Source: a virus. Taken from it: a DNA stretch of 33,365 bases. Below, in pieces: positions 1-33,365 of this stretch. The position numbers and the translations under genes are program-made. Under the pieces are notes generated by a model that did not search any database, was not told the DNA's origin, and saw only the letters and a program-made list of their open reading frames with translations. Each line of letters begins with the position of its first letter. The stretch's first letter is position 1. The DNA is taken from IMG/VR virus record IMGVR_UViG_3300032087_000896, positions 1 to 33,365 of that record. The stretch is one strand, 5' to 3'.

Positions 1-39
1 TCTAATCAAAGTTATTTTGGAGCATATAAATTATTTTAA
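1..39 (+). CDS. C-terminal end of a fibre/C1q-like tail protein (partial)
   Basis: The window opens in frame 1 with the last 12 codons of a gene (SNQSYFGAYKLF, then TAA at 37-39). The aromatic SYFGAYKL ending is the kind of terminal beta-strand seen at the end of C1q-like or lectin-like fibre domains. A gene entering that kind of domain is cut off at the other end of the window (32923-33365), so this is probably its missing tail. Only 12 residues are visible, so the family call rests mainly on position. The next gene starts 17 bases downstream behind a strong ribosome binding site. Confidence 0.5.
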   Translation, partial: SNQSYFGAYKLF

Positions 40-56
40 ATTAAGGAGGTAAAACT

Positions 57-389
57 ATGGCACAACTAAGTACAAAAATAAAAGAATACTGCAAAGCTAA
101 CTCTGTTAGTGATGTAGATTTTACAAGTGATGTATTGTTGCAAGACGATAGTAATGGTCAAGGTGCATACATAAAAGAGTGGAATATCTCTGGTGTATCT
201 AAACCAACTGCTGAGCAATTAGCATCATATGAAACTGCTGCAAATACTGCTGAAACTAATGCTCAAGTAGATGCAACAAGAAAAGCTGCTTATGGTGATA
301 TTGGCGAACAGCTAGACGAAATATATCATGATATGGAAGCTTGGAAAACTAGAATACAAGGTATAAAGAATAATAACCCAAAGAGTTAA
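57..389 (+). CDS. XkdW-like tail-fibre partner protein, 110 aa
   Basis: This is a small acidic protein placed directly after a fibre gene. Its C-terminal third carries AYGDIGEQLDEIYHD, then W and IKNNNPK. This matches the pattern AY-x2-I-x-EQLD-x2-Y...W-x2-I...K-x-P-K in the product at 2133-2435, so the two are related. This pattern belongs to the XkdW-like proteins found beside phage tail fibres, where they are thought to help fibre assembly or attachment. The middle (residues 50-75) is Ala/Glu/Thr-rich and probably helical. The start is fixed by AAGGAGG at 43-49, seven bases before the ATG. The exact role is inferred from context. Confidence 0.7.
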   Translation: MAQLSTKIKEYCKANSVSDVDFTSDVLLQDDSNGQGAYIKEWNISGVSKPTAEQLASYETAANTAETNAQVDATRKAAYGDIGEQLDEIYHDMEAWKTRIQGIKNNNPKS

Positions 390-392
390 TGA

Positions 393-1316
393 ATGGCATA
401 TATAGGTAAGACACCAGTAATAGGAAACTTTGTAAAGCTAGACAGCATAACTGTTGTTAATGGTCAAGCTGCATACACTATGCAAAATGGAGGTGTGAAC
501 TTCACATCTTACGATAATGTCAATCAGTTTTTAGTTTCATTAAATGGTATACTACAAGCACCAACAGACAGCTTTACAATTTCAGGTTCTACTCTGACGT
601 TTGCATCAAACTTATCTACAGGAGATGTAATAGATTTTGTAATGGTATTAGGCAACAGCTTAGACATAGGTACTCCTTCAGATAATACTGTTACTGCTGC
701 CAAAATTGGTGCTAACGCAGTTACAAATGCAAAATTAAATAATGATATTATTTCTGGTGCTACTGAACTTGCTAGTGAACCAGCAGACACAGACGAATTT
801 TTAGTATCAGATGCTGGTACATTAAAAAGAATTGATTACTCATTAATTAAAGGTGGTGGAATTACTGTTGCAGACCAATGGAGATTAACTGCTGATAGTA
901 GTGGTAATGGTGCAATCAATTCTAATTTAGAAAGAAATGATAGTACAGGATTTAATTATATAGGTACAGGAATGTCAGAAAGTTCTGGTGTATTTTCTTT
1001 TCCATCTACAGGAATTTATTATGTTCAAGCAAAATTTAATGCTCAATCTGATGGTTCTGGTGGTAATGATAATAATATTACAGGTGTAATGTATGTAACT
1101 ACTGATAACTCAAATTATACTAAAGTTTCAGAAGCCAGAGGTAGAGTTGATGGTACTCATGATACAATAATATGCACATCTTTTATAGATGTAACTAATA
1201 TTTCAAATGTAAAAGTTTATTTTAACAAAGAAAATTTTAATACTGGTTCTGTGTTTTCAGGCAACACAAGTCATAACATGACAGAATTTACATTTATTAG
1301 ATTAGGAGATACATAA
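393..1316 (+). CDS. Tail fibre / receptor-binding protein, 307 aa
   Basis: The N-terminus (MAYIGKTPVIGNF) resembles that of the truncated fibre gene at 32923 (MAYLGNQPALSY). Both appear to share a virion-attachment domain of about 100 residues (VSLNGILQAPTDSFTISG, a T7-fibre-like beta-rich stretch). Residues 105-155 hold a short linker with repeated AKIGANAVTNAKLNND, typical of trimeric fibre shafts. The C-terminal half (about 165-307) is a beta-rich C1q/lectin-like domain (SSGVFSFPSTGIYYVQAKF, ending EFTFIRLGDT). It likely forms a distal receptor-binding head. It lies three bases after the previous partner gene and one base before the next. Confidence 0.7.
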   Translation: MAYIGKTPVIGNFVKLDSITVVNGQAAYTMQNGGVNFTSYDNVNQFLVSLNGILQAPTDSFTISGSTLTFASNLSTGDVIDFVMVLGNSLDIGTPSDNTVTAAKIGANAVTNAKLNNDIISGATELASEPADTDEFLVSDAGTLKRIDYSLIKGGGITVADQWRLTADSSGNGAINSNLERNDSTGFNYIGTGMSESSGVFSFPSTGIYYVQAKFNAQSDGSGGNDNNITGVMYVTTDNSNYTKVSEARGRVDGTHDTIICTSFIDVTNISNVKVYFNKENFNTGSVFSGNTSHNMTEFTFIRLGDT

Positions 1317-1317
1317 G

Positions 1318-1614
1318 ATGGATAAAGATTATTTTCAAAGTGCATTACAAACTTTTAATGGTGGTAATTGGTATGGTTGGAAAAAAGAAGATGACAATGG
1401 AAATAAAATTCCTAACGACCAACGAATGACTTATGCCAATATTAAAATAATAAAAGATGGTGCTATTATGCCAACAGAAGCAGAAGTAGATGCAAAGATA
1501 CAAGAATTAAAAGATGCTGAAGCAAACGCAGAAACTAAAAAAGCATCTGGCAAACAAAAACTTTTAGACTTAGGTTTAACCGAAGAAGAAGTGAAAGCAC
1601 TAATAGGAGTATAG
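1318..1614 (+). CDS. Small fibre-associated protein, 98 aa
   Basis: The N-terminal 45 residues are Trp/Tyr-rich (GGNWYGWKKEDDNGNKI, then TYANIKII). An acidic alanine-rich helix follows (about 50-75, AEVDAKIQELKDAEANAE). The C-terminus is KLLDLGLTEEEVKALIG, a helical-hairpin motif that recurs at the ends of small phage proteins next to fibres. The acidic helix resembles the matching part of the 110-residue protein at 57-389. It starts one base after the fibre stop and ends directly against the next fibre start (TAG-ATG). It probably partners the fibre at 393-1316; no enzymatic motif is seen. Confidence 0.55.
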   Translation: MDKDYFQSALQTFNGGNWYGWKKEDDNGNKIPNDQRMTYANIKIIKDGAIMPTEAEVDAKIQELKDAEANAETKKASGKQKLLDLGLTEEEVKALIGV

Positions 1615-2133
1615 ATGGCAATAATTAAACCAAACAATAATACAATATCAGCTATAACTGCTTTACCAGCTGGTGTAGGTGGTAAGGTTTTGCAAGTTGT
1701 TCATGCATCAGAAGGACAAGTAAGGTCATCAACATCACAAAGTTGGCAAGCAATATCAGGTTTAACTTTAGATATAACACCATCATCAACTTCAAGTAAA
1801 GTTTTAGTCATTTGTAATTTTACATTAGCAACAGGAAATCATGGTATTGTTAGAATTAAAAGAGATAGTACAGTTATTGGAGGTGGAATTACTGCAAGTA
1901 GTAACAGACAAAATACAAGTATGTATATGAATGCAAATGAGAATTCTGCAAGAGTACAATCTATGATGCACTTAGATAGTCCAAGTAAAACTTCTGCAAC
2001 AACTTATTTTGGAGAATGGTATAATAATACTACAAGTCCACCAATTTATTTAAACAGAACTCCAAATGACACAGATGCAGTTTATGGTAGTAGAGGTTTA
2101 TCAACAATAACTTTAATGGAGATAGCTGGATAA
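1615..2133 (+). CDS. Tail fibre / C1q-like structural protein, 172 aa
   Basis: The protein is short and nearly all beta-strand. It starts with GGKVLQVVHASEGQ and continues with SGLTLDITPSSTSSKVLV, which is common in marine phage fibre heads. Mid-protein glycines and TYFGEWYNNTTSPP lead to the terminal GSRGLSTITLMEIAG strand typical of this group. It lacks an obvious shaft, so it may be a cap or accessory head rather than a complete fibre. The start abuts the preceding stop, and its stop overlaps the next start (ATAATG). This is the third fibre-like gene in a row, each followed by a partner of about 100 residues. Confidence 0.65.
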   Translation: MAIIKPNNNTISAITALPAGVGGKVLQVVHASEGQVRSSTSQSWQAISGLTLDITPSSTSSKVLVICNFTLATGNHGIVRIKRDSTVIGGGITASSNRQNTSMYMNANENSARVQSMMHLDSPSKTSATTYFGEWYNNTTSPPIYLNRTPNDTDAVYGSRGLSTITLMEIAG

Positions 2134-2435
2134 TGATTACAAAAGCAATACTTAAAATAAATCCTAATGCAGAAGTATCTGTTAATGGAGAAGATATTAA
2201 TACTTGTGAAATTATTTGGCACAATGGAACAACACCAATACCTAAAGCTGACATAGAAGCTAAAATGGTAGAGGTACAAGCAGAGTATGATGCTAACCAA
2301 TATCAAAGAGATAGAGCAACTGCTTATCCTACAATTCAAGAACAACTTGATATGCAATACTGGGATAATGTTAATGGTACTACTAATTGGCAGACAGCTA
2401 TTGCTAAAGTAAAATCAGATATACCTAAAGCATAA
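2133..2435 (+). CDS. XkdW-like tail-fibre partner protein, 100 aa
   Basis: This product is related to the one at 57-389. Its C-terminal YPTIQEQLDMQYWD, then NWQTAIAKVKSDIPKA, follows the same spacing of Tyr, Leu-Asp, Trp, Ile and Pro-Lys. The N-terminal half (LKINPNAEVSVNGEDINTCEIIWHNGTTPI) is a short beta domain and differs from the paralogue. This suggests that the C-terminal half is the conserved docking part and the N-terminus is tuned to its own fibre. The start overlaps the fibre stop by one base, which points to translational coupling with 1615-2133. Confidence 0.7.
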   Translation: MITKAILKINPNAEVSVNGEDINTCEIIWHNGTTPIPKADIEAKMVEVQAEYDANQYQRDRATAYPTIQEQLDMQYWDNVNGTTNWQTAIAKVKSDIPKA

Positions 2436-2671
2436 TGCCTAAAAAGAAATCCGTTACATCACTTGCACAACAGAGTGTAGGCATCAGACTATCTTCACAT
2501 GAGAAGTTATGCGCTGAACGTATGGAGCTTATTCAGGAAGCTATTAAGGAATTACAAAAAGAAGTTAAATCATTAAGAACAGAAGTATCAACTGGTAAAG
2601 GTATGGTTAAAGTTCTTGTATTTATTGGAACTATTGCTGCATCTGTTATTGGTTTTTTTCAATTAAAATAA
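2435..2671 (+). CDS. Small coiled-coil, single-TM protein (holin/XhlA-like), 78 aa
   Basis: A basic N-terminus (MPKKKS) precedes a charged helix at about 22-52 (AIKELQKEVKSLRTEV, heptad-like). One hydrophobic segment follows at 58-76 (VKVLVFIGTIAASVIGFFQ). This layout, a coiled coil followed by a C-terminal membrane anchor, is that of XhlA-like lysis proteins. The gene sits immediately before the endolysin, which supports a holin or antiholin role. The start overlaps the preceding stop by one base. The functional call rests on topology and position only. Confidence 0.6.
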   Translation: MPKKKSVTSLAQQSVGIRLSSHEKLCAERMELIQEAIKELQKEVKSLRTEVSTGKGMVKVLVFIGTIAASVIGFFQLK

Positions 2672-2673
2672 TT

Positions 2674-3159
2674 ATGCAACTATCTAAACACTTTAAGTTA
2701 GAAGAGTTTACTAAGTCTATGACTGCTACCAGGAAAGGTATTAAGAACGAGCCTGGTGCTGGTGATATTAAAAACTTAGAAAATGTTTGTTATGAAATAC
2801 TTGAGCCTGTTAGAGCTAAGTTTGATAAAGCTATTATTATAACTTCAGGATATAGATCAGAGGAACTTTGCGAAGCAATTGGATCTAAAAAAACTTCACA
2901 ACATGCAAAAGGTCAAGCAGTAGATTTTGAGATACCAGGAATTCCAAATATACAAATTGCTTATTGGCTACAGAACAATGTTGATTTTGATCAACTTATT
3001 TTAGAATTTTATAATCCTGAAGATCCTTCAGGTGGCTGGGTACATGTAAGCTATAATGAAAAAGGCGCAAACAGAAAACAAGTTTTAACTTATGATGGCA
3101 AAAAATATTTTAATGGTTTGCCAGACATGAAGTGGAAAGATGGAGTAGTACAATCATGA
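2674..3159 (+). CDS. Endolysin, peptidase M15 family, 161 aa
   Basis: This is a single-domain zinc peptidase that should cut peptide cross-links in peptidoglycan at lysis (D-Ala-D-Ala or L-Ala-D-Glu type; the exact bond cannot be read from sequence). Family hallmarks are all present: SGYRS at 58-62, SQHAKGQAVDFE with zinc ligands His77 and Asp84, and WVHVS with His124. The length is normal for a stand-alone M15A domain, and there is no signal peptide, so it depends on a holin. The stop overlaps the next start (ATGA), coupling it to a probable holin. This is one of the firmest calls in the window. Confidence 0.93.
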   Translation: MQLSKHFKLEEFTKSMTATRKGIKNEPGAGDIKNLENVCYEILEPVRAKFDKAIIITSGYRSEELCEAIGSKKTSQHAKGQAVDFEIPGIPNIQIAYWLQNNVDFDQLILEFYNPEDPSGGWVHVSYNEKGANRKQVLTYDGKKYFNGLPDMKWKDGVVQS

Positions 3160-3542
3160 TATGGAATGTAGTTAGTCAAGTTATTGGTACTGGTTTTAAA
3201 GTTATGCAAACTAGATCCGAAACAAAACAAATGAAAGCTTTGGCTGAACAAAAACATTATGAAAAAATGGTGCAAGGTGAAATCCAATTTGAAGTTGCCA
3301 AACAAAACGCAATGGATAACTCATGGCGTGATGAGTGGTTTACAGTGATCTTGTCATTGCCGTTACTGATTGTTTTTGGATCTGTATTTTTTAATAAACC
3401 TGAGTGGATTGCAAAACTAAAAGAAGGATTTGAAACATTAAACCAATTGCCAGACTGGTATATTTATGCGTTACTTGCTGCCATCGCGAGCAGTTTTGGA
3501 ATGAAGGTTACGGACCTAGCTATCAAAAAATTCAAAAAATAA
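3156..3542 (+). CDS. Probable holin (GTA_holin_3TM-like), 128 aa
   Basis: The start at 3156 is preferred to an upstream ATG at 3132 because it gives the usual four-base ATGA overlap with the endolysin. Residues 1-58 are amphipathic and charged (SETKQMKALAEQKHYEKM). Two hydrophobic segments follow at 61-79 (WFTVILSLPLLIVFGSVFF) and 100-116 (DWYIYALLAAIASSFGM), with a short basic tail. Proteins with this layout next to M15 endolysins are usually assigned to the three-TM holin family first described in gene transfer agents. The family match is by pattern only. Confidence 0.65.
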   Translation: MIWNVVSQVIGTGFKVMQTRSETKQMKALAEQKHYEKMVQGEIQFEVAKQNAMDNSWRDEWFTVILSLPLLIVFGSVFFNKPEWIAKLKEGFETLNQLPDWYIYALLAAIASSFGMKVTDLAIKKFKK

Positions 3543-3553
3543 TAATTAAATAA

Positions 3554-3691
3554 ATGGCCAAACAAAAGTTTGTGCATTTTGTTCCTAGAGATAAACCACC
3601 AAAACTAGGACCAGGAAGACACAAGAAAAATTTAAATAAATCAGAAAAAAGAAATAAAAAACTTACTAGATATAAAGGTCAAGGAAGATGA
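3554..3691 (+). CDS. Very basic small protein, 45 aa
   Basis: This is a short gene reading MAKQKFVHFVPRDKPPKLGPGRH, then KNLNKSEKRNKKLTRYKGQGR. Nearly half of the C-terminal 30 residues are Lys, Arg or His. A Pro-Gly-Arg-His-Lys-Lys core and a YKGQGR ending are a recurrent pattern among marine phage late genes. It lies 11 bases after the holin gene and its stop overlaps the next start (ATGA), which supports real translation. Function is unknown; DNA or RNA binding is possible from charge alone. Confidence 0.65.
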   Translation: MAKQKFVHFVPRDKPPKLGPGRHKKNLNKSEKRNKKLTRYKGQGR

Positions 3692-4065
3692 AAGATCAAA
3701 TATCTATCTCAGATAAATCTAAAATTTCTATGCCTATTGCCAATCTAATAATGGTAATAGCTTTAGTTGCCTCTACAGTATTTGGTTACAGTTCTTTGAC
3801 TAACAGAATTACATCGCTGGAAACTAACGACACTTTAATGGAAAGCGATCTATTAAAGAAGGCTCAACAAGAGCCTAAGAATTTAGAAATTTTCATGCTC
3901 ATTGAGCATAACGCAAAAATTTTAGAGAAACACCAAGAGTTACTAGACGAGAATATTCACTCACAAGTGATGATTAAAAATCTAGAAAAAGACGTAGCAG
4001 AAGCTGAAGATAAAATTGAATATTTATTAAACCTTACGAGAAAATTAAATGGAAATAGTAATTAG
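3688..4065 (+). CDS. TM-anchored coiled-coil protein, candidate i-spanin, 125 aa
   Basis: After a 14-residue polar start there is one membrane segment (about 15-35, MPIANLIMVIALVASTVFGY). An almost continuous charged helix follows to residue 120 (LEKHQELLDENIHSQVMIKNLE). An inner-membrane anchor with a long periplasmic coiled coil is the topology of Rz-type spanins, and the gene follows endolysin and holin. The next gene begins inside its 3' end, as Rz1 does in Rz. No sequence family is recognised, so a tail-length or holin-accessory role remains possible. Confidence 0.5.
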   Translation: MKDQISISDKSKISMPIANLIMVIALVASTVFGYSSLTNRITSLETNDTLMESDLLKKAQQEPKNLEIFMLIEHNAKILEKHQELLDENIHSQVMIKNLEKDVAEAEDKIEYLLNLTRKLNGNSN

Positions 4066-4246
4066 CCTCATGATGTTTCTTGGCTCACCACCAGAATTGA
4101 AAGAGCATTTATTAATGCCTTCTATATCTGAGTGCTTAAAGAAGAAACGTATCGCAACAAGAAATTCAAATGCAGAGTACAGATGCAGCAAAGTTAAAGC
4201 TGTTGTTAAGGATGGCAAGATAATTAGTATTTCTAGTATGGACTAA
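4049..4246 (+). CDS. Small Cys-containing protein with hydrophobic N-terminus, 65 aa
   Basis: The start lies 17 bases inside the previous gene. The N-terminus is hydrophobic (MEIVISLMMFLGSPP) and could be a short export signal. No lipobox cysteine follows it, so a classical Rz1 lipoprotein is not supported. The body has two cysteines (SECLKKKR and EYRCSKVKA) and ends in a beta-like VVKDGKIISISS. Similar short proteins with one hydrophobic end and paired cysteines recur in marine phages. The pairing with the upstream TM protein is suggestive of an outer spanin component but unproven. The stop overlaps the next ATG by one base. Confidence 0.5.
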   Translation: MEIVISLMMFLGSPPELKEHLLMPSISECLKKKRIATRNSNAEYRCSKVKAVVKDGKIISISSMD

Positions 4247-4494
4247 TGGCTATAAGAAGAACAACTAAAGGTAAAAACGCTAATTATAGACCTACATCTA
4301 AAGGTGCTGGAATGACAGCTAAAGGTGTAAGAGCTTATAGAAGAGCAAATCCTGGATCTAAATTAAAGACAGCTGTTACTGGTAAAGTTAAGCCAGGATC
4401 TAAAGCTGCAAAAAGACGTAAAGCTTTTTGCGCAAGATCAAAATCCTGGACTGGACCAAGAGGTAAAGCAGCAAGAAGACGTTGGAAGTGCTGA
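4246..4494 (+). CDS. Basic conserved small protein (DUF6321-like), 82 aa
   Basis: The protein is extremely rich in Lys, Arg, Gly and Ala. It contains the signature MTAKGVRAYRRANPGSKLKTAV, then KVKPGSKAAKRRKAFCARS, and ends in ARRRWKC. I recognise this as the DUF6321-type protein that is widespread in cyanophages and pelagiphages. Its function is not known. Two cysteines are conserved in that pattern, at CARS and at the extreme C-terminus. The high charge suggests nucleic-acid binding or packaging in virions, but that is inference. The start overlaps the previous stop by one base (TAATG). Confidence 0.8.
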   Translation: MAIRRTTKGKNANYRPTSKGAGMTAKGVRAYRRANPGSKLKTAVTGKVKPGSKAAKRRKAFCARSKSWTGPRGKAARRRWKC

Positions 4495-4514
4495 TCTAAA
4501 TATCAATAAAATTT

Positions 4515-4733
4515 ATGCGAAGAAAAAAACCTGAAATTCAGGTTCAAGTAACTTGCGACCATTGCGGATCTAAAACTGAAACATTTGTCTCAAGCTATCC
4601 TGATTATTTAAATTTTTGTCGAATACATATTCCAGGCAAGGAGCCTGAAAAAGACTGTATGTCTGATTATTACAAGGAGAAAAAACAAAATGTACAAAAA
4701 AAAGAAAAGCAAAGGCAAAGCTTATTCTACTAA
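4515..4733 (+). CDS. Small CxxC protein, 72 aa
   Basis: It carries CDHCGSKTETF at about 14-24 and two more cysteines at about 35 and 48 (NFCRIH, KDCMSD), a spacing that could bind one zinc ion. The C-terminal 20 residues are charged and lysine/glutamine-rich. It begins 20 bases after the DUF6321-like gene, and its last 44 bases overlap the start of the next tiny gene. No family is recognised. It is small enough to be a zinc-ribbon adaptor, but nothing shows a target. Confidence 0.5.
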   Translation: MRRKKPEIQVQVTCDHCGSKTETFVSSYPDYLNFCRIHIPGKEPEKDCMSDYYKEKKQNVQKKEKQRQSLFY

Positions 4734-4770
4734 AGGAAAAAGCGCCTTCAAAAAGAAAAAGAAAAAATAA
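4690..4770 (+). CDS. Lysine-rich peptide, 26 aa
   Basis: This short open frame reads MYKKKKSKGKAYSTKGKSAF and then six lysines. It is preceded by AAGGAG about ten bases upstream (4674-4679). It overlaps the end of the CxxC gene in another frame, and its stop overlaps the next ATG. Gene-like spacing and its place in a series of similar basic peptides argue for translation. Length and composition bias make it weak on its own. Confidence 0.4.
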   Translation: MYKKKKSKGKAYSTKGKSAFKKKKKK

Positions 4771-4880
4771 TGAAAAAGTTAAGTAAAAAACAAAAGAAGA
4801 TTGCAAAAATGGGTGGCAACAAAAAGAAAATAGATGCTGCTGATTTTAGAAAATTAAGACGGAAAAGAAAGAAAAAATGA
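4770..4880 (+). CDS. Lys/Arg-rich peptide, 36 aa
   Basis: The product (MKKLSKKQKKIAKMGGNKKK, then IDAADFRKLRRKRKKK) is about half basic. A short IDAADFRKL stretch is less biased and reads like a genuine helix, which supports coding. The start overlaps the previous stop by one base and the stop overlaps the next start (ATGA). It therefore sits in a tightly coupled chain of basic mini-genes. No family is assigned. Confidence 0.5.
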   Translation: MKKLSKKQKKIAKMGGNKKKIDAADFRKLRRKRKKK

Positions 4881-5047
4881 AAAAAGGTTATCATAAAACA
4901 AAATCAGGTCGTAAAGCTAAAAAAGGTTTGTATTACAACATCAACCAAAAGCGTAAGCGAGGTGGTAAAATGAGAAAACCTGGAAGTAAAGGCGCTCCAA
5001 CTGCTAAAGCTTTTAGACGTGCAGCTAAGACTGCTAAGAAAAAATAA
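4877..5047 (+). CDS. Basic conserved small protein, 56 aa
   Basis: The product contains KSGRKAKKGLYYNINQKRKR, then MRKPGSKGAPTAKAFRRAAKT. The GLYxNIxxKR and RKPGSKGAPTxKAF blocks are a pattern I recognise from many pelagiphage and cyanophage small proteins of unknown function. It is the last gene of the late operon before the attachment region. An internal ATG at the MRKPGSKG block could give a shorter product. High charge suggests contact with nucleic acid, by inference only. Confidence 0.65.
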   Translation: MKKGYHKTKSGRKAKKGLYYNINQKRKRGGKMRKPGSKGAPTAKAFRRAAKTAKKK

Positions 5048-5050
5048 CAA

Positions 5051-5078
5051 TTGATTATCCTATATAGTCTGGTATTAT
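5051..5078 (+). promoter_or_regulatory. Putative sigma70-type promoter upstream of the tRNA-like attP core
   Basis: TTGATT at 5051-5056 and TATTAT at 5073-5078 are separated by 16 bases. The expected start would be near 5085, about 40 bases before the tRNA-Met-like sequence. If integration rebuilds the host tRNA using the phage-borne 5' half, this phage promoter would drive it. The boxes are short and the region is AT-rich, so chance is possible. Confidence 0.4.
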
Positions 5079-5100
5079 TTTGGTAATTGAGATTTGTTGA

Positions 5101-5121
5101 TGAACCAAATCTGAACCAAAT
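5101..5121 (+). repeat. Tandem TGAACC repeat pair, left of attP core
   Basis: TGAACCAAAT occurs at 5101-5110 and again at 5112-5121, exactly 11 bases apart, about one helical turn. A similar pair lies on the other side of the core at 5297-5317. Repeats of this size on both sides of an attachment core are the normal form of arm-type integrase or excisionase binding sites. Confidence 0.55.
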
Positions 5122-5127
5122 GGTCTT

Positions 5128-5167
5128 GGCGGGGTAGCTCAGTTGGTTAGAGCGCAGGACTCATAAT
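5128..5167 (+). other. attP core: 5' half of a tRNA-Met(CAU) gene
   Basis: The 40 bases fold as the 5' part of an elongator tRNA-Met. They supply the acceptor 5' strand GGCGGGG (5128-5134), TA, the D-arm GCTC...GAGC (5137-5153), the 5' anticodon stem CAGGA (5155-5159) and the loop CTCATAA with anticodon CAT at 5162-5164. Homology stops there: the 3' anticodon stem would need TCCTG, but the window has TTGGA. There is no T-arm. A half tRNA next to a tyrosine integrase is the standard signature of an attP site, here targeting the host tRNA-Met. The phage carries the 5' half, so an integrated prophage would rebuild the tRNA at the boundary on its lysis-gene side. Confidence 0.85.
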
Positions 5168-5296
5168 TGGACTAAGGTTTCATTAATCAACAAGTTTCAG
5201 TTGTTAATACTAACTAAACAACGGATAAATGAAACTGCAAATTGTTATAATAAATCTTATAAAATATGAACATTGGAACATTTGTAAATTAACAAA

Positions 5297-5317
5297 TGAA
5301 CCAGATTTGAACCAGTT
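5297..5317 (+). repeat. Tandem TGAACC repeat pair, right of attP core
   Basis: TGAACCAGAT at 5297-5306 and TGAACCAGTT at 5308-5317 repeat with the same 11-base period as the pair at 5101-5121. They lie about 130 bases right of the tRNA-like core and overlap the -35 box of the probable integrase promoter. Integrase or excisionase bound here could also repress its own operon. Confidence 0.5.
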
Positions 5318-5336
5318 ACCTGGTAGTTGTTATATT
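5307..5336 (+). promoter_or_regulatory. Putative promoter for the integrase operon
   Basis: TTGAAC at 5307-5312 and TATATT at 5331-5336 have an 18-base spacer. The start would be near 5343, some 30 bases before the first ATG of the operon (5375), which has AAGGAA in front of it. The -35 box lies within the TGAACC repeat and one GTTTCA copy lies in the leader, so regulation by bound protein is likely. Confidence 0.4.
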
Positions 5337-5374
5337 ATAGTTTGTTTAAATTGTGGTTTCATTAGAAAGGAACC

Positions 5375-5605
5375 ATGTCAAAAGACAATCTAAAAACAGT
5401 AAGCTCAATTGCAGCATTGTTTGATTTAATGCTGGACAAATCAAAACCAGAACAAAGAGAAGCTAGTGTAAAATATCGAAAAAGATATTTTGAAACCATT
5501 CCAGGAATTACATTTCCTGATGACTGGGACCAGCTTTCAATAGAAGAAAAAGAAAAAAGATTAGATAAAGCTCAAGCATTTGGACTAGATAAGGACCAAA
5601 AATGA
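5375..5605 (+). CDS. Small protein co-transcribed with integrase; candidate excisionase, 76 aa
   Basis: The protein is charged and mostly helical (SIAALFDLMLDKSKPEQREA, then KYRKRYFETIPGITFPDDW and LSIEEKEKRLDKA). Its stop overlaps the integrase start by four bases (ATGA), so the two are translated together. Excisionases (recombination directionality factors) are often this size and are coded beside the integrase. I cannot identify a winged-helix or MerR-like motif with confidence, so that role is a positional guess. A regulator of the GTTTCA array is an equally good reading. Confidence 0.6.
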   Translation: MSKDNLKTVSSIAALFDLMLDKSKPEQREASVKYRKRYFETIPGITFPDDWDQLSIEEKEKRLDKAQAFGLDKDQK

Positions 5606-6840
5606 GTGATCTAAGAATTGTACCAAAAAGAAATCGATATGTTATTCAAGACTTTGATAACAATCGAAAACAAATTGGACGGCCATATCAAACTAAATTT
5701 GCCGCCAACCAACAACTCAATAAACTTGTAGCTGATATTGCAACAAACAAAGTTGTTATCTCTGATCGATTTAGATTGAGAGATTTATTTCAGCTATTTG
5801 CCAAACAAAGATTACTTGATGCAGAAACTGGAGGTAATCTAACAAAAGAAGGTGTTAGAAGATACGATGCTTTCTGGCGTAAATATCTCCACAATACTAT
5901 GCCTGAGTTATTTCTGGACCAACTTAGAAATAAACACATAGAGAAATTGATCAAGGATCTTTATTCAAAACATAACCTACCATATAGAACTGTCTGGAAT
6001 ATCATAGCATCTGTAAAAACTTTTTTGCGTTGGTGTATTTCAAAAGATTATATCTTTAATACTCCAGTGTTGGAATTTACCTGGACTAACTACAGGCATT
6101 TACAGCCTAAAGATACAGACAAAGAACCTACAACTCTTATATCTCAAGAGCAATGCCAGGAATTAATTTACAATTTAATTGATAACAAAAATAAAGATTA
6201 TTTATCTAGTTATAAATTAATGCTGTTTGCCTCATTTGCTTTTACTGGTTTAAGAATGACGGAGCTTTTAGGTTTACAGCATCAACACATAGATTTAGAT
6301 AATCAATTGATCCATGTTCAAGGTCGTTATAATTACAGAGAAGGTTACTTTGTACAAAAGACTAAGAATAGAGGATCCACTAGAGCTATTGATATAGTTG
6401 ATGATTTCTTGCCGTTGTTAAAATGGTGGATGTTTATCAATAAAGATCATCCAAGCAATTATCTATTTCCAGCAACAAGAGGCACTGGGCCTATATCAGA
6501 ATACAGAGCTAGAAGATTGATATGGCAAACTTACGAAGAGAATAACTTAGCTGTTATTAAATGGTCTAAAAAATCTGGATCCGTTTCTTATAAAGTTATT
6601 AGTTCTCCATTTAAAGGATGTCCAACTAAGACTTACAGACATTACGTTGCCACATCATTAATCAATGCTATGTCTTCAGATCCAATGCTAAACAAAAATA
6701 ATGTCAAGAACGCTCTTGGCCATGACTTGTTTAGAACTACTGAAGAAATCTACGGAAATCATGCTGCTGCTTTACCTACAAATCAAAGAAAGCTTGTAAG
6801 GCAGTCTATCGGCAAAGCTATTAACCTTAAAATTAATTAG
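5602..6840 (+). CDS. int: Tyrosine recombinase (phage integrase), 412 aa
   Basis: This enzyme should catalyse site-specific integration at the tRNA-Met-like attP core. Residues 1-50 look like an arm-binding domain (VPKRNRYVIQDFDNNRKQIG). Residues 55-165 form the SAM-like core-binding domain (FRLRDLFQLFAKQ to FLRWCISK). The catalytic domain follows from about 178. Visible active-site residues are Arg218 (TGLRMTELL), Lys253 or Lys255 (QKTKNRGS), Arg346 and His347 (TYRHYVAT), His374 (LGHD) and the nucleophile Tyr384 (IYGNH). The His usually three residues before the second Arg is Lys343 here. The length is typical. The gene converges with the leftward early operon. Confidence 0.93.
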   Translation: MSDLRIVPKRNRYVIQDFDNNRKQIGRPYQTKFAANQQLNKLVADIATNKVVISDRFRLRDLFQLFAKQRLLDAETGGNLTKEGVRRYDAFWRKYLHNTMPELFLDQLRNKHIEKLIKDLYSKHNLPYRTVWNIIASVKTFLRWCISKDYIFNTPVLEFTWTNYRHLQPKDTDKEPTTLISQEQCQELIYNLIDNKNKDYLSSYKLMLFASFAFTGLRMTELLGLQHQHIDLDNQLIHVQGRYNYREGYFVQKTKNRGSTRAIDIVDDFLPLLKWWMFINKDHPSNYLFPATRGTGPISEYRARRLIWQTYEENNLAVIKWSKKSGSVSYKVISSPFKGCPTKTYRHYVATSLINAMSSDPMLNKNNVKNALGHDLFRTTEEIYGNHAAALPTNQRKLVRQSIGKAINLKIN

Positions 6841-6842
6841 GC

Positions 6843-6884
6843 ATCAACCATCGCGGAGGCAGTCAAATCGCTGTCTCCGTTGAT
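6843..6884. terminator. GC-rich hairpin between convergent operons
   Basis: GGAGGCAG (6855-6862) pairs with CTGTCTCC (6871-6878) around an 8-base loop, with one G-T pair. ATCAAC (6843-6848) can pair with GTTGAT (6879-6884) outside it, leaving a one-sided CATCGC bulge. It stands out as GC-rich in an AT-rich region and lies between the integrase stop and the end of the leftward operon. No T-run follows on either strand, so it is either a factor-dependent, bidirectional stop or a transcript-stabilising structure. Confidence 0.45.
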
Positions 6885-6896
6885 CTGTGAAGGAAA

Positions 6897-7169
6897 TTAT
6901 GGTGCTATTTTTTTTGTTTTACTAGGAATTTTTAAAATCTTCTCATATTCAGCAACTTTATTTTTTAGACGATCAACTTCTTCATAAAGCTTACCATTCA
7001 TTCTTTGATGTTGCTTCTCTATGTTCTGTGTTTCTTCTAATTCTTTTTCTAATTTTTTTATTTTATTATCTAATTGAGTAATGATTTCTTGATGGGTTTT
7101 ATCTAACTGTATTTTTTCTTTTGCTTTATTTATATCTAAAGCTGTAGTTGTCTTTTGTCTCAATATCAT
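6897..7169 (-). CDS. Coiled-coil protein, 90 aa
   Basis: Almost the whole protein from residue 12 to 80 is a charged heptad-like helix (NKIKKLEKELEETQNIEKQH, then LYEEVDRLKNKVAEYEKIL). The tail is basic and Pro/Lys-rich. It is the last gene of the leftward early operon, and its start overlaps the stop of the upstream gene by four bases. It is likely an oligomerising accessory protein; no family is recognised. Confidence 0.6.
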   Translation of the reverse strand: MILRQKTTTALDINKAKEKIQLDKTHQEIITQLDNKIKKLEKELEETQNIEKQHQRMNGKLYEEVDRLKNKVAEYEKILKIPSKTKKIAP

Positions 7170-7453
7170 TTTAAATCCTTATCAGCATCAGATAACACTT
7201 CATCCATCACCAAGTCATACATTCCATTTGGTGCCTCTATAAATGCAATCTCTTGTTTTGTTTCTTTAATGATCTGTTTTACATGGTCCTTTGCTTGCTC
7301 CAGGACTGTTGTAAGATTAGGATAGTTTTGAGGATATACTCCATAAATATATAGGTCATTGATGGCAGCAGCTACTCTACTTAATCCTTGATAACGTCTT
7401 TTAAGTCTTTGTACTTTACTATCAATTGGCAAATCATGCGGAACTTTATTCAT
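7166..7453 (-). CDS. Hypothetical early protein, 95 aa
   Basis: The predicted product is helical and mixed in charge (VQRLKRRYQGLSRVAAAIND, then LTTVLEQAKDHVKQIIKETK), with no cysteine or membrane segment. It lies in the leftward operon with overlaps on both sides. The ATG lies within the stop region of the 54-residue gene, and its own stop overlaps the next start. No family is recognised. Its place among small genes downstream of the recombination pair suggests an early host-directed or regulatory role, which is only inference. Confidence 0.6.
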   Translation of the reverse strand: MNKVPHDLPIDSKVQRLKRRYQGLSRVAAAINDLYIYGVYPQNYPNLTTVLEQAKDHVKQIIKETKQEIAFIEAPNGMYDLVMDEVLSDADKDLK

Positions 7454-7610
7454 CTTTTTTCCTCCACGTTGTTTTATCTATTTTTATATCTAAAGTTTTA
7501 ACCTTTTGATCTTCAGGATCTTTGCCAACTTGAGCCTTCTCTTCATCAGCAAATTCTTCTTCAATTACAAACGAAGCTTCACCAGTAATTTCTTTTATTA
7601 TTTTTGACAT
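7446..7610 (-). CDS. Small acidic protein, 54 aa
   Basis: This short frame starts at 7610 and reads MSKIIKEITGEASFVIEEEF, then ADEEKAQVGKDPEDQ and a basic KIDKTTWRKKDE end. It fills an otherwise empty gap between two early genes. Its stop overlaps the next start by eight bases, and its start touches the end of the gene upstream. The acidic N-terminus with a basic tail is unlike the shadow frames. No function is assigned. Confidence 0.55.
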   Translation of the reverse strand: MSKIIKEITGEASFVIEEEFADEEKAQVGKDPEDQKVKTLDIKIDKTTWRKKDE

Positions 7611-7834
7611 CAGTAACTAAGCTCATCTTTTTCAGCTACAGTATTTCCTGTATCTATTGTGTATTTAATTATTGGTTTTGTGTTTGTTAAAACAATTGAT
7701 GCAGTTTCAATTGGTCCAAATTCATCTTTTTCATATTTTATATGAACCATATATTTATTTGCTGCATTATCTTCATTTGTGTACATTTGTTCTTGCACTT
7801 CTATTTCTACTAATTTTGCGTTAATAACTGCCAT
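7610..7834 (-). CDS. Hypothetical early protein, 74 aa
   Basis: The start at 7834 (MAVINAKLVEIEV) is preferred over the ATG at 7846 because GAGG stands six bases before it and the downstream ATG fits the ribosome binding spacing. The protein is beta-rich (KYMVHIKYEKDEFGPIETAS, then IVLTNTKPIIKYTIDTG), with no cysteines. It follows the XRE-type regulator in the same operon, overlapping its 3' end. No family is recognised. Confidence 0.6.
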   Translation of the reverse strand: MAVINAKLVEIEVQEQMYTNEDNAANKYMVHIKYEKDEFGPIETASIVLTNTKPIIKYTIDTGNTVAEKDELSY

Positions 7835-8114
7835 TTTGTGCCTCATACATTTTTTGTTGTTGTTGTTCTATAAAAGTAGGATCCAATAAATTATCTGTTG
7901 TAACTTTGTAAAAGTTAGCAAGCAGTTTTAAGTTATGACAATCAATTAAATTTTGACCGCTTTCATACTTAGCAATTTGTTGGTGTGTTACTTTTAATTC
8001 TGCAGCTGGGACCTTCATTGGTACATAGCTGTCTCTTCTTAATCTTAAATATTTTAAATTAGATCCAACTATTTGAGCTGTTGTCCAGTTTTGTTCAGTT
8101 CTTTTGTATGACAT
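7821..8114 (-). CDS. XRE-family HTH regulator, 97 aa
   Basis: Residues 15-78 form a Cro/C1-type helix-turn-helix. VGSNLKYLRLRR is the first helix, LKVTHQQIAKYESGQN is the recognition pair with the family's characteristic ESG turn, and LKLLANFYKVTTDNLLD closes the fold. About 10 residues between the first helices (DSYVPMKVPA) are longer than usual. The Gln-rich C-terminus is short, so there is no peptidase domain. As the only Cro-like gene in the leftward early operon, it may oppose the rightward repressor at 11099. That role is an inference. Confidence 0.8.
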   Translation of the reverse strand: MSYKRTEQNWTTAQIVGSNLKYLRLRRDSYVPMKVPAAELKVTHQQIAKYESGQNLIDCHNLKLLANFYKVTTDNLLDPTFIEQQQQKMYEAQNGSY

Positions 8115-8394
8115 TGTTATCCTCCATAAATTTATTTATTTCAGTTTGAACTTCGATTGGATTTACATCTGATCTTTGCAGCGTTGCTTCAAAGCAAGCT
8201 TTAGGCATTTGTTGAAACTTTGTATTTAAATCTAAATAAAAACAAGGTTGTTGATTTCTAATTTTTAAATACCAAGCTGTACTACTTATCTTTGTGTAAA
8301 CTCCAGTCTCAGGATTAAAAAAATTTACTCTATTAATTGTGTGTAATGAGTTTCTAACTCTTCTTTGTTTCATTTTTTCCATATTGTTCTTCAT
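8095..8394 (-). CDS. Hypothetical early protein, 99 aa
   Basis: A basic N-terminus (MEKMKQRRVRNS) leads into a beta-rich middle (VNFFNPETGVYTKISSTAWY, then PCFYLDLNTKFQQMP) and a short acidic tail. The first ATG gives a four-base overlap with the gene upstream; an ATG four codons in is also possible. It overlaps the XRE gene downstream by 20 bases. No family is recognised. Confidence 0.55.
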   Translation of the reverse strand: MKNNMEKMKQRRVRNSLHTINRVNFFNPETGVYTKISSTAWYLKIRNQQPCFYLDLNTKFQQMPKACFEATLQRSDVNPIEVQTEINKFMEDNNVIQKN

Positions 8395-8777
8395 ACTCCT
8401 TTAGTAGTTTTTCCATTTTTCCGAAAGTTGTCTCGTAATTCATTTCCTTGTCCAGGACGAACTCCAAGAATGTCTTCGATGAATTGTTCATCGTTTTCGA
8501 TTTCTGATTTTTGTTTTTGCATTTCATTTGCTTTCAATAAATAATTGGCAGCATCATCGTAATTGTCTTGCTTGAAAGACCTGGATGCTCTGATTAACTT
8601 TGAAGAGGAAAATAATAAAGGTATCATCCATCCAGGAATATCTTTCACAAGATAATCATCAAGCAGTACGGACCAGACAGCAGCAATTTTTTTCATATTG
8701 CGATCGAATGATCCGTATTCCGCTTGACGCTTCTTACTTATGTCATCGAGCCTCCTATGAAGATTTCTTCGATCCAT
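8391..8777 (-). CDS. DUF6378-like protein, 128 aa
   Basis: The pattern ISKKRQAEYGSFDRNMKKIA, then AVWSVLLD and PLLFSSSKLIRASRS, ending DAANYLLKANEM, matches the DUF6378 family. That family is common in phages and appears related in shape to MazG-like all-helical pyrophosphohydrolases. Whether it hydrolyses nucleotides is not known, and I see no clear ExxE-D metal motif. The C-terminal 30 residues (GVRPGQGNELRDNF...) are polar and probably disordered. It lies between a ribbon-helix-helix gene and small unknowns in the early operon. Confidence 0.7.
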   Translation of the reverse strand: MDRRNLHRRLDDISKKRQAEYGSFDRNMKKIAAVWSVLLDDYLVKDIPGWMIPLLFSSSKLIRASRSFKQDNYDDAANYLLKANEMQKQKSEIENDEQFIEDILGVRPGQGNELRDNFRKNGKTTKGV

Positions 8778-8928
8778 TCTTTTTAAAATCTTCGTGAGCT
8801 TTTTGTATATGGAACTCTACAGTCTTTGACATGCTGATAGGCATCTCAAATTTTTTCTGTGCAAGTTCCTCAAGCATCTTGTAGGTCTTGACGTTTATGG
8901 CTACAGATTTAAATTTTTCTGGATCCAT
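8755..8928 (-). CDS. Ribbon-helix-helix (CopG-like) DNA-binding protein, 57 aa
   Basis: The start at 8928 is chosen because GGAG precedes it at normal distance. A longer frame exists but would run across the neighbouring gene. The sequence FKSVAINVKTYKMLEELAQK, then SKTVEFHIQKAHEDF, has the beta-strand, helix, helix order of the MetJ/Arc/CopG fold. The strand is KSVAIN and the second helix begins at SMSKTVEF. Such dimers bind operator DNA. It lies just behind the recombination genes, so it could limit early transcription. Confidence 0.6.
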   Translation of the reverse strand: MDPEKFKSVAINVKTYKMLEELAQKKFEMPISMSKTVEFHIQKAHEDFKKNGSKKSS

Positions 8929-8932
8929 TAAA

Positions 8933-9184
8933 CTACTCCAATGATGCTGGATCAAAGCTTGTATCAGCTTGACCTTCCGCGAGATCAACTTTGAAAAAAG
9001 TATAGAACTCTGTACCTTCTGGCATTTTACCTTTACCAGTTGCCTTTTGTTTATAGGCTCCAAAATTATATTTCTTACCTTCAATAACTATGTTACCAGT
9101 CATGTCAAAAGACGTAGGTTTTTCTTTATAAGTTTTTGGAAAAGCTGCGCCTAAATCTGGACGCTTTTGTTTTTCATCAGCCAT
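8933..9184 (-). CDS. Hypothetical protein of the recombination cluster, 83 aa
   Basis: It has a polar, Lys/Pro-rich start (MADEKQKRPDLGAAFPK) followed by a small beta domain (SFDMTGNIVIEGKKYNFGAY, then GTEFYTFFKVDLAE). It overlaps the 3' end of the annealing-protein gene by eight bases, so it is probably made with it. A short OB-like or single-strand-binding accessory is conceivable from size and position, but no motif confirms it. Confidence 0.55.
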   Translation of the reverse strand: MADEKQKRPDLGAAFPKTYKEKPTSFDMTGNIVIEGKKYNFGAYKQKATGKGKMPEGTEFYTFFKVDLAEGQADTSFDPASLE

Positions 9185-9788
9185 TTTTAATAACTCCTTT
9201 ACGTGTTAGGTTGATTTTTATTTCAGTGAATTTCTTAACGAATTCTTTGTAAACTAAAGGATTGTTTTTATTTAAATCCTTCATAAATTTTTCGTTATTA
9301 GTTATCCACTTCTCGTAAGATCCTTGATGACTAACAGCCTCTAATTCTTTTAAGACTTGTTGTATTTTTGGATCTTGCTGCTCTATTGCAGCGGAAACTT
9401 CTTCAGCAGATGCAATGTTGTCATTAGTCATTCCTAAAAATGCTAACATACGTCCGATTGCGCTCGTCTCAGCGTTCTCCATCGCAGATGTTTTATTTAT
9501 TCTTGATGCTGATCTTTGTTCTTCAGCGTGGCCTGTTGCAACAACATTACCACCAATTAATCCTGTAGCTTTCATAACTACAGTATCACTATTTGCGCTT
9601 ATAACTTCAGTAACGATTTGTAATTTAGCTCCAAGATTTTGTCTTGCTATTCCAACTCTAGGTGCAACTGTAGCGTAATCTTTACCATGTATATCAACAG
9701 TAACTCCTTTATCACCAAGTTTACTTTTAAAATCAGTAATAGTAGTTATTAAATCATCAGGAACTAACTTACGATTATTATTAGACAT
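9177..9788 (-). CDS. Probable single-strand annealing protein (ERF-like), 203 aa
   Basis: Residues 30-120 carry a conserved pattern: GKDYATVAPRVGIARQ, VVMKATGLIGGNVVATGHAEE, and above all KTSAMENAETSAIGRMLAFLG at about 99-119. This pattern is found in a broad phage group annotated as ERF-like or Rad52-superfamily annealing proteins. The Glu-Asn-x-Glu-Thr-Ser-x-Ile-Gly-Arg core is the best marker. The C-terminus is charged and helical. A probable exonuclease of the PD-(D/E)XK group is two genes upstream in the same operon. The pair resembles Red or RecET two-gene recombination. The assignment is by motif and context. Confidence 0.6.
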   Translation of the reverse strand: MSNNNRKLVPDDLITTITDFKSKLGDKGVTVDIHGKDYATVAPRVGIARQNLGAKLQIVTEVISANSDTVVMKATGLIGGNVVATGHAEEQRSASRINKTSAMENAETSAIGRMLAFLGMTNDNIASAEEVSAAIEQQDPKIQQVLKELEAVSHQGSYEKWITNNEKFMKDLNKNNPLVYKEFVKKFTEIKINLTRKGVIKNG

Positions 9789-9907
9789 AATACTCCTATT
9801 GTAATAGCTGCTAATTTAATTTTTTTTTTGAGTGCAGCCTTCCTCAATTGTTCAGCTTTTTGCTGATCATAAAATTGTTTTGCAAATAAATTACTCCACT
9901 GGTCCAT
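9764..9907 (-). CDS. Small membrane protein, 47 aa
   Basis: The start at 9907 overlaps the nuclease stop by one base (TAATG). This is more plausible than the ATG 60 bases upstream inside that gene. The N-terminal 28 residues are polar and charged (MDQWSNLFAKQFYDQQKAEQ). The C-terminus is a single membrane segment (IKLAAITIGVLCLIIIVS). A tail-anchored early membrane peptide between the nuclease and annealing genes might act in superinfection exclusion or replication anchoring, but no family is known. Confidence 0.5.
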   Translation of the reverse strand: MDQWSNLFAKQFYDQQKAEQLRKAALKKKIKLAAITIGVLCLIIIVS

Positions 9908-10974
9908 TAAACAACCTTCCATAATTCTTTTGCTTCTTGTAATAATTTTTCTGGTACTCCATTCCATGCAAACGGATGATCAAAGTTTGGATCCATAACT
10001 TCAACAGCATTATCAATAATCTCTTCTCTTGTAAGACCATCAAACATTGATAAAATTTTTTCTCTTCTTTTAAATACTTGAGCCATTAAACGTAATGACT
10101 TCTTCATTCCTTCTACTTCTAACTGCGCACAGTTGCTGCTATCAAAAATTCTAAACTCATTCTTGTTAGCATAAACAAGACTAACAGGAACTTTAAAATC
10201 ATAATATGCAGCATACACAGCAACTTGTACGCAGTGTCCGAAATTAGCTGTAGCTGGCAAGGATGAAACTATAAAAGACCTTGATCCGTCCTTCTTTACT
10301 TTGCCAAGCTTCGACCACTTTGTTTTTAATTCGATAAGTCTTCCAGGAAGGAACGCACCATGAGTTTGAGCGTCTGAGGAACCACTCTCAGAGCCTGGAA
10401 GTTTACCGAAGTCAAAGTCAATTCTACCAACTACAGGAAGACGAGAAAAGTGAGCGAACTCATCTTCACCTGGAATTGATTTAATTGATATTTGACGTTC
10501 GCATGTAACAGGACTTGCTACAGCTAATTTTATTAAAGCATCCATTGCATGTCTTGCAACTAATGGAAGCTCTTCAAGATACTGATCTTTTTTTTCACTA
10601 TCTTTAAAATCTACTGGATTATATTCTTTAAAAATTTCTATTTGTTCTTGTAAAGAATTATCAAAACTAATTTTACTATGATCGTAAGGTTGAACTTTTT
10701 TTGTATTTGGATTTTGTTTATAAATAACATCAGCAACAGCGTTGGCTAAAGTTTCACCAACTCTTTTACCACCTTCCATTGCAGAATTACTTTCTAATAA
10801 TTCACGTCTCATTTTTTGGTTCAGCACTACGTACTTAAATAACCAAGCACCATCAGCTAGTGTGAATTGAGTAGGAGAAAAATGGTCAATTCCTAGTTTA
10901 TGAGCAAACTCAGGAAGCCTTGATTTTACTGCTTCTTGCAGCGGATCTTGTAAAATTATATCATTTTTTGACAT
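9907..10974 (-). CDS. PD-(D/E)XK nuclease (RecB/Cas4-like exonuclease), 355 aa
   Basis: This is the first gene of the leftward operon. The C-terminal half has the PD-(D/E)XK core in order: Glu159 (CERQISI), Asp186 (VVGRIDFDFG), Glu215 and Lys217 (GRLIELKTKW), and Gln250 (HCVQVAVYAAYY), the RecB-type QhxxY motif. The enzyme should degrade or resect double-stranded DNA ends and, with the annealing protein, drive phage recombination. The N-terminal half (FSPTQFTLADGAWLFKYVV, GGKRVGETLANAV) is helical, as in PDDEXK_1 proteins. The start has only a weak AGG in front of it and lies close to a predicted -10 box. Confidence 0.85.
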   Translation of the reverse strand: MSKNDIILQDPLQEAVKSRLPEFAHKLGIDHFSPTQFTLADGAWLFKYVVLNQKMRRELLESNSAMEGGKRVGETLANAVADVIYKQNPNTKKVQPYDHSKISFDNSLQEQIEIFKEYNPVDFKDSEKKDQYLEELPLVARHAMDALIKLAVASPVTCERQISIKSIPGEDEFAHFSRLPVVGRIDFDFGKLPGSESGSSDAQTHGAFLPGRLIELKTKWSKLGKVKKDGSRSFIVSSLPATANFGHCVQVAVYAAYYDFKVPVSLVYANKNEFRIFDSSNCAQLEVEGMKKSLRLMAQVFKRREKILSMFDGLTREEIIDNAVEVMDPNFDHPFAWNGVPEKLLQEAKELWKVV

Positions 10975-10981
10975 TAAAACC

Positions 10982-11009
10982 TAAATAATGCCTATAAATT
11001 ATAAGTCAA
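10982..11009 (-). promoter_or_regulatory. Putative leftward early promoter
   Basis: On the minus strand TTGACT (11009-11004) and TATTTA (10987-10982) are 16 bases apart. Only seven bases separate the -10 box from the nuclease ATG at 10974. Transcription from here would begin at or near that ATG. A 10-bp palindrome, TAATATATTA (11012-11021), lies just upstream and could be a repressor site. Confidence 0.5.
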
Positions 11010-11061
11010 GCTAATATATTAACATATTATATTTTTTTTTAAGTATTTACGTTATTTTATC

Positions 11062-11089
11062 TTGCAAGTTGTTATTTTATTCCTATATT
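11062..11089 (+). promoter_or_regulatory. Putative repressor-maintenance promoter
   Basis: TTGCAA at 11062-11067 and TATATT at 11084-11089 have a 16-base spacer. The expected start (about 11096-11099) coincides with the repressor ATG at 11099. TTGCAA lies in the perfect palindrome CTTGCAAG (11061-11068), which could be an operator. The leftward promoter is 50 to 100 bases away on the other strand, so one set of operators could govern both. Confidence 0.5.
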
Positions 11090-11098
11090 GTCTTATAT

Positions 11099-11803
11099 AT
11101 GAATATAGATATAAACAAACTCGTGCAAGCGACTAAAAAAATCAACGACAAAGAAATTCAAAAAGAATTAGACCAATTACAAACAGCTATTGATAGCGTT
11201 AAACAAGAACGTCTGGACCATGTTAATCACATTATAAAAAAACATGGACTAAGCCAAGTTGCTAAAACAACTGGTGTTAATAGAGGAGTAGTTACTAATT
11301 TAATTTCTGAAAAGAATATTACGTTAGCAAATTGGGATAAAATAAACGCTGCATATCCAATAGAACTGCAACAAAATTCAATGGGACAAGTTCCTATATT
11401 AGGAAATATTTCTAGTGAAAATTTTGTAAGACCTTTATCTACTGATCAAAAACCATACTGGAACATGCCAGCTAATGATATTAAAAGATTTGAACCTTGT
11501 TTAGCTTTTTATTCTAAATACCATGATGAGTATGAAAGTTATGTTTATTTTTTTTCAGCTATGAATTACGATCCAAAAGACTTTCTTCCAAAATACATGA
11601 TTAATAAAAAAATAATTTTAGAAACAAAAGAAGGTTTTGTATTTGGACATGTCTCTGCAATAAATGATAAAAGAATTACAATAGTTGATCCTACTAAAGA
11701 TCAAAAAAGAGTTAAATTTTCTGATAATTATAAAAACAAAGGTTATAAATGGTATTTATTTAGATTTATAACTGCGCCTTATGGTATTGAAGGTTTAGAA
11801 TAA
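11099..11803 (+). CDS. Phage repressor-like HTH protein (CI-type), 234 aa
   Basis: The start at 11099 (MNIDINKLVQAT) is preferred to an ATG at 11069 that lies inside the promoter. Residues 1-44 are a charged helix that may dimerise. A helix-turn-helix follows at about 46-70 (IIKKHGLSQVAKTTGVNRGV, then VTNLIS). Residues 95-234 form a beta-rich domain with PILGNISSENFVRP and an IILETKEGFVFGHVSAINDK block. This resembles the shape of LexA/S24 C-terminal domains, but no catalytic Ser-Met or Lys dyad is evident, so self-cleavage is unlikely. It is transcribed divergently from the early operon, as expected of a lysogeny repressor. Confidence 0.7.
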   Translation: MNIDINKLVQATKKINDKEIQKELDQLQTAIDSVKQERLDHVNHIIKKHGLSQVAKTTGVNRGVVTNLISEKNITLANWDKINAAYPIELQQNSMGQVPILGNISSENFVRPLSTDQKPYWNMPANDIKRFEPCLAFYSKYHDEYESYVYFFSAMNYDPKDFLPKYMINKKIILETKEGFVFGHVSAINDKRITIVDPTKDQKRVKFSDNYKNKGYKWYLFRFITAPYGIEGLE

Positions 11804-11819
11804 GTATAAGACTTTATAC
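11804..11819 (+). terminator. Weak AT-rich hairpin after the repressor gene
   Basis: GTATAA (11804-11809) pairs with TTATAC (11814-11819) around a four-base loop, directly behind the repressor stop. No T-run follows and the stem is all but GC-free, so termination would be inefficient at best. Confidence 0.25.
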
Positions 11820-11831
11820 AATTACATATTA

Positions 11832-11859
11832 TTGAATTAAAAATCAAATCAGGCATAAA
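11832..11859 (+). promoter_or_regulatory. Possible promoter in front of 11867
   Basis: TTGAAT at 11832-11837 and CATAAA at 11854-11859 are 16 bases apart. The ATG at 11867 follows seven bases later with no purine-rich ribosome binding site. The -10 match is only four of six, so this is tentative. Confidence 0.3.
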
Positions 11860-11866
11860 AGTTTAT

Positions 11867-12358
11867 ATGCCTAGAGAAAAAATTACAAGTATTTTAACAA
11901 CGCCTTTTTCACATTGGCATAGACAGCAACATAACGGCATAGCTTACTTGGACCTGGATTATATTTCTGTATGTCCAGCTTGCGCAACTCCATTATTTAT
12001 TGCTGATCAAATTTATAACAAAGATAATAAATGCACACCGAAGAGTGATTGGATTAACAAGCCATATAGAATTTTAGCAGAAAGAGCTAACTTAGATTTT
12101 TATACTATTTGGTATTCAGTTGATGAAAGCACAAACGAAAGAACAGTTACAAGTTTTGCAGTTAAAAACCAATTAAAAGATTTGCCAATTAAATTTTTAA
12201 CACCAGATGAGATGCTGCAGTTTCTTGAGTACAAAGTCATAAAACATATTCCAACATGCAACAGTAAAAAATATTTAGAAAAAAGAGTTACAGAAAAAAA
12301 CGAATACAATAAAAATTTTAGGAGGCTAAATAACTATGTCGAAGTTTTTAATAATTAA
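11867..12358 (+). CDS. Hypothetical CxxC protein, 163 aa
   Basis: The N-terminus has SHWHRQQHNGIAYLDLDYIS, followed by VCPACATPLFIAD (Cys36 and Cys39). Later, RILAERANLDFYTIWYS is reminiscent of small phage proteins with a WHR...DxD...CPxC layout that are sometimes suspected to be nucleases. The Asp-x-Asp and a possible zinc knuckle are the only functional hints. The basic C-terminus ends inside the next gene, whose start is 22 bases upstream of this stop. It follows the repressor with its own possible promoter. Function is not assigned. Confidence 0.6.
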   Translation: MPREKITSILTTPFSHWHRQQHNGIAYLDLDYISVCPACATPLFIADQIYNKDNKCTPKSDWINKPYRILAERANLDFYTIWYSVDESTNERTVTSFAVKNQLKDLPIKFLTPDEMLQFLEYKVIKHIPTCNSKKYLEKRVTEKNEYNKNFRRLNNYVEVFNN

Positions 12359-12851
12359 TCCAGAAATATATAAATTAAATTTATCAGACCAGGAATTTAG
12401 AGTTTATTTTTATATATGCAGTCAATTTAATATGAAGAAAAAGCAAGCATACGTTAGAATTGTTGATATTGCTGGCCAATTTCAGCTTACTAAAAATGAA
12501 GTAGAAAATATTTTAATTAATTTTACAAAAATAATTCATGATGGACATGCTCTTGTTTCAATAGATAAATCAGAAGGTTATTACAAATTCGATTTGCCAA
12601 GCCATCAAAAGTTTTTATCAAGTATAGGATTTGCCAAACACAATCAGGCTCATGGATTTAAAGCAATCAATGGTTATTTAAAACAACTTAAAGAGACAGC
12701 TAACAATTATTTGTTTAAGGATCTGGACCAATACGAGCTTATGGAAAAATTAGAAAGCATGAGCGTTGAAGAATTACAAAAAATAAAACCTGAACAATTA
12801 CGTTACCAGTGGGTATATAAGAATGTCATCAAAAATAGAACATCAGCTTAA
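12336..12851 (+). CDS. Winged-helix-like protein, candidate replication initiator, 171 aa
   Basis: The start at 12336 is fixed by GGAGG about ten bases upstream, although it lies inside the previous gene. Residues 15-75 (LSDQEFRVYFYICSQFNMKK, then VRIVDIAGQFQLTKNEVENI) have the helix pattern of winged-helix domains in RepA/O-type replication initiators and helix-turn-helix 36 proteins. The C-terminus is helical and acidic (ELMEKLESMSVEELQKI). No polymerase, helicase or primase is encoded elsewhere in the window, so a protein that recruits the host replisome is expected, and this is the best candidate. Confidence 0.5.
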   Translation: MSKFLIINPEIYKLNLSDQEFRVYFYICSQFNMKKKQAYVRIVDIAGQFQLTKNEVENILINFTKIIHDGHALVSIDKSEGYYKFDLPSHQKFLSSIGFAKHNQAHGFKAINGYLKQLKETANNYLFKDLDQYELMEKLESMSVEELQKIKPEQLRYQWVYKNVIKNRTSA

Positions 12852-13266
12852 TGAGTATTTAAGAATAAGAACCTGGATGGAAGGTGTCTTTGTTGATGCT
12901 GGAAGAGCAGAAAGATTTCTTGCTAAACCAAATAACAATAGATGTCCAAGTATGTATCAATGTTTAGAAACATACTATGATAAAAGAGACTGGGGTTATC
13001 ATGTTAAACCAGTTTTAAAGTTAAGAGCAACACCAAAACAAATACAAAATTATTCTACTGCCATTGATTTGTTATTAGCAATTGACAAGCTTGATGACAG
13101 AAAAATTGTTTGGTTAAAAGCTACAAGGAATTCTTATAGTCAAATAGGTAGATATTTAGGCTATCACCGAACAACTGTTAAGAGAATATATGATAATGTC
13201 TTGGATGATTTAGTAAATAAAATAAAATCAAAAAAGCTTGACATATACGACAGAAAATCTATTTAA
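12823..13266 (+). CDS. DUF6362-like HTH protein, 147 aa
   Basis: The C-terminal half carries ATPKQIQNYSTAIDLLLAID, then LDDRKIVWLKATRNSYSQIG and RYLGYHRTTVKRIYDNVLDD. This is a sigma-region-4-like helix-turn-helix (YSQIGRYLGYHRTTVKRIYD) preceded by the RMD-like block. It fits the DUF6362 family of alphaproteobacterial phages. The N-terminus is shorter on charge and includes WMEGVFVDAGRAERFLA. It is the last gene before the late control region, so it could act as the late transcription activator. That role is inferred from position and the HTH. Confidence 0.65.
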   Translation: MSSKIEHQLNEYLRIRTWMEGVFVDAGRAERFLAKPNNNRCPSMYQCLETYYDKRDWGYHVKPVLKLRATPKQIQNYSTAIDLLLAIDKLDDRKIVWLKATRNSYSQIGRYLGYHRTTVKRIYDNVLDDLVNKIKSKKLDIYDRKSI

Positions 13267-13380
13267 TTTAACTATCCTCAAATATTTATAAATTATAATT
13301 CACATAAGATAATCTTAGAGACTAGACAAATAAGAATTCATAGTTAAAATCTGAGTACACGAAGCAACTGTTTTTAAAAG

Positions 13381-13438
13381 TTGTTTACATACAGTTACTG
13401 TTTTTATTATTTTCTTATTTATTTTCTTTTACATACAG
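13381..13438 (+). promoter_or_regulatory. Late-operon control region with 11-bp direct repeat
   Basis: The 207-base gap between the DUF6362-like gene and the late genes holds no gene. TTTACATACAG occurs at 13384-13394 and again at 13428-13438, 44 bases apart (about four helical turns). TTGTTT at 13381-13386 and TATTAT at 13405-13410 make a possible promoter with an 18-base spacer. A CAACT...AGTTG hairpin lies just before it. This is the likely switch for late transcription. Confidence 0.5.
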
Positions 13439-13473
13439 AATTGTCTAGCAAGCGATATTAAAACAGTACAAGC

Positions 13474-13803
13474 ATGAAGTGGAGTAGATTACGACTACCT
13501 TGCCAGACTTTAACAAAACAAGGTAAACGACCTTGTAGAGCACCTGGTATATTAACTAAAAAAGGAACTATACGCTGTAGAATACATGGCGGAGCAAGCA
13601 CTGGACCAAAAACTGCGGAAGGTAAAAAGAAATCTGCCGCTAACATAATCAAGTTTAACAATGACAAAAGCAATAGTTCTAACAGACAAACTAACGAACA
13701 AGATTTGCCATCAGTTGATGCACGGAACTCCATTGTCCAAGATAGCGAAGGACAAGGATATGCCAAGCTTGACGAAGATTTACAACTGGATCAGTCAAGA
13801 TAA
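13474..13803 (+). CDS. HGGxSTG-domain small protein, 109 aa
   Basis: The conserved core is CQTLTKQGKRPCRAPGI, then RCRIHGGASTGPKTAEGKKKS, an HGGxSTG motif with several cysteines that can bind zinc. Such proteins commonly stand just before terminase genes in phages; their function is not known. Only the first 65 residues match the pattern. The remaining 45 residues are polar, Asn/Ser/Asp-rich and overlap the next gene in another frame. It is the first gene of the late operon. Confidence 0.75.
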   Translation: MKWSRLRLPCQTLTKQGKRPCRAPGILTKKGTIRCRIHGGASTGPKTAEGKKKSAANIIKFNNDKSNSSNRQTNEQDLPSVDARNSIVQDSEGQGYAKLDEDLQLDQSR

Positions 13804-14110
13804 AGATTTTGCAAACAAGATAGTTGATGCAAGACGCATTGGTGCACAATCGTACATTGAAGAAGCAATGGACCAACTGGATCATGCAGACAATCGTAAC
13901 ATCATGATCATACGAGAGAAGGTACAATTAGCCAAGTGGTTATGTACCAAGCTCATTCCATTGTACGGAGACAAGCAAGAGATTAAACAAGACACAACTA
14001 TTGAGATCAAGTGGCAACAGCCAGCAGCTGAGAAGATTATAGATGTTGATGTAGTGGAGGTCGGTAGTAGCGAGGCAAACGGATCTAAGGTTTCGCATCA
14101 TGAGGTTTAG
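13661..14110 (+). CDS. terS: Terminase small subunit, 149 aa
   Basis: The N-terminal helix-turn-helix reads TNKICHQLMHGTPLSKIAKD, then MPSLTKIYNWISQDKDFANK and IVDARRIGAQSYIEEA. This is the pattern of Sf6-type small terminases that recognise packaging sites and form a ring. The central helices (IREKVQLAKWLCTKLIP) fit the oligomerisation region. The acidic C-terminus (KIIDVDVVEV) probably contacts the portal or large subunit. It overlaps the HGGxSTG gene by 143 bases. The start has no clear ribosome binding site, which may reflect coupling. Confidence 0.75.
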   Translation: MTKAIVLTDKLTNKICHQLMHGTPLSKIAKDKDMPSLTKIYNWISQDKDFANKIVDARRIGAQSYIEEAMDQLDHADNRNIMIIREKVQLAKWLCTKLIPLYGDKQEIKQDTTIEIKWQQPAAEKIIDVDVVEVGSSEANGSKVSHHEV

Positions 14111-14133
14111 ATTGATTCTAATTTGCAACTAAC

Positions 14134-14207
14134 ATGAACCAGATGCTGAACCGCATGCACCAAAAGCTTTTTATTTATTGAATAGAGCGCTGGATTAGCA
14201 ATCTAAC
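14134..14207 (+). repeat. Degenerate copy of the attP arrangement (attP-like)
   Basis: ATGAACCAGATGCTGAACC at 14134-14152 repeats the paired TGAACC element. After a 25-base gap, TTGAATAGAGCGCTGGATTA at 14178-14197 resembles the tRNA-Met-like core. In the attP region the same two blocks are also 25 bases apart. Over 30 bases of the core I count 21 identities. The T-loop and acceptor parts are absent, so it cannot make a tRNA. The remaining gap (14111-14306) shows no gene. Confidence 0.4.
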
Positions 14208-14306
14208 AACAATAAAAAAAAGTCCAAAATCCTGGAAAAACAAAAATATTATTTTGCAATACAACCACACCTCGAAATCGTAGGCGCGGTAGTTATACGT
14301 AAACAT

Positions 14307-14516
14307 ATGGATCAAACACACATGAACAAAGACAAAAAGATATTAGATAAGTTCAAGAAGGTAAACGCCATAACCTTCACAACTTACAACAACGAATTAG
14401 TTATTAGCTTTGATGGTTTTGAACAAGAAGAGGATATGCGCGAGTTTGCAGATTTCGTATTTGCCAAAATAAAAATGAATTACTTCAATTCGCCTAACTT
14501 ACCAACTTTTCATTGA
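14307..14516 (+). CDS. Hypothetical protein before terL, 69 aa
   Basis: The protein is charged, with KKILDKFKKVNAITFTTYNN, then ELVISFDGFEQEEDMREFAD and FVFAKIKMNY. This could be a small alpha-beta domain. A second ATG five codons in (14322) is possible. It lies between the small and large terminase genes and stops seven bases before terL. No family is recognised; an accessory packaging role is inferred from its place. Confidence 0.55.
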   Translation: MDQTHMNKDKKILDKFKKVNAITFTTYNNELVISFDGFEQEEDMREFADFVFAKIKMNYFNSPNLPTFH

Positions 14517-14523
14517 TGGACCA

Positions 14524-15795
14524 ATGCAAGTTACAATTCCATATACGCCAAGAAAGCAACAAGCGTATATACATCAACAGATAGATAAATTTAGATATAG
14601 CTTGCTATGCTGTCATCGTAGGTTTGGCAAAACTGTGATGATTATTAATCACCTGGTCAAAGAAGCTATGACCAATAAAAACCATGCGCCAAGATTTGCA
14701 TACATAGCTCCGACTTATTCTCAAGCTAAAAAAATCGCATGGGACTATTTGAAATTTTATACAGAAAAAATTCCAGGAACTAAATGGAATGAAAGTGAAT
14801 TAAGGTGTGATTTTATCAATGGAGCTAGGATAAGTTTATTATCTAGTGAAAATCCTGATAGCATCAGAGGTATATATTTAGATATAGCTGTTTGTGATGA
14901 GGCAGCGCAGATAAATCAGAATTTAATTGATGAAGTAATTACGCCAGCTTTAAGTGATCGTAAAGGTAAACTGGTCCTAGTAGGTACGCCAAAAGGAATG
15001 AGTAATCTGTTTTATGATTATTATCAAAAGGCTCAAGCAAATCCTGAATGGTTTCTATATGTTGCTAAAGCTTCACAGACAGGATTAGTTGATAAAGACG
15101 AATTGAAAGCAGCTCTAGCTGTGATGGGACAACAAAAGTATAATCAAGAATTCGAGTGTAGCTTTGTTGGAAATATTCAAGGATCCATCTTTGGAGATAT
15201 TTTATCTACTATGGAGGACAAAAGACAATTAGCAAGAGTGCCAGTTAATCCAGCATATCCTGTTAATACTGCTTTTGATTTGGGTTACTCAGATAAAACT
15301 GCAGTTATTTTTTTTCAACAAGTTGGCCATCAGATCCATATTGTTGATTATTATGAAAACAGCAATGAAGCATTTCCACACTATGCTCAGATGCTGAAAG
15401 AAAAAGATTATGTATATGAGCATCACTACGGACCACATGATCTTGACACAACAGAATTTAGTTCTGGAAAAACCAGAAGAGAAGTAGCTTATCAGATGGG
15501 AATACGTTTTAGAGTAGTTCCAAAACTTTCTGTAGAGGAAGGTATTCACGCTGTTAAGATGTTACTTCCAAGATGTATTATTGATGTTGATAATTGTAAA
15601 AAGCTTATAGATGCTTTGAGACATTATCATCGAAAGTATAACGACAGAGAAAGAATTTATTCTGCTAAACCAGTCCATTCGTGGGCCAGTCATGCGTGCG
15701 ATGCGCTTAGATATTTAGCAGTAGGTTTGAATGAACATAAATTTTTTCAATCTGCTAGACAACAACAACATGACACAAACTATAAGGTACTATAA
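14524..15795 (+). CDS. terL: Terminase large subunit, 423 aa
   Basis: This is the packaging motor. The ATPase half shows Walker A CHRRFGKT (30-37), Walker B IAVCDEA with Asp125 and Glu126, and the coupling motif VGTPKG (153-158). The nuclease half has acidic residues in the expected places: Asp252 (FDLGYSD), Asp306 and Asp308 (GPHDLD), and Asp393 (HACDALRY). The length is normal for a podovirus or siphovirus TerL. A GGACC-rich leader has no strong ribosome binding site. Its stop overlaps the next start (TAATG). The cutting mode cannot be told from sequence alone. Confidence 0.95.
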   Translation: MQVTIPYTPRKQQAYIHQQIDKFRYSLLCCHRRFGKTVMIINHLVKEAMTNKNHAPRFAYIAPTYSQAKKIAWDYLKFYTEKIPGTKWNESELRCDFINGARISLLSSENPDSIRGIYLDIAVCDEAAQINQNLIDEVITPALSDRKGKLVLVGTPKGMSNLFYDYYQKAQANPEWFLYVAKASQTGLVDKDELKAALAVMGQQKYNQEFECSFVGNIQGSIFGDILSTMEDKRQLARVPVNPAYPVNTAFDLGYSDKTAVIFFQQVGHQIHIVDYYENSNEAFPHYAQMLKEKDYVYEHHYGPHDLDTTEFSSGKTRREVAYQMGIRFRVVPKLSVEEGIHAVKMLLPRCIIDVDNCKKLIDALRHYHRKYNDRERIYSAKPVHSWASHACDALRYLAVGLNEHKFFQSARQQQHDTNYKVL

Positions 15796-16022
15796 TGGGA
15801 TCAATCTTTAAACCAAAAATGCCAAGTCCTCCGCCAATTCAAATGCCAGAACCTGAAGATGTTCCGTCATTAGAAGATGAAGCGAGAGAACAAGAAGAGG
15901 CAGAAAAACAAAGAAGACGTGAGCTTAATCGTAAAGGCAGACGATCAACAATTTTAACAGGCACAGGCTTATCAGATATTAAAGATGAAAATATTGATAA
16001 GAAAACTTTATTAGGAGGCTAG
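15795..16022 (+). CDS. Small Pro-rich/charged protein with KKTLLGG tail, 75 aa
   Basis: A proline-rich start (KPKMPSPPPIQMPEP) leads to a charged helix (EDEAREQEEAEKQRRRELNR) and then GRRSTILTGTGLSD, ending KKTLLGG at 69-75. The GRRxTILTG plus KTLLG ending is a recurrent signature of small virion proteins encoded just before the portal in T7-like marine phages. The downstream neighbour ends the same way, which suggests a shared docking tail. The exact role is unknown. Confidence 0.7.
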   Translation: MGSIFKPKMPSPPPIQMPEPEDVPSLEDEAREQEEAEKQRRRELNRKGRRSTILTGTGLSDIKDENIDKKTLLGG

Positions 16023-16694
16023 ATGGGATCAAGAGGTGATAGTGGCGGAGGCAACGATAGAGATGTTTCTGGAGCAGAAGCAGTAACATTTGGCGGCACA
16101 ACTTATTCTGATAAAAAAAGAAAAGGTTATAAAAAAGCTGATTACAATCCTGAGAAGGATGACACTGAAGCAAAGCTCGATATGTTTTATGAGCAAGGTG
16201 CAACGAATATTAAGAACACAGCTAAAACTCCAGCACTAGCTTTATTGTCTGGACCATTAGAAGCTGGATCAAGAAAGAACAGAGAATTTTTTACAGACAA
16301 AGTTTTAGGTTCTAAAAATTATAAAGGAACTACTAAAGATGATTTCATGAACTTATCTGCAACACAACAAGAAGATATGTATCAAGATTATATGCAAGGC
16401 AGACAAACTGGAAACACAGATGCTTATGGAAATAAAATTAGGAACGACAGTACATTAGCAACAAGAAGTAGAAAGTCTGCAGAGCAACCTAAAACTGCAA
16501 CTCAAATGGATAACACTGGAGTAAAATCAGATATGATTATTGCTGACAAAACAGCTCCTACTTCTACTGAGATGACAGATGATGAATATTCTTTAGACAC
16601 AAAAAAAAGAGGCAGAAAAAAAACTATTATGACTTCAGTAACTGGTAATGATACTCCAGCGACTTTAAGCAAAAAAACTTTATTAGGTGGATAA
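16023..16694 (+). CDS. Virion-associated protein with KKTLLGG tail, 223 aa
   Basis: The bulk is polar, with Gly/Asp/Lys/Thr-rich low complexity and helical parts (NPEKDDTEAKLDMFYEQGAT, then QEDMYQDYMQGRQTG). The last 30 residues contain GRKKTIMTSVTG and end KKTLLGG, repeating the pattern of the preceding 75-residue protein. It starts directly after that gene and its stop overlaps the portal start. It probably sits at the portal or in the capsid interior, attached by its C-terminus. No catalytic motif is visible. Confidence 0.6.
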   Translation: MGSRGDSGGGNDRDVSGAEAVTFGGTTYSDKKRKGYKKADYNPEKDDTEAKLDMFYEQGATNIKNTAKTPALALLSGPLEAGSRKNREFFTDKVLGSKNYKGTTKDDFMNLSATQQEDMYQDYMQGRQTGNTDAYGNKIRNDSTLATRSRKSAEQPKTATQMDNTGVKSDMIIADKTAPTSTEMTDDEYSLDTKKRGRKKTIMTSVTGNDTPATLSKKTLLGG

Positions 16695-18310
16695 TGCAAT
16701 CACAAGAATTTAGAACTTTATCAAAAAAGCTCAAAGACAATCTGTCTAGGTTGATGGAAAAGCGATCAAACTGGGAAAGCCATTGGCAAGAAGTCTCAGA
16801 CTTGATGCTACCTAGAAAAGCAGAGATCACAAAAGAACGAGCAAGAGGCGACAAGAGAAACACACAAATATTTGACGCAACGGCCATTCACGCTCTTGAA
16901 CTATTGGCGGCATCTTTGCATGGTATGCTAACATCATCTGCAAACAGATGGTTTAGTTTAAGATTTAAAGAATTATCTTTGAACGATAATGATGAAGCAA
17001 AAGAGTGGTTAGAAGATGCTACAGAAAGAATGTATGATGCAATTGCTAAATCAAACTTTCAACAAGAAATATTTGAGTGCTATCATGATCTAATTGCTTT
17101 TGGTACAGCTTGCTTGTTAATAGAAAACGATCAAGAAGATACATTATTATTTTCTGCAAGGCATATAAAAGAAGTTTATATTCAGGAAAATAAAAAAGGA
17201 TTAGTTGATACAATTTATCGAAGATTTAAAATGCCAGCACAAGCTGTTGCTAATAAATTTGGTTTTGAAAATTTATCAAGAGAAATACAAAATACATCAC
17301 AAAAAAATCCTTTTGATGAAGTTGAGTTAGTTCATGTTGTAAGACCAAGAGAAGATTTTGATCCTGGAAAAGAAGATAAACAAAACATGCCTTTTGAGAG
17401 TGTGTATTTTGAATATAACTCAGGACATATAATTTCAATTGGAGGATTTAGAGAAAATCCTTATGTTATCCCAAGATACTTAAAAGCTTCTACTGAACAA
17501 TATGGAAGAAGTCCTGGAATGAACGCTTTGCCAGACGTTAAAGTTTTAAACAAAATGGTGGAGAATTCTTTAAAGGCTGCTGCTAAACAAATAGATCCGC
17601 CTTTATTAATACCTGATGATGGTATGATTGCTCCTATAAGAATGTCTCCAGGATCAATAAATTATTATAGATCAGGATCAAGAGATAGAATTGAGCCATT
17701 AAATATAAATGCTAATACTGCAATAACATTAAACAACGAAAATCAAAGAAGAGATGCTATTGCTAAGATGTTTCATGTTGATCAATTACTGATCCAAGAA
17801 AACAGAAACATGACTGCAACTGAAGTGTTGCAAAGAAATGAAGAGAAAATGAGGATCTTAGGTCCTGTACTTGGTAGATTACAATCTGAGTTATTGTCTC
17901 CAATGATAACTAGAATATTTAATATTATGCTAAGACAAGGATTATTTTTACAAGCTCCAGAAATTTTACTGAAACAAGAATTAAAAATAGAATATGTATC
18001 TCCAATGGCTCTTGCTCAAAGATCACAAGAACTACAATCTTTGATGAGAGGATTAGAATTATTTGGATCTATGTCTCAGACAATGCCAGTAATGGATTAC
18101 ATAGACGAAGATGGATTAGTAAAACAGATTATCGATATTTTAGGTTTACCAGCTAAAATAATTAAATCTGATAATCAAGTAAGACAAATAAGAGAGGAAC
18201 GACAATTGCAACAACAACAACAAATGGCAATGCAACAACAAATGGCTGAGAGTGAAATGGCTAAAAATGCAGCGCCACTAGCAAAGGTCGTATCTGATGG
18301 ATCACAATAA
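16694..18310 (+). CDS. Portal (T7-like head-tail connector), 538 aa
   Basis: The N-terminal pattern LMEKRSNWESHWQEVSDLML, then IFDATAIHALELLAASLHGM and LTSSANRWFSL, is the hallmark of T7 gp8-type head-to-tail connector proteins. The core continues with PRYLKASTEQYGRSPGMNAL and the conserved ADQ-like MFHVDQLLI, with TATEVLQRNEE before the C-terminal helical barrel. The C-terminus is Gln-rich (LQQQQQMAMQQQMAESE). Twelve copies should form the ring through which DNA enters and leaves. The length is typical. It overlaps its neighbours by one base upstream and 14 bases downstream. Confidence 0.93.
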   Translation: MQSQEFRTLSKKLKDNLSRLMEKRSNWESHWQEVSDLMLPRKAEITKERARGDKRNTQIFDATAIHALELLAASLHGMLTSSANRWFSLRFKELSLNDNDEAKEWLEDATERMYDAIAKSNFQQEIFECYHDLIAFGTACLLIENDQEDTLLFSARHIKEVYIQENKKGLVDTIYRRFKMPAQAVANKFGFENLSREIQNTSQKNPFDEVELVHVVRPREDFDPGKEDKQNMPFESVYFEYNSGHIISIGGFRENPYVIPRYLKASTEQYGRSPGMNALPDVKVLNKMVENSLKAAAKQIDPPLLIPDDGMIAPIRMSPGSINYYRSGSRDRIEPLNINANTAITLNNENQRRDAIAKMFHVDQLLIQENRNMTATEVLQRNEEKMRILGPVLGRLQSELLSPMITRIFNIMLRQGLFLQAPEILLKQELKIEYVSPMALAQRSQELQSLMRGLELFGSMSQTMPVMDYIDEDGLVKQIIDILGLPAKIIKSDNQVRQIREERQLQQQQQMAMQQQMAESEMAKNAAPLAKVVSDGSQ

Positions 18311-18521
18311 AGAAATACAAAAAAAAATAAAACAACTTCAAAAAGATTATAAAATAGTTTTTGGATCCGATGAAGGTCAAAGAGTTTTAGACGACATATC
18401 TAAAAGATGTCATGAGAGTTCGACTACTTTCTCAAAAGATAACAGTCATGAAACAGCTTTTTTAGAAGGACAGAGATCAGTTCTACTTTTTATAAAAGCT
18501 ATATTAAATACTAAGGAGTAA
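18297..18521 (+). CDS. Bbp19-like small virion protein, 74 aa
   Basis: The sequence FGSDEGQRVLDDISKRCHES, then TTFSKDNSHETAFLEGQRSV and LLFIKAIL, matches the Bbp19 pattern (EGQRVL...C...GQRxVxLxI). These short proteins stand between portal and scaffold genes in many podoviruses. They are thought to be structural, though their function is not known. The start lies inside the portal gene's 3' end and the stop is two bases before the scaffold gene. Confidence 0.75.
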   Translation: MDHNKEIQKKIKQLQKDYKIVFGSDEGQRVLDDISKRCHESSTTFSKDNSHETAFLEGQRSVLLFIKAILNTKE

Positions 18522-18523
18522 TA

Positions 18524-19363
18524 ATGGAAAATCAGACAACTGAGCAACAAGCTCAATCTGAACAACCTACAGAAGCTGTTGTTCAGAATAATACTGAGGC
18601 AGCTGCTGAAGTAACAGAGACAAGCTTTCAAGATTTAATTCCTGAAAGTTTTAAAGAAGAAAAATCATTATCTAATTTTAATAACATGGAAGACTTTGTA
18701 AAAAGTTATCTCCATGCACAAAAGTTAGTTGGAGCAGATAAAATTCCTGTTCCTAATAAACATGCAACAGATGAGGATTGGAATGAAGTATTTAAAAGAC
18801 TTGGCGCTCCAGATAATCCAGAAGGTTATAAATATTCTTTCAAGGATGACGAAGTGGACCAAGAACAAGTTAAAGCTTTTAATCAAACTGCTCATAGGCT
18901 AGGACTGCTTCCTAAACAAGCAGAAGGTTTAATTAAATTTTATAACGAGTTTAATCAAGGCCAAGCTCAATCTTTAGAAGAGCAAGCTGCACAAAGCGCT
19001 CTTGCTACAGAGGAACAATTGAAAAAAGAGTATGGTCCTCAATACGCAAAAAGATTAGAGCAAGCAAATAAGTTAGCTGTAAATTCTTTAGGAAAAGAAT
19101 TTTTAGAAAATACTTATCTTAAAGATGGTTCAAGATTAGGAGATAATTTTGAATTAATAAAAGCTTTCTCAGGTCTAGCAGATAAATTATCTGAAGACGA
19201 AGTTATCAAAGGTGATGGCTCTGAATATATGACAGCTAGAGAAATAGAAAAAGAAATAGCTTCATTGACAGAGGAAGGTTCACCATACTGGAATAAAGCG
19301 CATCCTAATCATAGAAAAAATGTTGAGGAAGTTCTTAAACTCAGAGAAATGTTAAATGGCTAA
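18524..19363 (+). CDS. Capsid scaffolding protein, 279 aa
   Basis: The protein is acidic and helical, without cysteines. A polar start (EQQAQSEQPTEAVVQNN) is followed by QDLIPESFKEEKSLSNFNNM, EDFVKSYLHAQKLVG and FKRLGAPDNPEGYKYSF. These blocks are conserved in T7-group scaffolds (gp9-like). A coiled-coil region lies about 150-190. The C-terminus (NHRKNVEEVLKLREMLNG) is basic-helical, as needed to hold capsid subunits. It sits directly before the capsid cluster, behind GGAG at a proper distance. Confidence 0.85.
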   Translation: MENQTTEQQAQSEQPTEAVVQNNTEAAAEVTETSFQDLIPESFKEEKSLSNFNNMEDFVKSYLHAQKLVGADKIPVPNKHATDEDWNEVFKRLGAPDNPEGYKYSFKDDEVDQEQVKAFNQTAHRLGLLPKQAEGLIKFYNEFNQGQAQSLEEQAAQSALATEEQLKKEYGPQYAKRLEQANKLAVNSLGKEFLENTYLKDGSRLGDNFELIKAFSGLADKLSEDEVIKGDGSEYMTAREIEKEIASLTEEGSPYWNKAHPNHRKNVEEVLKLREMLNG

Positions 19364-19550
19364 AGAAAAATTTGAGCCAACTTCAGAAATATCAGACAGT
19401 GAAATTAGACTTGAATGTTTAAGATTAGCAACTGAATTTTCACCAGAAAACGATAGAAGAGATCCGCTGCCTACAGCTGATAATTACTACGACTGGGTAA
19501 AACAAAATTCTAAGCGACAACCTACTAAGGCCGCTCAGAAAAAAGTCTAA
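19356..19550 (+). CDS. Small hypothetical protein between scaffold and capsid, 64 aa
   Basis: The protein is polar and acidic with a basic end (EIRLECLRLATEFSPENDRR, then DPLPTADNYYDWVKQNSKRQ). The middle resembles short adaptor-like proteins (LRLA...YYDWV) that occur in this position in other marine podoviruses. It starts eight bases inside the scaffold gene. It is probably translated from the same message and may be a minor capsid or scaffold cofactor. Confidence 0.55.
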   Translation: MAKEKFEPTSEISDSEIRLECLRLATEFSPENDRRDPLPTADNYYDWVKQNSKRQPTKAAQKKV

Positions 19551-19569
19551 TTGCAGACTTAAAAGGCAA

Positions 19570-19591
19570 AGACGCGATCCGTCTTAGACGG
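19570..19591 (+). promoter_or_regulatory. Alternative hairpins in the capsid gene leader
   Basis: AGACG (19570-19574) pairs with CGTCT (19580-19584). Alternatively CCGTC (19579-19583) pairs with GACGG (19587-19591). The two stems share CGTC and exclude each other. They stand 50 bases before the capsid ATG, which has AGGAGGA in front of it. They may set message stability or capsid yield. Confidence 0.35.
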
Positions 19592-19642
19592 TCAATCAAA
19601 TCGATAAAATCAACAATCAACCAATAAGAGGAGGATTAGATA

Positions 19643-20506
19643 ATGTCTAATCAAATCACTACAGCTTTTGTACAACAGTATTCAAACAATGTACAAATGC
19701 TATCACAACAAAAAGGCTCTCTTCTTAGAAATGCTGTGGACACAGAAACAGTTGTTGGTAAAAATGCTTTCTTCGACCAAGTTGGCGTTGCAACAGCTGT
19801 TAAACGAGTATCAAGACATTCAGATACTCCACAAATCGATACTCCACACGCAAGAAGAAGAGTATCATTGGTAGATTACGAGTACGCTGATCTTATCGAC
19901 AATCAAGATAAGATTAGAACTCTTATCGATCCAACATCATCTTACGCTCAAGCTGCTGCTTTCGCAATGGGTAGAGCAATGGATGATGAAATCATCGCTG
20001 CTGCAAGTGGTACAGCGTTCACTGGTGAAACAGGAAGTACATCTACTGCTTTACCTGGAGGACAAGCTATCACTGAAAGTGGTACAGATGGATTAACAAT
20101 TGCAAAGTTACGTAATGCTAAAGAAATTATGGACAGCGCATCTGTAGATCCGTCAATTCCAAGATACATTGTTGTTGGACCAAAACAAATTTCTGATTTG
20201 TTAGGAACAACTCAAGTTACATCTTCTGACTTCAACACTGTTAAAGCGTTGGCGAACGGAGAAGTAAATCAGTTTCTTGGTTTTAACTTTATAACATCAA
20301 ACAGACTTACAATTGCATCATCTAAAAGATTATGTCTTGCGTTTGCATCTGATGGTATCAAGCTTGCATTAGGTCAAGATTTAATGACAAGAATTGATGA
20401 AAGATCAGACAAAGGTTATGCAACTCAAGTCTATGTGTGCATGAGTGTTGGAGCAACTAGAATGGAAGAAGAAAAAGTTGTTACAATCCAAGCACACGAA
20501 GCGTAA
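19643..20506 (+). CDS. Major capsid protein, 287 aa
   Basis: The sequence fits the HK97-fold capsid group of marine T7-like phages. An N-terminal arm (SNQITTAFVQQYSNNVQMLS) is followed by DTPHARRRVSLVDYEYADLI, then DSASVDPSIPRYIVVGPKQI and the C-terminal P-domain strand MSVGATRMEEEKVVTIQ. The length of 287 is on the short side but usual for the group. A strong ribosome binding site and an upstream leader point to high expression. The next gene is a probable decoration protein. Confidence 0.9.
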   Translation: MSNQITTAFVQQYSNNVQMLSQQKGSLLRNAVDTETVVGKNAFFDQVGVATAVKRVSRHSDTPQIDTPHARRRVSLVDYEYADLIDNQDKIRTLIDPTSSYAQAAAFAMGRAMDDEIIAAASGTAFTGETGSTSTALPGGQAITESGTDGLTIAKLRNAKEIMDSASVDPSIPRYIVVGPKQISDLLGTTQVTSSDFNTVKALANGEVNQFLGFNFITSNRLTIASSKRLCLAFASDGIKLALGQDLMTRIDERSDKGYATQVYVCMSVGATRMEEEKVVTIQAHEA

Positions 20507-20525
20507 TAATGGGAGGTAAATAATT

Positions 20526-20975
20526 ATGGCTAGTGTAAAAGGTGTAAACATCACAAACATAGACGCAACTCCTGTTGTTAAAATCGACAGTGAAAACTTC
20601 GGTGGAAAGATCAGAGTACAACATGATACGTACGAAGCATCTTCTCTCGCAAGTGGATCTGACATAACTGTTGCTAGAATTCCAACTAACGCAACAATCC
20701 ATGACGTTATCATCAAGTGTGATGCTCTTGGATCTGGTGTTACTTTGAAAGTAGGCGACAGTGGAGACGATGACAGATATATCACAGTTGTAGGTACTTG
20801 GAACGTAGCTGGACAATCTCAGTCAATGTTGGCTGGTAGTTCAACTGGTGCTCCAGTTCCAGCTGTAACTGGTTTAGGTTACAGAACAACTGCGGAAACT
20901 GATGTAGTGATAACTACTGGTGGCGCTGCTGCTACTGGTACTATCTTTGCATGGGTAATGTACTCTGTAGAGTAA
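20526..20975 (+). CDS. Decoration / head-stabilising protein, 149 aa
   Basis: It is beta-rich with glycine-serine turns (GGKIRVQHDTYEASSLASGS, then TNATIHDVIIKCDALGSGVT and LKVGDSGDDDRYI). GLGYRTTAETDVVITTGGAA and a C-terminal strand, FAWVMYSVE, close the domain. It follows the capsid gene with its own GGGAGG. This is the usual place and shape of capsid decoration or cement proteins. The family is not identified further. Confidence 0.65.
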   Translation: MASVKGVNITNIDATPVVKIDSENFGGKIRVQHDTYEASSLASGSDITVARIPTNATIHDVIIKCDALGSGVTLKVGDSGDDDRYITVVGTWNVAGQSQSMLAGSSTGAPVPAVTGLGYRTTAETDVVITTGGAAATGTIFAWVMYSVE

Positions 20976-20989
20976 TCTGCAATTAGGCT

Positions 20990-21006
20990 TGGCGGCTAGT
21001 CCGCCA
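20990..21006 (+). terminator. GC-rich hairpin after the capsid/decoration pair
   Basis: TGGCGG (20990-20995) pairs with CCGCCA (21001-21006) around CTAGT. It is a strong stem in AT-rich surroundings, but it is not followed by a T-run. It may slow transcription or protect the 3' end of the capsid message, lowering expression of the tail genes behind it. Confidence 0.5.
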
Positions 21007-21019
21007 GGCTGCAAAATTC

Positions 21020-21256
21020 ATGAAATATATTTTGATTTTATATATGTGCAGCATGATTAACAATTCATGTCCAACAAGTACAATAGCTGGTTATGAATTC
21101 AATACACACTATGACTGTGTTGATGCTGGTTATGCTATTGCTCAAAAGACATTTAGAAATTTAAAAGATTACGAAGAATATCAAAGAGAAATTATAGAAA
21201 AAAATAAATTAGTAATAAAATTCGAGTGTAAAGAAATTAAAGGAGAACAAACATAA
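21020..21256 (+). CDS. Small exported Cys-rich protein, 78 aa
   Basis: A hydrophobic N-terminus (MKYILILYMCSMINNSC) looks like a signal peptide or anchor. The body has four cysteines in all, including YDCVDAGYAIAQKTF and FECKEIKG. The YDC..AGYA pattern recurs in small marine phage proteins of unknown function. It stands between the capsid and tail-tube genes with a one-base overlap to the latter. It may be a periplasmic host-directed protein rather than a virion part. Confidence 0.6.
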   Translation: MKYILILYMCSMINNSCPTSTIAGYEFNTHYDCVDAGYAIAQKTFRNLKDYEEYQREIIEKNKLVIKFECKEIKGEQT

Positions 21257-21834
21257 TGGCATCTGTAGTAGATATGTGTAATTCAGCATTAAATTTGCTG
21301 GGTGCATCAACAATCTCAGCTTTGACTGACGATAGTAAAAACGCAAGACTTTGTAATCAAAGATATGAACCAGTAAGAAATAGAGTATTTAGATCGCATG
21401 CTTGGAATTGTTTAACTAAAAGAGTTCAGTTAGCTCAAGATAGTACAGCTCCTGTTGTTGAATATGCTAATCAATATACTTTACCAGCAGATTGTTTAAG
21501 AGTTTTAAAAATTCATACAGGATCTACAGATAGCATAGAAAGTTCTATTGATTATAAAATAGAAGGTAAAAAAGTTAAAACAAATGAAGGTACTGTTTAT
21601 TTAGTTTATATTGCAATTGATACAGATCCAAATAATTACGATGTGTATTTACAAGAAGCAATCTCTCATCAACTTGCTGCAGACATAGCTTACGCAGTTA
21701 CAAATAATGCAACGCTTGCAAATAATTATATGGCTAGAGCAGATGAAAGATTAAGAGAAGCTAGATTTATAGATGCAACAGAAAATAGTTTAGGAACAAT
21801 TGAAAGTAACGAATTTACTGACGCGAGGTTATAG
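21256..21834 (+). CDS. Tail tubular protein A (gp11-like), 192 aa
   Basis: The blocks DMCNSALNLLGASTISALTD, then RLCNQRYEPVRNRVFRSHAW and ANQYTLPADCLRVLKIH, are the signature of T7 gp11-type adaptors between the portal and the nozzle. The Tyr-Glu-Pro-Val-Arg and Leu-Pro-Ala-Asp-Cys-Leu-Arg stretches are the most telling. It is translated with the next gene through an overlapping stop and start (TAGTG). Confidence 0.9.
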   Translation: MASVVDMCNSALNLLGASTISALTDDSKNARLCNQRYEPVRNRVFRSHAWNCLTKRVQLAQDSTAPVVEYANQYTLPADCLRVLKIHTGSTDSIESSIDYKIEGKKVKTNEGTVYLVYIAIDTDPNNYDVYLQEAISHQLAADIAYAVTNNATLANNYMARADERLREARFIDATENSLGTIESNEFTDARL

Positions 21835-23603
21835 TGCCTAGAATAACTTTAGCATTAAACTCTTTTGTCTCTGGAGAATTTTCTGCCAAGATGGACGGCA
21901 GAATAGATTTTGAAAAATATTCTTCAGCAACAAAAACTTTAGAAAATTTTTTAGTATCTCCTCAAGGAGCTGCATCGAGAAGAGTTGGTACACAACATAT
22001 TGCTGAAGTTAAAGATAGTACAAAGAAAACAAGATTAATACCTTTTGAGTTCTCAACTACTCAAACTTATATTTTAGAATTTGGCGATCAGTACATAAGA
22101 TTTTTTAAAGACAAAGGACAAATATTATCTGGTGGATCTGCATATGAAATAGCTTCACCTTATTTAGAAGCAGAATTATTTGATATAAAATTTGCACAGT
22201 CTGCTGACGTTATGTATTTATGTCATCCAAATCATGATGTAAGAAAACTATCAAGAACTGGACACACAAGCTGGACCTTATCAACTGTTTCTTTTACTGG
22301 ATCACCTTCTCCAGGATTATCTGGATCTGATAATAGACCAAGCTGTGTTTCATTCTTTGAACAAAGATTAGTATTTGCAAACACAAATAATAATCCTCAA
22401 AGCTTATGGTTTTCTAAAGCTGGAGATTACGAAAATTTTACAACTGGTACTAATGCTGCGGATGCAATGATTTATACAATTGCTTCAAATCAGGTTAATG
22501 CCATTCAATATTTAAAAGCAGTAAGAACTTTAATTGTAGGCACATCAGGAGGAGAATTTACAGTTTCTGCAGATGGTACAGATGCAAGTATAACTCCAAC
22601 GAATGTAACTATTAAAAGACAAAGTTCTTTTGGATCCGCTGGTGTCGATGCTATTCCAGCTGGTAATGCAATATTGTTTTTACAAAAAGCTAAAAGAAAA
22701 ATTAGAGAACTAGCTTATAACTTTGATAGTGATGGTTATGTTGCACCTGATTTAACTATATTAAATGAAAGTGTAACTGCTTCTGGTATTAATCAGATGG
22801 CTTATCAACAAGAACCTGACAGTATTATCTGGTGTGTTAGAGATGATGGCGTATTAGCTGGTTTAACTTATCAAAGAGCAGAAAATGTAACTGCTTGGCA
22901 TAGACATATATTTGGTGGTGCTTTTGGATCTGGTAATGCAGTTTGTGAAAGTGCAGCATCTATATCAGGAACTCTGACTGAAGATGAGTTATGGGTTATT
23001 GTAAAAAGAACAATTAATGGTGCTACAAAAAGATACGTAGAGTGTTTCTCATCTTTTGATTTTGACGAAACAGATGCAACAAGTTTTAGATTTTTAGATA
23101 GTCATTTGACTTATAGCGGCTCTGCAACAACAACCTTGAGTGGTCTATCTCATTTAGAAGGCCAGACTGTTTCTATCCTAGCGGATGGATCAGTCCATGC
23201 AGATAAAACTGTTAGCTCTGGCTCAATAACTTTAGATCGATCGGTTACAAAAGCAGTTGTTGGTTTATCTTACGATAGTGTTTTACAAACTATGAGAATA
23301 GAAGGCGGAGCTGCCGAAGGAACTTCTCAAGGTAAAACAAAAAGAATTAGTAAAGTAGTATTAAGATTATTTGAAACTGTTGGTGTAAAAGTTGGACCAA
23401 GTTTAACAGAATTAGAAACAATTCCTTTTAGAACAACATCAAGCTCAATGTCATCACCAGTAGATACATTGCTTGCTGGAGACAAAGAAATAGAATTTAG
23501 AGATGATTATAACTCAGACGGATTTATATTTATAAAACAAGATCAGCCTTTACCATGTTCGATCTTAGCAATATATCCAACTCTAGTTACATCGGATGGT
23601 TAA
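21834..23603 (+). CDS. Tail tubular protein B (gp12-like nozzle), 589 aa
   Basis: The gene starts with GTG, overlapping the preceding stop by one base. PRITLALNSFVSGEFSAKMD, then LENFLVSPQGAASRRVGTQH and IPFEFSTTQTYILEFGDQYI, mark the T7 gp12 family. The middle is a beta-propeller-like nozzle body (CHPNHDVRKLSRTGHTSWTL). The length is shorter than T7 gp12 but normal for marine podoviruses. Fibres are expected to attach at the interface with tail protein A. Confidence 0.9.
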   Translation: MPRITLALNSFVSGEFSAKMDGRIDFEKYSSATKTLENFLVSPQGAASRRVGTQHIAEVKDSTKKTRLIPFEFSTTQTYILEFGDQYIRFFKDKGQILSGGSAYEIASPYLEAELFDIKFAQSADVMYLCHPNHDVRKLSRTGHTSWTLSTVSFTGSPSPGLSGSDNRPSCVSFFEQRLVFANTNNNPQSLWFSKAGDYENFTTGTNAADAMIYTIASNQVNAIQYLKAVRTLIVGTSGGEFTVSADGTDASITPTNVTIKRQSSFGSAGVDAIPAGNAILFLQKAKRKIRELAYNFDSDGYVAPDLTILNESVTASGINQMAYQQEPDSIIWCVRDDGVLAGLTYQRAENVTAWHRHIFGGAFGSGNAVCESAASISGTLTEDELWVIVKRTINGATKRYVECFSSFDFDETDATSFRFLDSHLTYSGSATTTLSGLSHLEGQTVSILADGSVHADKTVSSGSITLDRSVTKAVVGLSYDSVLQTMRIEGGAAEGTSQGKTKRISKVVLRLFETVGVKVGPSLTELETIPFRTTSSSMSSPVDTLLAGDKEIEFRDDYNSDGFIFIKQDQPLPCSILAIYPTLVTSDG

Positions 23604-24057
23604 TTATAAAATTATTCCTTATGAAAGAAGTCATGCTGACGAAATCATAACATTTGGAATGAACGAAAAATTATTAGAAAATGATGCAAGCGCTGAAGAA
23701 GGTAGGATCGATTATGGAATTCCTGGTCTGTCATTTACTTTATTGGCTGACAATAACATCGTTCTTTGTGGTGGCGTTACTCCTTTATGGGATGGAGTGG
23801 CTGAAGGCTGGGTTATTGCATCAAAAAGAATATTTGAGCACAAAATTAAATCAGTATCTTCAATCAAAAAAAGATTAGATTTACTTTGTTACAACAATAA
23901 CATTTGGCGATTACAAACTTCAGTAAAAGAAAATTTTAAAACTGGAGTACGATTTGCTGAATGGCTTGGATTAAAAAAAGAAGGTCTTATGCTTATGTAT
24001 GGACCTGACAAAACTAACTATTACAGGATGGCAAAAATATATGAGCTTCATAGGTGA
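23596..24057 (+). CDS. Internal virion protein A-like (GNAT-fold), 153 aa
   Basis: The sequence KIIPYERSHADEIITFGMNE, then NIVLCGGVTPLWDGVAEGWV and NFKTGVRFAEWLGLKKEGLM, has the order of an acetyltransferase-like fold. The stretches around GGV and GWVI stand where such enzymes hold their core strands. T7-like marine phages place such a protein after the nozzle gene, where T7 has gp13. It may be structural and catalytically dead, since the Q/RxxGxG/A acetyl-CoA loop is not visible. It overlaps both neighbours. Confidence 0.65.
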   Translation: MVNYKIIPYERSHADEIITFGMNEKLLENDASAEEGRIDYGIPGLSFTLLADNNIVLCGGVTPLWDGVAEGWVIASKRIFEHKIKSVSSIKKRLDLLCYNNNIWRLQTSVKENFKTGVRFAEWLGLKKEGLMLMYGPDKTNYYRMAKIYELHR

Positions 24058-24490
24058 TTTCGCTAGTGCTGGTGCAGCACGATCAATAAGTAATTACAAT
24101 TCACAATTAACTTATCAGCAAGCACAATACGCTAGAAAAAAAGCTGAGAATAATAAAAAATATTATAATCAAGTAACTTTACCTTTATTAAAAAAAGATC
24201 AAGAAGCAAACAGATCAAATTTATTTGTAAATATTTTAAGATCAGGTGCAGAGTTTAGAGAAGGTACAACACCTTATGAAGTCATGCTTGAGAACAATAT
24301 TAACCAAGCATTTAATTTAGTTGTTGCAGATTATAATTCAGAAATGGATTACGAAGATCAAATCAATCAATCTTTATTATTAGAAAGTAAATCTATCGGT
24401 GAAAGAGAAGCTGGTAGAATACAATCAAGAGCATTGATGGCTAAAGGTGTCGGAAGTTTATTAACAACTGGTTACAATATGAGGAGTTAA
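24041..24490 (+). CDS. Internal virion protein B-like (gp14-like), 149 aa
   Basis: The start at 24041 (MSFIGDFASAGAARSISNYN) is chosen because it gives a small overlap and a typical start for this family; an in-frame ATG at 23999 is less likely. The protein is helical and Gln/Asn/Ala-rich (YQQAQYARKKAENNKKYYNQ), with a C-terminal KGVGSLLTTGYNMRS. In T7-like phages a short gp14-type protein in this place forms part of the ejected trans-envelope channel. The call rests on position and composition. Confidence 0.6.
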   Translation: MSFIGDFASAGAARSISNYNSQLTYQQAQYARKKAENNKKYYNQVTLPLLKKDQEANRSNLFVNILRSGAEFREGTTPYEVMLENNINQAFNLVVADYNSEMDYEDQINQSLLLESKSIGEREAGRIQSRALMAKGVGSLLTTGYNMRS

Positions 24491-24492
24491 TT

Positions 24493-26121
24493 ATGGCTAG
24501 ATTAAAAGTAGAAGAAATTAATGCTAGAGTAAATCAAGGACAAACTCCTAACTTATCTGCAGTAAAAATACCATTAAGTTTAGCAACTGTTCAATCTGCT
24601 GGATTTGGTTCTGTAGGTGCAGCTGTAGAAAAAATATATAAAGATCAAAAAGACCAAGAAGATAACAATGAATTTTTTGAAATAACAAAAGATTTAAATC
24701 CTAAAATTTTAGAAAGTTTTTCTAAATATAAAAAATTTACCAATTCAAAATCAGCCTTAGAAGGTTTTTCAAATGATATTGCATACAGTAATTTTAAAGA
24801 ATTAGGATCTAACAACGCTGTTAAAAAAAAATTACAAAAATATTTAAATAAAACAAATCAAGAATATTCATTAAAATTATTAGGTGAAGTTTACGACAAT
24901 TCTATAACTCTTGCTAAATCTAATGATAAAAAAGAATTAGATGGTTTAGTACAAACATTAGGTAGTGGCGATAATGCTGCTATACCTTTTGCTAAAAGAG
25001 ATTTTGAAAATTATTTTACTAGAAGAGATAAGTTACAATTACACGGACCAGAAGGATTAGCTAAATTAAAAGAAGACAAACTACTAGAAATAAAAGAACT
25101 TCAATATATTAACGCAGCTAAAAACAGACAAATTAATTTATTTGATGCAAATACAAGAGCTGCATTAAATAATGAATTAAATGAAGATATTGCTAAATCT
25201 GTTATTGAATATGCTAGAAACGCTGATTTGTCTGATACAATAAAAAAATTAGATGATGAAAAATTTAGAGAAAAAAAAGATTTGGCTCAAAAGGTTGTTA
25301 ATTTTACATCTTTTTTAACTTCTTATAATGACTACTTAATAAATAGAAGTGATGAGACTTATTCTAAAAAACCATCTATAGATGACCTTTACGATGCTAA
25401 ACAAGCTGGTGCTTTAAGTTCTGCACAATTTAATACTTTAATTAAATTTTATAATACAGCTATTCCACAATCAGATGAATTTGTAGAAGAGATAGTTAAT
25501 GCACAATTAAGTATTGCTGAAACTGTTGAAGATTTAGATCAAATACAAAATGATATTAATTTAAATGAAAAGTTTGCTTCTAAATTATCTCCAGAAGGAA
25601 TTATTAAATATAATAAAATTTTAGATAAATACAAAGAAGATACAGAATTTTCAAGAAATCATAAATTTTTTACAAAACAATTAAAGAATGTAACTGGTTA
25701 TGTAAATGAAACTTTGCAAATGATTTCTTTACCTGGAATGTCTAATCAAGACGAAGAAAAAAGACAAAATCAAATGAAGGCAACTACATTGCTTAATGAA
25801 TATAATAGTCTTGTTTTAGATAGAGATTTTTCGCCAGAAGATGCCTACGCTCAAGTTATTAAAAGATTACAATCAGAACAATTGCCTAGATTACAAGATA
25901 TGGCTCAACCGAGTGGTGTTGCAATAAATTACGAACAAGGATTACAAGATGATCCAACTAAATTTTTTGAAAAATTAAGAACAGATGCAGCAAATGGTTA
26001 TAACTTAAATACAAAAGATATTAGTTTGTACATAAGTGATTTAGAAAAAATTGACAGACTAGAAGATGTTTTTAAAGCAAGAGTGAGCATAATAAAAAGT
26101 AAAGACGAGGCATTTAAATAA
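24493..26121 (+). CDS. Internal/ejection protein (gp15-like position), 542 aa
   Basis: The sequence is long, charged and mostly helical, with few aromatic residues and no membrane segment. The N-terminus (MARLKVEEINARVNQGQTPN) is the kind found in marine gp15-position proteins. It is followed by coil-like stretches such as NEDIAKSVIEYARNADLSDT and AETVEDLDQIQNDINLNEKF. Its place between gp14-like and the larger ejection genes suggests a periplasmic tunnel subunit released with the DNA. No catalytic motif is seen. The start lies two bases after the previous stop. Confidence 0.6.
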   Translation: MARLKVEEINARVNQGQTPNLSAVKIPLSLATVQSAGFGSVGAAVEKIYKDQKDQEDNNEFFEITKDLNPKILESFSKYKKFTNSKSALEGFSNDIAYSNFKELGSNNAVKKKLQKYLNKTNQEYSLKLLGEVYDNSITLAKSNDKKELDGLVQTLGSGDNAAIPFAKRDFENYFTRRDKLQLHGPEGLAKLKEDKLLEIKELQYINAAKNRQINLFDANTRAALNNELNEDIAKSVIEYARNADLSDTIKKLDDEKFREKKDLAQKVVNFTSFLTSYNDYLINRSDETYSKKPSIDDLYDAKQAGALSSAQFNTLIKFYNTAIPQSDEFVEEIVNAQLSIAETVEDLDQIQNDINLNEKFASKLSPEGIIKYNKILDKYKEDTEFSRNHKFFTKQLKNVTGYVNETLQMISLPGMSNQDEEKRQNQMKATTLLNEYNSLVLDRDFSPEDAYAQVIKRLQSEQLPRLQDMAQPSGVAINYEQGLQDDPTKFFEKLRTDAANGYNLNTKDISLYISDLEKIDRLEDVFKARVSIIKSKDEAFK

Positions 26122-28109
26122 TGGAAGACTTTAATATTATTGACGATTTTATACAGGACCAAAATAAAAAAAATTTTTATAACAGTAATGCTTATAAAAC
26201 TCTAAAAGCAAACAATATTGATACTGCTAAGTTAGAAGGTATTAATCCTGATCCTGAAGCTGGAGAAGTTAAATTTAAAGATACATCAGAAGAAGAAAAA
26301 AATTCTTTTGCTACTGATGCTTTAGATTTCGTGGGTGATGTATTAAAAGAAGATTTAATTGCAATTACAAAAGGTGGAGTAAATGCAGTTCAAGCTCTAA
26401 ACAATATGATCGCTTTTGTAGGTTATGGCAACAATCCATTACCTGAAGATAGCATGTTTAGATTTGTAAATGAAAAAGCAGATGCACAAAAAGAAAAATT
26501 AAATCAGTTACAAGAAGAATTAGACAATCCTTTTTTAATGCAACTGCAAGCAATGATATTACAAGATGCTGCTTACACTGCTCCAATATATAAAAAATTA
26601 ACAAGCATAGGAGTTCCAAGATCAAAAGCTATGCCAATAGCATTTGGTTTAGGTGGAGCTTTAGCGTTTGATAAAACAGAAAGTTTATTTGTAGATACAA
26701 ATGCAGTTAATGGATTAAAAGAAGTAGCTTCTATAAATGAAGATAGTCCAGCTGGAGAAATTTACGATAAAACAATTCAAGCTCTTGAATATGGATCTCT
26801 TGGTTATCTTGGTGATAAAATTTTTTCTGGTTTAAAAAAATTAAAAAATGTTAAAGCAAAACAAGGACAACAACTTGCTGCTACAACTGCAGCAACCGCA
26901 ACAATTGCTGGTTTTGCTCCAGAAGCAGAAGCCTCTCCAATTGGTGTACTTGGACAAAAATTAATTAAAGAAGGTGGAAAAAAAATAGTAGGTATATCCA
27001 AACAACAAGGTGATAAAGTTCCTACAACATTTGAACAAAGAATATTTGCAAAAACTTTTGAAGATAATTTTAAGAATAATCCAAATATTACAAATTTTAA
27101 AGTAGATGATAGTTTTGGAAAATTTGGTGATAATATTGAAAGAAATTTAGATGTTGAAATTTTAACAAAACCAGGATTTGACAATAATACTTTAATTAAA
27201 ACAGCGGTTAATGCAGCAGAAAAAGAAAATCAAGAAGCGGTTATTGTTGCATCATCATCTATAGATAAAGTAAATGCAACTCCATCAGTTTCTATAAATT
27301 TTAAAAATAATTTATATAAATCAAATATAGAAGATTTAATTAGTGAATTAGATAATGACTTTGGTTTTAAAGAAGGTTTTACAGCTAAAACAAAATTATT
27401 AACTAAAGAAGGTCTGCCATTTACTATGGAGTTTCCAACTCCTGATAGACAGTTAGTTGATAATATTAAAAAATTATATCCAGTAACAACAGAATTTAAT
27501 AAAGCTGGTTTTCTGTTACCAGATGGAACTGTTGTTAATATGAACAGACAAACAAATATTAAAGGTGGAGCTGTAGAACATAGAGACGCTGCGGTTAGAG
27601 CGATGGGTGGTGCAAAACCTGGAACTGCAGAACAACTTTATGACTTCATGCAAAAAACAAATGCAATAAGAATTTCACCTTATGGCAATAGAATGTTTGG
27701 CCAGATATATCATAAACCAACAAAAGCTCAGATTGATACTATAAGAAAAATGAATGAAGCTGGTTATGACGAAATTATCATTGATGCTTACGATCCTGGA
27801 ATGGGTGCTGAAATGAATTTATTTATTAATAAGCCTGAAAGATCAGTTAATAAGGTATATGAATTGTTAAAAGGTGAAAAGTTTGATGCAGCTAAATTAG
27901 AACAAACTTTTGATGCACAGACTTTAGACGTTAAGGAATATGCTGGAATTAGAAGTATGTACATTCCTGATTTTTCTAATATAAAAGCTGAAGACTTTGC
28001 TAAAAAAGTTTTAGAAATTGATAAAAAATACGGCAAAGATTTTGAAGTAAATGCAGAGCTTTTTGATCTTAACGTAATAACTAAAAAAGATTATGGCAAA
28101 TACAGATAA
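26121..28109 (+). CDS. Ejection protein with polyvalent-type C-terminal domain, 662 aa
   Basis: Residues 1-240 are helical, with IAITKGGVNAVQALNNMIAF and an LGGALAF segment. A hydrophobic Ala/Thr stretch follows at about 252-272 (LAATTAATATIAGFAPEAEA). A second region (about 300-660) contains AGFLLPDGTVVNMN (462-475), VEHRDAAV (485-492) and TNAIRISPYGN (513-523). This AGFLLPDG...hR...aiRi pattern is that of a large polyvalent protein-associated domain, carried by proteins that phages and plasmids inject with DNA. The enzymatic role of such domains is unknown. It probably enters the host during infection. Confidence 0.6.
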   Translation: MEDFNIIDDFIQDQNKKNFYNSNAYKTLKANNIDTAKLEGINPDPEAGEVKFKDTSEEEKNSFATDALDFVGDVLKEDLIAITKGGVNAVQALNNMIAFVGYGNNPLPEDSMFRFVNEKADAQKEKLNQLQEELDNPFLMQLQAMILQDAAYTAPIYKKLTSIGVPRSKAMPIAFGLGGALAFDKTESLFVDTNAVNGLKEVASINEDSPAGEIYDKTIQALEYGSLGYLGDKIFSGLKKLKNVKAKQGQQLAATTAATATIAGFAPEAEASPIGVLGQKLIKEGGKKIVGISKQQGDKVPTTFEQRIFAKTFEDNFKNNPNITNFKVDDSFGKFGDNIERNLDVEILTKPGFDNNTLIKTAVNAAEKENQEAVIVASSSIDKVNATPSVSINFKNNLYKSNIEDLISELDNDFGFKEGFTAKTKLLTKEGLPFTMEFPTPDRQLVDNIKKLYPVTTEFNKAGFLLPDGTVVNMNRQTNIKGGAVEHRDAAVRAMGGAKPGTAEQLYDFMQKTNAIRISPYGNRMFGQIYHKPTKAQIDTIRKMNEAGYDEIIIDAYDPGMGAEMNLFINKPERSVNKVYELLKGEKFDAAKLEQTFDAQTLDVKEYAGIRSMYIPDFSNIKAEDFAKKVLEIDKKYGKDFEVNAELFDLNVITKKDYGKYR

Positions 28110-28278
28110 CAAAAACATTCTTAAAAGGATGTATGATACAATCATGAAAGAAGGAGGACCAACTGGTCCGATTAGTCAATCGTTGGTTGATCTGTATGAA
28201 AAAGATTTAACTCTTCCAGAAGAGAATAAAGTTAATGTTCAGTTTTTAAATAAGTCAAAAAACCAAGAGCAAAAGTAA
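28093..28278 (+). CDS. Small hypothetical protein, 61 aa
   Basis: The product is polar and highly charged (NILKRMYDTIMKEGGPTGPI, then SQSLVDLYEKDLTLPEENKV), with a basic tail. The start lies 17 bases inside the previous gene, the overlap typical of this genome. A 111-base gap with a terminator follows. No family is recognised. It may be a minor internal protein. Confidence 0.5.
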   Translation: MANTDNKNILKRMYDTIMKEGGPTGPISQSLVDLYEKDLTLPEENKVNVQFLNKSKNQEQK

Positions 28279-28340
28279 CATACTATATAAGATAGTATAA
28301 AAAATAATATTATTTCACAAACGACAAAAAAAGCGTAATA

Positions 28341-28367
28341 AACAAATATCCTCATATATTTGTTTTT
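28341..28367 (+). terminator. Rho-independent-type terminator inside the ejection cluster
   Basis: AACAAATAT (28341-28349) pairs perfectly with ATATTTGTT (28356-28364) around CCTCAT, and the T-run continues to 28367. The stem is AT-rich, so it is moderate in strength. A second, upstream hairpin (TACTAT...ATAGTA) lies at about 28282-28298. The 111 bases between 28278 and 28390 hold no gene. Confidence 0.6.
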
Positions 28368-28389
28368 ACAAAAATAAAAATTTCAAAAC

Positions 28390-31206
28390 ATGACAGCAGC
28401 AATAAGTAAAGCAATAAAGAAATTATCTAAGGACGAAAGTAAAAAACTTCTTGAGGATGCACAAAAAATTATAGATGAGAAGGTAAAAGGACCAGCTTAT
28501 AAACCAGGCGAGGCTCCTACGCTTTTTGACAAAGGTCCTGACATAAAACCAATAGATGTTGAAAAAATAGATCCATCAGCACCTTTAGGTAAAAAAAAAT
28601 TAAAACAGCCAAAAATGGTTACAGAAAGCCAGGCTGAAAAATTATTATTTGCTAAAACTAAAATAGCTCCAAAAAAGTTAGATGACTTTAATATCGACAA
28701 AATGGAGACTAGAGAAGATATTGTTAAATTTATTGACGAAATATCAACTCAGTTTAAATCAGGAATAGAAAAACAAAAAAGAGGCGTACAGTCAAATCAA
28801 GCTACGAGAGAAATGGCTGATTTGCTACAAGTCAATCCTGAAAAATTAAAAGAAACATTATTAACTTTAAAACCAGGATCAACTCTTAACGCAGAAACTA
28901 TTTTAGCATCAAGAGAATTATTACTTGCTGCGATGAATAGATTAGATGATCTTGCTATTACAGCATCAACAGGAACACCAGATGATTTGTTAAAGTTTAG
29001 ACAGCACATGGCATTGACTGCTGAACTTCAAAAAATTATCAAAGGTGTACAAACAGAAACTGGTAGAGCGTTACAACAATTTAAAATACCAGTAAGAGAT
29101 AAATTTTATACTGCTAGAAATACTGACGATATTAATAGACAATTATTAATGGCTCAGTTAGGTGGTGAAGAGCACACAAGAACAATTGCTCAAACATATT
29201 TAAAAGCTGACACACCAGCTGCTAGAGCAACTTTGTCTGAGAAATCAGATGTATTTTCTAAATCAAGTGAAGCACTTTCTGAAGTTTTTATAAATGCAAT
29301 ATTATCTAATCCACTAACGCATGTAAGAAATACTGCTGGTAACTGGATCACTCAAGGTATTATGATGCAAGAACGAAAACTTGCATCCATGTTATATGGT
29401 GATGCTGCAAAAGGTGGTGTTGCTGAGTTTGAAGATATTGCAAAAGCTTATGGTAAAACTCAAGCCTTTACAGAAATGTGGGCTGGTGTTGGAAGATACT
29501 TACCAGATACAAATGTTAAAGGACCAACCATAGGTGGTTCAAAAATTGAAATAAGACCTAACAAATTTTCTGCAGATCATTTTAAAATGCAAGAAGGTGC
29601 TGCTGCAAGTTTTGTAGATGTCATGGGACGAATTCTTACATTAGATAGAATTCCAACAAGACTTCTAACAGTAGCAGATAAATATTTTAAAAATTTAGAA
29701 TACAGATCAGAACTGTATGCTTTAGCTTATAGAGATACAGTAAAAAATGTTAGAGCTGGTGTTTTACCACAAGATAAAGCTGCACAATATTTGGCAGAGA
29801 TGGTTGTTAATCCAACTGAAGCTATGGTTAAAGAAGCTTCTGAAGTTACATTAAAATCAGTTTATCAAACACCGCTTGGAACAAGAGGCGATGTTTTAGA
29901 CATTGGACAATATTTACAAAAAGTAAAATCAAATTCTGGATGGTTTAATTTTTTAACAAATTATTATTTACCATTTATACAAACACCAACTAACATAACT
30001 GGTTTTGTAATTGAAAGAACTCCAGGATTAAATAGAATTTTACAAAGTTTTAAAGACGATATTTCTGGTGCAAATGGTTTAGCCAAACAACAAGAAGCAA
30101 AAGTTAAACAAATGCTAGGTGGAGCATTTTATACGACTGTTGCTGGCATGACTATTTTTGGAGATATGGCTACAGGAACATCACCTGAAATTGGTTACAA
30201 ATTTAAAAATAAAAAATTTGGAACTAAATCAGAGATGATGAAATTAACAGGCATGCAGCCTGGAACAATTAATATTCCTTATGGCGATAAAACTATACAG
30301 ATAAACACTACAGGCAATGATCCTATTGCCATGATGTTTAGACAAGCTGCAGATTTAGCACGACTGGGCCAACTAGGTTTTAAAGATAATGACCAGTGGC
30401 AAGACTACCTTGCTATGACTACAGCATTTACATATTCATTAGGTGAAAATTTAGCTTCATCTACATTTATGGCTGGTGTTGGTAAAGCTGTAAATGATTA
30501 TCAAAATTATAAAATGTATGGTGCTGCAAAAGGTGCAGAGTTACAATTTAAACAAATAACAGGATCTTTTGTACCATCAGGTGTAAAACAAATATCAAAA
30601 TTTTTTACAGACGATAATCAAAAAATTGCTCTTGAATTAGATGAGTACATTCAAAGAGGATTATACGATGCGAGTTTAAATAAAGATTACGATTTACTTG
30701 GAGATCCAATTGAAAAATTTGGATTATTTTCTGTAAGAAAAGAAGATGCAATAAGAGATGAAATTTTAAGAACTGGTGCTGAAATTACTCCATTAAGAAA
30801 ATCTAAAACTTATAATTTAAACGGATTATCTTCAACAGTAGATTATACATCTGATGAATATTCTTTTATGAAAAAAAGATCAGGTGAATACACAAAACAA
30901 TTATTAAATTACGTTTTTAATACAGAAGAATATAAGGAGCCTAAAGATAATATTTATAATCAAAATATTATTAAAAATGTTGTTAGTAATTCAAGAAAAC
31001 TTGCTTATGCAGATTTAACAGGACAAAAAGGAGTTGTTGATTACGATTTAAATGGTGTGAACTTTACACGATTAGGCAACTTTGAAAACGCTGAAGAAAC
31101 ACAAAATAGAATTACAAATAAATTAAAAGAACAAGCATTAACAGACTTACTTTCAAGAAATCAAGGAGAACCATTAATTAATGACTATTTCAACGACAAT
31201 AATTAA
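28390..31206 (+). CDS. Large ejection protein (gp16-position, polyvalent-type), 938 aa
   Basis: The N-terminal 100 residues are basic and Pro/Lys-rich. Residues about 304-330 carry ILSNPLTHVRNTAGNWITQ, and about 523-547 carry YYLPFIQTPTNITGFVIERT. Both are hallmarks of large phage proteins of the LPD38 type, which are thought to cross or sit in membranes during DNA entry. A hydrophobic stretch (AFYTTVAGMTIFGDMATG) lies near residue 580. No lysozyme-type Glu motif like that of T7 gp16 is evident at the start. It is the last and largest of the internal proteins and is expressed from behind a terminator. Confidence 0.7.
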   Translation: MTAAISKAIKKLSKDESKKLLEDAQKIIDEKVKGPAYKPGEAPTLFDKGPDIKPIDVEKIDPSAPLGKKKLKQPKMVTESQAEKLLFAKTKIAPKKLDDFNIDKMETREDIVKFIDEISTQFKSGIEKQKRGVQSNQATREMADLLQVNPEKLKETLLTLKPGSTLNAETILASRELLLAAMNRLDDLAITASTGTPDDLLKFRQHMALTAELQKIIKGVQTETGRALQQFKIPVRDKFYTARNTDDINRQLLMAQLGGEEHTRTIAQTYLKADTPAARATLSEKSDVFSKSSEALSEVFINAILSNPLTHVRNTAGNWITQGIMMQERKLASMLYGDAAKGGVAEFEDIAKAYGKTQAFTEMWAGVGRYLPDTNVKGPTIGGSKIEIRPNKFSADHFKMQEGAAASFVDVMGRILTLDRIPTRLLTVADKYFKNLEYRSELYALAYRDTVKNVRAGVLPQDKAAQYLAEMVVNPTEAMVKEASEVTLKSVYQTPLGTRGDVLDIGQYLQKVKSNSGWFNFLTNYYLPFIQTPTNITGFVIERTPGLNRILQSFKDDISGANGLAKQQEAKVKQMLGGAFYTTVAGMTIFGDMATGTSPEIGYKFKNKKFGTKSEMMKLTGMQPGTINIPYGDKTIQINTTGNDPIAMMFRQAADLARLGQLGFKDNDQWQDYLAMTTAFTYSLGENLASSTFMAGVGKAVNDYQNYKMYGAAKGAELQFKQITGSFVPSGVKQISKFFTDDNQKIALELDEYIQRGLYDASLNKDYDLLGDPIEKFGLFSVRKEDAIRDEILRTGAEITPLRKSKTYNLNGLSSTVDYTSDEYSFMKKRSGEYTKQLLNYVFNTEEYKEPKDNIYNQNIIKNVVSNSRKLAYADLTGQKGVVDYDLNGVNFTRLGNFENAEETQNRITNKLKEQALTDLLSRNQGEPLINDYFNDNN

Positions 31207-32560
31207 AAACAGTTATTCAGGAAATGGATCAACATCTGCGTTTACTTATGCTTTTAAGATAACAGATGATGACGACATTCAAGTAATAATTAGATCATCA
31301 ACTGGAACTGAGACTGTAAAATCAAAAGGCACACATTATACTGTTGCTGGAGTTGGAAATAATTCAGGAACTGTAACTTTTACAGCTGGTAATATTCCAG
31401 CTTCAGGAGAAACAGTAGTTTTACGGAGATCAACTCCACAAACTCAAGCAATGGATCTAATTGATAATGATCCAATGAGTGCAGATACAATTGAAACAGC
31501 ACACGATAAAACAACATCGATAACTCAGGAATTACAAGAACAAGTTGATAGATCAATAAAACTATCAAGAACTAATACGATGACATCTACAGAGTTTACT
31601 GTAGGTGCAACGGATAGAGCAAATAAAATTTTAGCTTTTGATAGCTCTGGAGAAATTTCTGTAACTCAAGAACTTGGAACATTTGTTGGAAACTGGTCTG
31701 CTTCTACAAGTTACAATGCTAGAGATTTAGTTAAAGATACATCTACTAATAATATTTTTATTTGTACGACTTCTCATACATCAAGTGGATCACAACCATT
31801 AACAACTAACACCGATAGTGCAAAGTGGTCCTTAATAGTAGATGCTGCTTCTGCAACAACATCAGCTACTGCTGCCGCTGCTAGTGCAACTGCTGCTGCA
31901 ACATCTGAAACAAATGCAGCTACATCTGCTACTGCAAGTGCTAATTCAGCAACTGCTTCAGCTTCATCTGCTTCAACTGCTTCAACAAAAGCTAGTGAAG
32001 CTTCAACATCAGCATCCAATGCTTCTACTTCAGAAACAAATGCTGCATCATCTGCAACAAGTGCTGCTAATTCTGCTACAACAGCAACGACTAAAGCAAG
32101 TGAAGCAAGTACCTCTGCAACTAACGCTGCATCATCAGCTACAGCTGCAGCAAGTTCGGCAACAACCGCTACAACAAAAGCATCAGAAGCAAGTACATCT
32201 GCAAGTAATGCTGCAAGTTCAGCATCGACTGCTTCTACTCAAGCGACTAATGCTGCATCATCTGCATCGACTGCAAGTACACAAGCAACTAATGCTTCTA
32301 ACTCTGCTAGTGCTGCACAAACAGCTCAAGCCGCTGCCGAAGCTGCTGCTGATAATTTTGACGATACATATCTAGGAGCTAAATCATCACTTCCAACAGT
32401 TGATAATGATGGCGATGCCTTAACTACTGGCGACCTAGTATTTTTAACAACCGATAATTCACTTTATGTTTGGACTGGATCTGCTTGGCAAAAAGCAGCT
32501 GCCGATACAACATCATTTGCAACAAAAGGATTTGCGACTGCAATGTCAATCGCATTATAA
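31181..32560 (+). CDS. Tail fibre with T7 gp17-like N-terminus, 459 aa
   Basis: Residues 1-130 fit the T7 tail-fibre N-terminal domain that attaches to the tail (YSGNGSTSAFTYAFKITDDD, then VVLRRSTPQTQAMDLIDNDP). Residues 168-218 (NWSASTSYNARDLVKDTSTN ... SSG ... W) resemble a carbohydrate-binding module of the CBM5/12 kind. Residues 222-390 are a Ala/Ser/Thr repeat stalk. The end (YLGAKSSLPTVDNDGDALTT, then FLTTDNSLYVWTGSAWQKAA) is a small domain common in marine phage fibres. The start lies 26 bases inside the previous gene. It likely carries the receptor-binding proteins that follow. Confidence 0.85.
   Translation: MTISTTIIKNSYSGNGSTSAFTYAFKITDDDDIQVIIRSSTGTETVKSKGTHYTVAGVGNNSGTVTFTAGNIPASGETVVLRRSTPQTQAMDLIDNDPMSADTIETAHDKTTSITQELQEQVDRSIKLSRTNTMTSTEFTVGATDRANKILAFDSSGEISVTQELGTFVGNWSASTSYNARDLVKDTSTNNIFICTTSHTSSGSQPLTTNTDSAKWSLIVDAASATTSATAAAASATAAATSETNAATSATASANSATASASSASTASTKASEASTSASNASTSETNAASSATSAANSATTATTKASEASTSATNAASSATAAASSATTATTKASEASTSASNAASSASTASTQATNAASSASTASTQATNASNSASAAQTAQAAAEAAADNFDDTYLGAKSSLPTVDNDGDALTTGDLVFLTTDNSLYVWTGSAWQKAAADTTSFATKGFATAMSIAL
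31844..32350 (+). repeat. Ala/Ser/Thr coiled-coil repeat stalk of the tail fibre
   Basis: About 170 codons encode near-repeats of ATTKASEASTSASNAASS type, with blocks starting near residues 268, 303 and 331. They resemble the collagen-like or lambda-fibre stalk repeats of other phages. At the DNA level GCA, GCT, AGT and TCT codons alternate, so copies differ, which lowers the risk of deletion. Confidence 0.8.
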
Positions 32561-32574
32561 CAGGAGGAAAATAA

Positions 32575-32910
32575 ATGGCTCAAGACTTTGAAAGAGTACA
32601 CTCAAGTTCAATATCAAACTCATCAGGATCGCCAACATCTATTTTAACTGCAAATAGTGATGATGCTTTAGTATCAATTAGATGCGTAAATAAAAGCACA
32701 TCAGCTGTAACCGTAACTGTAATTATAAACAGTTCGAGTACAGATCATTTTGTAATTAAAGATGCACCGATACCAAGTGGAAGTTCATTAGAGCTAATTG
32801 ATAGTGGATCAAAAATTGTGATGCAAAACACCGATGTTTTAAAAGCTTATGCAGATACTGCTTCAGCGGTAGATGTATTAGTCAGTTATGTAGATGCAAT
32901 TAGTACATAG
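32575..32910 (+). CDS. Small structural/tail-associated protein, 111 aa
   Basis: It is a beta-rich protein with ERVHSSSISNSSGSPTSILT, then SIRCVNKSTSAVTVTVIINS and a DAPIPSGSSLELIDSGSKIV block. This fits a jelly-roll-like head or tail decoration fold common in marine phages after a fibre gene. A clear AGGAGG ribosome binding site precedes the ATG. It ends 12 bases before the next fibre start. No enzyme motif is seen. Confidence 0.65.
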   Translation: MAQDFERVHSSSISNSSGSPTSILTANSDDALVSIRCVNKSTSAVTVTVIINSSSTDHFVIKDAPIPSGSSLELIDSGSKIVMQNTDVLKAYADTASAVDVLVSYVDAIST

Positions 32911-32922
32911 GAATAATTAATA

Positions 32923-33365
32923 ATGGCATATTTAGGAAACCAACCAGCTTTAAGTTACACAAGTTTTGCAAAACAAGACTTCACTACAAGTGCGACTACA
33001 TCTTACACACTTGATAATCCTGTAACTAACGAAAATGAAATTGCATTATTTATTAACTTCGTTCGTCAAGAACCTGGAACTGCATATACAGCATCGAATA
33101 CAAATTTGAATTTAACAAGTGCTACATCTGCATCAGATGATATGTACTGTGTGTTTTTAGGTAAAGCTGTTCAAACTGTAAATCCTCCAAGTGGTTCTGT
33201 TGGAATATCTCAACTATCTGCTACTGGTACAAAAGACGCAACTACATTTCTGAGAGGCGATAACACATTTGCTACTGCTGGTGGAACAATGACACCAGCT
33301 TTTGAAGCATATGGACGTGCAAACTTAACTGGTGTTGGTGATTCAGTATTTACTAAATTATCTAT
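32923..33365 (+). CDS. C1q-like tail fibre, N-terminal part (cut by window end)
   Basis: The frame starts at 32923 and stays open through 147 complete codons to the window end, with two bases left over. The start (MAYLGNQPALSYTSFAKQDF) and the ALFINFVRQEPGTAYTAS stretch match the attachment domain of the fibre at 393-1316. A linker (VGISQLSATGTKDATTFLRG) follows. The last 25 residues (TPAFEAYGRANLTGVGDSVF, then TKLSI) are the first strand of a C1q-like domain, which would need about 100 more residues. Its end is probably the fragment at 1-39. Confidence 0.75.
   Translation, partial: MAYLGNQPALSYTSFAKQDFTTSATTSYTLDNPVTNENEIALFINFVRQEPGTAYTASNTNLNLTSATSASDDMYCVFLGKAVQTVNPPSGSVGISQLSATGTKDATTFLRGDNTFATAGGTMTPAFEAYGRANLTGVGDSVFTKLS

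Follow-up and report, generated by a model that had tools for sequence, protein, structure and literature searches.

The locus described here raises the question of whose DNA drives a host tRNA gene once a phage that carries the 5′ half of this gene has integrated into it. We analysed a stretch of 33,365 nt (positions 1 to 33,365 of the IMG/VR record IMGVR_UViG_3300032087_000896), referred to below as the window, and all plain coordinates refer to it. The explanation that we favour, with a probability of roughly 0.85, is that the locus is the attP of a temperate HTVC010P-type pelagiphage, that the 5′ half of an elongator tRNA-Met gene comes from the phage and is completed by the host, and that in the lysogen this tRNA would be read from phage DNA.

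The phage and the layout of its attachment site

HTVC010P-type phages are counted among the most abundant marine viruses. The TerL protein encoded in the window is 77% identical to that of HTVC028P (MW273921) and 58-61% identical to those of other HTVC010P-type phages, and on this ground the window phage is placed in the HTVC010P-type group. Judged by its sequence, it is a temperate pelagiphage of this type (Ubiqueviridae), with HTVC028P as the nearest isolate. Its portal protein matches PF12236, and the gene order (late genes, attP, integrase, reverse-strand early genes) is common to the window phage and HTVC028P. The region around the attachment site contains the following features.

4877..5047, + strand: final late-operon gene, basic product of 56 aa (ORF list; PHROG 16028, unknown function)
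5051..5078, + strand: putative promoter TTGATT-16-TATTAT, its -10 box preceded by TG (motif search)
5102..5118, + strand: P-side arm-type integrase sites, GAACCA-N5-GAACCA (predicted from sequence)
5128..5166, + strand: attP core, nt 1-39 of tRNA-Met(CAU) (39/39 identity)
5176..5236, + strand: stem-loop just 3′ of the core (RNA fold z -2.4)
5298..5314, + strand: P′-side arm-type sites, GAACCA-N5-GAACCA (predicted from sequence)
5375..5605, + strand: 76-aa ORF overlapping the integrase start (ATGA), without family match (ORF list)
5602..6840, + strand: tyrosine integrase, 412 aa (Pfam PF00589, E 2.8e-12; PHROG 1)

The gene at 4877..5047 immediately precedes the P arm and would become the neighbour of the rebuilt tRNA after integration; in the two lysogens described below (G002 and G001), the complete tRNA comes after late genes of this family. 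Residues R218, R346, H374 and Y384 of the integrase are invariant in the family alignment, and the 76-aa ORF overlapping its start is possibly an excision factor.

The P arm sites begin 26 bases before the core, and the P′ sites are found at +170 to +171 from it, in the window as well as in two related contigs (L011 and L016). Among the relatives the spacing of the arm sites is similar, and in the two nearest it is nearly exact. The variant of the arm site (GAACCA, GTACCA, GCACCA or ACACCA) switches together on the P and P′ sides among relatives, as would be expected of sites bound by one integrase. Stems like that at 5176-5236 were seen in most relatives. After integration this stem-loop would follow the orphan tRNA half and precede the integrase gene, and it is possible that it attenuates transcription into the latter.

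The core as the 5′ half of a tRNA-Met gene

The sequence-only reading of this DNA had described the attP as carrying the 5′ half of tRNA-Met(CAU) and ending right after the anticodon loop, and both statements hold. Positions 5128-5166 agree with nt 1-39 of SAR11 tRNA-Met(CAU) at 39 of 39 bases (blastn E 1.7e-15 in a library of 48 SAR11 tRNAs), next to the arm sites and the adjoining integrase. This stretch spans the acceptor 5′ strand, the D arm, and the anticodon 5′ strand and loop; with one extra base in the D-loop, it corresponds to standard positions 1-38, and the match runs to the very end of the anticodon loop. At 5167 the phage has T; G occupies that place in every SAR11 tRNA-Met read. 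In the host tRNAs (L069-L098) this G faces A31, which makes an unusual stem end. At its other side, identity to the host begins exactly at tRNA base 1, and the preceding 10 bases have no host match. The presence of the half-tRNA in attP is real and far beyond chance. Neither a complete tRNA nor the 3′ half of tRNA-Met was found when sought in the window. The same 40-mer occurs in nine further contigs, none of which has the complete tRNA, and the Met core follows host alleles, being of the GCGCAGG form in the window and of the GCGCGGG form in L011; hosts have both. The same Met 5′ half is also present in a cluster of near-identical contigs (L002-L009), whose integrase is only about 34% identical to that of the window.

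There are three types of CAU tRNA in SAR11 (GGCGGGG, CGCGGGG and GGGCCTG). We take the GGCGGGG tRNA to be the elongator Met by elimination, on the basis of identity elements; the CGCGGGG tRNA is presumably of the initiator type, and the GGGCCTG tRNA has C4/C5 features which we associate with Ile2.

When the junctions were modelled, the window up to 5166 joined to host nt 40 onward gave a complete tRNA-Met, and the other junction (attL) gave none. In the mechanism that we propose, the tyrosine integrase would recombine within the anticodon loop of the host elongator tRNA-Met gene, with the phage supplying tRNA nt 1-39 together with the DNA upstream, and the host supplying the 3′ half. After integration, the sole complete tRNA-Met would be located at the late-gene end of the prophage and its transcript would start in phage DNA. 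The host tRNA promoter would be left facing an orphan 5′ half, followed by the integrase gene.

It could also be argued that the half-tRNA has nothing to do with integration and is either a relic or a decoy acting as regulatory RNA; a function of a tRNA 5′ fragment as RNA is possible in principle. This idea is scarcely credible: it was rejected because of the arm sites and the lysogens presented in the next section, and the adjoining integrase and the sharp end at the anticodon loop contradict it as well.

Natural lysogens with the 5′-half design

The attP anatomy and the geometry of both prophage ends were observed in two lysogens of the same integrase family, one at tRNA-Asn and one at tRNA-Asp, attL and attR lying in each case on separate contigs of an incomplete single-cell genome. 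In AG-905-E11 (G002; Asn ends at loci L015 and L060), one contig contains valS, tRNA-Cys, an orphan 5′ half of tRNA-Asn and the integrase, and another contains late genes homologous to those of the window, the P arm, a complete tRNA-Asn and a host regulator gene. The empty Asn site is seen in SAG-MED28, with tRNA-Cys and tRNA-Asn adjoining. SAG-MED28 (G001; Asp ends at loci L014 and L189) is itself a lysogen, in which the integrase end consists of tRNA-Val, an orphan 5′ half of tRNA-Asp and the integrase, and the other end of late genes, GCACCA arm sites, a complete tRNA-Asp and host nuo genes. In this genome the two 5′ halves differ by one base, with GTTTGG in the orphan host copy and GTTGG in the complete gene; therefore, the 5′ half of the functional tRNA-Asp is that of the phage. 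Since the orphan half adjoins the integrase and the complete tRNA lies past the late genes, the old promoter cannot reach the complete tRNA. From the anatomy of these lysogens it follows that the tRNA transcript must start in phage DNA.

Further orphan 5′ halves adjoining integrases were found in G070, G216, G333, G542 and G833. Complete, divergent copies of tRNA-Asp, possibly spare ones, were noticed near or inside prophages in G001 (L121) and G333 (L171:4605-4681).

We infer that the window phage does likewise at tRNA-Met. The expectation of the sequence-only reading that the functional tRNA of a lysogen lies behind phage DNA is borne out by the lysogens at tRNA-Asn and tRNA-Asp (G002 and G001), which have the complete tRNA downstream and the 5′ fragment upstream; a search with the integrase alignment through three overlapping sets of about 400 SAR11 genomes yielded no lysogen at tRNA-Met from the subclade of the window phage itself.

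Candidate promoters upstream of the core

The promoter TTGATT-16-TATTAT, to which transcription of the tRNA had been ascribed, fared less well. The motif is present at 5051-5078, yet it is expected by chance in such an AT-rich region: it is one of 6 sites of this kind in 1.7 kb, where shuffles give 5.2 ± 2.3, and the candidate scored a shuffle p of 0.44 in a model trained on SAR11 tRNA genes. Taken as a group, the P arms (12 distinct) exceed shuffles in this host tRNA promoter model (P = 0.046); the value for the P′ side is P = 0.79. The group signal comes mainly from the Asn lineages, Met and Asp alone giving P = 0.20. The best site in Asn-type phages ends 17-22 bases short of tRNA base 1, and TGnTATTAT is present at a similar place in L016. 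In an extended -10 test the group mean was also above shuffles (P = 0.003); this test was set aside, as its motif had been chosen by inspecting the very sequences tested, and the host-trained model was preferred.

We propose that a promoter within the 80 bases before the core would drive the tRNA once the phage is integrated, and the integrase gene while it is free. The host tRNA promoter would at the same time be placed toward the integrase gene by the lysogen geometry, as in switching of the ICEKp1 type.

An alternative that is compatible with our preferred explanation, and differs from it in what the promoter is for, assumes that the upstream promoter is there to express the integrase while the phage is free and circular, and that tRNA expression is a by-product of the crossover position. 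Because core and integrase share one strand, any promoter ahead of the core is directed at the integrase in the free phage. For ICEKp1, the abstract of a report states that transcription of the integrase gene comes from a promoter at the opposite end in the excised element and from the host tRNA promoter in the integrated one (PMC13023037), and in the archaeal pTN3 the tRNA is read from the integrase promoter (PMC8371274). On the other hand, the spacing of the best site in Asn-type phages is as for a tRNA gene's own promoter, and the window has a second candidate nearer the integrase, TTGAAC-18-TATATT from 5307. We would give this alternative somewhat less than even odds.

The complete tRNA might also be expressed via read-through from the late operon, with no dedicated promoter. 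The late genes end at 5047 and have the orientation of the core, the intervening stretch showed no terminator-like site on that strand, and the promoter candidate of the window is not above chance. However, late genes should be silent in a lysogen, which would nonetheless need the tRNA constantly, and the P arms of the integrase family hold some promoter signal. On balance, read-through seems unlikely, and transcription from a promoter in the P arm remains our preferred reading.

tRNA-Met in SAR11 genomes and in a sister clade

The tRNA-Met 5′ half was matched once in 170 and twice in ten of the 180 matching SAR11 genomes on which this count rests, the 217 genomes without a match, which may be incomplete or diverged, being uninformative. 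The suggestion that SAR11-like cells may have the elongator tRNA-Met in one copy is in keeping with this count. The ten genomes with two matches comprise seven with a truncated and a complete copy, two with two complete copies, and the lysogen G345; no window-type lysogen was found among all 10. G125, one of the other nine (small islands or two complete copies), also holds a phage.

In several SAR11 loci (L159, L162, L165, L166 and L168), islands of about 1.5-3.8 kb occupy tRNA-Met; their upstream copy is cut at about nt 62, and the downstream copy is complete and has its own tRNA-type promoter. These islands are a second, different 5′-type element at tRNA-Met. Phage arm sites (ACCATATACGTACCA) directly before tRNA-Met were found in two genomes (L191 and L192, about 1480-1601). 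The late or phage genes tested for in these loci were absent, and a host-type promoter lies further up; at most, they are possible scars of lost prophages.

Rebuilding of the tRNA on the integrase side, which had been named as an outcome that would refute the proposal, does occur in the sister Met clade. G125 follows the usual design, on a single contig: the tRNA-Met next to the integrase is complete, and the far end has just the 3′ half. In G345 and G717 the tRNA-Met is complete at both ends, and the 5′ half of the late-gene-side copy is of a different allele. At these late-gene-side junctions (L161:2381-2457 and L185) the tRNA-Met is chimeric, with an A-C mismatch in the anticodon stem and a phage 5′ half of the other allele. 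By analogy, integration of the window phage could yield a complete tRNA beside the integrase, or at both ends, with the host promoter still driving it. This is very improbable, as integrase-side rebuilding needs a 3′ half in attP; the window is devoid of one, and the modelled attL is without tRNA.

Attachment sites across the integrase family

Scans revealed related integrases in 42 viral contigs and several SAR11 genomes. A tRNA stretch starting from exactly base 1 (Met, Asp or Asn) is present in 37 of the 38 phage attPs with enough upstream sequence, a count that includes many near-copies as well as two members (L023 and L029) with complete tRNA-Asp. The exception, L040, has neither tRNA half, and its upstream region (L040:1-600) contains only about 8 bases of the tRNA-Asp anticodon loop. 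The attP of the isolate HTVC028P has nt 1-38 of tRNA-Asn ahead of the integrase. In the complete tRNA-Asp sequences within attP (L029:1953-2029 and L023:3406-3482), the anticodon stem contains mismatches (ATCGC against GCAGG). On the tree the 5′-half label changes at least three times; the long branches of L174 and L176 leave the deep order, hence the direction of change, unsure.

It looks as if 3′-half (G125), whole (G345, G717, L023 and L029) and 5′-half (most members) attPs exist at the same crossover point. As a tentative scenario, which we think may well be wrong, the attP of one family could have shifted at one crossover site among 3′ half, whole tRNA and 5′ half, the whole-tRNA state serving as a bridge by which an essential single-copy tRNA moved from the host to a phage promoter, so that the left end of the prophage became indispensable to the cell.

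Significance and relation to known systems

If integration moves a single-copy SAR11 tRNA onto phage DNA, losing the left end of the prophage would mean losing the tRNA, and the phage sequence would set the supply of that tRNA. HTVC028P, whose host is HTCC1062, is an isolate with such a design, which makes the idea directly testable. The family also offers a rare series of attachment sites with 3′ half, whole tRNA and 5′ half at seemingly one crossover point.

What appears to be new is a phage lineage with the 5′-half design at several tRNAs, its natural lysogens, and the mixed attP states in one integrase family, part of which may already have been reported in the original papers on the isolates. 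HTVC028P likewise has a 5′-half attP before the integrase, but its target is tRNA-Asn and that of the window phage tRNA-Met, and the two integrases are 29% identical. No description of the HTVC028P attP as a 5′ half was found in the literature searched, and the original papers on this isolate may contain one.

Attachment sites with a 5′-half tRNA are known but rare. The statement of the sequence-only reading that the 3′ end is usually carried agrees with the Islander collection, in which 3760 islands are of that kind and 159 of 3919 have a 5′ tDNA fragment (PMC4383910). The attPs of this 5′ class likewise contain the tRNA 5′ end, though the class is given there as a count and not as a trait of a phage lineage. 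The features of a 5′-tDNA attP of a tyrosine integrase, namely an adjoining tyrosine recombinase and a tRNA fragment from base 1, are both found in the window.

For the pTN3-like integrases of Thermococcales, attB is the 5′ half of a tRNA, and the rebuilt tRNA is expressed from element DNA, a situation seldom met in bacteria according to the same review (PMC8371274). Those elements are archaeal and their integrase gene is split on integration, whereas the integrase of the window stays whole: the core at 5128-5166 lies 435 bases outside the gene, so splitting of the pTN3 type does not apply. In ICEKp1, as far as the abstract goes, the host tRNA promoter faces the integrase in the integrated state and another promoter does so in the free one; the element takes the tRNA-asn promoter for int, and dependence of the tRNA on the element is not mentioned in that abstract (PMC13023037). 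In tRNA-dependent lysogeny, described for Fionnbharth and others, the lysogen relies on the phage for an essential tRNA; there, the tRNA gene of the phage is complete and separate, and the att sites have no more than about 10 bp in common (PMC10865867). In contrast, the window phage has no tRNA gene, its shared core measures 39 bases, and it provides half a gene that is completed by the host.
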